A stretch of DNA of 64,000 nt from Gallionella sp. (lineage in GTDB: Bacteria; Pseudomonadota; Gammaproteobacteria; Burkholderiales; Gallionellaceae): positions 62,001 to 126,000 of the forward strand of contig JAUXOL010000021.1 in NCBI GenBank assembly GCA_030682375.1. The letters are read 5' to 3'. The stretch's first letter is position 1, and the number at the start of each line of letters is the position of its first letter. A model generated the notes under the pieces. That model saw only the letters and a list, made by a program, of their open reading frames with translations. It was not told where the DNA came from and did no database searches. Made by a program: the position numbers and the translations under genes. Of this stretch, positions 1 through 64,000 are shown piece by piece.

Positions 1-44
1 AGCAGTTTTACGAATCAAACCAATTAACTGAAAGGAATAGCATC

Positions 45-1991
45 ATGGGAAAAATCATCGGTATTGACCTGGGTACGACGAACTCTTGCGTGGCCATCAT
101 GGAAGGCGGCAAGACGAAGGTGATCGAGAACGCCGAAGGCACTCGCACCACTCCGTCCATCATCGCCTACATGGAAGACGGCGAAGTGCTGGTCGGCGCG
201 CCGGCCAAGCGTCAGGCGGTGACCAACCCGAAGAACACGCTGTACGGCGTGAAGCGTCTGATCGGCCGCCGCTTCGACGAGAAGATGGTGCAGAAGGACA
301 TCGACATGGTGCCTTACACCATCGTCAAGGCGAAGAACGGCGACGCATGGGTGAAGGTGCGCGACAAGGAAATCTCCGCACCCGAAATCTCGGCGCAAGT
401 GCTGGCGAAAATGAAGAAGACCGCCGAGGACTATCTGGGCGAGCCGGTCACCGAAGCGGTCATCACCGTTCCGGCTTACTTCAACGACTCGCAGCGCCAA
501 GCCACCAAGGATGCGGGCCGCATCGCCGGTCTGGACGTGAAGCGCATCATCAACGAGCCGACCGCGGCAGCGCTGGCTTTCGGTATGGACAAGCAGGAAG
601 GCGACCGCAAGATCGCGGTGTATGACTTGGGCGGCGGCACGTTCGACATCTCCATCATCGACATCGCCGAAATCGACGGCGAGCACCAGTTCGAGGTGAT
701 GTCCACCAACGGCGACACCTTCCTCGGCGGCGAAGACTTCGACATGCGCGTGATCGAATTCCTGGTGGACGAGTTCAAGAAGGAAAGCGGCGTGGACCTG
801 AAGAAGGACATGCTGGCTTTGCAGCGCCTGAAGGACGCGGCCGAGAAGGCCAAGATCGAACTGTCTTCCGCGCAGCAGACCGAAGTGAACCTGCCTTACA
901 TCACGGCAGACGCGACAGGCCCGAAACACTTGGCCGTGAAGATTACTCGTGCGAAATTGGAAAGCCTGGTCGAAGACCTGGTCGCACGCACCATCGAGCC
1001 TTGCAAGATCGCGATGAAGGACGCGGGCGTTTCCGCATCCGATATCTCCGACGTGATCCTGGTCGGCGGACAGACCCGCATGCCCATGGTGCAGGAGAAG
1101 GTCAAGGAGTTCTTCGGCAAGGAAGCTCGCCGTGACGTGAACCCGGACGAAGCCGTTGCAGTCGGCGCAGCCATCCAGGGCGGCGTGTTGCAGGGCGAAG
1201 TGAAGGACGTGCTGCTGCTGGACGTGACCCCGCTGTCTCTGGGTATCGAGACCATGGGTAGCGTGATGACCAAGCTCATCAAGAAGAACACCACCATCCC
1301 GACCAAGGCTTCTCAGGTGTTCTCCACCGCCGAAGACAACCAGAACGCGGTGACCATCCACGTTCTGCAGGGCGAGCGCGAAGTGGCATCCGGCAACAAG
1401 AGCCTGGGCCAGTTCAACCTGTCCGACATCCCGCCCGCACCGCGCGGCATGCCGCAGATCGAAGTGACCTTCGATATCGACGCGAACGGCATCCTGCACG
1501 TTTCCGCGAAGGACAAGGCGACCGGCAAGGAGAACAAGATCAAGATCCAGGCCAGCTCCGGTCTTTCCGAAGAAGAGATCAACCGCATGGTGCAGGACGC
1601 CGAGGTGCATGCCGAAGACGACCGCAAGGCACTGGAACTGGTGACCTCACGCAACCAATTGGATAGCCTGATCCACTCCACCAACAAGTCGATGAAGGAA
1701 TACGGCGAGCAACTGACCGCCGACGAGAAGTCCGCCATCGACGCCGCGTTGAAGGAAGCCGAAGAAGTCGTCAAGGGCGACGACAAGGATGCCATCGACG
1801 CCAAGACCGAAGCGCTGGCCACCGCCGCACAAAAGCTGGGCGAAAAGATGTACGCCGCCGAGCAGGCCAAGGCACAGGGCGGCGACGCCGGCTGCGGCAG
1901 CTGCGAGCCGGGCGAACAGTGCAACGACCACAAGAAGGACGAAGGCGACGTGGTCGATGCGGAGTTCACCGAAGTGAAGGACAAGAAGTAA
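45..1991 (+). CDS. dnaK: Chaperone protein DnaK (Hsp70)
   Basis: This is a full-length 648-residue Hsp70 that binds exposed hydrophobic segments of cytosolic client proteins in an ATP-driven cycle with DnaJ and GrpE. The N-terminus [17 protein letters not shown] is the Hsp70 phosphate-1 signature. [11 protein letters not shown] near residue 196 is the second Hsp70 signature, and [13 protein letters not shown] near 340 is the third. The substrate-binding beta domain follows at about 390-500, then the helical lid. The tail is unusual in carrying a short cysteine-containing segment ([11 protein letters not shown]) before the usual acidic end [10 protein letters not shown] ribosome-binding site (AAAGGAA) lies just ahead of the ATG. 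The gene starts 44 bases into the window, so grpE would be expected upstream but cannot be seen. dnaJ follows on the same strand after a hairpin repeat. Confidence 0.98.
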
Positions 1992-2064
1992 GCTTGTAGC
2001 CGGTAGCTTGTAGCTGGTAGCAACTGCGAACCAGCTACAGGCCACAAGCTACGAGCTACAAGCT
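1991..2064. repeat. GTAGC-rich inverted repeat between dnaK and dnaJ
   Basis: The 74 bases starting in the dnaK stop codon form an imperfect palindrome. The outer arms AGCTTGTAGC (1991-2000) and GCTACAAGCT (2055-2064) are exact complements. Inside them the words GTAGCTTGTAGC and GCTACGAGCTAC repeat, so the element is a small tandem plus inverted array of a GTAGCTT unit. It fills almost the whole gap and ends 4 bases before the dnaJ ATG, so the dnaJ ribosome-binding region lies inside or at the edge of the 3' arm. It could modulate dnaJ translation or be a REP-like repeat; the sequence alone does not decide. Confidence 0.8.
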
Positions 2065-2068
2065 CAAT

Positions 2069-3202
2069 ATGTCAAAAAAAGATTATTACGAAGTGCTGGG
2101 CGTCAACCGCGACGCTTCGGACGATGAGATCAAGAAGGCTTATCGCAAGCTGGCGATGAAGCACCACCCCGACCGCAATCCGGATAATCCGAAAGCGGAG
2201 GAACACTTCAAGGAAGCCAAGGAAGCCTACGAGACGCTGTCCGACGGGCAGAAGCGCGCGGCCTACGACCAGTATGGTCACGCGGCATTCGAGGCGGGCG
2301 GCATGGGCGGCGGCAGTCCGTTCGGCGCCGGTGGCGCGGCAGGCGGGTTCGATTTCTCCGACATCTTCGGCGACATCTTCGGCGGAGCTCGCGGCGGCGC
2401 GGGGCGCAGCAATGTGCATCGCGGCGCCGCCCTGCGCTACAACCTGGAGATCACGCTGGAACAGGCCGCACGCGGCACCGAGACGCAGATCCGCGTACCG
2501 ACCATGGCCGAGTGCGACACCTGCCACGGCTCCGGCGCGAAACCCGGCACCACCCCGACCACCTGCTCCACCTGTGCCGGCCACGGCCAGGTGCGCATGC
2601 AACAAGGTTTCTTCTCGATCCAGCAGACCTGCCCGCGCTGCCATGGCAGCGGCAAGCAGATCAACTCGCCTTGCGGAAGCTGCCAGGGTGCGGGGCGCAT
2701 CAAGCAGCACAAGACGCTTGCGGTGAAGATCCCGGCCGGCGTGGACAACGACGACCGCATCCGGCTCTCCGGCGAAGGCGAGCATGGCGTCAACGGCGGC
2801 CCCGCCGGCGACCTGTATGTGGTCATCCACATCAAGCCGCATGCCGTGTTCCAGCGCGACCACAACGACCTGCACTGCGAGATGCCGATCAGTTTCGCCA
2901 CCGCGGCGCTGGGCGGCGAGATCGAGATCCCCACGCTGGATGGCAAGGCTCTCATCAAGATTCCCGCAGAAACGCAAAGCGGCAGACAGTTCCGCCTGCG
3001 CGGCAAGGGCATCAAAGGCGTGCGCAGCAGTAGCCACGGCGACCTGCACTGCCACGTGATCGTGGAGACCCCGGTCAACCTGACCGAACGCCAGAAGGAA
3101 CTGCTGCGTGAGTTCGAGGCGATCAATGATGCGGACAGCGGTCACCACAACCCGCGTGCCAAGTCCTGGATGGACAAGGTCAAGGACTTCTTCGCTCAAT
3201 AA
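2069..3202 (+). CDS. dnaJ: Chaperone protein DnaJ (Hsp40)
   Basis: This 377-residue type I J-protein stimulates DnaK ATPase and delivers substrates to it. The J-domain spans about residues 1-70, with HPD visible in [13 protein letters not shown] Gly/Phe-rich segment ([13 protein letters not shown]) follows. The zinc-finger region at about 148-222 has four CxxCxGxG-like repeats: [24 protein letters not shown] and CGSCQGAG. The C-terminal substrate-binding domains end in [10 protein letters not shown]. The start is placed at the ATG at 2069, just after the hairpin repeat. The last 27 bases of the gene recur twice in the 205 bases downstream (see the repeat entry), which is not typical of dnaJ. 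Confidence 0.98.
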
Positions 3203-3425
3203 TCGAGTTCCTTGACCTTGCGGTGAAGACTAACTTGCGCAGCAAGTTAAGGGCGCAAGCCCGGTCCTAGCCATAAGGTGAAAGACTTTTTCGCACAGTA
3301 GTGCGAAAAATCTTTCACCTTACGGTGGAGGCTAACCTGCTTGCAGGTTAAGCAGCTCAACGGGCTGCGGCCGGAACCACAAGGTCAAGGACTTCTTCGC
3401 TCAATAAGCCGAGAAATCACCTTGT
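3174..3425. repeat. Array of three dnaJ 3'-end copies with paired hairpins
   Basis: The dnaJ terminal 27 bases (3176-3202, encoding KVKDFFAQ and a stop) recur at 3275-3301 and 3381-3407. The third copy is identical over 29 bases (3174-3202 against 3379-3407). The middle copy differs at six positions, all silent, including TAA to TAG. Each copy is the left arm of a hairpin. Copy 1 AAGGTCAAGGA pairs with TCCTTGACCTT (3209-3219). Copy 2 lies in a 55-base near-perfect palindrome (3271-3325) where AAGGTGAAAGA pairs with TCTTTCACCTT. Copy 3 has a decayed partner (ACCTTGT at 3419-3425). The intervening cores are related: each has GGTGRAGRCTAAC followed by a short hairpin (AACTTGC/GCAAGTT, then AACCTGC/GCAGGTT). 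No gene was found in this gap. Confidence 0.85.
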
Positions 3426-3450
3426 AGCGCAAGCCAACGCAACAGCAATT

Positions 3451-3489
3451 AAAAAGACCAGTTCCGCCTTCGGCCGAGCTGGTCTTTTT
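3451..3489. terminator. Bidirectional intrinsic terminator
   Basis: The arms AAAAAGACCAG (3451-3461) and CTGGTCTTTTT (3479-3489) are exact complements and enclose a GC-rich inner stem closed by TTCGG. A T-run follows in both orientations. It separates the convergent dnaKJ unit and the RND efflux operon and could terminate both. Confidence 0.9.
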
Positions 3490-3538
3490 CTTCTACAACT
3501 TACCCGACTATCCCAACTCCACCCCGAGGGCGGTTGCC

Positions 3539-6500
3539 TCACGCCTCCTTCACCCGATACCACGCTGCATACAGCGCAGGCAGAAACAAACAGGTCAGCA
3601 GCGTCGCGACGACCAAACCGCCCATGATGGACACGGCCATCGGCCCCCAGAACACCTGGCGGGTCAGCGGGATCATCGCGAGTATCGCGGCGGCGGCGGT
3701 CAGCGTGATCGGGCGGAATCGGCGCACGGTGGAGCCGACAATGGCCTCCCACTGGGTCTTTCCCGCCTCCTCGTCCTGTCGGATCTGGTCCACCAGGATC
3801 ACCGAGTTGCGCATGATCATCCCCGCCAGCGCGATGAAGCCCAGGTTGGCGACGAAGCCGAACGGCACCTGAAACACCAGCAGCGCGAGTGCCACGCCGA
3901 TCAGGCCTAGCGGCGCGGTCAGCAGCACCATCACCGTGCGGCTGATGCTCTGCAACTGCATCATCAGCAGCGTGATCACGCCGACCAGCATCAGCGGCAT
4001 CACCGCCTTGATCGCGTTCTCGCCCTTCGCGGATTCCTCCACGCTGCCGCCCATCTCGATGCGGTAGCCGGTCGGCAATTTAGCGCGCAACTCGTCGAAC
4101 TGCTTGTCGAGTTCGACCGACACCGTCGCCGGTTGCACCTTGTCCGCCATGTCGGCGCGCACGGTCATCGTCGGCAGGCGGTTGCGCCGCCAGATGATGC
4201 CCTCCTCCTGCACCGGCACGAGCTTTGCGACCTGCGCCAGCGGCACATGGCGACCGCCCGCGAGCGGGATGTCGAGGTCGGGCAGCCGGTCCAGCGAGCG
4301 CGTCTCATCGTTCGCGCCGCCCCGCCACACCACGTCGATCAACTGATCGCCCTCGCGATACTGTGTCAGCGCGACGCCGTTCAGCCAGCCCTGCAGCGCC
4401 TGCGCGACTTCCTGACTGGAGGTGCCGAGACGGCGCGCCTTGTCCTGATCGACCTCGACGCGCACGCTCTTGATCTTCTCGTTCCAGTTGAAGTTGACGT
4501 TTTGCAGATGCGCGTTGGCGCGCATCGCCGCGGCGACCTGTTCGGAAATCTCGCGTATCTGCGCGACATCCTCGCCCATCACGCGAAACTGCACCGGATA
4601 GCCTATAGGCGGGCCGTTTTCGAGGCGCACCACGCGCACACGCAAGTGCGAATAGTCGTCGGCGGCGAAGCGCTGCTCCAGTTTGCTTTTCAGTTCTTCG
4701 CGCGCCTGCAGGTCTTTGGTCACGATGACGAACTGGCCGAAGTTGTCGGCGAACAGTTGCTGGTCCAGCGACAGGAAGAAGCGCGGCGCGCCGTTGCCGA
4801 CATAGGACGAGTAGTAGTCCACCGCCTTGTCTTCCTTGAGCATCTGCTCGATGCGTTCGACCTCGTGCCCTGTTGCCTTGAGCGAGGCGCCTTGCGGCAG
4901 CCACAGATCCACCATCAGCTCCAGCCGGCTCGCAGAGGGGAAGAACTGCTTCTGCACGAACTTGCCGAATGCGGCCATCGACAGAATAAAGATCAGCACC
5001 GTCGCGATGATCACCTTCCAGCGGTTGCGCAGACACCACTCCACCAGCGCGCGAAAACGGCGATAGAACGGCGTGTCGTAGATGTCCTCGCCGTGGCGCT
5101 GCGCCTTGGCGATCAGCTTCTTCGGGTCGAGCAGCTTGTAGCCGAGATAGGGCGTGAACACCACCGCGACGACCCACGAGGTCAGCAGCGCGATGGTCAC
5201 GACCTGGAAGATCGAGATCGTGTATTCGCTCGCGGCGGACTTGGAGAAACCCACCGGCGTGAAAGCGGCGGCGGTGATCAGCGTGCCGGTCAGCATAGGG
5301 AACGCGGTCGAGGTGTAGGCGAACGTCGCCGCCTTGAAGCGGTCCCAGCCCTGCTCCATCTTCACCACCATCATCTCCACCGCGATGATCGCGTCGTCCA
5401 CCAGCAGGCCGAGCGCGATCACCAGCGCGCCCAGCGAGATGCGCTGCAGGTCGATGCCGAACACCTTCATCATGAAGAAAGTGATCGCCAGCACCAGCGG
5501 GATAGACAGTGCGACCACCGTGCCGGTGCGCCAGCCCAGGCTGAGGAAGGTCACCGCCAGCACGATCAATATCGCCTCGAGCAGCGAGTTCTCGAACAAA
5601 CTGATCGAGCCCTTGACGACCTCAGGCTGGTTCGCGACCACATGCAGTTCGACGCCGACCGGCAGCTCGTCCGAGATGCGCTTCATCGTTCGCTTCAGGT
5701 TCTCGCCCAGGTCGATCACGTTGCCGCCCCGGGTCATCACCACGCCGAGACCGATCGCGGGTTTGCCCGCGACGCGCATCTGCGGCGCGGGCGGATCGAC
5801 CAGCCCGCGACTGACTTTGGCGATGTCGCCCAGACGCAGATGCTGTCCGTTGACCAGCAGGTCGGTGTCGCGCACCCGGGCTACGCTATCGAACGCACCG
5901 CTGACGTTCAGCCGGATGCGCTCGCTGTCGGTCTCGATGAAACCGGAGGGACTCACCGCATTCTGCTTCTGCAATGCCTCCGAGACCTGCTGCACGGTGA
6001 CGCCGAGGCTGGCCAAGCGGTTCGGCGATACGTCGAGGAATATCTTCTCGGGCTGCACGCCTATCAGTTCGACGCGCTTCACGTCCGGCACGCCGCGCAG
6101 TTCGAGCGCGATGCGGTCGGCATGGCGACGCAACGCAGCGAGGTCGAAGCCGTCACCGGTCAGCGCGAACACATTGATCTGCACGTCGCCGAACTCGTCG
6201 TTGGGGAACGGCCCCTGCACGCCTTGCGGCAGCGTGTGGCGTATGTCGTCCAGCTTCTTGCGCACCTGCCGCCAGGCCTCCGGCACCTCGGCCTTGGGCG
6301 TGTAGTCCTTCAGGATCACGAACACCAGCGACTCGCCCGGCTTGGAAGCGGACTGAACGATGTCCACCCATGCCGTCTCCTGCAGCTTTTTCTCGATGCG
6401 CTCGGTCAGCTCGCGCTCGACCTCCGGCGCGGCAGCGCCCGGCCACAGCGTGCGCACCACCATCACCTTGAACGTGAAGTCCGGGTCCTCGGCCCGCCCG

Positions 6501-6607
6501 AGCTTGAAGTAGGAGATCGCGCCCGCGGCCATCAGCACGATGATCAGGTACACCACCATCTGCTGATGGTTCAGCGCCCAGGCCGAGAGGTTGGGGAAGC
6601 GTTTCAT
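3539..6607 (-). CDS. RND-family efflux pump inner-membrane subunit
   Basis: This 1022-residue protein belongs to the AcrB/HAE resistance-nodulation-division family, proton-driven trimers that expel drugs, solvents or metabolites from the inner membrane and periplasm. It has the two-fold design: a first transmembrane helix (MVVYLIIVLMAAGAISYF), a periplasmic loop, a helix bundle starting near residue 340, a second loop and a final bundle ending near the C-terminus. GLLVDDAIIAVEMM in helix 4 holds the paired aspartates of the proton relay. The length is normal for the family. The start codon overlaps the stop of the upstream adaptor gene (ATGA), so the two are translationally coupled. No outer-membrane channel gene is adjacent, so a separately encoded TolC-type protein is expected. 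The substrate cannot be inferred. Confidence 0.93.
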   Translation of the reverse strand: MKRFPNLSAWALNHQQMVVYLIIVLMAAGAISYFKLGRAEDPDFTFKVMVVRTLWPGAAAPEVERELTERIEKKLQETAWVDIVQSASKPGESLVFVILKDYTPKAEVPEAWRQVRKKLDDIRHTLPQGVQGPFPNDEFGDVQINVFALTGDGFDLAALRRHADRIALELRGVPDVKRVELIGVQPEKIFLDVSPNRLASLGVTVQQVSEALQKQNAVSPSGFIETDSERIRLNVSGAFDSVARVRDTDLLVNGQHLRLGDIAKVSRGLVDPPAPQMRVAGKPAIGLGVVMTRGGNVIDLGENLKRTMKRISDELPVGVELHVVANQPEVVKGSISLFENSLLEAILIVLAVTFLSLGWRTGTVVALSIPLVLAITFFMMKVFGIDLQRISLGALVIALGLLVDDAIIAVEMMVVKMEQGWDRFKAATFAYTSTAFPMLTGTLITAAAFTPVGFSKSAASEYTISIFQVVTIALLTSWVVAVVFTPYLGYKLLDPKKLIAKAQRHGEDIYDTPFYRRFRALVEWCLRNRWKVIIATVLIFILSMAAFGKFVQKQFFPSASRLELMVDLWLPQGASLKATGHEVERIEQMLKEDKAVDYYSSYVGNGAPRFFLSLDQQLFADNFGQFVIVTKDLQAREELKSKLEQRFAADDYSHLRVRVVRLENGPPIGYPVQFRVMGEDVAQIREISEQVAAAMRANAHLQNVNFNWNEKIKSVRVEVDQDKARRLGTSSQEVAQALQGWLNGVALTQYREGDQLIDVVWRGGANDETRSLDRLPDLDIPLAGGRHVPLAQVAKLVPVQEEGIIWRRNRLPTMTVRADMADKVQPATVSVELDKQFDELRAKLPTGYRIEMGGSVEESAKGENAIKAVMPLMLVGVITLLMMQLQSISRTVMVLLTAPLGLIGVALALLVFQVPFGFVANLGFIALAGMIMRNSVILVDQIRQDEEAGKTQWEAIVGSTVRRFRPITLTAAAAILAMIPLTRQVFWGPMAVSIMGGLVVATLLTCLFLPALYAAWYRVKEA

Positions 6608-7647
6608 TTCGCGCCTTCGACGATGCGTATCTTCTCACCGGATGCCAGTTTGTGCACACCGGCGGCGACGATGCGCTCGCCCGCGGCGAGCCCATCCGCG
6701 ATCAGCGCGCCGTCGTCGCGATACGCCGCGACCTTGACGTTGCGCAGGCCGACGCTGCGATCCGCCGCGACGACCCACACCGCCGACTGGTCGCCCTGCT
6801 GGAAGATCGCCGACAACGGCACGAGATAGCTGCTCTGCTCCGACCCCGCCGAAGAGCTAACCAGCGTAACCCGCGCGGTCATACCCAGCACCAGCCGAGC
6901 ATCGGCCTGCTCCAGCGCGATACGCGCCGGATAGGTGCGGCTGACCGGATCGGCCGCAGGCGCGAGTTCGCGCAATCGTCCCTTGTAAACAGCCGCCTCG
7001 CCCTCGCCCGCCCACAACGTGACCTCCGCTGGCGCGCCGACTTTCAATCCGGCTAGTTGCGATTCCGGTATCGATATCGCGACTTCGCGCTCACCGTCGT
7101 AAGCGACGCGCAGCACCGGTTGCCCTGCGGAAACGACCTGTCCGGTCTCCGCCAGCGTCGCCGCAACCACGCCGTTGCGATCGGCGCGCAACGTGGTGTA
7201 GGCACTCTGGTTACGCGTCAGCCCGGCCTGCGCGGCGGCGGACTTCAGCGCGGCTTCTTTCGCATCCAGCGAGGCCAGGCTGACGAAGCCCTTGGCATGC
7301 AGCTCGCGATAGCGCCGCGCGTCGGCCTCGGCCACCCGGTATTGCGCCTCCGCCGCACCCGCCTGCAACGCGGCATCGGACACATCCAGCCGCGCCAGCG
7401 GCTGCCCGGCCTTCACCGCCGCACCCGCATCCACCAGCCGCTCGACGATCTTGCCGCCCAGTCGAAAGCCCAGCTGCGCCTCCTGCCGCGCGCGTATCTC
7501 GCCGCTGTAGACGTTGGCGTTTTCGCCAGCCTGTGCGCCGACGACATGGGTCAAAGCGGGACGCTCGACCTTCGCGGGCGGCGCCTCCTGCTTGCCGCAG
7601 GCGGCGAGTGCGGCGACGACCGACAAGAGCAGTAATGTGCGTTTCAT
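6604..7647 (-). CDS. RND efflux periplasmic adaptor (membrane fusion) lipoprotein
   Basis: This 347-residue membrane fusion protein would bridge the RND pump to an outer-membrane channel. The start MKRTLLLLSVVAALAACGK gives a lipoprotein signal with lipobox LAAC, so the mature protein is probably lipid-anchored in the inner membrane. A lipoyl-type half-motif (EIRARQEAQLGFRLGGKIVE) is followed by an alpha-hairpin (about 90-150), the second lipoyl half and a beta-barrel. An in-frame ATG-less extension upstream is rejected because it is low-quality sequence and overlaps the repressor gene by over 300 bases. The ATG at 7647 overlaps the repressor stop codon as ATGA, and its own stop overlaps the pump start in the same way. 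Confidence 0.92.
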   Translation of the reverse strand: MKRTLLLLSVVAALAACGKQEAPPAKVERPALTHVVGAQAGENANVYSGEIRARQEAQLGFRLGGKIVERLVDAGAAVKAGQPLARLDVSDAALQAGAAEAQYRVAEADARRYRELHAKGFVSLASLDAKEAALKSAAAQAGLTRNQSAYTTLRADRNGVVAATLAETGQVVSAGQPVLRVAYDGEREVAISIPESQLAGLKVGAPAEVTLWAGEGEAAVYKGRLRELAPAADPVSRTYPARIALEQADARLVLGMTARVTLVSSSAGSEQSSYLVPLSAIFQQGDQSAVWVVAADRSVGLRNVKVAAYRDDGALIADGLAAGERIVAAGVHKLASGEKIRIVEGAK

Positions 7648-8276
7648 TTGTTTTCCAGTCCGTTCAACAACAAATCGAGATGGGTGCGCAGATAAGTTTC
7701 CGGGTCCTGCTTGCCGCAGCCGCAGGGCGCCAGCGAATGGCGCCAGATGGCCAGCATCAGCATGGGCGCGAAGATCACGTCGATGGCCGATTCGATGTCC
7801 AGGTCGCGGAATTCGCCCGTGGCGATGCCGCGCTCCAGCGTCTGGCGCAACAGGTTGCGTCCGCGCACGATGACATGCTCGTAGTAATACTGCGCGACGT
7901 CGGGGAAGTTGCCCGCTTCGGAGATCATCAGCTTGACGATGCCACCCAGCCGCGTCGCGCCGATCAGCTCCCACCATCGCAGCAACAGCCCTTGCAGCAG
8001 CGAACGCGCATCGCCGTCGTGCTGCGCCAGCATCGCCTCGCCCTGCGCCATCACCGGCAGGATGCCCTGCTCGATCACCGCCTTGAACAGCGTCTCCTTG
8101 CTGCCGAAGTACAGATACAGCGTGCCCTTGGACACGCCCGCCTGCGCGGCGACATCCTCCAGCCGGGTCGCGGCGAAACCGCGCTCGACGAAATGATCCA
8201 GCGCCGCCGCGAGCAACTCGGCGGGACGCGCCTCTTTGCGGCGCTGACGTACGGGGGCTTCCTGGGGATGATTCAT
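7644..8276 (-). CDS. TetR/AcrR-family transcriptional repressor
   Basis: This 210-residue TetR-family protein has the N-terminal helix-turn-helix AAQAGVSKGTLYLYFGSKETLF, the family's DNA-recognition core, and a variable ligand-binding C-terminal domain. ATG at 8276 is chosen as the start. A longer frame to 8357 would translate through the palindromic operator at 8286-8309 and has no clear ribosome-binding site. The gene is first in an overlapping tetR-adaptor-pump operon, and the operator lies 10 bases ahead of the ATG. Autorepression and ligand-induced release of the efflux operon is the simplest model (inference). The ligand is not predictable. Confidence 0.9.
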   Translation of the reverse strand: MNHPQEAPVRQRRKEARPAELLAAALDHFVERGFAATRLEDVAAQAGVSKGTLYLYFGSKETLFKAVIEQGILPVMAQGEAMLAQHDGDARSLLQGLLLRWWELIGATRLGGIVKLMISEAGNFPDVAQYYYEHVIVRGRNLLRQTLERGIATGEFRDLDIESAIDVIFAPMLMLAIWRHSLAPCGCGKQDPETYLRTHLDLLLNGLENK

Positions 8277-8285
8277 CGAAAAACC

Positions 8286-8309
8286 ATTACTGACTGACCA
8301 GTCAGTAAT
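8286..8309. promoter_or_regulatory. Palindromic TetR-type operator
   Basis: ATTACTGACT (8286-8295) and AGTCAGTAAT (8300-8309) are exact complements around a 4-base centre GACC. The TGACTGAC/GTCAGT pattern is typical of operators of AcrR-like repressors that control RND pumps. Its place directly upstream of the repressor start supports autoregulation. Confidence 0.85.
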
Positions 8310-8371
8310 GTAGGTCGTACGGCAACGCCTGTCAATGCCGCCATCCTGTACCCCCATTTACAGCAGAAACG

Positions 8372-8402
8372 AAAAGACCTGCCCAACAACGGCAGGTCTT
8401 TT
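8372..8402 (-). terminator. Intrinsic terminator of the type I secretion operon
   Basis: AAAAGACCTGCC (8372-8383) pairs exactly with GGCAGGTCTTTT (8391-8402) across a 7-base loop. On the minus strand the hairpin ends in a T-run and lies 25 bases past the stop of the HlyD-like gene. It could also act on the plus strand, but no plus-strand gene precedes it. Confidence 0.85.
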
Positions 8403-8426
8403 CTCTGGTCGACGCCGGTGCAACTC

Positions 8427-9584
8427 CTACCGCTCGCCCATCGATTCCGAGATCGTCTTGGTGATAGGCTTGGTCAGGTAGTTCAGCACGGACTTGCGCC
8501 CGGTCTTGATGTCCACGGTAGCGGTCATGCCCGGCTGGACGTCGATGCGCTCGTCCCTCTTGCCTGTCAGGTTCTGGATACTGGTCTTGATCTGCACCCG
8601 GTAATAGGGCTGTTCGTTACCGCGCACCGCTTCGTTCAGAGTGTCCGCGCTGATGTAGGACACTTTACCGTCCAGCGAGCCGTAGATCGAATAGTCGTAG
8701 GCATCCAATTTGACGGTCGCCGGCAAGCCCGGTTTGACGAATGCGATATCGGAGGGCTTGACCTTGACCTCAATGATCAGGTCGTCGTCCACCGGCACGA
8801 TCTGCAGGATCTCCTCGCCCGGCTTGGCCACGCCGCCCAGCGTGGTCAGCTGGATGTTGCGCACCACGCCGTCCATCGGCGAGCGGATCTCAGTGTAATC
8901 GAGCTGTTCCTTGCGCTGTTTCACGATCTGCGTCACCCCTGCCAGGTCTTCCTCGGCCTTGTTCAGTTCGGACTGGCACTCTTGCAGGTACTTGTTGCGC
9001 CGGTTGGTGACCTGCGCCTCGATGTCCACGACCTGGCGCTGCAGCTTGAGCACATCGGACCGGCTCACATCGCCGGTCTTCAGCAAGGGCATGGTCATCT
9101 CCAGCTCTTCCTTGATCAGTTTCATGGATTTCTCCAGCGCGCTGACTTCGTCTCGCACCGCCGACTGTCGCTTGTTGAACAGCGACAGCTGGTTGGCGCG
9201 GAACTCAGGATAGTCATCCAGCTCCGGCGGGAACTTCGGCTTGCCCCCGTATACCTCGGCATTCAGACGGCTGACCGTCGCCGTGAGCGCCATCGCCTTG
9301 GACATGCCTTCCAGATAACCCGACTCGGCCTTGGTCTTGTCGAAACGGGCCAGCAACTGGCCGCGCTTGACCGCGTCCCCTTCGCGCACCAGCATCTCCG
9401 ACAGCACGCCGCCTTCCGGCGACTGTATCACCTGGTTGCGCGAACTGGCGATGACCTGTCCGCTCGCACGCGTGACCTGATCCAGTTCGGCCCAGGCGGC
9501 CCAGACCAGAAAACCCACGATTGCAACGGCGCTGGCCCAGATCAGCAGGCGGCCGCTGCCCCCATTCAATTTCCCCTTCATCAT
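8427..9584 (-). CDS. Type I secretion periplasmic adaptor, HlyD family
   Basis: This 385-residue adaptor would link the ABC exporter to the outer-membrane channel. One N-terminal transmembrane helix (LLIWASAVAIVGFLVWAAWA) is followed by a beta domain (ASGQVIASSRNQVIQSPEGG), a long coiled coil from about residue 90 to 230, the second half of the lipoyl domain (IRSPMDGVVRNIQL) and a C-terminal beta-barrel ending in VDIKTGRKSVLNYLTKPI, a typical HlyD/LapC end. ATG-ATG at 9584 is chosen; the longer reading is out-of-frame shadow of the exporter gene. Its start overlaps the exporter stop (ATGA). It is the last gene of the operon before a terminator. Confidence 0.92.
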   Translation of the reverse strand: MMKGKLNGGSGRLLIWASAVAIVGFLVWAAWAELDQVTRASGQVIASSRNQVIQSPEGGVLSEMLVREGDAVKRGQLLARFDKTKAESGYLEGMSKAMALTATVSRLNAEVYGGKPKFPPELDDYPEFRANQLSLFNKRQSAVRDEVSALEKSMKLIKEELEMTMPLLKTGDVSRSDVLKLQRQVVDIEAQVTNRRNKYLQECQSELNKAEEDLAGVTQIVKQRKEQLDYTEIRSPMDGVVRNIQLTTLGGVAKPGEEILQIVPVDDDLIIEVKVKPSDIAFVKPGLPATVKLDAYDYSIYGSLDGKVSYISADTLNEAVRGNEQPYYRVQIKTSIQNLTGKRDERIDVQPGMTATVDIKTGRKSVLNYLTKPITKTISESMGER

Positions 9585-11686
9585 GCAGCCCCTCCCTGAG
9601 GCGTCGGTTCGGAACGGCCGGACAGCTTGGCCAGCACCGTATCGCGCGGGCCGTCCAGCAACGGGCGGCCGTTCTGCAACACGATCAAGCGATCCAGCAG
9701 CGGCAGCAATGCCGTCTTGTGCGTGGTGACCACCATCGTCACCCCCTCGGCAGCCAGTTCGCGCAACAGCGCGACCACGCGCGCTTCGCTGACCGAATCC
9801 ATCGCGCCGGTCGGCTCGTCCAGCAGCCACACCTTGGGGCGCGCCAGCAACATGCGCGTCAGGGCGATCAGCTGTTTCTGCCCGCCGGACACGCCGCGGC
9901 CGCCCTCGGTGATTTCCAGCGCCAGTCCTTTCGGCTGACCGGAGATCAGCTCGATCAGGCCGGTGCGCCGGGCGGCGGCCAATATCGCCTCCTCGCCCGG
10001 ATCGGGCAGGCCGAGCAGCAGGTTGTCGCGCAGGCTACCGCTGAACAAACGCGTCTCCTGCGGCAGATAGCCCACGATCTCGCGCACGACCGATGGAGCC
10101 AGCTGCGACATGTCCATCCCGCCGAGGAACAGCTTGCCTTCTGCGGGACGATAAAGCCCGGACGCCAGCTTGAGCAGGGTGCTCTTGCCCGAACCGATAG
10201 GGCCGACCAGCCCGACCCGCTCGCCGGGCCGTATCTCCAGGCGCTCCACTTCCAGCGCCATGCGGTCCACCATGCCGTAGGCGAAGCGGGTGCGCTCGAA
10301 ACGCAGCCCGCCTTCGACGGATTGCAGCACGATGTTCTGGTGCGCCTCGTCGTCCTCGTTGGGCAAGGCGATGATCTGCTCCAGGCCGTCGATCGCCGCG
10401 CGCGCCAGCGCCCATTGCACCATCACGCCCGGCAGTTGCACGACCGGCATCATCGCCCGGTTGCCGATGATGGAACAGGCCAGCAGCCCGCCCATGGTCA
10501 GTTCGTTGATGGTGACGAAATAGGCGCCCACCGCCACCAGCACGACATAGCTGAGCTGCTGCAGGCCCACCGTCATGTTCTGCGACAACGAGGAATAGTT
10601 GCGTATGCTCTGTTCCGCAAAACTCGTTTCTGCAACCAAACGATTCCAGCGCGCCTGAACGGTCCACTCGGCGCTGTTGGACTTGAGCGCTTCAGCGCCG
10701 TCCACCGCCTCGACCAACAGGCCTGTCTTGCGATTGCTCGCCGACATGTTCTCGCGCGTATTCCGCTGGATCACGCGCTGGAACATCAGGCCGGTCATCA
10801 GCGCGATCGGCAAGGCCACCAGCGGCACCGCCACCACCCAGCCGCCGACGATCGCGATCACCAGCATGAAGAACAGCGCGAACGGCACATCGGCGAGCAC
10901 GAACAGCGAGGTCGAGGCCAGCACCCCGCGCACCATCTCGAAGCCCTTGATCTGCGAAGCCAGCGTCCCCACGGATGCCGGGCGCGCTTCCATGCGTATG
11001 CCCAGCATGCGGTTGAAGAACCATTCGGACAGCTCGTGATCCACCTCGTTGCACGCGCGGTCCACCGTATGGCTGCGCACCTGCTTGAGGAAGAATTCCA
11101 GGCAGATCGAGAGCGTGACGCCCACCGTCAGCACCCACAGCGTCTCGAACCCCTGATTGGGGATCACGCGGTCGAACACCTGCATCGAATACAGCGAAGC
11201 GGCCAGCGCCAGCAGCGAGACCAGCGCGGTCGCCAGCACCGCATCGATGAACACGCTCTTGCGCGCCCACAGGGCATTGCGCACCAGCTCGACGGCGCCG
11301 GGCGCCTTCCTTGCCACGCCGGAGCGACGCGGCAAGGCGATGCATTCCGCCTTGTCGAATCCCGCCAGCGACAGCTCGCCGCCGGTCGCGCTCTCGCCGC
11401 GCCAGACGCCGTCCGCCCCGCGCATCTGCACCAGCCCCCATCCGGTAATGGGGCTCCAGACCGCGAACGGCAAGTCGGGCAGTTTGGGATCGGACAGCCT
11501 CGTCGGCGTGCCCTCCAGATCGGCCGCGCGCCAGGCCTCGGCGAACAGCGCCAGCGCCCCGTGATGATCGTCCAGTTCGTCCAGCCTGCGTTCGAGATCG
11601 GCCAGACGCGCGCCGACCACATGCTGCCCCACCACGCGGGCAGACAGGTCGATCAACGCGGCCACATTGTTCTTCATAACGCCCAT
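9581..11686 (-). CDS. Type I secretion ABC transporter (LapB-like, inactive C39-like domain)
   Basis: This 701-residue exporter fuses an N-terminal C39-peptidase-like domain (about 1-130), a six-helix membrane domain (about 150-430) and an ATPase domain. The ATPase shows Walker A GPIGSGKSTLL, signature VSGGQKQ and Walker B VWLLDEPTGAMD. The N-terminal domain contains no catalytic cysteine in the expected early position, so it should bind rather than cleave substrate, as in HlyB and LapB exporters of RTX proteins and giant adhesins. ATG at 11686 overlaps the upstream stop as TGATG; a TTG one codon earlier is possible. The two large repeat proteins upstream are the likely cargo. Confidence 0.93.
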   Translation of the reverse strand: MGVMKNNVAALIDLSARVVGQHVVGARLADLERRLDELDDHHGALALFAEAWRAADLEGTPTRLSDPKLPDLPFAVWSPITGWGLVQMRGADGVWRGESATGGELSLAGFDKAECIALPRRSGVARKAPGAVELVRNALWARKSVFIDAVLATALVSLLALAASLYSMQVFDRVIPNQGFETLWVLTVGVTLSICLEFFLKQVRSHTVDRACNEVDHELSEWFFNRMLGIRMEARPASVGTLASQIKGFEMVRGVLASTSLFVLADVPFALFFMLVIAIVGGWVVAVPLVALPIALMTGLMFQRVIQRNTRENMSASNRKTGLLVEAVDGAEALKSNSAEWTVQARWNRLVAETSFAEQSIRNYSSLSQNMTVGLQQLSYVVLVAVGAYFVTINELTMGGLLACSIIGNRAMMPVVQLPGVMVQWALARAAIDGLEQIIALPNEDDEAHQNIVLQSVEGGLRFERTRFAYGMVDRMALEVERLEIRPGERVGLVGPIGSGKSTLLKLASGLYRPAEGKLFLGGMDMSQLAPSVVREIVGYLPQETRLFSGSLRDNLLLGLPDPGEEAILAAARRTGLIELISGQPKGLALEITEGGRGVSGGQKQLIALTRMLLARPKVWLLDEPTGAMDSVSEARVVALLRELAAEGVTMVVTTHKTALLPLLDRLIVLQNGRPLLDGPRDTVLAKLSGRSEPTPQGGAA

Positions 11687-12909
11687 CAAGGTTTCAACCC
11701 TTCGTTCATGGTTAACTTCCCGGTCTGCGCGCGCAGGCGCAGGCTGGCCGCAATCATCTGGCTACGTGCGTCTTCCAGCGTGAATTCGGCCTGACTGGCC
11801 TCGCGCACCGCGTTCATCACCTCGATCCAGCTCTTGCGTCCGATCGCATATTGCCGCGCGAACGACTCGAACACCAGGGTGGACATCGTGCGCGACAGCA
11901 GGGAGTTCTCGTAACGCAAGCTTGCGGATTGCCACTCGTTCCAGTCCAGCGTCGCGCGGTCGCGCGCATCGCGTTCTGCCGCTTCGCGCGCCATGCGCGC
12001 CGCCTCACGCCGGGCGATTGCCGCATCGACCCCCGACACCGCGGACAAACCCGCGCCCGGCTGCGCCTGCAACACCAGCATCGCGCGCGAAGTCTGGATA
12101 TCCCCGGTGCTCTTTTCCAGGCGCAGGGAAAGTTGCGGCGAATAGACGGAACGCTTGGCGGCGATGTCAGCGTCGGCGGCCTCTTCCTCGAGTTTCATGC
12201 GGCGCAACGTCGGCGAATAAGCCAGCGCTTCCGCCAGCACATCGTCCAGATTCTTCGCATCCAGTTTCGCGCTCACGCCGCGCTCCGAGAGCGTCCCGGC
12301 ATCGCAGCCGCACAATTGTCCAAGTTGCGCGATGGCATTGCGATAAGCCTGCTTGATCAGCGCCAGATCGTTGACGGCCTGATAGAGACGCGATTCGGCC
12401 AGACGCTGATCGGTCTGGGAACTCACTTCGCCTTCCACGCGCCGACGTATCATGCCCAGCAGCTTCTCATGCTCGTCCACCCCGGCCTGCGCATGCTGCA
12501 TCTTGGCTTGCTGGCGCAAGGCCTCGCTGTAGGCGGCGATCACCCGCAGCGACAGGTCCAGTGTCGACTCGTCGATGGACGCATCGGCCGCGCCGACCCG
12601 GCTGCCTGCCGCATCGATAGACGCGGTGATGCGGCCGCCGCTCCACAAGGGCTGATCGAGGCGCAGCAAACCGTTATTGTTGCCGTTGCCCTGAGTGCTC
12701 GCCTCTATGCTGGGCGTGGGATAGCGCAGCCACTCAGCGCCCTTCTGGTCGGCCTGTGCCGCCACATGCGCCGAGCGCTTGCCCTGTATCACCGGATGGC
12801 CGGACAGCGTCGATGCCAAGGCCTGCTCGAAGGTCAGTGCCGGCTGCGCCCGGGCCAGACCGGGGCAAAGCATCAGCACGGCCAGTGCTAGCGTCGTATG
12901 TTTCTTCAC
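11686..12909 (-). CDS. TolC-family outer-membrane channel
   Basis: This 407-residue outer-membrane efflux protein begins with a signal peptide (MKKHTTLALAVLMLCPGLARA, cleavage near AQP). The two-fold helical repeat of the TolC family is visible: ALTFEQALASTLSGHPVIQGKR opens the first half, and LDDVLAEALAYSPTLRRMKLEEEAADADI the second. It is somewhat shorter than E. coli TolC, as is usual for LapE-type channels. It is the first gene of the three-gene exporter operon, with its stop overlapping the ABC exporter start. A strong terminator separates it from the 1670-residue protein gene upstream, so it probably has its own promoter or is reached by read-through. Confidence 0.9.
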   Translation of the reverse strand: MKKHTTLALAVLMLCPGLARAQPALTFEQALASTLSGHPVIQGKRSAHVAAQADQKGAEWLRYPTPSIEASTQGNGNNNGLLRLDQPLWSGGRITASIDAAGSRVGAADASIDESTLDLSLRVIAAYSEALRQQAKMQHAQAGVDEHEKLLGMIRRRVEGEVSSQTDQRLAESRLYQAVNDLALIKQAYRNAIAQLGQLCGCDAGTLSERGVSAKLDAKNLDDVLAEALAYSPTLRRMKLEEEAADADIAAKRSVYSPQLSLRLEKSTGDIQTSRAMLVLQAQPGAGLSAVSGVDAAIARREAARMAREAAERDARDRATLDWNEWQSASLRYENSLLSRTMSTLVFESFARQYAIGRKSWIEVMNAVREASQAEFTLEDARSQMIAASLRLRAQTGKLTMNEGLKP

Positions 12910-12952
12910 GGTTTACCTTAGGGAATCCCTGATTTATCTGCACGTCATGCCA

Positions 12953-12987
12953 CAAAAAAAGCCCCGCCCCTGTTGAGGGCGGGGCTT
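12953..12987 (-). terminator. Intrinsic terminator behind the 1670-residue secreted protein
   Basis: On the minus strand AAGCCCCGCCC and GGGCGGGGCTT (12959-12969 and 12977-12987 on plus) form an exact 11-bp stem with a 7-base loop, followed by a run of T residues (complement of the A-run at 12953-12960). It lies about 100 bases past the stop of the large gene. A second inverted repeat, CGACAGGCAG/CTGCCTGTCG (13047-13080), lies between them. Confidence 0.9.
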
Positions 12988-13088
12988 GATATTACCGCAA
13001 ACGCGCGCAAGGGGAGGCCGAAAAGCTTGCCCTTCTGTCTTCTCGACGACAGGCAGATGGATTACTCCACCTGCCTGTCGAGCCCGTC

Positions 13089-16000
13089 CTAGGCGCTTAC
13101 GATTGGGACGTAAGTTAAACTCAGCAGGCTCTGGAGTCCCGCGACATCCGAGAAAAGTCCTGAGGCACCCTGCGTAGTCGTGATACCCACCGACGTCGGG
13201 AAGCCGCCTGTTCCGGCGTATCCATCAATCTGCATCACAATAGGAGCAGAGACGCCGTTATTATTGAACGCAGACTGCGTCAAGTCGTTAGCAACAGCAT
13301 TGGTCTGGTTGTCGATATACAACAAGTCGCCATTACCGAAATTCAACAGATTGACCCAGTCATCGCCAGGAGAACCGACACCGGCATAACCAAGGTTGAC
13401 ATCCCCGGCCGCCGGGTCGTAATCCTTGAACACGACCGCGATGTTTCCTGCGGCCAGATCGCCATCGACTGCAGTAGAACTAATCGTCGATCCCAAACCC
13501 TCGACATCCCACCAGCTGTAACTAGCTGCCATCGCATCGGTGCCGGACACCATTTTCTGCGAAGCCGCTGCACCAGCTACACCGCCAACTCCAGTTCCGG
13601 GCGTGACGGTCGAGAAATTCATCGTCACAGCATCGCTCACAGCAACGCTGCTGAGCCCGTTACCCAGGAACGCACCCGCATCCACCGTGATGTGATAGTT
13701 ATTGGCCAAATCCAAATCGAAACCCGGGTTGATGGTGATAGTGTTATTGACGATATTGACCAGATTCGTATCGGTGACCAAGATATCCTGTGTATTGAGT
13801 GTCGCCTCTCCATGGAAGCCGGTACCGCCATCGTTGATGATATGGATATATTTGCCGGCAACCGCCGTCACCGCCGACGATGCGGTCAGCACAATATTGC
13901 TGCTCACGTCGAAGTTAGCGACGTTGTCGATCGAGCTGGTGAGCGTCGGCGCAGCAACGGAGGTAACCGTCACCGTATGCGACACGAACAATCCGCCGGC
14001 ATCCGTCGCGGTGATAGTGATAGGCACGACGCCTGCAGCAGCGGGCGTGCCGCTGATCACCCCGGCGTTGATGGTGATGCCGGTCGGCAAGGCCGAAGTG
14101 GTATAGGTCAGCGTATCGCCATCCACATCGGTGAACAGGGGGGTGATGTCGCTGCTGAACGCCTGACCGACGACCACGGTCTGCGAAGATGTCGCAGAAC
14201 CAGTGAGCGCGGGATTTTCGTTGACGTTGGTGACCGTGATGGCGACGGCCTTGTTGGCTGCATTGCCCAGCGCATCGGTCGCGGTGACGGTGATGTCGTA
14301 CACGTTGTTGGCGCCGTTATCCCCCTTTACCTCAAAGTTGGGCGCATTCTTGAAGGTCACCGCACCCGAGTTGGCGTTGATATTGAACAGGGCCATATCG
14401 GCACCGCCGGTCAGGCTGTAAGTAACGGCAGAGACGTTGTCGGTGGCTGCCGCCGTGTAGGCCGCAGTCTGGTTCTCGGCGGCATTGGCTGTAGCGGCGC
14501 TGGAGAACGTCGGAGCCGTGTTGTCCACGACGAAGGAAGGAACGACCTGACCTACCGTCGCGGTCACCAGCGGCTGCCCGGTCGTATTGCCGATGACGGT
14601 AGCGCCGCCCCCCAGGGTGATCGCGGTGACAGTCACGGTGGAGTCGGTACCCGTCGCAGGCGTCGTGGCCGTAAAGGTCAGCGCATTGGTGCCCGTGCCG
14701 CCGCTATAGGTCGCGGTCATCGGCGTTCCGCCGACATCCAGCGTCAGCGTCGGTGCGCCGGTCACGGCGACCGCCTCGCTGAACGTTGCGGTGAAGGTCA
14801 ATGCATCGCCGTTATTGGCCTGAGCAACGCTGGAAGCGATACTGGAGATCACTGGCGCAGTGACGACGCTTACCGTCATCGAATGGCTTACGCTCAACGC
14901 GCCGTCCGATGCGGTGATGACGACAGGTGCCGCGGTGACGGTGGTCGTCGGGGTGCCGGTGATCAGGCCGGTCGTCGGATTGAGGGTGACGCCCGCGGGC
15001 AGGCCCGTGGCCGAGTAGGTCCACGTCGTATTGGCATCCACATCCGCGAACATCGCGGAGACGTTGTTGTTGGTGGTGATCACCTGGTTAACGGGCAGCG
15101 TCAGGCTCGCAGGCGCATTCTGCGTAACGACCGTGGGCGCTTCGTTGACGTCGGTGACGGTAATGGCGACCGCCTGGGCGGCAGTCGTGTTGGTGCCGTC
15201 GGAAGCCGTCACGGTGATGTTGTACACATTGTTGGCGCCCGCATCGTTCGGAATCTCGAAATTCGGCGACGCAGCGAAGGTGACAGCGCCCGTCGCGCCA
15301 TTGATATTGAATCTCGCCGCATCCGTACCGCCCAGCGCATAGGTCAGCGTCGTACCGGTATCCTGGTCAGTCGCCGTCGCGGTGTAGACCGTACCCGTGC
15401 CGTTCTCGGCGAAACTAGCCGTAGCGGCGCTGGTGATCGTCGGCATTTCGTTGACGTTGGTCACAGTGATGGCGACCGCCTTGGCCGCCGTCGTGTTGGT
15501 TCCGTCGGAAGCCGTCACGGTGATGTCGTACACATTGTTGGCGCCCGCATCGGCCGGAGCTTCGAAGTTCGGTGCCGCCTTGAAGGTCACCGCACCGCTA
15601 GTCGCATTGATGTTGAACAGCGCCGCATCAGCACCGCCCAGCGCATATGTCAGAACCGCGCCCGTATCCGGATCGGTCGCCGTCGCGGTGTAGACCGTGC
15701 CGGTGGCGTTCTCGAGGAAGTTGGCCGCGGTGCCGCTGGTGACAGTGGGCATTTCGTTCACATCGGTCACGGTGATCGTCACGGCTTGGGTGGTGGCATT
15801 GCCCGCGCCATCCGTGGCCGTCACGTTGACGGTGTAGACATTGCTTGTCGCCGCCGAGAGCGGTGCCTCGAAGTTCGGGGCCGCGACGAAGGAGATCGCA
15901 CCCGAGTTCGGGTCGATGGTGAACTTCGCCGCATCTGCGCCGCCCAGCGCGCTATAGGTCACCAGGTGCGCATCGGTCACCGTAGAGGCATAAGCTACCC

Positions 16001-18101
16001 CGGTGCCGTTCTCGGCGAAATTCGCTGCCACCGCACCGAAGGCTGGAGCGGTGGTATCCAGCGCGACGTTCTGCACCGAGATCTTGGTACCGGTGACGAG
16101 ATCCGCCGCCGCACCGGTAAAGGGAGGAACCGTGCCCGTACCGACAGTACTGGGAGTGACGGCCAGCTTGACGACGTTGACGCCGGCAGCCAGCGTCACG
16201 CCGTTCCAGGTCAGCGTCGTACCCGCCACGCTGGCGCTGATATCCGCCCAGGTCGCACCGTTGTCCAGCGAGCCCCACAACTTGGTGCCGGACAGCGCGG
16301 CATCGAGTGTCGCGCCTATGGTCTGTGCTGCGGTTCCAGTGATGAAGTCACCTGCCGTACCTGTGTCGGCGGTGATGGTGATGGCGCTGATGTTGGTCGC
16401 GAGAACGGGTGTCAGTGCCGCCACGGTGCCGCCGGCATTGCCGACAACGCCATCGACCACGGCCGCACCGGCGAGCAACTTGTCGACCGCCGACTGTCCC
16501 AGCGTGCCGGTAGTCAGATTCTGCGACAGCGTATTCAGCACTACACCGGTACTTTGGCCGGTACTCACTTCCATACCGGAGACTGCGGCCAATGCGTGGC
16601 CGTAGGCCTGCTGTGCGGCTGTCGCAGTAGCGAATCCGGCATTGTCCACGGTAACTGGCGTGGTGGTCACGATATCGGTAGTCAGGCCGAAGGCCGTCTT
16701 GACGCTATCGTTGGCCGCCGTCACCTGAGCCGTCGTAACGCCGGTCAGATCGGTTCCCGACGTGCCGAGGTCGCCACCGGCGTCACCCAGCAATTCGCGC
16801 ACCGCCAGTTCGGTCAGCGGCGTGATCGCGACCGTGATGGTCGCCCCGCCGCTGCCGGAGACATTGACCACGGCGCGCAGGTCGGTGGTGATATCCGCGG
16901 CGACACCGGTACCTTCGTCGACATAGTTCGTGCCCGCATTGGTGTCTTTCAGGCGCAGCAGCACCGGACCGGCGTAGTTTTCGGTCACCGTAATGGTGAA
17001 GGCGCCGGTCGCATCGACCACCGATGAGCTGATCTGCAACGCAGTGCCGTCCGCCTTGAAGGCTTCCAGGACGAGACCTGTGTTATTGTTGACCTGACCC
17101 AGCGCAATCACGCCCGCAAGCACGAAACCGACCGAAGGGGCCGCCGCCGCCGCAGCTGCGCCTCCTCCCGACGCAGCCACAGCTACGCCCACACCGCCAG
17201 CCACGATCAACGTACCCAAACCCATATCCGAGAAACCCGCTCCGGCGACTGCGCCACCGGCACTCGCCGTACCGCCAGCAGCTGGTGCAGCACTACCCGA
17301 AGCGACCGCAACACTCTCCGCTCCTGCAGCGCTCGCAGTAGCTCCAGCCCCGGCACCCGAAGCAGTACCGCCAGAAACGGCAGCTGTGCTCTCTGCGGCA
17401 GCTGTGCTCTCTACGGCGGCTGTACTCTCTACGGCAGCTGTACTCTCTACGGCAGCGGTACTCTCTACGGCGGCTGCGCTCTCTGCGGCGGCTGTGCTCT
17501 CTGCGGCAGCTGTGCTTTCTGCGGCAGCTGTGCTTTCTGCGGCAGCTGTGCTTTCTGCGGCAGCTGTGCTTTCTGCGGCGGCTGTGCTTTCTGCGGCGGC
17601 TGTGCTTTCTGCGGCGGCTGTGCTCTCTGCGGTGGCCGGGCTCTCCAGGCCATCTACGCTATCCAGGGCATCCAGGTTGTCCAGACCATCCGCACTATCC
17701 AGGCTGTCGAGACTATCCGTATTGTCCCAGTTATCTACACTGTCCAAACCCTCTGAGCTGTCCCAATTATCTACATCGTCCAGGCCCTCTGTACTATCCC
17801 AGTTATCCACACCGTCCAAGCCCTCTGCGCTGTCTACGCCAGCCTCTTCGGCCTGTGCCAACTGCATCGGCTCTTCCTGAGCGATAGCCTCGGCATCCTC
17901 TGCCGCCACGAATTCTTCATCGCCAGAGTTGAAAACCTCATCCTCTTCGATTTTCTTGCGCTTCACCAGTCCGGACAGCTTTTTGGGAGCTCCGTCGGCA
18001 GCCAGTTTGTTGGTATCCATGAGTGAGATGTCCGCAAGCTGAACATCGACATTGGCAGCTTTAGCGCCATGAGTGGAACCCTGTTCTGGAATAACGGCCA
18101 T
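13089..18101 (-). CDS. Large putative type I-secreted adhesin with cadherin-like repeats
   Basis: This 1670-residue protein is probably exported by the adjacent type I system and placed on or near the cell surface. Residues 1-92 are charged. Three 12-residue EGLDxVDNWDxx units (93-128) and 14 hexapeptides of ESTAAx type (159-242) follow. A Gly/Ala-rich hydrophobic stretch (about 289-325) resembles the N-terminal retention region of giant adhesins. A unique domain (about 325-690) precedes cadherin-like domains of about 102 residues (from about 694, 796, 897 and 1200), each ending in VTITVTDVNE-like motifs, interspersed with Ig-like domains. The C-terminal part is non-repetitive and ends LLSLTYVPIVSA. 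No RTX nonapeptide arrays were seen. The ribosome-binding site AAGGGAG precedes the ATG. Adhesin function is inference from architecture and neighbours. Confidence 0.85.
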   Translation of the reverse strand: MAVIPEQGSTHGAKAANVDVQLADISLMDTNKLAADGAPKKLSGLVKRKKIEEDEVFNSGDEEFVAAEDAEAIAQEEPMQLAQAEEAGVDSAEGLDGVDNWDSTEGLDDVDNWDSSEGLDSVDNWDNTDSLDSLDSADGLDNLDALDSVDGLESPATAESTAAAESTAAAESTAAAESTAAAESTAAAESTAAAESTAAAESTAAAESAAAVESTAAVESTAAVESTAAVESTAAAESTAAVSGGTASGAGAGATASAAGAESVAVASGSAAPAAGGTASAGGAVAGAGFSDMGLGTLIVAGGVGVAVAASGGGAAAAAAAPSVGFVLAGVIALGQVNNNTGLVLEAFKADGTALQISSSVVDATGAFTITVTENYAGPVLLRLKDTNAGTNYVDEGTGVAADITTDLRAVVNVSGSGGATITVAITPLTELAVRELLGDAGGDLGTSGTDLTGVTTAQVTAANDSVKTAFGLTTDIVTTTPVTVDNAGFATATAAQQAYGHALAAVSGMEVSTGQSTGVVLNTLSQNLTTGTLGQSAVDKLLAGAAVVDGVVGNAGGTVAALTPVLATNISAITITADTGTAGDFITGTAAQTIGATLDAALSGTKLWGSLDNGATWADISASVAGTTLTWNGVTLAAGVNVVKLAVTPSTVGTGTVPPFTGAAADLVTGTKISVQNVALDTTAPAFGAVAANFAENGTGVAYASTVTDAHLVTYSALGGADAAKFTIDPNSGAISFVAAPNFEAPLSAATSNVYTVNVTATDGAGNATTQAVTITVTDVNEMPTVTSGTAANFLENATGTVYTATATDPDTGAVLTYALGGADAALFNINATSGAVTFKAAPNFEAPADAGANNVYDITVTASDGTNTTAAKAVAITVTNVNEMPTITSAATASFAENGTGTVYTATATDQDTGTTLTYALGGTDAARFNINGATGAVTFAASPNFEIPNDAGANNVYNITVTASDGTNTTAAQAVAITVTDVNEAPTVVTQNAPASLTLPVNQVITTNNNVSAMFADVDANTTWTYSATGLPAGVTLNPTTGLITGTPTTTVTAAPVVITASDGALSVSHSMTVSVVTAPVISSIASSVAQANNGDALTFTATFSEAVAVTGAPTLTLDVGGTPMTATYSGGTGTNALTFTATTPATGTDSTVTVTAITLGGGATVIGNTTGQPLVTATVGQVVPSFVVDNTAPTFSSAATANAAENQTAAYTAAATDNVSAVTYSLTGGADMALFNINANSGAVTFKNAPNFEVKGDNGANNVYDITVTATDALGNAANKAVAITVTNVNENPALTGSATSSQTVVVGQAFSSDITPLFTDVDGDTLTYTTSALPTGITINAGVISGTPAAAGVVPITITATDAGGLFVSHTVTVTSVAAPTLTSSIDNVANFDVSSNIVLTASSAVTAVAGKYIHIINDGGTGFHGEATLNTQDILVTDTNLVNIVNNTITINPGFDLDLANNYHITVDAGAFLGNGLSSVAVSDAVTMNFSTVTPGTGVGGVAGAAASQKMVSGTDAMAASYSWWDVEGLGSTISSTAVDGDLAAGNIAVVFKDYDPAAGDVNLGYAGVGSPGDDWVNLLNFGNGDLLYIDNQTNAVANDLTQSAFNNNGVSAPIVMQIDGYAGTGGFPTSVGITTTQGASGLFSDVAGLQSLLSLTYVPIVSA
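17376..17627 (-). repeat. 14 tandem copies of an 18-bp coding repeat (ESTAAx)
   Basis: Within the 1670-residue protein gene, 252 bases consist of 14 head-to-tail 18-bp units encoding ESTAAA or ESTAAV (one ESAAAV). Several neighbouring units are identical or differ by one base, so unit number is likely to vary by slippage. The encoded segment would be an extended low-complexity linker between the acidic N-terminus and the Gly/Ala-rich region. Confidence 0.95.
17718..17825 (-). repeat. Three tandem 36-bp units encoding EGLDxVDNWDxx
   Basis: Residues 93-128 of the large putative adhesin are three 12-residue units with invariant LD, VDNWD and a conserved tryptophan. A degenerate continuation (SLDSLDSADGLDNLDALD) follows. 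The acidic, Trp-punctuated pattern is distinct from the ESTAAx repeat immediately downstream and from the cadherin domains. Confidence 0.9.
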
Positions 18102-18231
18102 TTGAAACTCCCTTAACTTGATTAAAACAAATAATTAATTAGTCGCTACGGACTGGTGCTTTCGATCTGCAAAACCGACTTGACGCGATGCCGGGACAGC
18201 ACAAAGGGACAGCAGGAAATATGACGGCAGC

Positions 18232-18260
18232 ATGCTATTCGCCCGCCCATGACTCGTCAA
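18232..18260 (-). promoter_or_regulatory. Sigma70-like promoter upstream of the 1670-residue protein gene
   Basis: On the minus strand TTGACG (18255-18260) and TAGCAT (18232-18237) are separated by exactly 17 bases. They lie about 130 bases before the ATG at 18101 and just past the stop of the 1099-residue gene, leaving a long AT-rich leader. The match is good but not perfect, and no experimental support exists in the sequence. Confidence 0.5.
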
Positions 18261-18299
18261 TATTCATAAACGCCGCTCCGGCTTTTCCCGAGCGCCTCA

Positions 18300-21200
18300 T
18301 CACAGGATCACGACGCCATTTTGTATCAGCACTTCCATCACTGTCCCCGAGCCGGTATGGGTGACGAAGTACTGACTGTACCCGGCCCCCGCAGCGCCGG
18401 ACACATCGAAGGTATTTGCCGTACCTTGCATGGCCCAATCGCCGACCACAGGACGATAGACCGTGTCGTTGCTCCCACCATTGACGACCAGCGTCCGATG
18501 GCCGCTTGTCGTATCGAAGAAGTCGCTGGCCTGAAGGAACAATCCGTCAGCCGTCAACCTGACCACGTTGGCACCGGCATCCGCAGACATATCGAATATC
18601 TCGAAGCCATTCAGTGTGGGTTGCCCGTTCTGGTTGTACACGCCGAGGTCGATGCTGCTCAGGGAGTTCGAGAATTGCAGACTATCGGCGGTTCCGGCCG
18701 TACCGCTGATGCCGGAGGCCGAGCCCAGCGTCACGCCTGCCGTTCCGTTCGCAACATCGAGCGCGACGAACTCGGACAGTGCGATCGCATCCGTGACAGT
18801 CAGCGCAACGCCATCGAGATTGAGCGTATTGCGCGCGGTCGCCAATTGACCGGAAGTGTCGGTCATGCTGGATATCGTCACGCTGGCGCCACCGTTCGCC
18901 GTGTCAATCGAGGTCAGATTGGCCAGCGTGACCGTATCGGTCACGGTCACCGCCACGCCATCGGTCACATAATTGGTGCCCCCGCCGATCAGATCCTGAA
19001 CCAGATTCGCGGACGTGTCGGAGATCGTGGTGGCGACAGGCTTGATGACGCTGGTCGTCTGTATGGTGCTCAGCTGCTGCACGGTCACCGCATCGGTGAC
19101 CGTGACAGTCACGTTGCTGGCGACATAGGGGGTGACTTGGGCCAGCGTACCGGTGACCCCGGAATAGGTCAGCGCCCCGGTTCCGTTGGCTGTGTTTATC
19201 GCCGCCAGATGAGTGGCCGAGATCGTGTCGGTCACCGCTACCGCCACTCCTGCCTTGATATAGGAAGAGGCGACTCCGCCGGGAGCCAGTTTCGCCGCCA
19301 CGTCGGCAATGGAGTTTGCCGTCAGGGTGCCGACGCCATTTGCCGCATCGAGTGCCGCCAGAGCGTCGATCGATACCGCATCGCTCACCGTCACGGCGGC
19401 GCCGCTGGTGACATAACCCGAAGCGACCCCGCCAGGAGCCAGATTAGCCGCCGTATCCACGAGCGAGGTAGCGACAGGCTGCACACCGGCGATCGCCTGG
19501 ATCACCGACAAGTCCGCCAGACTCGCAGCATCCGTGACGGTAACCGCCACGCCGGAGACCACGTATACCCCCCCCAAGGTCACATCGTTGATCTGGCTTA
19601 GCGTGCCGCTGACAGCGGAATAATTCAGGGCACCGCCCCCGTTCGCACCATCTAGCGTCTGAAGAGCCGCAAGTGAGATCGTGCCGGTCACATTCACCGC
19701 CACGCCGGAGGTGACGAAGGCCAGACCTGTCGCCAGATTAGCCGCCGAGTCGGTGATGCTGGTCGCCGTCACGCTCGCCGTGCCATTAGCCGTATTGTGT
19801 ACATTCAACTGATCGACGGTCGCATCGCTCGTGACCGTAACGGCGACTCCGGACTTGATATAGGCGTTGCCAGACAAGTTCGCCTGAATGTCGGACAGCG
19901 AGTAAGTCAGCGTGCCTGCGCCATTGGCAGCATCGATCACGCCCAACGCGGCGACCGTGATCGCATCCGTGACCGTTATGTTCACGCCTGAAGTGATGTA
20001 CTGCGAGTAACCCGCCAGATTGGCCGCGGTGTCGGCGATCGATGTGGCGACAGGAGCCACGCCCGTTGCACCCTCGATACTCAGCATATCCTGCATGCTC
20101 ACGGCATCCGTGACGGTAACGGCAACCCCCACCAGGCTGCCAAGGCTAGAGTTGATCTCGCTCAACGTGCCGCTGATGCCGGCATAGGTCACCGCCGCCG
20201 CTCCATTCGCCGCATCTATCGCAGCCAAATGAGCGAACGAAATCGCACCAGTCACGTTCACCGCCACGCCGGACTGAATGTAAGCAGAGATGACTCCGCC
20301 GGGGAACAGGTTCGCCTCGGTGTCAGCGATGGCGGTCGCAGTCACGCTCGACGTGCCATTCGCGGCATCCATGGCAGCCAACTGCGCAACACTCGCCGCG
20401 TTCGTGACCGTAACGGCAACACCGGACTTGACATAGGCACTACCCGACAGGTTCGCCTGGGTATCGGTAAGCGATGCATATTTCAATGCCCCGCCGCCGT
20501 TCGCCGCATCGATCAAAGCCAGATCGGCGACCGTGATCGCATCCATCACCTCTACAGCTACTCCGGAGGCAATATAAGACGACACAACTCCGCCCGACAC
20601 CATATTGGCCGTCGTATCTGCGATCGAGATAGCGATAGGCGTCACTTGCGTAGCAATCAATTCGGCGTCAAGGTCAGCGATCGTCCGAGGTACCACACTA
20701 GGCGTCACTTCCGAAGTGCTCCAACCTCCCTGCCAACCCGCAGCAGCACCAAAAGAGGCTGTCGTGATAGAAGCAGCGGCAATGTTGACATTCGTTTGCA
20801 AAGCGATCTTCGCATCGTTCGATCGAATAGTCCCGTCCGCAAACACGATCACATCATTGTTCGCTCCTGTCGCTGCGGCAATCTTGACGTACTCTGTACT
20901 GCCCCCCACCGTACGCTGAAAAACAATGTTGGTCCCCGCGATTGCCTTGGTGTAATCCGCCCAACTTCCCGTCATATATATCTTGTCGAAACTCCCACCC
21001 AGCGAGGAAGCATCAACATTACTACCAGCCTTGACGTATACCTTATCGACACCGGCACTGCCGATAGTCACCAAATTAATGCCCGGAGCAACCGGCGCAA
21101 AGTTTTCCCCTGCCGAATCCACCGCATATGCCTTAACCGTCGCATTGAGCGTCGTAGGCAGCGTGGGAGACACAGAAGTTTCGCCAGACGGAGTCGGCGC

Positions 21201-21599
21201 AACCGTAGGACTGACCGGACTCAGATGCGCATAGAGATCGAAAGTACTAACCGTGCCATCCGCAAAAATCAACTTGTCGCTATTTCCTACATTAGTCGTC
21301 TTGGAAACTTTTACGGTTTCCAGCTGCCCGCCCACAGTACGGGTCAACGTCATCAAGGTACCCGAAAGAGACTTCGCGTAGTCGCCATAATTCCCTGTCA
21401 GATAGAGCTTATCTGCACTTGCGGAACTGCCTGTGAAATCAACCACGATACCCGGCCGCACGAAGACGATATCAACCGAGGTAGTGCCGGAAAAAACGTA
21501 TTCCTGCCCAACCAAACTCAAAGAGCCATACGCCAGATCGAAATCAAGCAGATTACTTCCCGGAGAACTGGTTATGTAGTACTTAGATGTGGCAACCAT
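18300..21599 (-). CDS. Repetitive 1099-residue putative type I-secreted protein
   Basis: This protein is not recognised as a named family. No Sec signal peptide is present, which fits type I export with a C-terminal signal; the end (GSGTVMEVLIQNGVVIL) is hydrophobic as in many such signals. Residues 42-121 and 184-262 are two copies of a module containing VDxVxVxxG, LYLTG/IYMTG, a YxK segment, RTVGG and IFADGT. Residues about 346-955 hold 13 repeats of 47-52 residues built around SGVAVTVTDAxxVAxLxxIDAANG and ADTAANL. These recur in a four-unit order (see findings). The last 140 residues are unique. An AGGAGG ribosome-binding site precedes the ATG. It lies upstream of the other putative substrate and the exporter genes on the same strand. 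A surface or matrix protein is the best guess. Confidence 0.8.
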   Translation of the reverse strand: MVATSKYYITSSPGSNLLDFDLAYGSLSLVGQEYVFSGTTSVDIVFVRPGIVVDFTGSSASADKLYLTGNYGDYAKSLSGTLMTLTRTVGGQLETVKVSKTTNVGNSDKLIFADGTVSTFDLYAHLSPVSPTVAPTPSGETSVSPTLPTTLNATVKAYAVDSAGENFAPVAPGINLVTIGSAGVDKVYVKAGSNVDASSLGGSFDKIYMTGSWADYTKAIAGTNIVFQRTVGGSTEYVKIAAATGANNDVIVFADGTIRSNDAKIALQTNVNIAAASITTASFGAAAGWQGGWSTSEVTPSVVPRTIADLDAELIATQVTPIAISIADTTANMVSGGVVSSYIASGVAVEVMDAITVADLALIDAANGGGALKYASLTDTQANLSGSAYVKSGVAVTVTNAASVAQLAAMDAANGTSSVTATAIADTEANLFPGGVISAYIQSGVAVNVTGAISFAHLAAIDAANGAAAVTYAGISGTLSEINSSLGSLVGVAVTVTDAVSMQDMLSIEGATGVAPVATSIADTAANLAGYSQYITSGVNITVTDAITVAALGVIDAANGAGTLTYSLSDIQANLSGNAYIKSGVAVTVTSDATVDQLNVHNTANGTASVTATSITDSAANLATGLAFVTSGVAVNVTGTISLAALQTLDGANGGGALNYSAVSGTLSQINDVTLGGVYVVSGVAVTVTDAASLADLSVIQAIAGVQPVATSLVDTAANLAPGGVASGYVTSGAAVTVSDAVSIDALAALDAANGVGTLTANSIADVAAKLAPGGVASSYIKAGVAVAVTDTISATHLAAINTANGTGALTYSGVTGTLAQVTPYVASNVTVTVTDAVTVQQLSTIQTTSVIKPVATTISDTSANLVQDLIGGGTNYVTDGVAVTVTDTVTLANLTSIDTANGGASVTISSMTDTSGQLATARNTLNLDGVALTVTDAIALSEFVALDVANGTAGVTLGSASGISGTAGTADSLQFSNSLSSIDLGVYNQNGQPTLNGFEIFDMSADAGANVVRLTADGLFLQASDFFDTTSGHRTLVVNGGSNDTVYRPVVGDWAMQGTANTFDVSGAAGAGYSQYFVTHTGSGTVMEVLIQNGVVIL
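18732..20564 (-). repeat. 13 tandem 47-52-residue repeats in the 1099-residue protein
   Basis: Repeat anchors (SGVAV-like) fall at residues 346, 392, 443, 490, 537, 583, 631, 682, 732, 783, 828, 880 and 929. Linkers separate four classes: TDTQANLSG, ATxIxDxxANL, YSGxxGTLxxI and PVATSIxDTAANL. Classes recur in the same order in residues 346-536 and 537-731, giving a unit of about 191 residues. The third cycle is incomplete. Confidence 0.88.
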
Positions 21600-21739
21600 A
21601 ACTATGCGACCTCCTAAAAATCCAATTGTCCGGCAGGACTTGATAAAACTGCTTGATTCTACTCTTGACGTACTAGTTCAATCGGATGATTAGAGCGTAA
21701 ATTTACAGTTAATTCCCTATATGGCCGATCAAGCGATAA

Positions 21740-21783
21740 AAAACATCAGGCCCATATTCCAGCAGGGGGGGAATATGGGCCTG
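21740..21783 (-). terminator. Intrinsic terminator downstream of pssA
   Basis: CAGGCCCATATTCC (21747-21760) and GGAATATGGGCCTG (21770-21783) are exact 14-bp complements. Read on the minus strand the hairpin is followed by a T-run, 40 bases past the pssA stop. The remaining 140 bases up to the start of the 1099-residue gene are AT-rich and presumably hold that gene's promoter. Confidence 0.92.
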
Positions 21784-21824
21784 AATTCAGCATCCAAACA
21801 GCAAAGACCTTTAGCCCAGAATGG

Positions 21825-22580
21825 TCAAACAGCCGGAGGAGCAGAAGATTTGCCGAAGCGCCTCGTCATCCACAGTACGTAACCGGACAGCGCATAGCCC
21901 AGAAACAGCGCGAACAACACGCCGGGCGGGTAGCTGGAGATCAGGATGAAGAATAGCGCGACCAGGAAGATCACCAGGAACGGCACGCTCTTGCGCATGT
22001 TGATGTCCTTGAAACTGTAGAACGGCAAGTTGCTGACCATGGAGAGACCGGCGAACACCGTCAGCGCGGCGGCATACCAGCTCAACTCGCCGCCCTTGAA
22101 GCCGTAATCCAGCATCACCCAGACGAAACCGGCTACCAGCGCTGCAGCAGCCGGGCTGGGCAGGCCCTGGAAATAGCGCTTGTCGACCACGTCGATGTTG
22201 GTATTGAAGCGCGCCAGACGCAACGCGGTCGCGGCGCAGTAAATGAAGGCGGCGAACCAGCCCCACTTGCCCAGCCCCTTGAACGCCCATTCGTACATCA
22301 CCAGCGCGGGCGCGACGCCGAACGACACCATGTCAGACAGGCTGTCGTACTCGGCCCCGAACTCGCTCTGGGTGTGCGTCAGGCGGGCGACGCGACCATC
22401 CAGTCCATCCAGCACCATCGCGATGAAGATTGCCACCGCGGCGAACTCGAAGCGACCGTTCATCGCCTGAACAATGGCATAGAACCCGGCGAACAGCGCA
22501 CCGGTGGTGAATAGGTTGGGCAGCAGGTAGATGCCGCGCCTGCGCAGATTCATTGTTTTACGGGAAGTGATGTCGTCCAT
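21825..22580 (-). CDS. pssA: CDP-diacylglycerol--serine O-phosphatidyltransferase
   Basis: This 251-residue integral membrane enzyme makes phosphatidylserine from CDP-diacylglycerol and serine, the first committed step towards phosphatidylethanolamine. The CDP-alcohol phosphotransferase signature is complete: DGLDGRVARL, a gap, then GAEYDSLSD, with its aspartates. Six to eight hydrophobic segments are visible. It lies 12 bases downstream of psd on the same strand, so the two consecutive steps of the pathway are co-transcribed. An alternative start at codon 10 (MNLRRRG) is possible. A strong terminator follows, so pssA ends the transcription unit. Confidence 0.96.
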   Translation of the reverse strand: MDDITSRKTMNLRRRGIYLLPNLFTTGALFAGFYAIVQAMNGRFEFAAVAIFIAMVLDGLDGRVARLTHTQSEFGAEYDSLSDMVSFGVAPALVMYEWAFKGLGKWGWFAAFIYCAATALRLARFNTNIDVVDKRYFQGLPSPAAAALVAGFVWVMLDYGFKGGELSWYAAALTVFAGLSMVSNLPFYSFKDINMRKSVPFLVIFLVALFFILISSYPPGVLFALFLGYALSGYVLWMTRRFGKSSAPPAV

Positions 22581-22592
22581 GTGCCCAGACTA

Positions 22593-23240
22593 TCAGCTTT
22601 GGGGAAGAACGGCCAATATCGTGGTGGTCGCCGACACCTTGTCGCCGATGCTGACCTTGACCTGGGCATCCAACGGGAGGTAGACGTCCACGCGCGAACC
22701 GAAGCGGATGAAGCCGTAGCGCTGGCCGCGCGCCAGCACATCGCCGGGCTTGATGTAGCACAGGATGCGGCGGGCGATCAGGCCGGCCACTTGCACGAAG
22801 GTCACGGTGCGGCCATCGCTGGTCGTCAATACGACCGCGTTGCGTTCGTTCTCGGCCGATGCCTTGTCCAGATCGGCGTTGACGAACTTGCCGGGAAAGT
22901 ACTGCACCTGCTCGACCTTGCCATCCACCGGGCTGCGGTTGGAGTGCACGTTGAACACGTTCATGAACACGCTGACCAAGATAGCGTCGCGCTTGCCGTA
23001 GAGGTCCTGCGTACGCTCGACCTTGATGACGCGGCCATCTGCGGGCGACAGGACCGCACCGGCATCCTGCGGGATCTCGCGCGGCGGATCGCGGAAGAAT
23101 TGCAGTACGAACACGAAAATGATCCACAACGGGATCGACCATACGGCGCACCAGACGGTGACGGCGATGGCGAGAATCAGGGACATGGCCAGAAACGGCC
23201 AGCCCTCGCGGGCGATGATGGGATGCGGGTATGGGTTCAT
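22593..23240 (-). CDS. psd: Phosphatidylserine decarboxylase proenzyme
   Basis: This 215-residue protein is the short form of the enzyme that converts phosphatidylserine to phosphatidylethanolamine in the inner membrane. The self-cleavage site is in [11 protein letters not shown], where the serine after glycine becomes the pyruvoyl cofactor and the chain splits into beta and alpha subunits. Two N-terminal hydrophobic segments ([15 protein letters not shown] and [14 protein letters not shown]) anchor it. The catalytic histidine is probably in [10 protein letters not shown]. It precedes pssA in the operon. Confidence 0.95.
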
Positions 23241-23260
23241 ATTTTGGAAAGATAAAAGGA

Positions 23261-23310
23261 GAAGGGGGAGGGGTGGGGGTTAACTCTTCCCCCTTAACCC
23301 ATCCCCCTTC
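23261..23310. repeat. G-rich imperfect inverted repeat between ilvC and psd
   Basis: The plus strand has four close G-runs (GAAGGGGGAGGGGTGGGGG, 23261-23279) and the complementary strand a related tract: the 3' half ends CATCCCCCTTC (23300-23310). The halves pair imperfectly as GAAGGGGG/CCCCCTTC with an internal TTAAC. On the minus-strand transcript it forms a hairpin between ilvC and psd followed by a weak U-run, so it could attenuate read-through. The G-runs could also form a quadruplex on the plus strand. Confidence 0.65.
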
Positions 23311-23317
23311 ACGCTTC

Positions 23318-24364
<1,047 letters not shown>

Positions 24365-24370
24365 TCAAAA

Positions 24371-24862
24371 TTAAAGTTTCAAAATTCTGTCGCCACGCCC
24401 GATACCCGAAGCACCGGTACGCACCGTTTCCAGGATCAGTTCGCGACCGATCGCCTCAAGGAAGTTGTCCAGCTTGGAACCCGCACCGGTCAGTTCGATG
24501 GTGTAGGTGTCGCTGGAAACATCGATGACGCGACCACGGAAAATGTCCGCCATGCGCTTCAGCTCGTCCCTGTCCTCACCCTTCGCCCTGATCTTGACCA
24601 GCATCAACTCGCGCTCCAGATGTTCGCCTTCGGAGAGATCCATCACCGCGACCACATCCACCAGCTTGTTGAGCTGCTTGTTGATCTGTTCGATCACCGC
24701 ATCGGAGCCGCGAGTGACGATGGTCATGCGCGACATCGTCGGATCTTCGGTCGGCGCTACGGTCAGCGACTCGATGTTATAGCCGCGAGCCGAAAACAGC
24801 CCGGCCACGCGCGACAGCGCGCCCGCTTCGTTTTCCATCAGCAGGGAAATGATGTGTCTCAT
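24371..24862 (-). CDS. ilvH: Acetolactate synthase small (regulatory) subunit
   Basis: This 163-residue subunit confers activity and valine feedback control on the IlvB catalytic subunit. The N-terminal ACT domain starts MRHIISLLMENEAGALSRVAGLFSARGYNIESL, cut here by the usual glycine-rich effector loop (NEAGAL). A C-terminal ACT-like domain runs from about residue 80 (VDVSSDTYTIELTG region). The ATG at 24862 overlaps the ilvB stop as TAATG, so subunit synthesis is coupled. Longer upstream readings in this frame are shadows of ilvB. Confidence 0.97.
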   Translation of the reverse strand: MRHIISLLMENEAGALSRVAGLFSARGYNIESLTVAPTEDPTMSRMTIVTRGSDAVIEQINKQLNKLVDVVAVMDLSEGEHLERELMLVKIRAKGEDRDELKRMADIFRGRVIDVSSDTYTIELTGAGSKLDNFLEAIGRELILETVRTGASGIGRGDRILKL

Positions 24863-26571
24863 TACAGGTCCTCCGCCAGTATCACTTCGGACAGGCCCTT
24901 GCCGCCCGGCACCATCGGGAACACGTTCTCGGTCGAATCGGTGCGGAAGTCCATGAACACCAGATCGTCCTTGCGCGCGAACGCCTCCTTGATCGCCGGC
25001 TCGACGTCGGCCGGATTGTCGATGCGCATGCCGACATGCCCGTAGGCCTCGGCCAGCTTGACGAAGTCCGGCAGCGCGTCCATGTACGACTCGGAATAAC
25101 GGTTGCCATGGAAGAACTCCTGCCACTGGCGCACCATGCCCAGATAGCGGTTGTTCAGCGCCAGCACCTTGATCGGCAGGCGGAACTGCTTGCAGGTCGA
25201 TAGCTCCTGGATGTTCATCTGGATGCTACCCTCGCCGGTCACGCAGGCCACGGTCTCGCCCGGGTTGATCAGCTGCACGCCCATCGCCGCGGGCAGGCCG
25301 AAGCCCATCGTGCCCAGCCCGCCGGAATTAATCCAGCGGCGCGGCTTGTTGAACTTGTAGTACTGCGCCGCCCACATCTGGTGCTGTCCCACATCAGAGG
25401 TGATGAAAGCGTCTCCGCCTGTGATCTTGTGCAGCGTCTCGATCACGTACTGCGGCTTGATGACCTCGGTAGAGTTCTTGTAACGCATGCCGCCGCCTTT
25501 GACGCGCCATTCGTTCACCTGCTTCCACCAGGAAGCCAGCTCAGCCGCATCCGGCTTCTGCTTGCTGCTCTTCAGCACGTCCAGCAACTCGTTCAGCGCC
25601 AGCTTCAGGTCGGCGACGATGGGCAGATCCACCTTGACGCGCTTGGCGATAGAGGACGGGTCGATGTCGATATGGATGATCTTGCGCGGCACTTCGGCGA
25701 AGTGCGCCACGTTGCCGATCACGCGGTCGTCGAAGCGCGCACCCACGGCCAGCAGCACGTCACAATTCTGCATCGCCATGTTGGCTTCGTAAGTGCCGTG
25801 CATCCCCAGCATGCCGACGAACTGATTGTCGCTGGCAGGAAAACCGCCCAGCCCCATCAACGTATTGGTGCACGGCGCACCGAGCAGGCGCACCAGCTCG
25901 ATCAATTGCAGCGATGCATCGCCCTGCACCACGCCGCCGCCGGCATAGATCATCGGCCGCTTGGCTTCCAGCAGCATCTGCGCCGCATGGCGGATCTGCG
26001 TGCTGTCTGCCTTGCCGGGCGGGTTATAGGAACGGATGCTGACGCTGGCCGGATACTCGAACTCCGCCTTCTGGTTGGAGACATCCTTGGGGATATCCAC
26101 CAGCACCGGGCCGGGACGGCCGGTGCGCGCCAGATAGAACGCCTTCTTGATCGTAGACGCGATGTCCTTCGGGTCCTTGACCAGGAAGTTATGCTTCACG
26201 CAGGGACGGGTGATGCCCACCGCATCGACTTCCTGGAACGCATCCTCGCCGATCGCATAAGTCGGCACCTGACCGCTAATGATCACCATCGGGATGGAGT
26301 CCATATAGGCGGTCGCAATACCTGTCACGGCATTGGTCAGGCCGGGGCCGGAGGTGACGATAGCCACGCCGACCTTGTCCGACGAACGTGCATAGCCGTC
26401 GGCAGCATGCACCGCGGCCTGCTCGTGGCGCACCAGCACATGCTTGACCTTATCCTGCTTGAACAGCTCGTCGTAAATGAACAGCACTGCCCCGCCGGGA
26501 TAGCCGAACGCGTACTCGACCTGCTCTTCCTGCAAACAACGGATGATTATCTCCGCGCCGGTCAACTCCAT
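24862..26571 (-). CDS. ilvB: Acetolactate synthase large (catalytic) subunit
   Basis: This 569-residue thiamine-diphosphate enzyme condenses pyruvate with pyruvate or 2-oxobutyrate, the first common step of branched-chain amino-acid synthesis. GYPGGAVLFIYDEL near the start holds the glutamate-binding region (FGYPGG), VRHEQAAVHAADGYAR the catalytic glutamate, and a metal/ThDP motif of GDG type appears as TGEGSIQMNIQELSTCKQ. ATG at 26571 is chosen because AGGG lies 7-10 bases ahead; a GTG three codons earlier (26580) would bury that site. It is the promoter-proximal gene of ilvB-ilvH-ilvC. Confidence 0.97.
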   Translation of the reverse strand: MELTGAEIIIRCLQEEQVEYAFGYPGGAVLFIYDELFKQDKVKHVLVRHEQAAVHAADGYARSSDKVGVAIVTSGPGLTNAVTGIATAYMDSIPMVIISGQVPTYAIGEDAFQEVDAVGITRPCVKHNFLVKDPKDIASTIKKAFYLARTGRPGPVLVDIPKDVSNQKAEFEYPASVSIRSYNPPGKADSTQIRHAAQMLLEAKRPMIYAGGGVVQGDASLQLIELVRLLGAPCTNTLMGLGGFPASDNQFVGMLGMHGTYEANMAMQNCDVLLAVGARFDDRVIGNVAHFAEVPRKIIHIDIDPSSIAKRVKVDLPIVADLKLALNELLDVLKSSKQKPDAAELASWWKQVNEWRVKGGGMRYKNSTEVIKPQYVIETLHKITGGDAFITSDVGQHQMWAAQYYKFNKPRRWINSGGLGTMGFGLPAAMGVQLINPGETVACVTGEGSIQMNIQELSTCKQFRLPIKVLALNNRYLGMVRQWQEFFHGNRYSESYMDALPDFVKLAEAYGHVGMRIDNPADVEPAIKEAFARKDDLVFMDFRTDSTENVFPMVPGGKGLSEVILAEDL

Positions 26572-26609
26572 CGCAAACACCCTAAATTTAAGCCAAAAAA
26601 GAACCGCGT

Positions 26610-26638
26610 AAGATAAAGGTTGGCGGCATTTTGGTCAA
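26610..26638 (-). promoter_or_regulatory. Sigma70-type promoter of the ilvBHC operon
   Basis: On the minus strand TTGACC (26633-26638) and TATCTT (26610-26615) are separated by 17 bases, giving a good vegetative promoter with a leader of about 30 bases. The region is also palindromic: TGGCGGCAT (26621-26629) and ATGCCGCCA (26666-26674) are exact complements and enclose a smaller repeat, AACCG/CGGTT. The left arm lies in the promoter spacer, so a regulator binding site is possible. No leader peptide rich in Ile, Leu or Val codons fits in the short leader. Confidence 0.65.
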
Positions 26639-26784
26639 CCGTTGAAACGGTTTTTTTAAACATCCATGCCGCCAGAATGGCGAATATCCAGAACGGCGCA
26701 TCGCCCGCCAGGGGCTGACTGAGAGGGAATGGGCCATTTGCAGGCAAGCTTCTTCAAACGGCTGGAGCGGCCGCCTGGCGGACG

Positions 26785-29610
26785 CTATCTTCGATCCGGA
26801 AGGGAAGCCGCACCTGCGATCAGCTGCTCGAATTCCGCTACCGGGATCGGCCTGCTGAACAGGTATCCCTGAAAAGCATGGCAGCCATTCAGCTCGAGGA
26901 ACATGCGCTGCGCCTCGGTCTCCACGCCCTCGGCGATGACCGCCAGATTCATGCTCTGGGCCAGGGCGATGATGGCCTTGATGATGGCCGCATCATTGGG
27001 GTCGTCGAGTACATCGCTCACGAAGGACTGATCGATCTTCAACTGGCACAAGGGCAAGCGTTTCAAATAGGAAAGCGAGGAATAGCCGATACCGAAATCA
27101 TCCAGCGAGAAACCGATGCCGCGTTCCTTCAGCGCCATCATCTTGGCGACGATGTCGTCCACATCGTCCAGCAACATGCTCTCGGTGATCTCCAGCTTGA
27201 GATTCTCCGGATTCACGCCGAACTCATCGACCAATGCGCACACCATTTCCACGAAAGTCGGCAGCCGGAATTGCTTGGCGCTGATATTCACGGCCAGCGT
27301 GAGATGCGCCGTTTCCGGCCGCATTGCCCAGTCCGCCAGTTGCCTGCAGGCGGCGGTCAGCACCCAGTGCCCCAACGGCAGGATCAATCCCGATTCCTCG
27401 GCTAGCGGAATGAAATCGACAGGAGACACCAAACCGCGCTCGGGATGCCGCCAGCGCACCAGCGCCTCGGCGCCGACCCACCCTCCGGCCAGATCGACTT
27501 GCACCTGGTAGTAAAGCAGGAACTGATCCTGCCCGGTGATAGCGCGGCGCAGATCGGCCTCAAGCATGGAACGCTCCTCCACCCGAGTCTGCATGACTGG
27601 GTCGAAGAAGCGCAACATATCGCGTCCCGAATTCTTTGCCTCGTACATAGCCATATCGGCACGCTTGAGCAGTTCGTCCACCGTGATCTCGTGGTCATGG
27701 AACAAACCTATGCCGATGCTGCAGGAGCTGTGGTATTCGACGCCGTTCAGCAAATAGGGTTGATTGAGCGAGGCTCGGATCTTTTGCCCGACCGCCTCCG
27801 CCTCGATGGCGGCCTGCTCCGCCTCTGCATTCAGGCCTTCCAGGATGACGACGAACTCGTCGCCGCCCAAACGGGCGACGGTATCGCCCTCGCGCAGACA
27901 GCCCCGCAAACGCCGCGCGGATTCGATCAGCAACAAGTCGCCGACGGCATGCCCCTGCGTGTCGTTGATGATCTTGAAGTTGTCGAGATCGATGTACAGC
28001 AATGCGCCATTCTCGACGCTGCGCGCACCGAAAGCCAGCGCGTGGCTCAGGCGATCCATCAGCAGACGGCGGTTGGGCAATTGGGTGAGCGGATCGAAGA
28101 AGGCAAGATTGTGGATCTCGCCCTCATTCCGTTTGCGCAGCGTGATATCGGAAAACACCGCGACATAATGCGTCACTTGCTCATCCGCATCGGTGACAGC
28201 GGTAATGGTGAGCCATTCCGGATAAATCTCGCCGTTCTTGCGCCGGTTCCAGACCTCGCCCTGCCAGAACCTGGCGCGGACGATGCTGTCCCACATGCTG
28301 CGGTAGAACGCCTTATCCTGCCGCCCGGACTGGAGCATCGCGGGCGTCTGTCCTATCGCCTCCTCGGCGCTGTAACCGGTCACCCGGGTAAATGCGCCGT
28401 TGACCCGAACGATGCGACCATCGCGGTCCGCGATCATGATGCCTTCCTGGCTCTCGAATGCGGTAGCCGCGATGCGCATATCCTGCTCGGCCTGCTTGAA
28501 TCCTGTGATGTCCTGCACCGTTCCGGTCATCCTGACCGCCCGCCCGGCATCATCGAAAATCACCTCGCCTCGCCCGTGGATATGACGCAGACTGCCATCG
28601 GACCAGACCACGCGATGCTCGCAGTCGTAAGGGTGGCCTCCATGCAGCGCCTGTTGCAGAATTTCCTCGACCCTCGCCGCATCATCCGGATGCACGCCCC
28701 GCCTGAATAGCTCGTAGTCCGGCGTGACGGCGTAAGGCTCCAGCCCCCACAGCCGGAAATGCTCTGCCGTCCATTCCAACTCCCCGGAAATCACATTCCA
28801 GTCGAAGCTGCCCAGATGAGCGATGCGCTGCGCCTCGGTCAATCCGGCGGTGCGTTGCGCCACTTGCTCCTCCAGGTGCTCCCGATGCTGCAGCAGCTCG
28901 GCATCGCGCTGCTGAATGTATTCCAGCATGACATTGAAAGTTTCGGCCAGCGCACCTACTTCGTCTTTTCCCTGGAACGCCACCCGCACGGCGAAATCCT
29001 GCTCGGCGATGACGCGCCGCATCGCCCCGGACATATCCATAATGGGGGCTAGGATGATCTTCTGCAGCCGCGCGAATAAAACCGCAGCCAGCAGAAACAC
29101 GCCGAATGCCGTCAGAAAGATCAGCCCGACGCTGCGCAAAACCCCCGCATACAATCCGCGCAGATTGGACTCGATGTAAATGCTGCCCAACGTATCGTTC
29201 TTGAAATGGATGGCATTGGAAATAGCCAGATAATCGAGGGTGAACAGATGCTCCCCCGGCGCAATAGTCGGCAAGTAATCGCGATGTCTAGAACGATTGT
29301 CGTAGACCGCAAACACGTTCCCGTTCCGGTCATAGATGATGGCATGGACGATATCAGGCCTGACCGACAAGGCGGACAAGGTTTCGATAGCCGCGGCGCG
29401 GTCATCGAACAGCATGGCCGGCGCTGCGTTGCTGCCGATCACTTTCGCATAACTGGTCAGCTCGGATACCGTCCGCCCCCGCCATTCGAAGACATCCTTG
29501 GCCGTCAGGATGAAGCTGACGACCAGCAGCGCGACCGCGGGCAACAACAACCCGACCAATAGCAGCTTGCGCTTGATGGGGGCGTCCCGGAACCAATTCA
29601 GGAGGTTCAT
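26785..29610 (-). CDS. Membrane PAS/GGDEF/EAL cyclic-di-GMP signalling protein
   Basis: This 941-residue sensor probably makes or degrades cyclic-di-GMP. Helices at about 16-36 and 157-180 flank a periplasmic CHASE8-like domain (SYAKVIGSNAAPAMLFDD region). A HAMP-like linker (181-235) with a coiled coil, PAS domains at about 262-372 and 380-492, a GGDEF domain (LGGDEFVVIL, GGDEF 582-586) and an EAL domain (EALVRW, 715-720) follow. Both catalytic motifs look intact, and an RxxD inhibitory site (REGD, 573-576) sits five residues before GGDEF, so the cyclase is probably feedback-inhibited. Its ATG overlaps the stop of the YfiR-like gene (ATGA). It is third in a receptor-YfiR-GGDEF cluster. Confidence 0.93.
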   Translation of the reverse strand: MNLLNWFRDAPIKRKLLLVGLLLPAVALLVVSFILTAKDVFEWRGRTVSELTSYAKVIGSNAAPAMLFDDRAAAIETLSALSVRPDIVHAIIYDRNGNVFAVYDNRSRHRDYLPTIAPGEHLFTLDYLAISNAIHFKNDTLGSIYIESNLRGLYAGVLRSVGLIFLTAFGVFLLAAVLFARLQKIILAPIMDMSGAMRRVIAEQDFAVRVAFQGKDEVGALAETFNVMLEYIQQRDAELLQHREHLEEQVAQRTAGLTEAQRIAHLGSFDWNVISGELEWTAEHFRLWGLEPYAVTPDYELFRRGVHPDDAARVEEILQQALHGGHPYDCEHRVVWSDGSLRHIHGRGEVIFDDAGRAVRMTGTVQDITGFKQAEQDMRIAATAFESQEGIMIADRDGRIVRVNGAFTRVTGYSAEEAIGQTPAMLQSGRQDKAFYRSMWDSIVRARFWQGEVWNRRKNGEIYPEWLTITAVTDADEQVTHYVAVFSDITLRKRNEGEIHNLAFFDPLTQLPNRRLLMDRLSHALAFGARSVENGALLYIDLDNFKIINDTQGHAVGDLLLIESARRLRGCLREGDTVARLGGDEFVVILEGLNAEAEQAAIEAEAVGQKIRASLNQPYLLNGVEYHSSCSIGIGLFHDHEITVDELLKRADMAMYEAKNSGRDMLRFFDPVMQTRVEERSMLEADLRRAITGQDQFLLYYQVQVDLAGGWVGAEALVRWRHPERGLVSPVDFIPLAEESGLILPLGHWVLTAACRQLADWAMRPETAHLTLAVNISAKQFRLPTFVEMVCALVDEFGVNPENLKLEITESMLLDDVDDIVAKMMALKERGIGFSLDDFGIGYSSLSYLKRLPLCQLKIDQSFVSDVLDDPNDAAIIKAIIALAQSMNLAVIAEGVETEAQRMFLELNGCHAFQGYLFSRPIPVAEFEQLIAGAASLPDRR

Positions 29611-30155
29611 TGCATTCCCCGCGGTTGATTGACGATGCGCGCCAGCTTCAGCAACTGCGAACTGACCTTGAGTCCACCACGCCGAACGGCATCCGTATTG
29701 ATCTCCAGGCGCACCTTGTTCTGTTCGGAATAGAAATTGACCATGACTCCCCGCTCCGCATAACCCTCGCTATCGCCCACCGTCAGTATGGCACTGTCCT
29801 TGATATCCGCCAGAACGCGGCGGAGATTGTCCGATTCGGAGGCGGCGATGAACAACACCCGGCATTCCTGCAGATTCGCGTAAAAATCGACGTGCCGCAC
29901 CTCCCACGCTCGCCCGCCAACCTGTTTGCCCGCAAGCAAAGCGGCCGCTTTCGCGAACGGAGCTTGCCCCATGATGCACAGCCGCAGCTTGCCTCCGGCG
30001 CGAAATTCGGCAGGCCACTCGACGAACTTGACGATGTGGTAAACAAAAGCCGCTTCGACCTCGTGCTCGGTGAGCGTCGCGGCCTGTACACTCGCACAGG
30101 ACGATGCGGCAAATAATGCCGTATACATTGCAGCCCTGAACGGTTTACTCGACAT
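29607..30155 (-). CDS. YfiR-family (DUF4154) periplasmic protein
   Basis: This 182-residue protein has a signal peptide (about 1-25, ending SVQA) and the YfiR/DUF4154 pattern: EHEVEAAFVYHIVKFVEWPAE at the N-terminus of the mature protein, LRLCIMGQAPF, and the C-terminal GVMVNFYSEQNKVRLEIN and LLKLARIV. YfiR family members bind the periplasmic domain of a membrane diguanylate cyclase and restrain it. Here the partner would be the CHASE-like/GGDEF/EAL protein encoded immediately downstream with overlapping start. Cysteines (C46 region and C85 region) are present but a redox switch is not established. Confidence 0.9.
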   Translation of the reverse strand: MSSKPFRAAMYTALFAASSCASVQAATLTEHEVEAAFVYHIVKFVEWPAEFRAGGKLRLCIMGQAPFAKAAALLAGKQVGGRAWEVRHVDFYANLQECRVLFIAASESDNLRRVLADIKDSAILTVGDSEGYAERGVMVNFYSEQNKVRLEINTDAVRRGGLKVSSQLLKLARIVNQPRGMQ

Positions 30156-30215
30156 GTTTGTCCTATCTCAAAACCCGCGGTTCATACCTGAACCTGGAAT
30201 TACGGTCACACCTGC

Positions 30216-32270
30216 TCAAAATCGCCATATCGCCGCAGCATAAAGACTGCGCGGCATTTCGCTGGTGTTAGGCCCGACGATAGTGGAGACGAACTCGGGA
30301 TGCCCCCGGTCGAACAGATTGCGCGCGCCCAGACTGAGCTCCAGATCGCGCTGAGGCATCCAGCCCCAACGGACATCCACGCGGGTATAAGCTGGAACAT
30401 TCTGGTTGGGCAACCTGTCCACATAATAGAGCGAAGCATCCAGATTGTTATGGGCATTCAGCTCATGGTGCGCATGGAGCTGCAGCTGGTGCTGCGGCAC
30501 GTCGCCAGCTTTGCCCTCAATAGTTGTATCGAGGCTATTGGCATCGCGGCGGATGCGCATTTGCAGCCATGAGTAAGCGGCCTTGAGCTGCCAGTCTTCT
30601 GCGGGTTGCCAGCTAGTCGACAACTCCAGTCCGTGGCTGGTCGCACTTGCCTTGCTTTGAAACTGCTGTGGCACGACTATCCGCGCCGGCGGTCCCGCTT
30701 CCAGAAAGGGAGTCCCGGGCTCTATGGTCAGGAGGTTGCGGTATTCGTTATAAAACCCCGTCGCATCTAAAAACAGCCGTTCGGAAGCGCGCACCCGATA
30801 ACCAGCCTCATAAGCAAGCGACTCTTCGGGCTTTACAGACTGACTGCCTACGATCCGCACCAGCGCACGAAATGGAGGCCCTACAAGGGCGGATGCGGCC
30901 ACATTGGCCCGCGCATCCGAATAGGCGCGCGTCGGGGTGCGCACCGCACGCGATACCGCCGCCCAAACCGCCCGCCGTTCGTCCAGCGTCCAGCGCAGGC
31001 GCAGGTTGGGCTGATATTCGAAACCGCTGTAGTCGTTGTGTTCGAACTTGGAACCTACAATCAGGTGTACCTTGTCCTGGGCAAGCCCGATTTCATCCTG
31101 GAAAAAAGCGCTGACGGTGTTGTCCCGGCGACTGGACGGGGTGAGCGACATGATAAAAGAATCCCGTAACTCGTCGCTCGTCTGTCGATAACCCAGCCCC
31201 CACACGACATCATGGTTTTCCGCCGGCAAAAACCGATGCTGAAAATCCAGGTCGCTGGTATTGCGTCTCTCGCCCAGATTAAGGGCCACACTCTTGCGCT
31301 CGTAATGGTCATAGTAAAACTTGAGCGACCACTCCGCATCGGAAGACAGCACATGCTTCCAGTTCAAGAGCAAGTTGTTGCTTTTTTGTGTGAGGGTCAA
31401 ATCGACGGGTAGCGTGGCCGGAGGTACCAGTTGCGCTACCGGGACAGTTTGGTCGGAATTTCCGTCGAAAACACCCGCTTGGGCCATGACCGTGTCGCCA
31501 CCGGAAAGATTCCAGTCTGCGCGAAAACCGGCACTCTGGATTTTTCGCTGGTCATGCGCCTGCGCACCTGTAACAAGCAGCTGGTTATCGTAGCCTGCTT
31601 GCTTCGCATACACCCGATAATAGCCGGATTCACCGATCTCGCCGCCGTAGCGCAGCACCCCTTGCCGCTCATAATTGCCGGCTACGGCATTTACCATGCC
31701 GCCCCGGGTCGCCGCCGCAGATTTAGTGGTGATATTGATGACACCGTTGACCGCATTCGCACCCCACAACGTGCCCCCGGAACCGCGGATAATCTCGATC
31801 CGTTCGATGTCCTGCAGAACCACATCCTGGGCATCCCAATACACACCCGAAAACGTCGGCGTATACAGGGTGCGACCATCCAGCAACACCAGCAATTTAT
31901 TGCTGTACCGCTGATTGAAGCCGCGACTGCTGACCGCAGTGGTGTTGCCGTTGATCTGCGCCACTTGCAAACCCGGCACCATGCGCAGCAACTCGGGGAT
32001 GGTAGTCATGCCGGAGCGGCGAATATCTTCCTGCGTGATCACGTGGATGGCCGTGGCGGTCTCTTCCAGCTTCTGCGGCTTGCGTCCCGCCGAACTGACT
32101 TCGACGTTCAGTAGCTGTTCGAGTGACAGGCCGGTCAGGTCTGCTGCCTCCGGTGTTTGAGATGCGGCCACCGCATGCATGGACAGCGCCATACCGAGCG
32201 CGACTGCGATGACCGTTACACGAAAACCGGGACGCGGCAAAATCGCCGTCGCCATTGTCGAAAGATTCAT
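30216..32270 (-). CDS. TonB-dependent outer-membrane receptor
   Basis: This 684-residue receptor has a signal peptide (to about residue 36, HAVAASQ), a plug domain (EETATAIHVITQEDIRRSGM, then IERIEIIRGSGGTLWGANAVNGVINI) and a beta-barrel ending in the aromatic-terminal YAAAIWRF required for outer-membrane assembly. A conserved preceding segment, LTGLSLEQLLNVEVSSAGRK, is typical of the subclass found with YfiR and GGDEF genes. The ligand is unknown; no Fur box was evident in the 120 bases upstream. It is followed 60 bases later by the YfiR-like gene, so the three genes likely form a unit in which an outer-membrane or periplasmic signal reaches cyclic-di-GMP output. Confidence 0.92.
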   Translation of the reverse strand: MNLSTMATAILPRPGFRVTVIAVALGMALSMHAVAASQTPEAADLTGLSLEQLLNVEVSSAGRKPQKLEETATAIHVITQEDIRRSGMTTIPELLRMVPGLQVAQINGNTTAVSSRGFNQRYSNKLLVLLDGRTLYTPTFSGVYWDAQDVVLQDIERIEIIRGSGGTLWGANAVNGVINITTKSAAATRGGMVNAVAGNYERQGVLRYGGEIGESGYYRVYAKQAGYDNQLLVTGAQAHDQRKIQSAGFRADWNLSGGDTVMAQAGVFDGNSDQTVPVAQLVPPATLPVDLTLTQKSNNLLLNWKHVLSSDAEWSLKFYYDHYERKSVALNLGERRNTSDLDFQHRFLPAENHDVVWGLGYRQTSDELRDSFIMSLTPSSRRDNTVSAFFQDEIGLAQDKVHLIVGSKFEHNDYSGFEYQPNLRLRWTLDERRAVWAAVSRAVRTPTRAYSDARANVAASALVGPPFRALVRIVGSQSVKPEESLAYEAGYRVRASERLFLDATGFYNEYRNLLTIEPGTPFLEAGPPARIVVPQQFQSKASATSHGLELSTSWQPAEDWQLKAAYSWLQMRIRRDANSLDTTIEGKAGDVPQHQLQLHAHHELNAHNNLDASLYYVDRLPNQNVPAYTRVDVRWGWMPQRDLELSLGARNLFDRGHPEFVSTIVGPNTSEMPRSLYAAAIWRF

Positions 32271-32390
32271 TCCTGTTGCCCTCCCAGAGCATGTATCGCT
32301 ATGCGACCATTTTGTAAGCTTATTTTATTCGTGCATTCTACACGAGCCTAAGGAAATGCTGAGTAAGCCTAGGGGAATCCCGAGAGAATC

Positions 32391-32457
32391 ATCGTTCCCG
32401 CGAAAGCGGGAATCCAGCTTGTTGATTTAACTGGGTTCCTGCTTTCGCGGGAACGAC
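32391..32457. repeat. REP/dRS3-like inverted repeat pair
   Basis: CGTTCCCGCGAAAGCGGGAA (from 32393) is itself palindromic (TTCCCGC/GCGGGAA). Its inverted relative GTTCCTGCTTTCGCGGGAAC (32435-32454) lies 20 bases away, so the pair forms one larger cruciform. This sequence type (ATTCCCGC..GCGGGAAT) is a widespread intergenic repeat in Beta- and Gammaproteobacteria, including the dRS3-like repeats of Neisseria. It sits in the 357-base gap between the TonB receptor and sodB. The rest of that gap holds the receptor promoter region and the sodB terminator, and no gene was found. Confidence 0.85.
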
Positions 32458-32569
32458 AAAGTCATACTTGTTCAGAGCCTCCCTAAATCTGTCGCACATT
32501 TCAATCATGTGCGACGCCGTGCCGGAAAGCTCGCCTCCGCATCCCTTCCCCCACTTGCGGCCGACAACA

Positions 32570-32600
32570 AAAAACCCGGTTTGGGGAACCGGGTTTTTTG
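32570..32600 (-). terminator. Intrinsic terminator of sodB
   Basis: AAAAAACCCGGTT (32570-32582) and AACCGGGTTTTTT (32588-32600) are exact complements. The hairpin lies 28 bases past the sodB stop with T-runs in both directions. Confidence 0.92.
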
Positions 32601-32627
32601 CGGAGCGCACAGTTTACAAAAGACGCA

Positions 32628-33212
32628 TCAGGCGAAATTCTTCACCACGAAGTCCCAGTTCACCAAGCTATTCAGGAAGGTCTCGACGAACTTCGGACGC
32701 ATATTGCGGTAGTCGATGTAGTAGGCATGCTCCCACACGTCCACGCACAGCAGCGCCTTGTCGGCGGTGGTCAGCGGCGTGCCGGCCGCGCCCATGTTGA
32801 CGATGTCCACAGAGCCATCGGCCTTCTTCACCAGCCATGTCCAGCCGGAACCGAAGTTGCCGACCGCGGAAGTCTGGAACGCCTTCTTGAACTCGTCGAA
32901 CGAGCCCCACTTCGCGTTGATCGCGTCGGCCAGCGCGCCGGTCGGAGCACCGCCGCCGTTAGGCTTCATGCAATTCCAGAAGAAGGTGTGGTTCCACACC
33001 TGCGCGGAATTGTTGTAGATACCGCCGGCCGGAGCCTTCTTGATGATGGCTTCGAGGTCGAGGTTCTCGTACTCGGTGCCCTTGATCAGGTTGTTCAAGT
33101 TGGTCACATAGGCTTGATGGTGCTTGGCGTGGTGGTAGTCGAAAGTCTCGGCGGACATGTGCGGTTGCAGCGCGTCTTTCGCATACGGCAAAGCTGGCAG
33201 GGTATGTTCCAT
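32628..33212 (-). CDS. sodB: Superoxide dismutase (Fe type)
   Basis: This 194-residue cytosolic enzyme converts superoxide to oxygen and hydrogen peroxide. The Fe/Mn-SOD metal ligands are visible: His in MSAETFDYHHAKHHQAY, His in NSAQVWNHTFFWNCM, and Asp and His in DVWEHAYYIDYRN. FGSGWTWLV and the A-Q pattern near residue 70 (NNSAQVWNHTF) favour an iron form, but metal choice cannot be proven from sequence. ATG at 33212 has AGGAG 8 bases ahead; the longer in-frame reading has no such site. It is monocistronic with its own terminator. Confidence 0.96.
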   Translation of the reverse strand: MEHTLPALPYAKDALQPHMSAETFDYHHAKHHQAYVTNLNNLIKGTEYENLDLEAIIKKAPAGGIYNNSAQVWNHTFFWNCMKPNGGGAPTGALADAINAKWGSFDEFKKAFQTSAVGNFGSGWTWLVKKADGSVDIVNMGAAGTPLTTADKALLCVDVWEHAYYIDYRNMRPKFVETFLNSLVNWDFVVKNFA

Positions 33213-33347
33213 TTTTATTCTCCTAGGGACTGTGGATCGGATACCGGAATCCGGGATGCCGGATTCTAGCCAATTACCGCCGGACGGACAATGGTTGAGT
33301 GAATCCATCGTCTATTTTCCTCCCGCGGCCGCAGTTAACATACATAC

Positions 33348-33827
33348 ATGATCCCGCCCCGTTTCCTCTGCGACGAGATGCTAGGCCACCTGTGCCGCTA
33401 CCTGCGCGCCGCCGGTTACGACACCCTGCTCGCGAACGGCGGCGAGCGCGACGCCGAGTTGCTGCGGCAATGCCGCGAAGAAGGCCGCTATTTCCTGACG
33501 CAGGACACGCTGATATCCGAACACAAAGCCGCCGACGGCATCGCGCTGATCCTGCCGCACGCACCGCTGAACCATCTTGCCGAACTGGTCGACGCACGCT
33601 TCCATCTCGACTGGCTGACGCACGCCTTCACCCGCTGCCTGATGGACAACACCCCGCTGGTCCCCGCCGACGAAGCCGCGACGGCGCGCATCCCGCAAGA
33701 CGCGCGCCGCCCCGACGAACTGTTGCGTCATTGCCCGACATGCAGAAGAGTCTACTGGCGCGGCTCGCACTACAAGCGCATGCACGTGAGGCTGGAGGCG
33801 TGGCAGCGCCTCCAGAGGAAACCTTGA
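33348..33827 (+). CDS. Mut7-C (DUF82) RNase-like domain protein
   Basis: This 159-residue protein matches the Mut7-C family: FLCDEMLGHLCRYLRAAGYD at the N-terminus with an acidic PIN-like residue, then YFLTQD, and a C-terminal zinc-ribbon-like segment HCPTCRRVYWRGSHYKRM. The family is predicted to be a PIN-fold ribonuclease related to the C-terminus of nematode Mut-7, but bacterial members lack an established substrate. It is transcribed away from sodB and precedes a small regulator by 77 bases. Whether the two are co-transcribed is unclear. Confidence 0.85.
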   Translation: MIPPRFLCDEMLGHLCRYLRAAGYDTLLANGGERDAELLRQCREEGRYFLTQDTLISEHKAADGIALILPHAPLNHLAELVDARFHLDWLTHAFTRCLMDNTPLVPADEAATARIPQDARRPDELLRHCPTCRRVYWRGSHYKRMHVRLEAWQRLQRKP

Positions 33828-33904
33828 TCAATATGATCACCATTTCAAGTTGAGCCCATGCGACGATTGTCGTACTTTCTAGAAGTTGGATAATTTGCCG
33901 CCAT

Positions 33905-34243
33905 ATGGATACATTCAAAAAGCTCAAGGCTGCCAGAGAACATCTTGTTTTGCTTCCCGGCTTAAGAACCTACAAGGACTTCGATATCGCCATCGAGATC
34001 GGCTACCACGAGAAAATCGGCAAGCCGCTGTCGCTGAAAGAGTTGCTGTTGCTGGAAACGGGTTCTCCCGCCACCGTCCGCCGCCATCTCAACAAGCTGG
34101 TCAAGGATGGCATGGTCATCAAGAGTGCGGCGCAAAACGATCAGCGCGTCGTGCAGTTCTCGTTGAGTCCGAAAGGGCATGAGAGTTTCAAAACCTGCTA
34201 CCTGCAATTGCAGCGCGTGCTTTCAGACCTTCAGGACGACTGA
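33905..34243 (+). CDS. MarR-like winged-helix regulator
   Basis: This 112-residue protein has a winged helix: helices IGKPLSLKELLLL and SPATVRRHLNKLVKDGMV (recognition helix), then the wing IKSAAQNDQRVVQFSLSPKG, followed by a short C-terminal helix. This is the MarR-type DNA-binding core with minimal dimerisation helices. The same layout recurs in small regulators next to CBS-domain genes, and a CBS protein follows 83 bases downstream. The target is unknown. Confidence 0.75.
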   Translation: MDTFKKLKAAREHLVLLPGLRTYKDFDIAIEIGYHEKIGKPLSLKELLLLETGSPATVRRHLNKLVKDGMVIKSAAQNDQRVVQFSLSPKGHESFKTCYLQLQRVLSDLQDD

Positions 34244-34326
34244 GCGCATCCGGAACAAAGGCATCGGCGACCGAACATTGATCAACCCGATTCACCAAAC
34301 AAATAACATCATCAGGAGGAGTTCGT

Positions 34327-34746
34327 ATGAAAAAAAATGATCCCGTATCCAAAATCATGTCTTCAAGCGTCGCCGTCATTCAGGAAGGCCAGCCGCTAAG
34401 CGATGTGCGTCAAACGATGTGCGACATGCATATTCACCATGTGCCTATCGTCAATGGAAAGAAGCTGGTCGGACTGATCAGTTTCACCGACCTGATGAAG
34501 ATCAATATGGTCATCAACGGCGCCGATGAACGCAGCATCAGCACTATCATCGACCAGAACTTCAGGATCGCGGACATCATGTCGACTGACTTGATCACCA
34601 TCAAGGATACCGACACCGTGCGCCAAGCGTCGGAATTGCTGATCAAGGGACACTTTCACTCGCTTCCGGTAATTGACGAAAGCGGCAATATCGTCGGTAT
34701 TCTCACCAGCACAGACCTGATCCGCTACCTGAACGAACAATATTGA
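34327..34746 (+). CDS. CBS-domain pair protein
   Basis: This 139-residue protein consists of two CBS domains: residues about 8-63 (VSKIMSSSVAVIQEGQPLSD and VPIVNGKKLVGLISFTDLMK) and about 76-137 (IADIMSTDLITIKDTDTVRQ and LPVIDESGNIVGILTSTDLI). Such Bateman modules bind adenosine nucleotides and usually act as sensors for a partner. A perfect AGGAGG site precedes the ATG, so expression may be strong. No catalytic domain is attached; the partner may be the regulator upstream or an unlinked protein. Confidence 0.93.
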   Translation: MKKNDPVSKIMSSSVAVIQEGQPLSDVRQTMCDMHIHHVPIVNGKKLVGLISFTDLMKINMVINGADERSISTIIDQNFRIADIMSTDLITIKDTDTVRQASELLIKGHFHSLPVIDESGNIVGILTSTDLIRYLNEQY

Positions 34747-34761
34747 TCCCGCATAACAAGT

Positions 34762-35823
34762 TCAGAACAACCCCATCTGCCCGCCCTTGGCGGGCGGCCT
34801 GAAGCGGCTGAAATCCAGCCGCCTCTCCTCCTGGTTCAACCCCAACCGCTCGCAGGCGATCCGGAATCGCTTCTCCAGCAGGTCGGCGAACAGGCCATCG
34901 CCGCGGAAGCGCGAACCGAACTCGGAATCGTTCTCTTTCCCGCCGCGCATCTCGCGCAGCCGGCTCATCACATGCGCCGCCTTCAGCGGGTAATACGTTT
35001 CGAGCCAGTCCTTGAACAGATCCTTCAGCTCGTACGGCAACCGCAGCAACGTGTAGGCCGCGCTACGCGCGCCGCTCTCGCTCGCGGCCTGCAGGATGTT
35101 CTCCAGTTCGGCGTCGGTCAGGAACGGCACCACGGGAGCGACCATCACGCCGCAGGGCACGCCCGCCTCGTTGAGCCGCCGTATCGTCTCCAATCTTCGT
35201 CGCGGCGATGCGGCGCGCGGCTCCAACTTGCGCGCGAGGTCAGCGTCCAGCGTGGTGACCGAGACGAACACCTGCACGAGATTGTCTTTTGACAGTTGCG
35301 CGAGCAGGTCGAGGTCGCGTTCGATCAGCGAAGACTTGGTCACGATGGAAAGCGGATGTTTGCACTCGGCCAGCACTTCCAGTATCTGGCGCGTAATTTT
35401 CCATTCACGCTCGATGGGCTGGTAGACGTCGGTGTTGGAGCCGAGCGCGATAGGCGCGCAGCGATACGAGGGTTTCGCCAGTTCCTCGCGCAGCAGTTGC
35501 GCCGCGTCCGGCTTGGCAAATAATTTCGTTTCGAAATCCAGACCCGGCGAGAGGTTCAGGTAACCGTGGCTGGGGCGAGCGTAGCAATAGATGCAGCCGT
35601 GCTCACAGCCGCGATAGGGGTTCAGAGACAGTTCGAACGGAAGGTCGGGCGAATCCTGGCGCCGGATCACGCTCTTCGCGCGCTCCTCCGTCACCATGGT
35701 CTTCAGCGGCGGCAGCTCGTCGTCCGCAGTCCAGCCGTCGTCGAAGCGCTCGCGCGCAACGCTCTCGAACCGCCCCTCGATCTGCAAGGTCGCGCCGCGA
35801 CCTTTGTTTACTTCATGCTTCAT
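34762..35823 (-). CDS. Radical SAM protein, PA0069/SplB-like family
   Basis: This 353-residue protein has the 4Fe-4S cluster motif CxxxCxYC in NPYRGCEHGCIYCYAR, followed by PSHGY. The pattern matches the PA0069 family of radical SAM proteins, which are related to spore photoproduct lyase but whose reaction is not known. DIARKLEPRA and similar motifs place the barrel strands through about residue 260. It converges on the CBS gene. A REP-like repeat lies just upstream of its start (35841-35906). Confidence 0.9.
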   Translation of the reverse strand: MKHEVNKGRGATLQIEGRFESVARERFDDGWTADDELPPLKTMVTEERAKSVIRRQDSPDLPFELSLNPYRGCEHGCIYCYARPSHGYLNLSPGLDFETKLFAKPDAAQLLREELAKPSYRCAPIALGSNTDVYQPIEREWKITRQILEVLAECKHPLSIVTKSSLIERDLDLLAQLSKDNLVQVFVSVTTLDADLARKLEPRAASPRRRLETIRRLNEAGVPCGVMVAPVVPFLTDAELENILQAASESGARSAAYTLLRLPYELKDLFKDWLETYYPLKAAHVMSRLREMRGGKENDSEFGSRFRGDGLFADLLEKRFRIACERLGLNQEERRLDFSRFRPPAKGGQMGLF

Positions 35824-35840
35824 CTCTGCATCCGCGAGTC

Positions 35841-35906
35841 CGTTCGCATTGAGCCTGTCGAAATGTGAACGGACACTCGTGCTTCGACAAGCTCAGCACG
35901 AACGGA
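35841..35906. repeat. Inverted repeat pair of the CTGAGCTTGTCGAA type
   Basis: CGTTCGCATTGAGCCTGTCG (35841-35860) and its inverted relative TTCGACAAGCTCAGCACGAA (35883-35902) form a hairpin with several mismatches. The core (GTTCGTGCTGAGCTTGTCGAA) is a common intergenic repeat in Proteobacteria. A related but different element occurs at 40412-40502. Confidence 0.8.
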
Positions 35907-35925
35907 AAAAAAGGCCAGCATCCAC

Positions 35926-36489
35926 CTAAAACAATTCGATGTCGTCGCCTTTGTCCTTCATGCTGCTCATATAACGATCCAGCGCTTCCTGCACCGGCAC
36001 GCCGTCCATCACCGCGTCGAACAGCGCATGCTCCTCGGCCGTAGTGTACTTGCTGCGTATCTTCTCCTGCAGCGCGACCCATTCGTTCGGGCTGTACAAG
36101 CGGCCGCGGTCGGCGACCAAGTCGTTCATCGCCGCGAGGCTGTGGCAGACATGGGTCAGCCGCTGGCTCAGCTTGTCGTAGAACTGGAACGCGATGATGG
36201 ATTGCTGCACCATGCCGGTGACGTTCTCGGCCATGCGCTGCATCTCGGCCTTCTTCTCGCCCGCCTCGCCGGTGTCCGGCAGGCTATCCATCACGTCCGA
36301 CATCGAATGCAGATAACCCGCCATCGTCGTGAAGCTGTCGGTCAGCACCTCGACCGAGGTGTTGCTGTCTTTCATCGCATGCTCAATCTGCCCGGCGGCC
36401 AGCTCCAGCATCAGTATCGTCTCGCGCAACTGGCTCCAGTCCAGATCGGGATTGCGCGCTTTTGTCCCACCTTTGATGATGTCGTTCAT
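35926..36489 (-). CDS. CheZ-like helical protein, candidate response-regulator phosphatase
   Basis: This 187-residue, almost all-helical protein is not a named orthologue. Its central region FQFYDKLSQRLTHV carries Asp105 and Gln109, the DxxxQ spacing of the catalytic Asp and Gln of CheZ (Asp143 and Gln147 in E. coli). Its tail KGDDIELF resembles the acidic-aromatic C-terminal peptide with which CheZ grips phosphorylated CheY. The length is close to CheZ (about 210). ATG at 36489 is preferred because GAAGAGG lies 8 bases ahead; an upstream ATG-like start at 36522 lacks this. There is no chemotaxis operon nearby. Phosphatase function is inference from motif and fold-type. Confidence 0.55.
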   Translation of the reverse strand: MNDIIKGGTKARNPDLDWSQLRETILMLELAAGQIEHAMKDSNTSVEVLTDSFTTMAGYLHSMSDVMDSLPDTGEAGEKKAEMQRMAENVTGMVQQSIIAFQFYDKLSQRLTHVCHSLAAMNDLVADRGRLYSPNEWVALQEKIRSKYTTAEEHALFDAVMDGVPVQEALDRYMSSMKDKGDDIELF

Positions 36490-36560
36490 CTCAATTACCT
36501 CTTCGTCATTTGCTGTTTCCAATATAGCCCCGGCTCTTGCCGGATGCCATCAGAAAACGC

Positions 36561-37181
36561 CTACTTCCGTCCGCAGGCGGCCTTCCACAGCAGTTCGCCG
36601 TTGCTGCCCTTAGGTACGGACTTCCATTCGGGTTCGTCGTAGACGACGCTGCCGGCCACCTCGCCCGCACCCATGTTGCCCGCATACATCGAGGCCGCCT
36701 CGATGCGCGACAGGCGTTTCTTGCAATCGAAGCGGTATTGCGTCTCCCACGACAGGAACGCCGTGCCGTCGCTGAGCGCGGAGGCCTTGCGCAGATCGGT
36801 CAGAGACAGGATGGTCACCATATTCCCCTCCTTCGCGACCGGCATCGAGGCGGCATAGACGATGCGACTGTCGTCTTCGACGACCTTGCGCCATTGCTCG
36901 GCCGGTTTGTCGGCTGTTTTTTCGAGCGGTGCATCGGCCACGACCCGACCTCCCTTGATGACCACTTCCTTGCGGCAGACATAGGCTCCGACATGAGTCT
37001 TCCCATACCAGCGCTGCCCTTTCGCATGCACCGAGCCGCTGCGCAGGTTCATCCAGATCACGGTATCGGACGGGCAATGCTGCTGCGCCGCCTGTTCGCT
37101 GTCGAACTGCTCGGCGGCAGTTGCGGGGAATGCGATCAGGCAGGATGCCAGCATCGCAATAAGTCTCTTGTTCGGTCTCAT
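36561..37181 (-). CDS. Exported protein with surface-adhesin-E-like C-terminal region
   Basis: This 206-residue protein starts MRPNKRLIAMLASCLIAFPATAAEQ, a clear Sec signal peptide with cleavage after ATA-A. Residues about 25-80 hold CPSDTVIWMN and YGKTHVGAYVCRKE; two cysteines could pair. The C-terminal part (IVYAASMPVAKEGNMVTILSLTD to WKAAC) resembles the adhesin E fold family, with SWETQYRFDCKKRLSRI typical. A periplasmic or envelope location is likely; the function is unknown. Its ATG overlaps the addA stop codon (ATGA), so it is translationally coupled to a cytoplasmic DNA-repair nuclease, an odd pairing. Confidence 0.75.
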   Translation of the reverse strand: MRPNKRLIAMLASCLIAFPATAAEQFDSEQAAQQHCPSDTVIWMNLRSGSVHAKGQRWYGKTHVGAYVCRKEVVIKGGRVVADAPLEKTADKPAEQWRKVVEDDSRIVYAASMPVAKEGNMVTILSLTDLRKASALSDGTAFLSWETQYRFDCKKRLSRIEAASMYAGNMGAGEVAGSVVYDEPEWKSVPKGSNGELLWKAACGRK

Positions 37182-40100
37182 TCCATCTCCTGCAATGTGC
37201 CATCGGCGAACACCAGCGCGCAACGCACCGGCTTGTCCGCATACACCGTACGCATCGCGCTGCGATATTCCTCCAGTTGGGCGCGATGACACGCCGCGTC
37301 TTCGCTGCTGCCCAGCTTGTAATCCAGCACCCAGACCGCATCGTCGAACTCGACCAGCCGGTCGATGCGCTTCAGTTCGCCCTGTGCATCGACATAGGGC
37401 ATCTCGTTGCAGGCGCTGCGGTAATGCTGCGGATCGAAGTAGTGCTGCAGATGCGGCTGAGCGAGCAGGCTTTGCGCCTGTTCCAGCAGCGCGTCGAACT
37501 CGACCTCGGGAATACCGCAGCGCTGGCGCAGCTCGGCCTCGTCCGCGACTTCGACAGGCGGCAGCAGATGTTGCAGCAGCGCATGCAGCCAGATGCCGCG
37601 CTGCTGCGGTGCGCTCAAAGCGGGCTTGCGCGATCCGGTCGGCAACGGCTGCGTCAGGCGGACATCGACCGATACCTCGCTCTGCTTAACGGCAGCATGT
37701 GCCGGAACCGCGGATGCGGCGGCCAGCGGATTCTCCGCGGCCTGCGGCATCGCATTCGCGATGCGCTCGTACCACAGGCCTTCGACGATCTCGCCGCAGC
37801 CGCTGACCAGCAGCGCCTGTTTCGCGCGCGTCATCGCGACGTACAGCAGGTTCAGGTCTTCGCGCTGCGCGAGCTGCGCTTCCTGCTCGAAGTAGCGCTC
37901 GCGCGTCGGGCCGCGGCTGGACTTGTCGCCGTAAAGCGAGAAATGCGCCGGGCGCGCGCTCGCGGTCGGCCAGTCCAGCAACACGTCGTAGCCGCGATCA
38001 ACAGGCGGCTTCGCATTCGTGTCCAGCAGCCAGACGATGGGCGCTTCCAGCCCCTTGGACTCGTGCACCGTGTAGATGCGCAGCGCGTTGCCCGCGTGCG
38101 CGACCTTGCCCTCGTCGGGCGACTCGCTGTCATCGGCACGGCGCAGCTCGGCCAGCTCGCGCAGGAATCCGGGCAGGCTGGGATAACGCCCGGCATCGAC
38201 GTTCAGCGCGATCTCAATGAAGGCCTGCAGGTTCGCCAGCACGGTCGCGCGCATCGCCTCGGGCACCGCCGCGGCATAACGCCTCTGCACGTCGCCCTCG
38301 AAATAGATGCGGTCGAGCAGGTCGTGCACCGGCAGCTTGTCGGCTAGCTTCAGCCAGCCTTGCAACAAACGATGCGCGCGCTGCAGATGGGACGAAGCTA
38401 CACCGCTCTCCGCGAGCCGCTGCAGGCGCACCCACCAACTGCTCTCCTTTTCGCCTTGCGCCAGCGCCATCAAATCCTCGTCGCTGCAGGAGAACATCGG
38501 CGTGCGCAGCACATGCGCCAGTTGCAGATCGGCAAACGGCGTGATCAAAAAGGTCAGCAGCGCCTGGATGTCCGATGCCTCCAGCGTTTCCAGCAGTCCG
38601 CCGCGGCGCGAGGTGAGACAGGGGATGCCGCGCTGACGCAGCGCGTGCTCGTATATCTTCAGATGGGTACGGCGACGCACCAGCACCATGATGTCGGCGT
38701 ATTGCGCGGGGCGCGCCTCGCCTTCGTCGTTGACCTGCCAGTGGCCGACGATCTCGCTCACCTTCGCGGCGAACTGCTGTGCCTCCAGTTCGCGCGCGCT
38801 TTCTTCTCGCTCGTCGCGCGGCTCGGTCAGCGGGTCGCGCAGCGTCAACATACCGCCCTCTGCCTCTTTCTCGGTCTCGGGCATCGCACTCAGCGGCAGC
38901 ACCTCGACATAGCCCGGCAACGTCACCTGATGCGCACCGTGCCGCTCGAATCCTGCGTATTCCGGCAGGCCGTCGAACACGCCGTTGACCGCGTCCAGCA
39001 CCGCGGGCGCGTTGCGGCGCGTCATGTTCTGCGTCAGGTGGTGCGCGCCGTAATGTCGTTGCAGGAACTCGCGCACGACGCCGAACAGTCGCGCGTCGGC
39101 GCGGCGGAAGCGGTAGATGGACTGCTTGGGATCGCCGACGACAAACACCGTAGGGCGCGAGTCCACCGCGTCGGCGGCGGCGAACCACGACTGCAGGATC
39201 TGCCATTGCAGCGGGTTGGTGTCCTGAAACTCGTCCAGCAGCACATGGCTGTAACGGCTGTCGAGCTTGTACTGCAGATATTCCGCGTGATCACTATCGT
39301 TCAGCAGCTGGCACACGCGCCATTCCAGGTCGCCGAAGTCCAGCATCTGCTGGCGCTGTTTCAGCGTCTGATAGCTGTCCAGCAACGCGACGCCGCAGCG
39401 CAGCGCGTGCTCGTTCATCCGGTACGCCTGCTGCTCGGCCAGCGTGTCGCGCACTTCCTGCAACGTGGCGAACAATGATTCGCGCGTCAGCAGGAACGCC
39501 TCCGCATTCTGTTTCTTGGTCGGTTTCAGGCTGCGCGGCTCGCCCGCCTTGGTGAACAGCAGCGGCGATGCCGCATCGAAACGAGCCTCGGGTTCGGAGT
39601 CCGTCCATGCGCGCTCCAGCTCGGAGGCGTTCTTCTGCTGCGTGTCGGTGCCGCTGGCGGCGAGCTGGCGCGAGAACGCGAAGAAGCTCTCCTCGACATT
39701 GCCGCACATGCCCCAGTCCGCGACCGGGTCGAATTCCATGTCTACGCCGAGTTCGGCGCGCAGGCTGTCCAGCGCGAACGCGAGCGGATCGGCTTGCCCC
39801 GCGCTGTATGCCCACCACTCGCTGCGCTTGGCGAGGAAGTTGAACAACAGTTGTTCGGAGCTGGAGAGCCCCAGTTCGGCGAACAGCGCGAGCATGCTCT
39901 GCGCCTCGGGCGATTCAGGATGGCTATGCAGCTTGTCGAGCATGGTCTTCCACGCCTCGTCGCGCAGCGCGGAAGTCTGTTCCACCAGTTGCACGCCGCC
40001 CGCCATGCCCGCATTCAGTGGCGCACGCTGCAGCACTTGCATGAACCAGCCGTGGAAGGTGCTGATGGTGATGTTGGGCTGCGCGAGCAGGAACTGCTGG

Positions 40101-40402
40101 TACAGGCTGCGCGCACGCGGCAGCAGGCGCTCGATGTCGGCCTCGTCCACTTCGCGCAGGCGCAGGAATTCGCGCACATGGTCGTCGTCTTCAGAGGCCA
40201 ACTCGTACAGCCAGTCGCGCAGCCGCGCCTGCATCTCCTGCGCGGCCTTGCGCGTAAAAGTGATCGCCAATATCTCGCCGGGCGGTACGCCGTCCAGCAG
40301 CAGGCGCACGACGCGCGACACCAGCAGCCAGGTCTTGCCGCTGCCGGCGCAGGCCTCGACGACGACGCTGTGTGTAGGATCGAGTGCGGCGCGGTTATCC
40401 AT
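37178..40402 (-). CDS. addA: Helicase-nuclease AddA (UvrD-like plus PD-(D/E)xK)
   Basis: This 1074-residue protein is the processive helicase-nuclease of the AddAB double-strand break repair complex, the counterpart of RecBCD. Walker A ACAGSGKTWLLVSR lies at about residue 17. DEFQDTNPLQWQIL is motif II, VFVVGDPKQSIYRFRRAD motif III, and YVAMTRAKQALLVSGC motif VI. The C-terminal nuclease domain shows VWVLDYKLGSSEDA, the D-x-K core. It follows addB on the same strand with a repeat element in the 113-base gap. The pair with addB, rather than recBCD, is usual in many Betaproteobacteria. Confidence 0.95.
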   Translation of the reverse strand: MDNRAALDPTHSVVVEACAGSGKTWLLVSRVVRLLLDGVPPGEILAITFTRKAAQEMQARLRDWLYELASEDDDHVREFLRLREVDEADIERLLPRARSLYQQFLLAQPNITISTFHGWFMQVLQRAPLNAGMAGGVQLVEQTSALRDEAWKTMLDKLHSHPESPEAQSMLALFAELGLSSSEQLLFNFLAKRSEWWAYSAGQADPLAFALDSLRAELGVDMEFDPVADWGMCGNVEESFFAFSRQLAASGTDTQQKNASELERAWTDSEPEARFDAASPLLFTKAGEPRSLKPTKKQNAEAFLLTRESLFATLQEVRDTLAEQQAYRMNEHALRCGVALLDSYQTLKQRQQMLDFGDLEWRVCQLLNDSDHAEYLQYKLDSRYSHVLLDEFQDTNPLQWQILQSWFAAADAVDSRPTVFVVGDPKQSIYRFRRADARLFGVVREFLQRHYGAHHLTQNMTRRNAPAVLDAVNGVFDGLPEYAGFERHGAHQVTLPGYVEVLPLSAMPETEKEAEGGMLTLRDPLTEPRDEREESARELEAQQFAAKVSEIVGHWQVNDEGEARPAQYADIMVLVRRRTHLKIYEHALRQRGIPCLTSRRGGLLETLEASDIQALLTFLITPFADLQLAHVLRTPMFSCSDEDLMALAQGEKESSWWVRLQRLAESGVASSHLQRAHRLLQGWLKLADKLPVHDLLDRIYFEGDVQRRYAAAVPEAMRATVLANLQAFIEIALNVDAGRYPSLPGFLRELAELRRADDSESPDEGKVAHAGNALRIYTVHESKGLEAPIVWLLDTNAKPPVDRGYDVLLDWPTASARPAHFSLYGDKSSRGPTRERYFEQEAQLAQREDLNLLYVAMTRAKQALLVSGCGEIVEGLWYERIANAMPQAAENPLAAASAVPAHAAVKQSEVSVDVRLTQPLPTGSRKPALSAPQQRGIWLHALLQHLLPPVEVADEAELRQRCGIPEVEFDALLEQAQSLLAQPHLQHYFDPQHYRSACNEMPYVDAQGELKRIDRLVEFDDAVWVLDYKLGSSEDAACHRAQLEEYRSAMRTVYADKPVRCALVFADGTLQEME

Positions 40403-40411
40403 GTAATAACT

Positions 40412-40502
40412 CCGTTCGTCCTGAGTGCCGCGCGTAGCGCGGTGTATCGAAGGACGTCAGCCGGCTTCGATACGACGCTACGCGTCTACTCAGCCCGAAC
40501 GG
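40412..40502. repeat. Inverted repeat in the addB-addA gap
   Basis: CCGTTCGTCCTGAGT (40412-40426) and ACTCAGCCCGAACGG (40488-40502) are inverted relatives, and inside them GTATCGAAG (40444) mirrors CTTCGATAC (40465-40473). The inner arms also carry GCGCGTAGCGC and CGCTACGCG. It fills most of the gap between two genes that must be co-expressed, so it may be a REP-like structure affecting mRNA stability. The GTTCG..CTGAG..TCGAAG words relate it to the repeat at 35841-35906. Confidence 0.8.
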
Positions 40503-40515
40503 TCGTTTAGGAAAT

Positions 40516-43188
40516 TCATTCATCGTTCCAAGTCCCATGACGGCACAGGCCGCGCATCTCGCAATAGCCGCACACCGATTCCGCGCCGTTCGCGGGCAGC
40601 GCAGCACCGCCATGCATGCGTTCGAACACGCTCTTCAAACGCTCGATGTTCAGTTGCGCCAACTCGACTATGTCTTGCGGCGGCTGCACCGCATCCACCT
40701 TGCCGCCGTCCAGCGCGACGAAGGCGGCCTCGCTCGCATGGAGGTCGTAGGCGTAACAAGCCAGTTGCACATCCTCGCCGGCCTCCTTCAATTTATTGCG
40801 CAGCGGCGCGACCGCCTGCGTCTTGTAATCCAGCACGCGCAGCACTTCCATGTCCTCGCTCTGGTAGTCGATACGGTCGATGCGTCCGCGCAATGTCAGA
40901 TTCTCCATCACACCGATCTCGAATTCCGTCTCGGCCCCAGAATAGCGCCAGCCTGCGCGTTCGTTGGCTAACTGCCAGTCGATATAAGCGGGGATCTGCG
41001 CCTGCCAGCGCAGCAGCCAGGCCTGCGCCAGATAGTCGTGCGCCAGCGCTTCGGCGAAGACCTCCGCGCTGATGCGATGCAACGCCTCTTCGACCGCCTC
41101 GCGCTCATGCTCCAGCAGCGACTTGAATTCGTCGTGAAAACGCTGCAACGCCGCATGCACCCAGGTACCGTAATCGCGCTTGTCGAGTTCTTCGCGCACC
41201 TCGTCCAGTTCGTTCAGCCGCAGCATATGGCGCGCGTAAAACTGGTACGGGCAGGCGACCAGGCTGTTGTAGCCGGATGGGGAGACTCGCGGCGGAACCA
41301 GTTCCGGCTGCACAGACGGCCGCGGCATCTCGCCCGCCGGCGGCAACGCAAACGCCTCGCCCTGCACCTGCGCCTGCGCGAGCAGGTCGCCCAGTTCGTG
41401 CGCGGCCAGATCGTCGCGATACGCCAGCAGATGCAAGGCCCGCAGCATTTCCAGATGCGGGCTGAGCAAATTTGGTTCTCCGTTTTTGCTCGCCTGCCAG
41501 CTCGCCAGTACGTTGTCGTTGATCGCCAGCAACGCCAGCAGGTCGTCGCGCACCTGCGCCTGCTGTGCGCTGGCGAGCGGCAGGCCGAGCGAGGCGCGCA
41601 CCGCATCGTTGAACCATTGCCCCGCATTCGCCGGTGCGGGCAGGTGGGCCGCATCGCTGCCTAGCAGCAGCACCGCGTCGAACTGCCGCCAGCGCGTAGC
41701 TGCAAGATGGGTGAACAGCACCGGACTTTCCACACCGAGGTCGCGGAAGGTGTTCAGGTCGAGCTGCTGCGCGAGCCAGCGCCGCCATTCGGCGAAGTTG
41801 CAGCGAGTATTGTCCTCGCCGAGTTCGTCCGTCCATTGCGCCAACAAGCCCAGCAACTGCTGCCCCGCGACATCTTGCGCCCAGCCCTGAGACACGCCGA
41901 GTATCTGCAAGCTGTCGTTCAATGCATGCAGCCATTCGGCCAACGGTACGCTCTTTTTCGGCAGCGCCTGCATCGCTTGGCGCAACCGCACCAGCGGCTG
42001 CACCAATTCGCGCTGTTCGCGTTCGGCCAGTTCGATGTAGCTCTCCAGTTGCGCGACCGTGCCGTGCTTGCGCACCAGTTGCTCGAACAGATAAGCGGCC
42101 TGCTTGCGTTCCGCGGGAGGCGCATCGGCGAACAGGAACGGCGACTTCAACAGGTCGAGCATGTCCTGATAATAAAAGTCGCCCTGCACCACTTCCAGCC
42201 AGCGCATCAGCGCGGTGCTGACCGACAGCGTCGCCATCGTCCAGCCGGTCTCGTCGCGCACCTGCACCTGCGCGCGCTCCAGCAACGCGCGCGCGCGGCG
42301 CGCGACAAGGCGATCCTGCACGACGACCGCGATGGATTGCTTGCCTTCCAGTAGCCAGCGGCGGATTTGCACGTCGGCGGCCTGCGCCTCCTGCTCCAAG
42401 CCGTGCGCGCCGAACAACTGCAAGCGCTTATCCAATCGCGCCTCCGGCTGCTGTTCCAATACTGCGGCATCGCTGCGCAGGTCGGCGCTGTTCGCATCGC
42501 GCTGCAAGGCGCGCGACAACAGCGCGCAATCGGGGGACTCGGCAACCATCTCACGCATATCGAATATCTCGACCGGCACGCGCTCGCGGCACGCCTGCAA
42601 AAAATGGCGTTCCGGTGCAGCGAGGTCGCAGGTCTGTAGCACATACAACGGCCCCTCGACAGCCTCAACCAGCCTCGCCAGCCGCTGCTGCCAGGCGCGC
42701 TCGCCATCCAGTTCTGCACCGGAGGTCATCGCATACCACAGCTCGTGCACCACGCGCGCCTCAAACTGCAACGCCTGTCCGCTGCGCGCGCGGTAGGCCT
42801 CGGTCAGTTGTGCGGCGAAGTCGCTTTCGGATTCGGGCAACACCACATGATGGCGCGTCAGCTCATCCATCAGCCCCAGCAGTTCGCGCGACAGACTCCA
42901 CAGGTCGGCGTCACCGAACCAGTCGCGTTCGCGCAGCGCCTGATACAGCGCCGCGATGCGCCGGGTGTCGGGTTGTACCGGAGCATCCAGAGGGATCGAC
43001 TGCGCCCAGTCGGTGAGCGTGAGCATGCGCGGCAGCAGCACGGTCGCACCGGCGACCGCGCCAAATGCCTGTGCCAGCGGTTTCGCGACATAGTTGTTCG
43101 GCAACAGCACGGTGGCCGCGCGCAGGTCGCGGTCGCCCTGCGCATGCAGGATGCACTGCGCTACGCGGTAAAAAATGGAAGTGTTCAA
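40516..43188 (-). CDS. addB: AddB nuclease subunit
   Basis: This 890-residue subunit pairs with AddA. The N-terminal helicase-like domain lacks a conventional Walker A but keeps the fold ([16 protein letters not shown] region). The C-terminal nuclease domain has [14 protein letters not shown] as its D-x-K motif. Four cysteines expected for a structural 4Fe-4S cluster are visible: one in [13 protein letters not shown] and three in [14 protein letters not shown]. The best start is a TTG at 43188, whose TTGA overlaps the fdxA stop; upstream sequence in this frame is a shadow of fdxA. No ATG is available before residue 40. Confidence 0.93.
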
Positions 43189-43508
43189 CGTTCCAGCAGG
43201 CGCAGCTTGTCCGGCACGCCGCGCCACTGATCGGCGTCGGGTGGCGCCGGTTTCTTGTCGACGATGGGTTTCCACAGCTTCGCCAGTTCGGCGTTCAGTT
43301 CGATGAAATGATGCTGGGCCTGCGGCAGGTCGTCCTCGGCGTAGATCGCCTCGGCCGGGCATTCGGCGACGCACAGCGTGCAGTCTATGCACTCGTCCGG
43401 ATCGATCACCAGGAAGTTCGGTCCCTCGCGGAAGCAGTCCACCGGGCACACGTCCACGCAGTCGGTGTACTTGCACTTGATACAGTTCTCGGCAACCACG
43501 TAGGTCAT
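43185..43508 (-). CDS. fdxA: Ferredoxin FdxA (3Fe-4S/4Fe-4S)
   Basis: This 107-residue ferredoxin has the seven-iron pattern: [18 protein letters not shown] near the N-terminus and [12 protein letters not shown] after it, with a long C-terminal extension (to LRLLER) typical of FdxA. GGAG lies 6 bases ahead of the ATG at 43508; a TTG four codons earlier is rejected. It precedes addB with a 4-base overlap (TTGA), so the two are transcribed together. A functional link with the iron-sulfur cluster of AddB is possible but not shown. Confidence 0.95.
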
Positions 43509-43658
43509 GTCATTCTCCAATGCTCAATAGTCGCGGCATTCTAGCAGAGCACCCGGCACCGACAAATCCGGCATGCCTTGGTATCTCCGTGCTTGACGCA
43601 ACGCCTGCTATGCCTCTACTCTGGGCGCAAGACAGTTCACGTATCGCCTGATCGAACC

Positions 43659-43874
43659 ATGCAGAAATACGACTTCACGATAAAAACGCGGAACGGCCAT
43701 CTGGTCGAAAACATCCGGATATTCGGCAAGGACATGGCCGATGCCGAGCGCAAGTTGCGCCAGATGTACATGCACTGCGAGATCGTCCAGAACCAGGAGG
43801 TCGTCGTAGAGAAGGAGCTGCAGCAGTCGGCGGATATCGAGGATGTGCTGACGCTGATCGTCAAACACAGTTAG
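43659..43874 (+). CDS. Small hypothetical protein (71 residues)
   Basis: I do not recognise this 71-residue protein. It starts MQKYDFTIKTRNGHLVENIRI, a beta-hairpin-like opening, followed by a helix (DMADAERKLRQMYMHCEIV), a strand, and a short helical tail (SADIEDVLTLIVKHS). The composition is balanced and the frame is intact, so it is probably real. An upstream in-frame GTG-like extension to 43578 is less plausible. It converges on the orphan parA gene, with a hairpin between them. Confidence 0.6.
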   Translation: MQKYDFTIKTRNGHLVENIRIFGKDMADAERKLRQMYMHCEIVQNQEVVVEKELQQSADIEDVLTLIVKHS

Positions 43875-43893
43875 CCGACACCCCACTCAACAT

Positions 43894-43926
43894 CCGTTCG
43901 TCCCGAACCTGTCGCGGGAATGAACG
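43894..43926. terminator. Hairpin between the convergent 71-residue gene and parA
   Basis: CCGTTCGTCCCG (43894-43905) and CGGGAATGAACGG (43914-43926) pair with a small internal mismatch. There is no strong T-run, so terminator function is weaker than at other sites; it may be a REP relative (CCGTTCG). Confidence 0.45.
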
Positions 43927-43936
43927 GGGCGGGGCA

Positions 43937-44701
43937 TCAAATAAACCCGTCCGCGATCAACTCGTTCATCAGAGCGTCGTAGTCCTTGGCACCGCGGCTG
44001 GTGGGCGAATGTTCGAAGATCGTCTTGTTCATCAGCGGGCTTTCCGCCAGGCTGACGTTCTCCGAGATCAGCGTCCGGCAGACGTCCGCGCCGAATTCCT
44101 TTTCCGCCATCAGCAGAACGTTGCGCGACAGACGTCGACGCGCATCAAAACGCGTCAGCAGATAGCGCCGATTGATGCGATGCTTCAGCACCAGCTCGAG
44201 TGCCTTGAGGGTCTTCTGTATCTGCATCGCTCCCTTGATCGACAGGTAGTCCGCCGACATCGGGACGATGACGCCGTCGCAGGCGAAGATGGCGTTCAGC
44301 GACAGCACGCCGACCACCGGGCTGCAATCGAGCACCCAATGCTGATCCGGGCTACCGGCATTCTCCGCCTTCAGCCCCAGATTCAGTTTGTTGATCGCGT
44401 TGTATCCCTTGCCGTACAACGCATCCACCTTGGACATCTCCACATGCGACGGGATGATGCCCATGCCGCTGGATGACTTCTGGATCATTTCGCGCAACGG
44501 ACGGTTGCGCTGGAACAGGCCGTAGATGCTGTCGTCGCCGGAAGCGGCGGTGATGCCGACGGTAGAGCCGAACTGCGCCTGCGGGTCGAGATCGATACCC
44601 GTGGTCTGGAATCCGCGACGCGCCAGTGCGGCGGCAAGATTGACCGCCGTGGTGGTCTTGCCCACTCCGCCTTTCTGGTTGAATACGGCGATGACAGTCA
44701 T
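43937..44701 (-). CDS. ParA-family ATPase (orphan)
   Basis: This 254-residue P-loop protein begins MTVIAVFNQKGGVGKTTTAVNLA with the deviant Walker A of the ParA/MinD class. GIDLDPQAQFGSTVG is the A' motif and WVLDCSPVVG the Walker B region, where the usual DLPP is replaced by DCSP. ParA proteins move along the nucleoid to position DNA or protein complexes. There is no parB gene or plasmid feature beside it, and the 71-residue gene is convergent. The cargo is unknown; it may be a chromosomal ParA that positions a cellular complex. Confidence 0.88.
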   Translation of the reverse strand: MTVIAVFNQKGGVGKTTTAVNLAAALARRGFQTTGIDLDPQAQFGSTVGITAASGDDSIYGLFQRNRPLREMIQKSSSGMGIIPSHVEMSKVDALYGKGYNAINKLNLGLKAENAGSPDQHWVLDCSPVVGVLSLNAIFACDGVIVPMSADYLSIKGAMQIQKTLKALELVLKHRINRRYLLTRFDARRRLSRNVLLMAEKEFGADVCRTLISENVSLAESPLMNKTIFEHSPTSRGAKDYDALMNELIADGFI

Positions 44702-44781
44702 GGATGGAAAGCGTCGGCCCCGGCTTTAGGTATCACGGTGCGGGCATTCTAGCAGAGCTGGCAGCGCCACAGGCGCAAGAA

Positions 44782-45933
44782 CTAATGCGGCTTGCCGTCG
44801 ACGCGCGCCTTCAGCAGCATCGGGATGTAGCGCCAGGCGAGCAGCGCGAAACCAGCTAGCCAGCAAGCGGCGGCCGCCGATATCCACAACGCATAATGCG
44901 CCGGATCGAAAAGCGGTGCGACAATGCGCAGCAAGAAGGCCAGCATCATGATCCACAGTGCGAGCTTATCCGCGCCGCCGAACGTCACCTTCCTGCCGGT
45001 GTGTCCCTGCGAGATGCGCATCAGCATCGCCGGAACGATCAGCCCCATCGCGCCGAAGGTGAACACGTGTATGGACAGCGAAACGAGTTCCGGCATAGTC
45101 ATGGTCAACCGGAAAAATTCGACCAGAAGTTGCGCGACGATAGCGAGATAGCCCAGATACATGATGCCGATGTCGAGCCGCGTCAGCGCCAGCTGCGGCT
45201 TCCAGAATGCGAAGCGCAACATCAGCAACAAGGCCAGCGACAGCCCGGCATACGCGGCCAGCATAGTCGGCAGCAGTCCCGCGAACACCAGCAGCAGGCC
45301 GAGCAGCTTGATTGCCTTGTCCAGCGCCGGATGCTGCAGGATGCCAACCTGAAACGCGCCCTTCATGAACTGCACCAGCGTGCGCTCCAGCATCACCAGG
45401 AAGGCCATGCGGAACAGCCCCAGCGCGATGCTCCAGCCTAGCAGGTAATACTCGTCGCCGAGCATCAGCTGCTTCGCGATCAAGAAAGTCGGCAGAACCA
45501 GCAGGAACAGCCAGTTGTCGCGATAGGCATCGGTCGCGCGATTCTTCGCCAGCGTCCACGCCAGCATCGCGACGATGGAACAGAGGAACAGATTGTTCGA
45601 CAGCAGGAACAGCGCATGCGGCCAACTGCCTTCGAACCACATGCCGATGCGCTCGAACAGCCATGCAGCCGCGAGGAACATCAGCGCCTGCCCGTGGTAG
45701 CCGCGCACCTTGACCCAGTTCTTCGTCGCGGTCAGCAGGAATCCGCCCAGCACCGCCCAGCCGAAGCCGAAGAACATTTCGTGGGCGTGCCACTGCACCA
45801 TGCCGAAACTCGTCGTCGGCGCTGTCAGCACGCCCGAAAAAATCAGCGCCCACAACACCGGCAGGCTCAGCCCGGACAGCATCGCCAGCGCGAAGAACGG
45901 GCGGAAGCCGACTTGCCAGATCGGATGGCTCAT
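44782..45933 (-). CDS. nnrS: NnrS-family haem/copper membrane protein
   Basis: This 383-residue membrane protein opens MSHPIWQVGFRPFFALAMLSG, the NnrS hallmark, and has about 12 hydrophobic segments with conserved histidines (QWHAHEMFFGFGWAVLGGF and SIHVFTFGAMG). NnrS family proteins bind haem and copper and are induced by nitric oxide, protecting cells from nitrosative stress. It is downstream of a DUF2249-like gene and nsrR on the same strand, which supports NsrR control. A gap of 7 bases separates it from the DUF2249-like gene. Confidence 0.93.
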   Translation of the reverse strand: MSHPIWQVGFRPFFALAMLSGLSLPVLWALIFSGVLTAPTTSFGMVQWHAHEMFFGFGWAVLGGFLLTATKNWVKVRGYHGQALMFLAAAWLFERIGMWFEGSWPHALFLLSNNLFLCSIVAMLAWTLAKNRATDAYRDNWLFLLVLPTFLIAKQLMLGDEYYLLGWSIALGLFRMAFLVMLERTLVQFMKGAFQVGILQHPALDKAIKLLGLLLVFAGLLPTMLAAYAGLSLALLLMLRFAFWKPQLALTRLDIGIMYLGYLAIVAQLLVEFFRLTMTMPELVSLSIHVFTFGAMGLIVPAMLMRISQGHTGRKVTFGGADKLALWIMMLAFLLRIVAPLFDPAHYALWISAAAACWLAGFALLAWRYIPMLLKARVDGKPH

Positions 45934-45940
45934 GCGGCGA

Positions 45941-46204
45941 TTACTGGTGGCGCGTGAAGTCGATCGCGATGTTCCCGGGTTCGCGGGCGACGTACTTGAT
46001 CTCTATCCCGTCGCCGTAGCGCTGCTGCAATTGCGCGAGCAGCGGCAAGGGGTCGTGGTCGTTGACGAAGGCCATCGTCTCGCCCGGATTCAGCGAGTCC
46101 AGCGCGCCGAAGATCGCGGCATGGCGGAAGCGTTTGGCGACGGCGCGCGCGTCGAACGGATAGCGCATGTCCTGGGCAAAGCTGTTGGCGCAGTTGTGTA
46201 CCAT
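45941..46204 (-). CDS. DUF2249-like small protein
   Basis: This 87-residue protein carries MRYPFDARAVAKRFRHAAIFGALDSLNPGETMAFVNDHDP (given here only as the pattern DARxVAxxxRHxxIFxALDxL and NDHDPxPLLxQ), the DUF2249 motif. Such domains often accompany NnrS, hemerythrin and denitrification genes and are sometimes fused to them; a link to nitric oxide or oxygen sensing is suspected. GGAA precedes the ATG at 46204. It is co-directional with nnrS. Confidence 0.85.
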   Translation of the reverse strand: MVHNCANSFAQDMRYPFDARAVAKRFRHAAIFGALDSLNPGETMAFVNDHDPLPLLAQLQQRYGDGIEIKYVAREPGNIAIDFTRHQ

Positions 46205-46279
46205 GATGTATTCCTTCGGTTGGTTGAAAATTGATCGTTTAGTCGCGCGCCCGCCCATTGGGCGCAATGAATTGCACCC

Positions 46280-46762
46280 CTACGGGCGACCTTGCTTAGG
46301 GATGCGTTTGACTGCTATGCGAGCGACGGTTTGCTGCGGCAGCAACGAACGTTCCAGCGCACGCCCGTTGCTGACCAGATCAGCCATGCTGACCTGACGC
46401 AGCGACGCGAAGAACGCCTCGCGCGCGACTTCCAGAGCCGAACCCAGCTTGCAGGCCCCGGAGATCACGCAAGTGTTCGCCCCGCCCAGACACTCGACCA
46501 GATCGAAATTGTCCTCTGTCGCGCGCAACACCTGCTCGACGGTGACTTGTTCCGGCGGAAACGCCAGCTTCACCCCGCCGTTGCGGCCGCGGATGCTCTC
46601 GATCAGACCCGCCAGCGTCAGCTGATGCGACACCTTGACCAGATGATTCTTCGACACGGACAGTCTCTCGCTCGCCTCGCCTATGGTCACCGGCTCGCCG
46701 TGGCGCAACGCCAGATACATCATCAGCCGCAGGCCGAGGTCGGAATACTGGGTCAGTCTCAC
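46280..46762 (-). CDS. nsrR: NsrR, Rrf2-family nitric-oxide-sensing repressor
   Basis: This 160-residue Rrf2-family regulator begins RLTQYSDLGLRLMMYLALR, the standard NsrR start with its winged helix (SVSKNHLVKVSHQLTLAGLIESIRG). Three cysteines in CLGGANTCVISGACKL are the ligands of the iron-sulfur cluster that senses nitric oxide. A GTG at 46762 is chosen because it lands exactly at the family's N-terminus; an ATG 16 codons earlier would overlap the HPP gene. NsrR likely represses nnrS and the genes around it. Confidence 0.92.
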   Translation of the reverse strand: MRLTQYSDLGLRLMMYLALRHGEPVTIGEASERLSVSKNHLVKVSHQLTLAGLIESIRGRNGGVKLAFPPEQVTVEQVLRATEDNFDLVECLGGANTCVISGACKLGSALEVAREAFFASLRQVSMADLVSNGRALERSLLPQQTVARIAVKRIPKQGRP

Positions 46763-46775
46763 GAGTGCATTCCAG

Positions 46776-47693
46776 TCATCGAGCCGGCATGATGCGATGC
46801 CACGCGCCATCTGCAGAGATCACTTCGTAGCTCTGCCAGGACATGAACTCCGTGCGACTCGCGGTTCCGTCATTGCCCTCGCCTTCTCCGGCAACGATGC
46901 GGTAGCTCACGGCATCGCCATCCAGACTCAGCACCTTGCGCACGGACAAGCCGTCGCCGAATTCACCGTTGCTGTAATAGTTGCCGGGGGCCATCGCGTC
47001 TTCGTCCGAGACGCGCGACGCATGCTTGCGCGCCAGCCGGTATACCCTAGCCAGATCGTCTTCAGTGATATCAAGATAGGAGCCGATCTCGCGCAAGGCA
47101 TAGGAAAAATCGGCATGGCCGAGTTGCGCCTGGACTTCCGGAAGACGCACTGCCGGAACCGGCTTGAGCGCGGCCGGATAACGCCGCCAAGGGAATGGAT
47201 AGTTCACGACTACCGCCACCAGCAGCATGATGCCGACGTTGAGCAGTACCGGCGTCAGCACGAACTGGTAGCCCAGCGCATGCACCTCCGCCCCGCCGAC
47301 CACAGCCGCCAGTGCGGTCGCGCCGCCGGGCGGATGGATGCAGCGCAGGTGATGCATCGCGAATATCGCCAGTGCGACGGCCAGCGGCCCGGCGACATAG
47401 GGATCGGGAACGAACGTCGCGCAGCTCACGCCGATAGACGCCGATACCAGATGTCCGCCGACCAGCGCCCAAGGCTGAGACAAGGCGCCGTGCGGCACCG
47501 CGAAAAGCAGCACCGCAGAAGCCCCCATCGAGGCCACCAGCAACGCCGCCCCCGGAGCGCCGACGACATGCAGGCTGGTCGCCATCGTCGCCGCAATCGC
47601 CAGCAGCGCGCCCGTTGCGGCGATGAGCTTCTCGCCATGTCCGGTGGCGTCCGGCGCCACACCCAGCAGCTTCAATATCGTTTTTGCGACCAT
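46776..47693 (-). CDS. HPP-family membrane protein with C-terminal soluble domain
   Basis: This 305-residue protein has four to five transmembrane helices in its N-terminal half and the HPP motif in CIHPPGGATALAA; SMGASAVLLFAVPHGALSQP is the second conserved element. HPP proteins have been linked to nitrite transport in some organisms. The C-terminal 120 residues form a soluble region (VRLPEVQAQLGHADFSYAL to WHRIMPAR) without a named domain. ATG at 47693 is preferred: an upstream ATG at 47732 lies inside a palindrome that resembles an NsrR site. It is the first gene of the HPP-nsrR-DUF2249-nnrS run. Confidence 0.85.
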   Translation of the reverse strand: MVAKTILKLLGVAPDATGHGEKLIAATGALLAIAATMATSLHVVGAPGAALLVASMGASAVLLFAVPHGALSQPWALVGGHLVSASIGVSCATFVPDPYVAGPLAVALAIFAMHHLRCIHPPGGATALAAVVGGAEVHALGYQFVLTPVLLNVGIMLLVAVVVNYPFPWRRYPAALKPVPAVRLPEVQAQLGHADFSYALREIGSYLDITEDDLARVYRLARKHASRVSDEDAMAPGNYYSNGEFGDGLSVRKVLSLDGDAVSYRIVAGEGEGNDGTASRTEFMSWQSYEVISADGAWHRIMPAR

Positions 47694-47725
47694 TCTGCCC
47701 AATCCCGATTTAATGATGCGCGAAT

Positions 47726-47745
47726 GATACATGTTTTATGTTATC
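47726..47745. promoter_or_regulatory. Candidate NsrR operator
   Basis: GATACATGTTTTATGTTATC is a near-palindrome: GATACAT (47726-47732) mirrors ATGTTATC (47738-47745) with one extra T. It matches the GATgyAT/ATrcATC arms of NsrR sites in Betaproteobacteria in form, though the spacing differs slightly. It lies in the 85-base gap between the divergent HPP and sirB2-like genes, so it could control both directions. Confidence 0.55.
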
Positions 47746-47778
47746 TTGGCGAAATCGCAGACCACCCATTAAAAAGAC

Positions 47779-48162
47779 GTGAGCTACACCCTGCTCAAGC
47801 ACCTGCATATCTCCTGCGCCGCTGCCAGCTATGCGCTGTTCCTGCTGCGCGGCATCTGGATGCTGCGCGACTCGCACGTCATGCGCCAGCGCTGGGTGAA
47901 GATAGTCCCGCACACGATAGACACGATGCTGCTCGCCAGCGCCATTGCGCTTGCTTACACCATAGGGCAATATCCCCTCGCGGAAAACTGGCTGACCGCC
48001 AAGGTCGCCGCCCTGCTGCTGTATATCGCACTCGGTTTCGTCGCGCTGAAGTACGGCAGAAGCAAAATCATCCGGCTAGCCGCCTGGCTGGCGGCGCAGA
48101 CAGTGTTCGGCTACATCGTGCTGGTCGCGCTGCACCACGATCCGCTGCCGTTCTTCCGATAA
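47779..48162 (+). CDS. SirB2-family membrane protein
   Basis: This 127-residue protein has four transmembrane segments and the SirB2 pattern: SYTLLKHLHISCAAASYALF, RGIWMLRDS, VPHTIDTMLLASAIAL and TAKVAALLLYIALGFVAL. The family's role is unknown despite the name (it was found near an invasion regulator). The start is GTG at 47779. It is the first of two genes with the hemerythrin-like gene 11 bases behind, and is divergent from the NsrR-linked operon. Confidence 0.88.
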   Translation: MSYTLLKHLHISCAAASYALFLLRGIWMLRDSHVMRQRWVKIVPHTIDTMLLASAIALAYTIGQYPLAENWLTAKVAALLLYIALGFVALKYGRSKIIRLAAWLAAQTVFGYIVLVALHHDPLPFFR

Positions 48163-48173
48163 AGGAGAAAAGA

Positions 48174-48722
48174 ATGATAGGACTCGACTCGAGCACCGGC
48201 GCCCCTACCTTCGACCATCCGCTGGAAATGCTGCTCGCCTGCCACGGCAAGATATTGCGCCAGTGCGACACGCTGAAAAAACTCACGACACACCTGAATA
48301 CCTATGGCTGCGATGCGCAGGCGCGACAGGCTGCACTCGGCATCCTGCGCTACTTCGACACTGCAGGGAAATTCCATCATCAGGACGAGGAAGAGAACCT
48401 GTTCCCGGCACTGCGCGCAAGCGCCGACGCGGACCAGGAGCAGCTCGATGCGCTGCTGCAACGCCTGCTGAAAGAGCATGTCGTGATGCTGTCCGCATGG
48501 GACGAGTTGCGCGCAGTACTGCTGCAGATCGCCGAAGGCATGAATGCGCGGATGGACGACGGACTCGCGGCAAGATTCATCAACGCCTACACCGTGCATA
48601 TCGCGGTGGAGAATTCCGAGCTGATTCCGCTCGCTGCACGCCTGCTGACACCGGAGCAGCTCCGGCAGGTCGGCATGCGCATGGCCGAGCGCCGCGGCGT
48701 AAGCATGCCCGGCTCTCCCTGA
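48174..48722 (+). CDS. Hemerythrin-like di-iron protein
   Basis: This 182-residue protein is a four-helix hemerythrin-type domain: FDHPLEMLLACHGKILRQC, KFHHQDEEENLFPAL, LLKEHVVMLSAWDEL and VHIAVENSELIPLAAR. The histidines and acidic residues for a di-iron site are all present. AAAGGAG precedes the ATG by 7 bases, and the frame upstream is not part of the gene. Proteins of this type handle oxygen, nitric oxide or iron-sulfur repair (YtfE/RIC-like roles). Its neighbourhood with nsrR and nnrS suits nitrosative-stress work. Confidence 0.88.
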   Translation: MIGLDSSTGAPTFDHPLEMLLACHGKILRQCDTLKKLTTHLNTYGCDAQARQAALGILRYFDTAGKFHHQDEEENLFPALRASADADQEQLDALLQRLLKEHVVMLSAWDELRAVLLQIAEGMNARMDDGLAARFINAYTVHIAVENSELIPLAARLLTPEQLRQVGMRMAERRGVSMPGSP

Positions 48723-48788
48723 CGCGCGGAGCACTCGTGCGCTCCATGGGATAATCGCATCCCGAACAAGCAATCCCATCATCGCCAC

Positions 48789-49853
48789 ATGCCCCACCTC
48801 GTCGTTTCGATCTCCGGCCATGGCTACGGCCATGTCGCACAGACTGCCCCCATCCTGAACCGGCTGCATCGATTGATGCCGCAGTTGCGCATCACAGTGC
48901 GCTCGGCGGTGCCCGCAGCTCATCTGCATTCGCGCATCCACGCGCCGTTCGAGCATATGGAAAGCCACGGCGACATCGGCATGCTGATGTCTTCGGCGCT
49001 GGACGTGCGCGTCGAGGACAGCCGCGCGGCCTATCGCACCTTTCACGCGGACTGGCAGTCGCGCGTCGATGACGAGGCTGGGCTGCTACGCGAGCTAGGT
49101 GCGGACATGGTGTTCTCCAACGTCGGCTACCTGCCGCTGGCCGGTGCGCAGCGCATCGGCATCCCGAACGCGGCGCTGTGTTCGCTGAACTGGCACGACA
49201 TCTACCGCCATTACTGCGGCGACGACCATATCGCCGCGCAGATACACGAAAGCTATGCGCATGCCGACGCCTTCCTGCGAGCGACGCCGGGTATGGCGAT
49301 GAGCGACCTGCCCAACCTCGTTCCGGTCGCCCCCATCGCCGATATCGGCACGAACCGGCGCGACGAGCTGAACAAGCTGCTGCGGCTATCCGGGGAAGAA
49401 AAGCTGGTGCTGGTCAGCATGGGCGGCATCAGTAGCCGCCTGCCGATGGAGCGCTGGCCGCACATAGACGGCGTGCGTTACCTAGTGCAGGCGAGCTGGC
49501 AGGTCGATCATCCGGATGCGGTCGTTCTGGAATCGCTGCCTGTCGGTTTCGGCGACCTGCTGGCAAGTTGCGATGCATTGCTGTGCAAGCCTGGCTACGG
49601 CAGCTTCGTCGAAGCTCCCTGCGGCGAAGTGCCGATACTGTATGTGGGGCGGCCCGATTGGCCGGAGTCCCCGGCACTGATCGAGTGGCTGCAACGCCAT
49701 GGGCGTTGCCGCGAGGTATCGCGTCAGGCACTGGAAGAGGGATGCGTCGAGGCGGAACTGGAAAGACTGTGGGATATGCCGCGCCCGCCGGTGCCGGTCC
49801 CGACCGGCGGGGAGCAGGTCGCCGAATGGCTGGCTGCCCGACTGCAGGACTGA
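48789..49853 (+). CDS. GT-B-fold glycosyltransferase-like protein
   Basis: This 354-residue protein begins MPHLVVSISGHGYGHVAQTAPIL, the N-terminal pattern of GT-B glycosyltransferases that includes MurG-like and macrolide-type enzymes, and the same pattern found in the N-terminal domain of L-arabinokinase. The C-terminal half shows VLVSMGGISSRLP (first nucleotide-binding strand) and DALLCKPGYGSFVEAPCGEVPILYV, a donor-nucleotide motif with KPGYG and E. Donor and acceptor are unknown. It converges on the GGDEF gene with 4 bases between the stops. Confidence 0.8.
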   Translation: MPHLVVSISGHGYGHVAQTAPILNRLHRLMPQLRITVRSAVPAAHLHSRIHAPFEHMESHGDIGMLMSSALDVRVEDSRAAYRTFHADWQSRVDDEAGLLRELGADMVFSNVGYLPLAGAQRIGIPNAALCSLNWHDIYRHYCGDDHIAAQIHESYAHADAFLRATPGMAMSDLPNLVPVAPIADIGTNRRDELNKLLRLSGEEKLVLVSMGGISSRLPMERWPHIDGVRYLVQASWQVDHPDAVVLESLPVGFGDLLASCDALLCKPGYGSFVEAPCGEVPILYVGRPDWPESPALIEWLQRHGRCREVSRQALEEGCVEAELERLWDMPRPPVPVPTGGEQVAEWLAARLQD

Positions 49854-49857
49854 CGCG

Positions 49858-50895
49858 TCAGTCCTTGGCCGCGTAGATCGTGGAGCGGTTGCGTCCGCCC
49901 TGCTTGGAGGCATAGAGCGCCTCGTCGGCATGGCCCAGCGCCACCAGCCAGTCTGCGCCGATATCGCAACCCGCGATGCCGATCGAGATAGTGATGCCGC
50001 CGACGCTCTCATCCTTGTCCATGCGACGTATCTTGCCCTGCTCGATCAGTTTCCGGATACGTTCGGCAACCACCCGGGCGCCCTCCAGCGGCGTATTCGG
50101 CAGGATCACCGCGAACTCCTCGCCGCCCAGACGCGCGACCGAGTCCTGCCCCTTGACCTGCGCCTTCAGCACCTCGGCGATGATACGGATGACCTTGTCG
50201 CCGAACAGATGGCCGTAGGTGTCGTTGATCTTCTTGAAGAAATCGATGTCCAGCATCAGGAAACTGACCTGCTTGCCCAGCATCTCCGGATTGGCGGCCA
50301 GATTGCGCATCTGAGCATCGAAGCCGCGGCGATTGAACACCCCGGTCAGCGGATCCTGCAGAGCCTCGCTGCGCGCACTCGTCAGCTCCTGCTGCAGCCG
50401 CTCGACCTCGCTCTTGCTTTCCTGCAGCTTGTCCTGCAGCGACTCTACCGAAGAACGCATGGTCTGCGTCTCCACCACGATCTCGCCGACGAGCCCCTGC
50501 AGCGACTCGGCATCCAGCCCCTGGGACAGTCTCTCGCCATGCTTCTGCAGCCCGGCATTGAACTTTCCCGCCTCGTCGTCCGTCGCTTCGGTGAAACGCG
50601 TCAGGTTGTCCAGCACCTTCTGCATGTTCTGCTTGAACGCCTGCTCCGCCTCGACGTTGCCATCGGCGATATAGCCGGCATACAGCTCGTGCACCAGATC
50701 GTCGTCGATCTGCCGTTTCTCGTCGAGCAGCGCGTTCACCGCCTTGACCAACGGCGGATTGATGCCGGTGATGAATTCATACCACAAGGTATAGGCGAAC
50801 GGCGTGAAGGCAGCCGGATGGGCAGCCATCTTCTGCAGCAGCAACCTCAATATCTCGGCACTGGCTACTTTGTCCTGCGTATATCTGTTCTTCAT
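49858..50895 (-). CDS. GGDEF diguanylate cyclase
   Basis: This 345-residue soluble protein has an N-terminal helical region (to about 155) resembling a stand-alone sensory domain, a coiled coil (ESLQDKLQESKSEVERLQQEL) and a GGDEF domain with catalytic motif ARLGGEEFAVIL. The residue four before the usual inhibitory RxxD is replaced (KGQD), so product inhibition may be weak. No transmembrane segment is present. The product is cyclic-di-GMP, matching the second signalling protein at 26785-29610. ATG at 50895 is chosen (MKNRYTQDK). Confidence 0.93.
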   Translation of the reverse strand: MKNRYTQDKVASAEILRLLLQKMAAHPAAFTPFAYTLWYEFITGINPPLVKAVNALLDEKRQIDDDLVHELYAGYIADGNVEAEQAFKQNMQKVLDNLTRFTEATDDEAGKFNAGLQKHGERLSQGLDAESLQGLVGEIVVETQTMRSSVESLQDKLQESKSEVERLQQELTSARSEALQDPLTGVFNRRGFDAQMRNLAANPEMLGKQVSFLMLDIDFFKKINDTYGHLFGDKVIRIIAEVLKAQVKGQDSVARLGGEEFAVILPNTPLEGARVVAERIRKLIEQGKIRRMDKDESVGGITISIGIAGCDIGADWLVALGHADEALYASKQGGRNRSTIYAAKD

Positions 50896-50958
50896 ACGAA
50901 GACAAACCGGAAAGACACTTCTAACCTCACCTCTCAGGGACATCCCGCCATATGGCTA

Positions 50959-50990
50959 CAAAAAACGAAGGCCACACTGACGGTGGCCTC
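50959..50990 (-). terminator. Intrinsic terminator of the prxQ-slyD unit
   Basis: AGGCCAC (50969-50975) pairs with GTGGCCT (50983-50989). Read on the minus strand it is followed by a T-run (complement of the A-run at 50959-50966). It ends the slyD transcript 20 bases past the stop and lies upstream of the GGDEF start. Confidence 0.85.
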
Positions 50991-51009
50991 GCAAGTACGG
51001 CAAAGACGA

Positions 51010-51498
51010 TTAGTGCAGATGCTGTCCGTCGCCGTCATGCACATGACCATGCTCCAGCTCTTCTTCGGTGGCGGGACGCACGCCTACGACGGAGCAATTG
51101 AAGGTCAGCGTCTTGCCAGCCAGCGGATGGTTGCCATCCACGGTCACTTCTTCGTCGGTCACATCGACAACTGTATAGAGCATGAAATCGTCCTCGTCCG
51201 AATTTTCCGGGCCACCCTCGAACTGCATGCCGATGGCGACGTCTTTCGGGAACGCGCTGCGCTGTTCGACTTCAACCAGTTGATGGTCGTATTCGCCGAA
51301 GGCATCGTCCGGCTTCATCGTGACGTTGCATGTATCGCCTACGCCCTTGCCGTGCAGCGCCTCTTCGACCAGCGGAAAGATGCCGTCATAGCCGCCATGC
51401 AGATAGCTGACCGGGTCTTCGACCTTCTCCAGCAGTTCGCCATCGGCATCGAAAAGTTCGTAACGCAGCGATACAACGGTGTCTTTGGCGATTTTCAT
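51010..51498 (-). CDS. slyD: FKBP-type peptidyl-prolyl isomerase SlyD
   Basis: This 162-residue protein has an FKBP domain with an inserted IF domain: SLRYELFDADGELLEK, SYLHGGYDGIFPLVEEAL, PDDAFGEYDHQLV, and PLAGKTLTFNCSVVGVRPAT near the end. The C-terminal tail EEELEHGHVHDGDGQHLH is His-rich, shorter than in E. coli but typical of metal-binding SlyD. It catalyses proline isomerisation, acts as a chaperone and helps nickel delivery to hydrogenase in E. coli; no hydrogenase genes are seen here. Its ATG overlaps the peroxiredoxin stop (ATGA). Confidence 0.93.
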   Translation of the reverse strand: MKIAKDTVVSLRYELFDADGELLEKVEDPVSYLHGGYDGIFPLVEEALHGKGVGDTCNVTMKPDDAFGEYDHQLVEVEQRSAFPKDVAIGMQFEGGPENSDEDDFMLYTVVDVTDEEVTVDGNHPLAGKTLTFNCSVVGVRPATEEELEHGHVHDGDGQHLH

Positions 51499-51974
51499 TT
51501 CATTTCCTTTATCAAATTAAGAATTTCCTGCGCATGCCCATGTGCGTGAACACCATACAGGACATGGCGCAGCTTGCCCTGCTTGTCTATTACAAAGGTG
51601 GATCGCAGGATCACCTGCTTCCTGTGTCCGTCCACCTCCTTTTCCGCCATCGCGCCATAACGCTTGCAGACGCGGGCTTCCGGATCGGAAAGCAGCAGCA
51701 CGGACAGCCCGTACTTGTCGCGAAACGACGCATGGCTCAGACAATCGTCTCGACTGACCCCGACCACCAAGGTATCCAGCTTCGCAAAATCGTCATCGAA
51801 CGCGGTAAATTCGTTGGCTTCGAGCGTACAGCCCGGCGTGTCGTCCCTGGGATAGAAATACAACACGACGTTACGCTTGCCCTTCTGCGAGGTCAGCACG
51901 AAGTTTTCCATGTCCGCATCCGGCAACTCGAAATGCGGCGCCTCCATTCCTGCGGTGAGCTGGACTACTTGCAT
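51495..51974 (-). CDS. bcp: Peroxiredoxin PrxQ/Bcp, one-Cys type
   Basis: This 159-residue thiol peroxidase reduces hydroperoxides. The catalytic centre DDTPGCTLEANEF has the peroxidatic cysteine at residue 49, but the position five residues later (54), which holds the resolving cysteine in classical PrxQ, is asparagine. Other cysteines are in SRDDCLSH and ARVCKRYG, so a different disulfide or an external thiol must complete the cycle. It is promoter-proximal to slyD, with overlapping ends, so a peroxidase and a folding catalyst are made together. Confidence 0.93.
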   Translation of the reverse strand: MQVVQLTAGMEAPHFELPDADMENFVLTSQKGKRNVVLYFYPRDDTPGCTLEANEFTAFDDDFAKLDTLVVGVSRDDCLSHASFRDKYGLSVLLLSDPEARVCKRYGAMAEKEVDGHRKQVILRSTFVIDKQGKLRHVLYGVHAHGHAQEILNLIKEMK

Positions 51975-52075
51975 GATCCTATCCCCCTTCCGGGCATTTT
52001 AAACACATTTCCGATATGCCATAAAAAATTTTACGCACTGCACGAACAGCGCCCCGTGCGTCTATAATCGCCCGC

Positions 52076-53200
52076 ATGAAAACCATACAGACACTGCTCG
52101 GCGGGCTCAGCGTAGCCGAATTCCTGCACGACTACTGGCAAAAGAAGCCGCTGCTGATCCGCAAGGCGCTGCCCGACTTCACTGGCCTGCTCGATCCGCA
52201 ACAACTGATAGACCTCGCCTGCGGAGAAGACGTACAGGCGCGCCTCGTCACGCAGCATGCCGGCAAGTTCGACCTGCAACATTCGCCGTTCGAACCGGAG
52301 GATTTCGGCCGTTTCGGCAAAAAGAAATGGACCGTACTGGTGCAGGGCGTGAACCACCACTTACCGGAAGGTGCCGAACTGCTGAAGCTCTTCTCCTTCA
52401 TCCCCCATGCGCGACTGGACGACCTGATGGTCAGCTATGCGCCTGAGGGCGGAGGCGTCGGGCCGCATTTCGACTCCTACGACGTGTTCCTGCTGCAGGG
52501 CGCAGGCCACCGCCGCTGGCAGATATCCACACAGGAAGACCATACGCTGATCGAAGGCGCGCCGTTGCGCATCCTGAAGGACTTCCGCATCGAGCAGGAA
52601 TGGGTGCTGGAAGCGGGCGACATGCTGTACCTGCCGCCGCATTGCGCGCACAACGGCATCGCCGAAGACGACTGCATGACCTATTCCATCGGTTTCCGCA
52701 CACCGGCCTACCAGGAGCTGGCCGAACAGTTCCTGGTTTACCTGCAGGACCGCATCGAGGTGAACGGCATGTACGCCGATCCCGACCTGAAGACGCAGAA
52801 GCACCCGTCCGAGATCGGCGCGGCGATGCTGAACCAGGTAGAGCAGGCGATCAAGCAGGTACGCTGGGACAAGGAAGACATCGCGAACTTCCTCGGCTGC
52901 TATCTCTCCGAGCCCAAGCCGCACATCTTCTTCGACTCCCCGCATCGCCCGCTGAACGAGGAAAAGTTCCTGCAGGCCATACAGAAGCGCGGTCTGAAAC
53001 TGGATTTAAAGAGCCAGATGCTGTGTCATGCCGGCTGGATATTCATCAACGGCGAGGCATTCGAAACCGGCAAGGACGCCTACACGCTGCTGCGCCGACT
53101 GGCCGACGAACGCGAACTGGCCGTTGCGACGGACATGACGGACGAATGTGCCGAATTGATTTATCAGTGGTATCAGGACGGCTATCTCACTCCACGCTGA
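52076..53200 (+). CDS. roxA: Cupin/JmjC ribosomal oxygenase RoxA (YcfD-like)
   Basis: This 374-residue Fe(II)/2-oxoglutarate oxygenase is a ribosomal protein L16 arginine hydroxylase homologue. The pattern FLHDYWQKKPLLIRKALPDF starts the family domain. GGGVGPHFDSYDVFLLQGAGHRRW carries the HxD iron ligands, and a distal histidine is expected in LYLPPHCAHNGI. A C-terminal dimerisation and winged-helix part ends ELIYQWYQDGYL. The ATG at 52076 is close to the promoter gap with the divergent peroxiredoxin gene. It is followed by a conserved hypothetical gene 13 bases downstream. Confidence 0.93.
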   Translation: MKTIQTLLGGLSVAEFLHDYWQKKPLLIRKALPDFTGLLDPQQLIDLACGEDVQARLVTQHAGKFDLQHSPFEPEDFGRFGKKKWTVLVQGVNHHLPEGAELLKLFSFIPHARLDDLMVSYAPEGGGVGPHFDSYDVFLLQGAGHRRWQISTQEDHTLIEGAPLRILKDFRIEQEWVLEAGDMLYLPPHCAHNGIAEDDCMTYSIGFRTPAYQELAEQFLVYLQDRIEVNGMYADPDLKTQKHPSEIGAAMLNQVEQAIKQVRWDKEDIANFLGCYLSEPKPHIFFDSPHRPLNEEKFLQAIQKRGLKLDLKSQMLCHAGWIFINGEAFETGKDAYTLLRRLADERELAVATDMTDECAELIYQWYQDGYLTPR

Positions 53201-53213
53201 ACAGGAACGAACG

Positions 53214-53705
53214 ATGAACGACGAGGCGCTGCAACACACCAGGCTGGACGGCATCGCCGACTACACCGCCGCACTCGACACCTTGTGCGGGCTGGGCGAA
53301 CACAACCTCTACCTGTTCGAGAACGACTTCGACGGGCTGGGCTTCAACAACGAGGTGCGCTACGAGACCCTGCGCCGCTTCCTGCTTGAAAGCCCAGCGC
53401 ATCGATTGTTCGTGCTGGCCCACGACACCCGCTACCTGTCCACCCGCTGCCCGCGCATGATGATGCTGCTGAACCAGTTCGGCGTCAGTATGGCTATCCA
53501 CCAGACGCCGAAGACCCTGCAGCACATCACGGCGCCCTTCTCGGTGGCCGACGAATCGCACTATGTACGCCGTTTCCATTTCGACGATCCGCGTGGCATC
53601 CTGGCACAAAACGACCCGGAAAATGCGCGGGCGCTGAAGTCCAGATTCCTGGAAATGTGGACGGCCTCGCACTCCGCTTTGTCCTCATCCAGACTAGGGT
53701 TATGA
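53214..53705 (+). CDS. Conserved hypothetical protein (DUF7931-like)
   Basis: This 163-residue protein has no named function. It contains YLFENDFDGLGFNNEVRYE and LFVLAHDTRYLSTRCPRMMMLL, then FSVADESHYVRRFHFDDPRG, patterns seen in a betaproteobacterial family that resembles part of phospholipase-D-like folds. No HKD motif was found. It is 13 bases behind roxA on the same strand and probably co-transcribed. Confidence 0.75.
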   Translation: MNDEALQHTRLDGIADYTAALDTLCGLGEHNLYLFENDFDGLGFNNEVRYETLRRFLLESPAHRLFVLAHDTRYLSTRCPRMMMLLNQFGVSMAIHQTPKTLQHITAPFSVADESHYVRRFHFDDPRGILAQNDPENARALKSRFLEMWTASHSALSSSRLGL

Positions 53706-53765
53706 CACGACGAACCGGATTTTGAAAAAATAGTTGCGCAACCACTAGATTTCCTCTATGCAAAT

Positions 53766-53773
53766 GCTAGAAT
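53766..53773 (+). promoter_or_regulatory. Extended -10 promoter element upstream of the small lipoprotein
   Basis: TGCTAGAAT (53765-53773) matches an extended -10 box (TGnTAnAAT) and sits 81 bases ahead of the ATG at 53854. No good -35 lies at 17 bases. The leader contains CGCCGCCTTCGG and a T-rich tract. Confidence 0.45.
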
Positions 53774-53853
53774 GCGCCGCCTTCGGTTTTGGAAGTATCA
53801 AAATCAAGCAAAGTTTTCCTTTTCCTTCAACTTAAACTCTCGAGGTATTTAAA

Positions 53854-54054
53854 ATGAAATTGTCCGCTCTCGTTGCTGCTCTGTTGGCTCTGGCTCTGAC
53901 CGCTTGCGGCGAAAAGGCTGCTGAAGCTCCTGCTGTTGAAGCTCCTGCTGCTGTTTCCGCTGTTGTCGAAGCTGCTCCTGCTGCTTCCGACGCTGTTGCT
54001 GCTTCCGACGCTGCTGCAGCTTCCGCTGCTGTCGAAGCCCCAGCTGCCAAGTAA
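53854..54054 (+). CDS. Tiny Ala-rich lipoprotein
   Basis: This 66-residue protein has a textbook lipoprotein signal, MKLSALVAALLALALTAC, with lipobox LTAC and Cys18 as the lipidation site. The mature 49 residues are about half alanine, with evenly spaced Glu, Pro, Val, Ser and Asp (EAPAVEAPAAVSAVVEAAP and repeats of SDAVAA). No membrane segment follows, so an outer-membrane periplasmic brush-like role can be imagined, but none is known. Alanine codons are GCT in 27 of 30 cases, unlike neighbouring genes that prefer GCG and GCC. A strong intrinsic terminator follows directly, and an extended -10 lies upstream, which suggests high expression from a monocistronic unit. Confidence 0.85.
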   Translation: MKLSALVAALLALALTACGEKAAEAPAVEAPAAVSAVVEAAPAASDAVAASDAAAASAAVEAPAAK

Positions 54055-54073
54055 GCAATAGCCTTCGGGCGAC

Positions 54074-54102
54074 AAAAAAGCCGGCGCAAGCCGGCTTTTT
54101 TT
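54074..54102. terminator. Bidirectional intrinsic terminator
   Basis: AAAAAAGCCGGC (54074-54085) pairs exactly with GCCGGCTTTTTT across a 4-base loop. It lies 20 bases after the lipoprotein stop on plus and just past the MBL-fold gene on minus, so it can serve both convergent units. Confidence 0.95.
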
Positions 54103-54119
54103 ATTTCCGCTATCCGGCT

Positions 54120-54887
54120 TCAGCTTATCTCGCACCAGCCGAATCCATCCTGCTGCGTCGCCACGGTGACCCAGCCCGTCTCGCATCCCAGCACCCCAAC
54201 CAACTCCGCCACCGCGAGTTCCGCCGTATTGTTGCTGCGACTCAGATGCGCCGCGACCAGATGCTGCAGCCTGCTCCTATCCAACCGCGAGAGGATCGCC
54301 GCCGCATCGCGGTTGTTCAGATGCCCGAAACGCCCGCCGACACGCTGCTTGAGGCTCCAAGGATAATCCCCGTTCATCAGCATGTCGCTGTCGTGGTTGC
54401 ATTCCAACACCAGCGCATCGCAACCAGCCAGCACCGCTTCGATATGCGGCGTGCTGCTGCCTGCATCGGTCAGCACGCCCAAGCGGCGCGCACCGTCGCC
54501 GAACACGAACTGCACCGGCTCGGCGGCGTCGTGAGGGACAGGATAAGGGGTGATCTCAATGTCGCCGATGACGAAAGGCTGATGCGGATCGATCTCGCAT
54601 ATCCGCTCGATGCCGGACAGCTTGTCCGACAGGCTGCGCCGCGTGCCATGCGTCAGCCAGACCGGCAGGCCGAACTTGCGCGCCAGTCGTGCCACGCCGC
54701 CGCTGTGGTCGCCATGCTCATGCGTGACGAGGATACCGCCGAGTTGCTCGGCAGCGATGCCGAGGCGGGCCAAGCGGGCGATGCTGTCGTTCAGCCCGAA
54801 ACCGCAATCCATCAGCAGCCGGGTTCCGGCAACCTCGACCAACAGCGCGTTGCCCTCGCTGCCGCTGCCCAATGACGCAAAACGCAT
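54120..54887 (-). CDS. MBL-fold metallo-hydrolase
   Basis: This 255-residue protein of the metallo-beta-lactamase superfamily starts MRFASLGSGSEGNALLVEVAG and has the zinc-binding HxHxDH motif in VTHEHGDHSGG, with further ligands in LVLECNHDSD and AAHLSRSNN. The pattern is that of the YycJ/WalJ-type branch, a single-domain hydrolase sometimes implicated in nucleic-acid processing. ATG at 54887 is chosen; it lies 11 bases past the bamC stop, so it is last in a dapA-bamC-hydrolase run. The physiological substrate is not established. Confidence 0.9.
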   Translation of the reverse strand: MRFASLGSGSEGNALLVEVAGTRLLMDCGFGLNDSIARLARLGIAAEQLGGILVTHEHGDHSGGVARLARKFGLPVWLTHGTRRSLSDKLSGIERICEIDPHQPFVIGDIEITPYPVPHDAAEPVQFVFGDGARRLGVLTDAGSSTPHIEAVLAGCDALVLECNHDSDMLMNGDYPWSLKQRVGGRFGHLNNRDAAAILSRLDRSRLQHLVAAHLSRSNNTAELAVAELVGVLGCETGWVTVATQQDGFGWCEIS

Positions 54888-54898
54888 GAAGCTACGCG

Positions 54899-56014
54899 CT
54901 ACTTGCCGAGGTCCTTGTAAATGGCCTCGAGCATGCGGACGGTCGCATCGTTGCTGGCACCGTCCTGATCGGTGACCGACACTTCGCATGACGCGCCGCC
55001 ATCCTTGACGTTCACGCGATGGCGACGATCGCCTGCCTCGTCGTCCTGCCAAAACATCAGGCTATCCATCCAGCCCTTCTCGGCCTTGGTCTGACGCAGG
55101 AAATAGATGCCCTTGGCTCTATCCTTGTCCTCAACCACCAACCCTGCGCGCTCGATCGCCAAGCCGACCCTGCGCCAAGTCTTGTCGAACGCATCGTTCA
55201 CGACGATGACCTTACTGCCGTCGAATACTTCCTGCAGGTTGGCCTTGCCGTTGCCGGCAGCAGGCGCTGCTGCAGCGCCTGCCTTAGCCGCGACAGCCTT
55301 CGCCGCCTGGGCCTCGCTGGCTCCGAAACTCACCATCAGCTTCTGCAACATGATGGCTTCCATCTCGGGGTCCTTGGCGCGCGGCTGCCACTTCGAGGTA
55401 TTCCCGTCGGCGGACACCACCTCTTCCATGCCGCGATGAGTGATGTACACGGCGGTCCTCAAGCCGTCCTTGCTGCGCTGAAGACGGGTGCGGTACTGAT
55501 CCTTCTCGCCTGATGAGTAGATGTTATCGAACACTTTACCGACGACACTGCGGATGCCGCTCTGTGGAATTTTGGCACGATTCTCGGCCCACTCGGTCTC
55601 CATCACGCCCACCGTCTGGTCTTCGCTGGCGATGCTCAGCCCATTCTCCTGCCAGAACGCCTTGACCAGCGGCCAGACGTTCTCCGCCTTGTCGTTGACG
55701 ACCAGCATGCGCTGCGCACCGCTGCGCACCAACCGCACCCCCTTCACCTTGGGCAACACCGCAACAGTCTGGCCCTGCGTAGCTTCGCCACCCTTGCTGT
55801 AATCGGAATAGGTCGCGACGGTCTCGCCCCCGCTTCCCGGCACCTTGTAGCGATCGTCAGTCTCTGGCGACGTCAGGCCCGGCGGAATCTCCAGCGACGG
55901 CGCTTGCACCGCGCCGGTACGATAATCGACACGCTTGCTGCCCAACCCCACCGCACCGCATCCTGCCAGTGAGAACAACACGACAGTGGAAATCCCGATA
56001 TGCAAAGCCTTCAT
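54899..56014 (-). CDS. bamC: Outer-membrane assembly lipoprotein BamC
   Basis: This 371-residue lipoprotein of the BAM complex has lipobox LAGC with Cys19 (MKALHIGISTVVLFSLAGC), an unstructured N-terminal lasso (SLEIPPGLTSPETDDRYKVP) and two helix-grip domains (about 90-210 and 265-365). A linker rich in alanine (SEAQAAKAVAAKAGAAAAPA) separates them. The LTSPETDD motif is the segment that binds BamD. It lies directly after dapA in the order dapA-bamC, which is conserved in many Proteobacteria. Confidence 0.93.
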   Translation of the reverse strand: MKALHIGISTVVLFSLAGCGAVGLGSKRVDYRTGAVQAPSLEIPPGLTSPETDDRYKVPGSGGETVATYSDYSKGGEATQGQTVAVLPKVKGVRLVRSGAQRMLVVNDKAENVWPLVKAFWQENGLSIASEDQTVGVMETEWAENRAKIPQSGIRSVVGKVFDNIYSSGEKDQYRTRLQRSKDGLRTAVYITHRGMEEVVSADGNTSKWQPRAKDPEMEAIMLQKLMVSFGASEAQAAKAVAAKAGAAAAPAAGNGKANLQEVFDGSKVIVVNDAFDKTWRRVGLAIERAGLVVEDKDRAKGIYFLRQTKAEKGWMDSLMFWQDDEAGDRRHRVNVKDGGASCEVSVTDQDGASNDATVRMLEAIYKDLGK

Positions 56015-56041
56015 GTGTTTCTCTCCGGTGGTTCCGTACGA

Positions 56042-56938
56042 TTAGTTGACGATGCCGGCTTGGCGCAACGCCGCTTCGACCGCCGGCTGCGCGCCCGCGG
56101 AAAGCGGCGTCAGCGGCAGACGCAGCGTGTTTTTCATCCTGCCCATGCGCGCCACCGCCCACTTCACCGGGATGGGGTTGGCCTCGACGAACAGGTTGCG
56201 ATGCAGTCCGAGCAACTGGTAATTGATGCCGCGCGCCTTGGTCAGATCGCCCGCCAGCGCGGCGGCGCACATCTCGTGCATCAGCTTCGGCGCGACGTTC
56301 GCGGTCACCGAGATCGTGCCCGCCGCGCCGAGCAGCATCAGCGCCAGCGTGCTCGCGTCGTCGCCGCTGTAGACCGCGAAGTCTCCGATGGAACCCTTCA
56401 ATGCAGCTGCACGCTGCAACAGGTCGCTGCCGCGCTCGATGTTGCCGGTCGCGTCCTTGATGCCGATGATGTTGGATATCTGCGCGAGACGCAGCACGGT
56501 GTCGTTGCTCATGTCGGCCACGGTGCGGCCCGGCACGTTATACAGGATGTGCGGCATGTCCACCGCCTCGGCGATGGCCTTGAAATGCAGGTACAGGCCT
56601 TCCTGGGTCGGCTTGTTGTAGTAGGGCACCACCGTCAGCGATGCATCCGCGCCAGCTTTCTTGGAGAAGGCAGCCAGCTCGATCGCCTCCTTCGTGGAGT
56701 TCGCGCCGGTCCCGGCGATCACCGGGATGCGGCCGGCAGAATGCTTCACCGCCTCTGCGATCAGCAACTCATGCTCTTCCACATCAACGGTAGGGGATTC
56801 GCCTGTGGTGCCGACCACGACGATGCCGTCCGTCCCCTGTTCGATATGGAAATCGATCAGCGCGCGGAACGCCGCCAGATCGAGGCTGCCGTCCTCATGC
56901 ATAGGGGTGACGATTGCTACGATACTGCCCTTGATCAT
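56042..56938 (-). CDS. dapA: 4-hydroxy-tetrahydrodipicolinate synthase
   Basis: This 298-residue (beta/alpha)8 lyase condenses pyruvate with aspartate semialdehyde in lysine and diaminopimelate synthesis. GTTGESPTV carries the conserved Thr pair, ILYNVPGRT the catalytic tyrosine, and GIKDATGN the Schiff-base lysine. AGGA precedes the ATG at 56938; a start five codons earlier (56953) is possible. The product feeds peptidoglycan, so pairing with bamC links two envelope functions. Confidence 0.97.
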
Positions 56939-57046
56939 TTTTCCTGACACCAAAATAAATGCGGCATTCTACCGCAATACGCCGACACGCCAAAGGGCCG
57001 CGCAATAAAAGGATTGGGCGCCATGTAACGATGACGCCGACACCCC

Positions 57047-57478
57047 TTAGCGCCTGTGCGGACACTCCTTCTTGACGCAATCCGCATAGATATGGAGCGA
57101 GTGGTTGTGTACGGCGAAACCGCGTTCTGCGGCGACCGTCTCCTGCCGGGATTCGATGGCCGCATCGTAGAACTCCTCGACATGGCCGCATTGCATACAG
57201 ACGATATGGTCATGGTGCTTGCCCTGATTGAGCTCGAACACCGACTTGCCGCCCTCGAAGTAATGGCGCACCAGCAGCCCGGCCTGCTCGAACTGGGTCA
57301 GCACGCGATAAACCGTAGCCAGCCCCACGTCGTCGCCCTTGGCTAACAGCTGCTTGTATACGTCCTCCGCGCTCATGTGGCGCTCCTGCCCGGATTTGAA
57401 CAGGGCCAGGATATTGAGCCGCGGCACGGTGGACTTGAGGCCTGCGTCTTTCAGGTCCTCGGGTTGGGGTTTATCCAT
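57047..57478 (-). CDS. fur: Ferric uptake regulator Fur
   Basis: This 143-residue regulator has an N-terminal winged helix (LKSTVPRLNILALF, ATVYRVLTQFEQAGLLVRH) and a metal-binding C-terminal domain (KHHDHIVCMQCGHVEEF, CVKKECPH). The CxxC and CxxxxC pairs match the structural zinc of Fur. It represses iron uptake genes when loaded with Fe(II). The ATG at 57478 is used, 26 codons inside a longer reading. It is divergent from feoA, and the Fur box in the 101-base gap could control both. Confidence 0.97.
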   Translation of the reverse strand: MDKPQPEDLKDAGLKSTVPRLNILALFKSGQERHMSAEDVYKQLLAKGDDVGLATVYRVLTQFEQAGLLVRHYFEGGKSVFELNQGKHHDHIVCMQCGHVEEFYDAAIESRQETVAAERGFAVHNHSLHIYADCVKKECPHRR

Positions 57479-57532
57479 ATCAACGCTCTCCTGTCTTTTT
57501 TGGCATCTTGCCTGAAGTCGCTTGCAGTTGCA

Positions 57533-57551
57533 AATGAGAACCATTATCATC
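57533..57551. promoter_or_regulatory. Candidate Fur box
   Basis: AATGAGAACCATTATCAT (57533-57550) fits the GATAATGATAATCATTATC consensus at most positions, with the inverted pattern ATGAGAA..CATTAT. It lies between fur and feoA, 30-50 bases from the feoA start, where it would block feoA transcription and perhaps autoregulate fur. Confidence 0.75.
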
Positions 57552-57579
57552 TTCAAAAACCCCTACCGGATCCATTGCC

Positions 57580-57825
57580 ATGTCTTCGACCAACCTTGCC
57601 ACCCTGCATCCCGGCGACACCGCCACGATAGTCGCGATCCATGCCGAAGAAGCGCTGCATCAGCGCCTGCTGGCGCTGGGGTTCCGCAGCGGCAAGCAGG
57701 TCGAACTGATCCGCAAGGCCGCGTTCTCCGGCCCGCTGCAGGTGCGCGTCGGCACCACCGACGTGCTGCTGCGCCGCAACGAGGCCGCCAAGATCGACGT
57801 ATGCAAGGGAGTATCCGGAACATGA
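57580..57825 (+). CDS. feoA: Ferrous iron transport accessory protein FeoA
   Basis: This 81-residue SH3-like protein helps FeoB take up Fe(II). LHPGDTATIVAIHAEEAL and LLALGFRSGKQVELIRKA are the two FeoA beta-barrel halves, and AFSGPLQVRVGTTDVLLRRNEA closes the fold. Its stop overlaps the feoB start (ATGA). It is the first gene of the feoAB unit, preceded by the candidate Fur box. Confidence 0.96.
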   Translation: MSSTNLATLHPGDTATIVAIHAEEALHQRLLALGFRSGKQVELIRKAAFSGPLQVRVGTTDVLLRRNEAAKIDVCKGVSGT

Positions 57826-59609
57826 AACGTATCGCCTTGTTGGGCATGCCGAACACCGGCAAATCCACGCTATTCAACCGCATGACCGGCGGCGCAGCAC
57901 GCGTCGGCAACTGGCCCGGCATCACCGTCGAACTGCTCTCCGGCAAGATCCTGCTCGGAGGCGACATGGTCGAGCTCATCGACCTGCCCGGCATCTACGA
58001 CCTGCACGGCTTTTCCGACGACGAACAGGTGGTGCGCCACTTCCTGCACGACAACGTGCCCGACCTCGCACTGGTAGTCCTGAACGCCACCCAGATCGAA
58101 CGCCAGATGAGCCTGCTGCTGCAGCTGAAGCAGCTCAACATGAATGTCGTCGTGCTGCTGAACATGGCCGACGAGGCGAAGAAATACGGCATCACGATAG
58201 ATGTGAAGAAGATGGCCGAGCTGCTGGACATGCCCATCTTCCTGCTCAGCGGCAAATACGGCACCGGCTATCAGGAAGCATTACAAGCGATCACCAAGGC
58301 GCTGCGCTACCCCACGCCCGGCATGGCCGAGCAACTGCGCTCGCAACTGGAGCAGGACGAACACATCGAAACCGAGATGGCGCGCGTGCTGAAACACTCG
58401 GTGCAGGTGCCCGCGCAGATGCCGGAGCACCTGACCGACAAGCTCGACCGCGTGATGCTGCACCCCTGGCTCGGCCTGCCGATCTTCTTCGGCATCATGT
58501 ATCTGCTGTTCCAGGGCATCTTCCTGCTCGGCCAGCCACTGCAGGGCGGCGTCGCGGAACTGCTGGGCTGGCTGCGCGAGACTGCGCTCGACCCGGCGTT
58601 CGCCGACGCCCCCGCCTGGCTGTCCGGCCTGATGCTGGACGGCGTCTACAACGGCGTCGCCACCGTCGCCGCCTTCGTGCCCATCATCGTGCTGTTCTTC
58701 CTGTTCATGGCCATGGTCGAGGACAGCGGCTACCTGTCGCGCGCCGCGTTCCTGATGGATGCGCTGATGGCGAAGATGGGGCTGGACGGCCGCGGCTTCG
58801 TGATGCTGCTGATGGGCTTCGGCTGCAACGTCCCCGCGCTGATGGGCACGCGCGTGATGCGCTCGCGCTCGCTGCGGCTACTGACGATGCTGGTGATTCC
58901 GTTCTCGCTATGCTCGGCGCGGCTGCAAGTGTTCGTATTCATCACCGCCGCGCTGTTCGCCCCCGCCAACGCTGCGCTGGTGCTGTTCAGCCTGTATCTG
59001 TTCAGTTTCGCCGCGGCGATCTTCACCGCGCTGCTGTTCAAGGGCAAGTTCAACAGCAACGAGCCCTTCGTGCTGGAACTGCCGCCCTACCGCTTCCCCA
59101 CGCTGCGCCAGATGGCGATGCGCGGCTGGCTGGAGGTGAGCCACTTCCTGCGCCGCGCCACCAAGTTCATCGTCGCCGGCGTCGTGCTGGTGTGGCTGCT
59201 GACCAACCTGCCGCCCTCCGCCGCACCCGCCAGCGCCGACACGCTGGCCGGCATGATAGGCGGCGCGCTGAGCCCGATCTTCGCGCCCATCGGCATCGAC
59301 GCCAACCTCACCATCGCGCTGATCTTCGGCTTCGTCGCCAAGGAGATCGTCATCGGCTCGCTCGCGGTGATCTACGGTCTCTCCGGCGAGGCGCTGGGCG
59401 GCGCACTGGCGCAACAGCTCGATTGGGTGCAGGCCTACAGCTTCATGTTGTTCACCCTGATTTACACCCCCTGTTTGTCGGCGATAGCCACGCTGCGCAG
59501 CGAGGCGAAGGACATGCGCTACACGCTGTTCGCACTGGGCTGGTCGCTGCTGCTCGCCTGGCTGGTCAGCTTCGCGTTCTATCAGGGCGCACGGGCACTT
59601 GGCTACTGA
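57822..59609 (+). CDS. feoB: Ferrous iron transporter FeoB
   Basis: This 595-residue protein imports Fe(II). The N-terminal G-protein domain has GMPNTGKST (G1), the G2 threonine in NWPGITVE, DLPG (G3) and NMAD (G4). The membrane part carries the conserved GCNVPALMGTRVMRSR and PFSLCSARLQVFVFITA (gate regions with cysteines), then GFVAKEIVIGSLAV. It is shorter than E. coli FeoB (773), mainly in the C-terminal tail, and no feoC follows. An LRR-kinase gene starts 17 bases past the stop. Confidence 0.96.
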   Translation: MKRIALLGMPNTGKSTLFNRMTGGAARVGNWPGITVELLSGKILLGGDMVELIDLPGIYDLHGFSDDEQVVRHFLHDNVPDLALVVLNATQIERQMSLLLQLKQLNMNVVVLLNMADEAKKYGITIDVKKMAELLDMPIFLLSGKYGTGYQEALQAITKALRYPTPGMAEQLRSQLEQDEHIETEMARVLKHSVQVPAQMPEHLTDKLDRVMLHPWLGLPIFFGIMYLLFQGIFLLGQPLQGGVAELLGWLRETALDPAFADAPAWLSGLMLDGVYNGVATVAAFVPIIVLFFLFMAMVEDSGYLSRAAFLMDALMAKMGLDGRGFVMLLMGFGCNVPALMGTRVMRSRSLRLLTMLVIPFSLCSARLQVFVFITAALFAPANAALVLFSLYLFSFAAAIFTALLFKGKFNSNEPFVLELPPYRFPTLRQMAMRGWLEVSHFLRRATKFIVAGVVLVWLLTNLPPSAAPASADTLAGMIGGALSPIFAPIGIDANLTIALIFGFVAKEIVIGSLAVIYGLSGEALGGALAQQLDWVQAYSFMLFTLIYTPCLSAIATLRSEAKDMRYTLFALGWSLLLAWLVSFAFYQGARALGY

Positions 59610-59625
59610 GCGCCGCATCTTCGCC

Positions 59626-60933
59626 ATGCACACGCTTTCCTCCCTGCGCGCCGGCGAACTGGCAGGCATCGAGCGCCTCGACCTCTCTTGCGGGCTGACC
59701 GAGTTCCCACGCGAGATATTCGATCTCGCCGACTCGCTGGAGATACTCAACCTATCAGGCAACGCGCTTTCCACGCTGCCGGACGACCTGCCGAGATTGC
59801 ACAAGCTGCGCGTGATCTTCTGCTCCGACAACGACTTCACCCGCATGCCGGAAGTGCTGGGGCGCTGCGCGAATCTGGAGATGATCGGCTTCAAGGCCAA
59901 CCGGATAGACGAATTGCCCGCGGCCGCGCTGCCTGCGAAACTGCGCTGGCTGATCCTCACCGACAACCGTTTGCGCGAACTGCCCGCCGAGATCGGCAAA
60001 TGTTCGAGGCTGCAGAAACTCATGCTGGCGGGCAACCGGTTGCAGCGCCTGCCCGACGAACTGGCCTCATGCCGCAACCTGGAACTGTTGCGCATCGCCG
60101 CGAACCGTTTCGAGCAGCTGCCGGACTGGCTGCTGGCCATGCCCAAACTCGCTTGGCTGGCGTATTCCGGCAACCCCTGCAGCGACCGCAGCGAAGCCGC
60201 TGCGCTGGAGCACCTGCACATCACGCAGGTCGAATGGCATGAACTCTCGCTGCAACACAAGCTGGGCGAAGGCGCGTCCGGCGTGATCTACCGCGCGCAT
60301 CACCATGCGAGCGACGAGCCGGTGGCGGTGAAGATGTTCAAGGGCGCGCTCACCAGCGACGGCCTCCCGCGCAGCGAGAAGGCGGCCAGTATCGCCGCCG
60401 GCGCGCATCCCGGACTCATCCCCGTCGTCGGCAAGCTCAGCGCCCACCCCGAACAGACGCCGGGACTGGTGATGTCGCTGATAAACCCCGCCTTCCGCAA
60501 CCTCGCCGGCCCGCCCAGCCTGGACTCCTGCACCCGCGACATCTACCCGGAAGGCCTGCGCTTCACGCTGCCCGTCGCGCTGAACCTCGCGCTCGGCATC
60601 GCGACGGTCGCTGAGCATCTCCATGCGCAAGGCATCATGCACGGCGACCTGTACGCTCATAACATCCTGTGGGACGAACAGGGCGATTGCCTGCTGGGCG
60701 ACTTCGGCGCAGCTTCCTTCCTGCCGCCGGACGCACACAAAGCCGCCGCGCTGCAACGCATCGAAGTGCGCGCCTACGGCTGCCTGCTGGAAGAACTACT
60801 GGATCGCAGCGACGCGACGCCCGGAGAGATAGCCTCGCTACGCGCACTGCAGCAACGCTGCAATCACGCAGAAACGAACCTGCGTCCGCTATTCGCCGAA
60901 ATCCGCAGCGAACTGACGAAGCTCGCGGTATAG
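59626..60933 (+). CDS. Leucine-rich-repeat protein kinase
   Basis: This 435-residue cytosolic protein fuses an LRR domain to a kinase. Seven LRR units of about 23 residues are visible (SLEILNLSGNALSTLPDDL, KLRWLILTDNRLRELPAEI and others) at residues about 35-185. The kinase-like domain starts at about 205: a Gly-rich loop LGEGASGVIYRA, Lys236 in VAVKMF, catalytic HGDLYAHNIL with Asp341 (HGD in place of HRD) and GDFG with Asp359. The metal and base residues are kept, so activity is plausible. There is no transmembrane segment. ATG at 59626 lies 17 bases past feoB and the same strand, so it is probably in the feo transcript. The target and the ligand of the LRR domain are unknown. Confidence 0.88.
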   Translation: MHTLSSLRAGELAGIERLDLSCGLTEFPREIFDLADSLEILNLSGNALSTLPDDLPRLHKLRVIFCSDNDFTRMPEVLGRCANLEMIGFKANRIDELPAAALPAKLRWLILTDNRLRELPAEIGKCSRLQKLMLAGNRLQRLPDELASCRNLELLRIAANRFEQLPDWLLAMPKLAWLAYSGNPCSDRSEAAALEHLHITQVEWHELSLQHKLGEGASGVIYRAHHHASDEPVAVKMFKGALTSDGLPRSEKAASIAAGAHPGLIPVVGKLSAHPEQTPGLVMSLINPAFRNLAGPPSLDSCTRDIYPEGLRFTLPVALNLALGIATVAEHLHAQGIMHGDLYAHNILWDEQGDCLLGDFGAASFLPPDAHKAAALQRIEVRAYGCLLEELLDRSDATPGEIASLRALQQRCNHAETNLRPLFAEIRSELTKLAV

Positions 60934-60991
60934 TTTTCCACGCTTAAGAATCCCGTCCCGTCGACGGACGCTCCCGAACCGAACCCGAACC

Positions 60992-61933
60992 ATGAAAAAA
61001 ATCGCCCTCGCCCTCCTCCTGCTCGCCTCAACCGGATGCAGCACACCCAATCCGCCCGTGCAGACGCCACCTCCACCCACGCCTGTTGTCGTGGAGCGTC
61101 CGCCCGCAAAAATCGCGCTCGCCTTGGGTGGCGGCGCGGCGCGCGGCTTTGCTCACGTTGGCGTGATCAAAGCGCTTGAGGCACAGGGCATCTCCGCCGA
61201 CATCGTCGTGGGCACCAGCGCGGGCTCTGTCGTCGGCGCGCTCTATGCGGCCGGGCTCAACGGCTTCCAGATACAGGAGCTGTCGATGAGCATGGAAGAG
61301 GAACAGGTGCTCGACGGCTCCGGCCTGTACCGCTGCATCGCCGAGACGGTGTTCTCGGACAAGCGCGGCTGCATCAAGGGACAAGCGTTGCAAGACTTCA
61401 TCAACAAGCACGTCGACGGCCGCCCGATAGAAAAACTCCGCAAGACGTTTTATGCCGTCGCCACCAACCTGAACAACGGTGAGATGGTCGTGTTCCGCAC
61501 CGGCAACACCGGCATGGCCGTGCGCGCGTCCTCTTCCGTGCCGGTGTTCTTCCAGCCCGTCACCATCAATGGGCAGGATTACGTCGATGGCGGACTGGTC
61601 GCGCCCGTCCCCTCCAGCGTGGCGCGCAGCATGGGCGCCGACTTCGTCATCGCCGTGGATATCTCCGACCGCCCGCAGGACAGGAAGGCCGCGGGGATGT
61701 CCGACATCCTGTGGCAGACCTTCGCCATCTTCGGGCAGACGATCAATCGACACGAGCACTCCAGCGCGGACATCGTAATTCGCCCGATCACCTCCGGCCT
61801 GCCATCCACCGATGTGAGCGGACTCAACAAGGCCGTTCTCGAAGGGGAGAAGGCCGTCGCTGCGATCTTGCCGGAGCTGAAGGCCAAGCTGGCGAAACTG
61901 AACCAGACCCGCCATGTGGCGGGCATGCCGTGA
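60992..61933 (+). CDS. Patatin-like phospholipase lipoprotein (RssA/NTE branch)
   Basis: This 313-residue protein has a lipoprotein signal (MKKIALALLLLASTGC, lipobox ASTGC), a proline-rich linker (NPPVQTPPPPTP), and a patatin domain: oxyanion loop LGGGAARGFAHVG, nucleophile elbow GTSAG and catalytic DGG in YVDGGLVAP. It would hydrolyse phospholipid acyl chains at the periplasmic face of a membrane. It is 58 bases past the LRR-kinase gene; co-transcription is possible. Confidence 0.92.
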   Translation: MKKIALALLLLASTGCSTPNPPVQTPPPPTPVVVERPPAKIALALGGGAARGFAHVGVIKALEAQGISADIVVGTSAGSVVGALYAAGLNGFQIQELSMSMEEEQVLDGSGLYRCIAETVFSDKRGCIKGQALQDFINKHVDGRPIEKLRKTFYAVATNLNNGEMVVFRTGNTGMAVRASSSVPVFFQPVTINGQDYVDGGLVAPVPSSVARSMGADFVIAVDISDRPQDRKAAGMSDILWQTFAIFGQTINRHEHSSADIVIRPITSGLPSTDVSGLNKAVLEGEKAVAAILPELKAKLAKLNQTRHVAGMP

Positions 61934-62012
61934 ACATCCCCGGGCGCTGAAGCCCGAAGGAGACAACCAAGCAGTCGCAGTTCGAGCCTGACACCTTTAA
62001 CGGGGAGATGCC

Positions 62013-63506
62013 ATGAGCGATGCCTTGAGCCTGACACGCGCCGCAAGATTGATCGGCGTGACGCGCGCGGAACTGCAGAAGAAGATCCAGCGCGGCGAGA
62101 TGATCTCCCACGACGGGATGGTCTCAGTCGGCAATCTGCTGGCCTGTTATCCGGACGCACAGCTCGAAGACACCGCCGAGTCCAGACGGGTCGCCCAGAT
62201 CAAAGAGAGGGCTTTCGGCAAGCGCGTATTCGAGCGCGCCTTGCCGGATGCGGAAGTCCTGGCCGCGCGCGTCACCGAACTCGGCAAGACGCTGGCGATC
62301 AACCAGGGGCAGGTGAAGCAGTTCAATGCGTTACTGGGCAAGCTGTGGGACAAGCTAGCCGAGATCGAAGCCCGGCTGCCCCCGGAATCGCGCATGACGA
62401 TGGCAGAGCTGAAGGCATGGATCAAAGAGGAAGTGGAGTCAGCGATGGAACCGGGATTCATCAATCCGCTGGAAATCAAGGACAACATCCTGCGCATCAT
62501 CACCGCCCAGGTGACCATATTGCCGAGCGGACACGACTTCCTGGTCGAGGGACACGACACCCTGCTGGAAGCCGCGATGCGTTCCGGAATACCGCTCAAT
62601 TACGGCTGTAGCGGCGGCAACTGCGGCCTGTGCAAGGCCAGGGTGGTGTCGGGCGAAGTGAAGAAGACGCGGTCGCACGACTTCGTCATCTCCGAGGCGG
62701 AAAGGCAGCAGGGCTATGTCCTGCTGTGCAGCAACACCGCCGTCAGCGATCTGGTAATAGAAGCTCCCGTCGCGGGCAGCGTGCAGGACATCCCCCTCCA
62801 GCAGATCGACGCCCATGTCAAAAACACCGGGCATCTCAACGACGACATGCTATTGCTGCACCTGCAGACCCCGCGCACCCAGCGCCTGCGCTTTCTGGCG
62901 GGGCAGAGCGTGACGCTGCGCGTCGGGCAAGCCTATAGCGCGGAGCTGCCCATCGCCAGCTGCCCCTGCGACGACCGCAACCTGCTGTTCCACATCCACA
63001 GACAACCCGGCAACCTGTTCTCGGACTATATCTTCGAACATCTAAAACACAATGACATGGTGGAGATCGAAGGGCCGCAGGGCGAATTCATCCTGCACGA
63101 GAAATCGCCTCGGCCGCTGTACTTTTTCGCCTTCGACACCGGCTTCGCGCCGATCAAGAGCCTGATCGAACACGCGCTGTCGCTGGAAGCGGAAAGCATA
63201 TGCCTGCACTGGTTCGGCTCCAGCCAACAACACATCTACCTTCCGAACATGGCCCATGCGTGGCAGGACGCACTGGACAACTTCCGCCATGAAGAACATG
63301 TCGCGGGCTTCGACCTGCGCAGCGTGAGCGGCAAACGCAAAGAGACGCTGCTCGGGCAACTGGGCGACATCGTCGCGGCCGATGCTGAACTGCTGCAGGG
63401 AGACATCTATATCGCCGGTCCGGAAGATGCGGTGAACATCGCCGAGCGCTTCTTCCTGGGGCAGGGCCTGCCCAAGACGCGTGTCGCCGTGGCAAATGTG
63501 AAGTGA
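62013..63506 (+). CDS. 2Fe-2S ferredoxin/flavin-NAD reductase with N-terminal regulator-like domain
   Basis: This 497-residue protein has three parts. Residues 1-about 150 begin SLTRAARLIGVTRAELQKKI, a MerR/excisionase-like helix-turn-helix, followed by a helical coiled region. Residues about 165-250 are a plant-type 2Fe-2S ferredoxin with CSGGNCGLCKARV and a fourth cysteine in VLLCSN. The rest is an FNR-like flavin and NAD(P) module (GQSVTLRVG, PIASCPCDDRN, and GPQGEF). It should carry electrons from NAD(P)H to the cluster, as in CDP-6-deoxy-glucose reductases and monooxygenase reductases, but the partner is unknown. The N-terminal domain is unusual. Confidence 0.8.
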   Translation: MSDALSLTRAARLIGVTRAELQKKIQRGEMISHDGMVSVGNLLACYPDAQLEDTAESRRVAQIKERAFGKRVFERALPDAEVLAARVTELGKTLAINQGQVKQFNALLGKLWDKLAEIEARLPPESRMTMAELKAWIKEEVESAMEPGFINPLEIKDNILRIITAQVTILPSGHDFLVEGHDTLLEAAMRSGIPLNYGCSGGNCGLCKARVVSGEVKKTRSHDFVISEAERQQGYVLLCSNTAVSDLVIEAPVAGSVQDIPLQQIDAHVKNTGHLNDDMLLLHLQTPRTQRLRFLAGQSVTLRVGQAYSAELPIASCPCDDRNLLFHIHRQPGNLFSDYIFEHLKHNDMVEIEGPQGEFILHEKSPRPLYFFAFDTGFAPIKSLIEHALSLEAESICLHWFGSSQQHIYLPNMAHAWQDALDNFRHEEHVAGFDLRSVSGKRKETLLGQLGDIVAADAELLQGDIYIAGPEDAVNIAERFFLGQGLPKTRVAVANVK

Positions 63507-63536
63507 CCGCAAGGGCAAGCCCTCCCTCGCATCGGC

Positions 63537-64000
63537 TTATTTCAGCCCCAGAGCCTCCAGCGCCTCCGCCGCGATCTCGCGCACCTCTTCGCTCTCGTCG
63601 GCGAGCCGGGCTTCGAGAGGCACCAGCGCGGCGGCGCTGCCGGTGAGTCCGAGCAGATGGCACGCATCGGCGCGCACGCGATGGTCGGCGTGACGGCTGA
63701 GTTCGGCCAGTTGCGGCAGCAAGGCTCGCAGTTCGGATGTGTCGGCATAGCGCTCCAGCAGCGCGCTGACACCGAGGCGCTGATCGATACCCGCATCGGT
63801 GTCGGCAAGGATGTCCAGCAACGGCTTGAGGCGTTGCGCATCCGCGGAGACGAAGGCGACGGCATGCTGGAACTCGCCCAGCTTCAGCAGATGCGCGACA
63901 TAGCGCGCGATGCCTTCTTCGCCGCTCGCCCATTCCACCCACTGGCGCAACTCGGAAACACTCTGCGCACCGGTCAGCGTGAACGGCCCCAGCCGCAGCC
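63537..64000 (-). CDS. HEAT-repeat protein, partial (5' end outside the window)
   Basis: The minus-strand frame runs off the window edge; no start codon is needed within it because the reading stays open to base 64000. The visible 154 residues (LRLGPFTLTGAQSVSELRQWVEW..., ending EALEALGLK) contain HEAT-like helical pairs: VSALLERYADTSELRALLPQL, RADACHLLGLTGSAAALVPL and EVREIAAEALEALG. The role is unknown; such repeats mediate protein binding. It converges on the reductase gene. Confidence 0.7.
   Translation of the reverse strand, partial: LRLGPFTLTGAQSVSELRQWVEWASGEEGIARYVAHLLKLGEFQHAVAFVSADAQRLKPLLDILADTDAGIDQRLGVSALLERYADTSELRALLPQLAELSRHADHRVRADACHLLGLTGSAAALVPLEARLADESEEVREIAAEALEALGLK

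Follow-up and report, generated by a model that had tools for sequence, protein, structure and literature searches.

The question raised by this locus is why the end of dnaJ should be written three times in succession. In a 64,000-nt stretch of a Gallionella contig (hereafter, the window), the last 27 bases of the gene (3176-3202) recur, as an earlier note on this DNA had reported, at 3275-3301 (21/27 identical) and 3381-3407 (27/27); in a 29-nt register the three copies occupy 3174-3202, 3273-3301 and 3379-3407. The starts of the repeat are exact, lying at 3175, directly 3' of GA in dnaJ, and at 3274 and 3380, directly after the final A of a core element (Table 1). The six changes in the middle copy are all silent, including the one in the stop codon; in 200,000 trials with six random changes each, the peptide was kept once. 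The copy has no gene in front: a TAA at 3248-3250, as read from the sequence, shares its frame. Because all six changes are silent, the middle copy has the look of a once genuine gene end; its best match among 84 other dnaJ ends, from a Gallionella MAG (L024), is identical in 24/27 positions. Copies 1 and 3 show no difference from each other, unlike copy 2, and simple serial insertion does not account for such a pattern; it could possibly stem from exchange between strains or from conversion among the copies.

The folding of 3174-3425 surpasses that of 200/200 dinucleotide shuffles (z = -9.06 as RNA, -9.09 as DNA). The earlier note assigned a hairpin to each copy, and this holds for copies 1 and 2, which have good inverted arms: fully complementary in unit 1, and at 90% for 3271-3290 with 3306-3325 in unit 2, where the changes of the copy are indeed matched in the right arm. 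The right arm of copy 3, by contrast, is decayed. Core 1 is 53 nt long and is built of a closing stem with a 3x3 loop and two hairpins, at 3231-3249 and 3251-3262. Between dnaK and dnaJ (1992-2068) lies a palindromic GTAGC-rich repeat that by eye is unrelated to the core.

Table 1. Features of the array at the end of dnaJ, in positions of the window
Feature	Position	Strand	Remarks
dnaJ, with its 3' end as the target	2069..3202	+	NCBIfam DnaJ, 596 bits
Target motif GA/CAA (slash, junction)	3173..3177	+	g starts at 3175; codons GAC AAG; consensus GA/MAA
g copy 1, coding dnaJ end including stop TAA; left arm of hairpin 1	3175..3202	+	
a' of unit 1, 3175-3186 inverted, directly 5' of core 1	3209..3220	+	12/12 complementary
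Core 1	3221..3273	+	71.2 bits, E 2.4e-17 for 3218-3276
g copy 2, dnaJ end carrying the six silent changes, without a gene in front	3274..3301	+	
a' of unit 2, inverted, closer to copy 2 than to copy 1	3302..3322	+	
Core 2 (57 nt)	3323..3379	+	68.2 bits, E 2.1e-16 for 3320-3382
g copy 3, a direct repeat that equals copy 1 exactly	3380..3407	+	
Decayed inverted arm 3' of copy 3	about 3411..3424	+	by eye
Terminator-like hairpin and T run, 3' of the array	3451..3489	+	

Matches to the array outside dnaJ proved to be the same core behind the ends of other genes, with arms belonging to each gene in turn, and the array after dnaJ is thus the local case of an element dispersed in many copies among iron-oxidising bacteria and their kin. 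A covariance model was built from 12 cores (the seed), in which 90% of the cells are paired and 9/22 pairs show changes on both sides. Among 82 distinct non-seed matches these values are 95% and 17/22, and 0/500 shuffles showed covariation as high, with the caveat that the alignment was fitted to the structure of the model. The kinship of the two cores in the array is real, as the earlier note proposed. The search of the core that it called for returned 29 matches at E<=1 in the same genome (22 at 0.01 with stricter filters), as well as matches in relatives. The note would have dropped its mobile element had relatives carried no further copies; since the core is present elsewhere in this genome and in relatives, the idea stands. 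Its alternative, a structural RNA, is borne out in part, for the core, by covariation, but no Rfam family matched at gathering score: the best was MIR1120 with 30.8 bits against a gathering score of 86, and a second Rfam scan gave five matches, each below its gathering score.

The element has the layout X-[g]-[a']-CORE-[g]-Y, where a', directly 5' of the core, is an inverted copy of the initial 5-24 nt or so of the adjacent target, and g stands for direct copies of the target, variable in length (about 13-112 bp), that flank the element on both sides. By eye, the core consensus reads TTK-CGGC-GWA-GRC-(hairpin TAACTTGC..GCAAGTTA)-A-(variable hairpin) in its 5' part and GGYC-GWA-GCCA-MAA after the variable hairpin; the second hairpin is missing from some copies. 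Between sites (29 site clusters, anchored copies) the arms are 25% identical, which is the random level, and the cores 58%, whereas within a site the arm matches its own target at 81%, a figure raised by the selection of anchored copies. These three values indicate that the core is the element and that the arms belong to the target. Rather than being element sequence, the arms are inverted copies of whichever gene end is the host. What remains is an interspersed element that has no gene and conserves nothing but a structured core, some 40-60 nt in length.

Several copies depart from this layout. In four cases (L276, L277, L280, L118) a near-constant small hairpin, CAACACGCCGCGNAGCGGCTTGTTG, replaces the target-derived arm, and one of these (L277) shows a duplication of the 5' half of a tRNA-Ser gene. 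A dispersed repeat of about 150 nt in the genome of the window (L119, L123, L124, L125, L126) carries, by eye, a core variant without the second hairpin. At another dnaJ 3' end (L030, about 2590-2750) one core seems, by eye, to sit inside another, the inner one being a covariance-model match on the minus strand.

The matches obtained with the model (237 in all, 218 after removal of duplicates, 217 of these with sufficient flanking sequence) were examined for a common register, defined by an arm identical in at least 8/10 positions and a direct copy identical in at least 7/10 that point to one upstream base. All three target copies share such a register in 97/217 cores, compared with 1/4340 (0.02%) shuffled flanks, a control that the selection of anchored copies does not inflate; the other 120/217 failed the test. 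The 97 anchored elements comprise 79 at primary sites and 18 within arrays. Across 29 site clusters the consensus is G (90%) and A (97%) before the junction, followed by A or C (93%), A (97%) and A (97%), that is, GA/MAA. The GA precedes the junction in 25/29 clusters and only 11/179 (6%) of the other MAA in the same flanks; MAA is partly built into the covariance model, GA is not. It is very probable that the copies form an element class as described here, with a GA/MAA site, a target-derived arm and direct target copies. The earlier proposal of a palindromic element that inserts at the dnaJ end and regenerates it is upheld, covariation included, except in its restriction to dnaJ: a dnaJ-specific element was rejected, as cores lie at many other genes. 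In one genome (G574), dnaJ itself is entered at a different point, GGCA/CAATCC.

At all 21 readable sense coding sites the insertion lies, by eye, in the codon phase GAM-AAN, against 69/100 sense occurrences of GAMAA in the genes of the window; sites in unplaceable genes were left out, and some of these (L183, L211, L286, L293) fall in a different phase by their longest open frame. These counts are no more than suggestive of a preferred phase. Target genes named by NCBIfam are dnaJ, argF, ccmE, smpB, accB, hypD, dapD, mpl, metK and an RND permease, several as fragments that score below the curated cut-off; others we take, from recognition of their sequences, to be proB, nrdA, nrdB, ftsW, murG, pstB, nuoD, ruvC, cysH, pheS and serS. 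In 54/97 anchored elements the junction is crossed by an open frame of 240 nt or more, 37 in sense and 17 in antisense by the longer frame, some of the antisense assignments being wrong (for example, dnaJ in L028). In 32/37 sense elements an in-frame stop lies before the arm or at most 1 nt into it; the remaining five include the cysH insertion and frames judged to be misassigned. Insertion sites are mostly at the 3' end of a gene with the stop codon kept, and the gene survives because the gene-side copy mostly carries that stop. Some copies adjoin tRNA genes. The RNase P RNA gene of the genome of the window (rnpB; contig C20, L115 1253-1731, minus strand; Rfam class A, 281.9 bits) contains a core-like match of 99 nt at 1501-1599.

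An open frame continues through the core in mpl, cysH and the RND permease, and for mpl a comparison with the empty site is available, the one clean presence/absence pair obtained. In one genome (G447), mpl carries an in-frame core insertion that adds 30 residues. A search with Mpl matched in 30/31 genomes, and in the 29 others the match falls into two pieces that skip the inserted stretch. The insertion is absent from four congeners (G600, G601, G603, G604) with proteins 95-97% identical. In the DNA of these four the empty site reads TATGAAAACGTGC.. (G600), and the occupied site of G447 reads TATGA/AAACATCCTGG..CCAGGATGTTT/core/AAACGTGC. The first and second direct copies (g1 and g2) already differ in G447, though the congeners are without the insertion. 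In-frame read-through of the element also occurs in what is presumably cysH, in the genome of the window and in G011. By eye, CysH of five further genomes of the genus (L377, L378, L379, L381, L386) has ..GVSA at or close to its C-terminus, and these residues resemble the beginning of the element. Including a further one (L375), six CysH C-termini seem by eye to be element-made (..GVSA or longer), and domestication of element sequence as the C-terminus of this protein is a possible reading.

Within the genus, the covariance-model search found the core in 28/37 genomes, and in 7/24 relatives outside it. Among sampled genomes of the order, the core is present in 62/200 genomes and 39/108 genera at 1e-6. 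In a sample of the class it was found in 1/370 genomes, that of the window itself, and in none of the 369 others, with 14 candidates scored per genome, a setting at which the window's own genome still gave 10 matches; of 20 others among the genomes listed, four are inside the order and 16 outside. One family has up to 68 matches per genome (G611). At least 13 of the matches in G611 lie inside a MITE-like repeat; thirteen identical cores (L354-L366) share a repeat of about 230 bp with inverted ends CTAGTACGCCAACCCATAAG. In G056, identical cores (L265-L270) are likewise located within a MITE-like repeat of about 200 bp.

Sites with a core at a particular gene, labelled by sequence pattern, number nine, and eight of them occur in more than one family. 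At such multi-family sites, 52 elements have another family for comparison. The downstream direct copy is closer to the end of its own gene than to those of other families in 43/52 (72% versus 60%), and the arm in 52/52 (91% versus 72%, the former value being raised by selection). Because the fit to the own gene end is the better one, the copies must have arisen, or been renewed, once the families had separated. Against this, same-site cores within a family are more alike (0.743) than those at different known sites (0.643), so that many sites are inherited; across families the excess at the same site is small (0.671 versus 0.645). When the arm and g2 are each compared with an identical stretch of g1, the arm agrees better in 61/97 elements, equally well in 27 and less well in 9. 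Since the arm resembles the gene more than g2 does, the hairpin seems to be kept or corrected after insertion. A donor flank is not supported as the source of the first bases of g2: in 52 elements the identity of g1 and g2 peaks beside the core and falls outward. By score, the order within arrays is mixed, with the newest unit nearest the gene in some and the reverse in others.

The best overall explanation, to which we give a probability of roughly 70%, is an element consisting of the core alone, with its arm copied from the target by snap-back synthesis and its direct copies made by duplication of the target. A break or nick at GA/MAA would expose, on the opposite strand, a 3' end reading ...TTK. 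Pairing of TTK with MAA would then prime synthesis of the core on an older copy with a 3' flank that also starts with MAA, the template being RNA or single-stranded DNA. The new strand may then fold back and copy some 10-25 nt of its own primer strand, giving the inverted arm; a fold-back at this step is suggested by the complementarity of the two core ends (GGC with GCC). Filling-in of a staggered second break would duplicate the target, and later insertions at the same place would push the old gene end outwards to form arrays. Snap-back copying as the source of the inverted arm is, taken by itself, about an even bet. The copying enzyme may be a host polymerase. Two candidate movers were examined and set aside. 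Genes of the Y1 (RAYT) family occur in 42/61 genomes and do not track core copies; at 1e-5 no match to Y1 (PF01797) was found in G056, G019, G025, G021 and G036, which hold 36, 22, 17, 11 and 9 cores. Reverse transcriptases of the RVT_1 type likewise show no link and are missing from several copy-rich genomes: at 1e-5 there was no match in G056, G026 and G012 (99-100% complete) or in G005, G011, G021, G025, G031 and G033 (66-88% complete).

This failure of either gene family to track the copies would equally be expected if template switching of the MMBIR kind during replication did all the work, a stalled nascent strand jumping at an MAA microhomology to an existing core, copying it, snapping back on itself and returning without any dedicated enzyme, the core spreading as a good trap for switching strands. 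The variable lengths of g and a' agree with such a process, as does the occurrence of MAA in the target and at either flank of the core, although MAA is partly built into the model. The near-invariant G and A before the junction nevertheless look enzyme-made, and a process available to any bacterium would hardly be expected to be confined, as this one seems to be, to a single order; we regard switching alone as rather unlikely. It is the enzyme-free form of the preferred explanation, and the odds given to the two overlap and do not sum to one. A more distant view is that of an old, vertically inherited RNA element at 3' ends, a hairpin and core selected for mRNA stability or processing, in which the arm follows the coding strand through compensatory change and recent mobility plays no part. 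It accounts for the greater likeness of same-site cores within families, for arms that remain paired while the direct copy decays and, by eye, for the element-like cysH remnants common to several genomes of the genus. G-U pairs also outnumber A-C in hairpins 2 and 3 (80 to 26), in counts biased by the model, as are those over the whole core (139 to 84) and the inner closing stem (32 to 31).

Inheritance of this kind is hard to reconcile with the in-frame mpl insertion not present in congeners, with the different entry point in dnaJ of G574, or with direct copies that are closer to their own gene end in 43/52 cases. Nor would a 3'-end RNA be expected in antisense at 5' ends, of genes taken to be ruvC and nuoD, as a core-like match inside rnpB or beside tRNA genes, and we consider this view distinctly improbable. 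Still less probable is an ordinary MITE or IS200/REP-type element that depends on a transposase encoded elsewhere. In its favour, MITE-like repeats with inverted ends do carry some copies along (G611 and G056), and Y1 genes are present in most of the genomes searched; against it, the arms are not conserved between sites, the direct copies range between about 13 and 112 bp in length, and the five core-rich genomes named above lack a match to Y1, the transposase family searched.

Core-only copying with target-derived ends resembles several known systems in part. In R2, a eukaryotic retroelement with a structured template, target-primed insertion yields 5' junctions with an inverted copy of nearby target through snap-back, as a low-frequency product (PMC11331408); here such junctions would be the rule. 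The variable target duplications and exact 3' junction are those of a target-primed retroelement, whereas several copy-rich genomes have no RVT_1 match. REP and REPIN elements, moved by RAYT transposases, are likewise short hairpin DNA, gene-less and present in many copies, and REPs have a conserved palindrome with a fixed foot tetranucleotide. The present core has conserved paired parts; the unconserved arms, long target duplication and lack of a link to Y1 set it apart. Fungal mitochondria harbour mobile double-hairpin elements that spread without a known enzyme and share the two-hairpin form; we know of neither target-copied arms nor a GA/MAA site in them. The target duplication of MITEs is short and of fixed length, and here it is longer and variable; fixed terminal inverted repeats, which mark all copies of a MITE, are lacking, the arms being 25% identical over 29 clusters of anchored copies. 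Being non-autonomous and duplicating the target are traits shared with MITEs (PMC10969869). The Rickettsia palindromic elements, about 150 bp long and in ten families, are small palindromes inserted in frame inside genes (PMC10969869), as here in mpl, cysH and the RND permease; most anchored copies here lie at gene ends instead, and the passages of that source on these elements mention no target-copied arms.

A limited search of open-access titles and the beginnings of abstracts returned no description of such an element, and none of target-mirroring arms for any bacterial mobile element. Because the definitions of MITE, REP and retroelement each fail on a point that was tested, we rate the element, with caution, as categorically new. 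A tentative reading, to which we lend somewhat less than even odds, is that of a new class of self-spreading bacterial DNA with no gene and no fixed ends, of which only the core is copied and the ends are rebuilt at each site by snap-back on the target, possibly by host polymerases, at a 5-nt site GA/MAA in codon phase GAM-AAN.

To our knowledge, known mobile elements carry their own ends. Because the ends are here copied from the target, the family would escape any search that looks for conserved terminal repeats, and yet it is present in 62/200 sampled genomes of the order. Its many natural junctions, each lying beside the source from which it was copied, would make a record of strand-switching. 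Remodelling of proteins also seems to occur, as an inserted peptide in Mpl and, by eye, as new C-termini in CysH.
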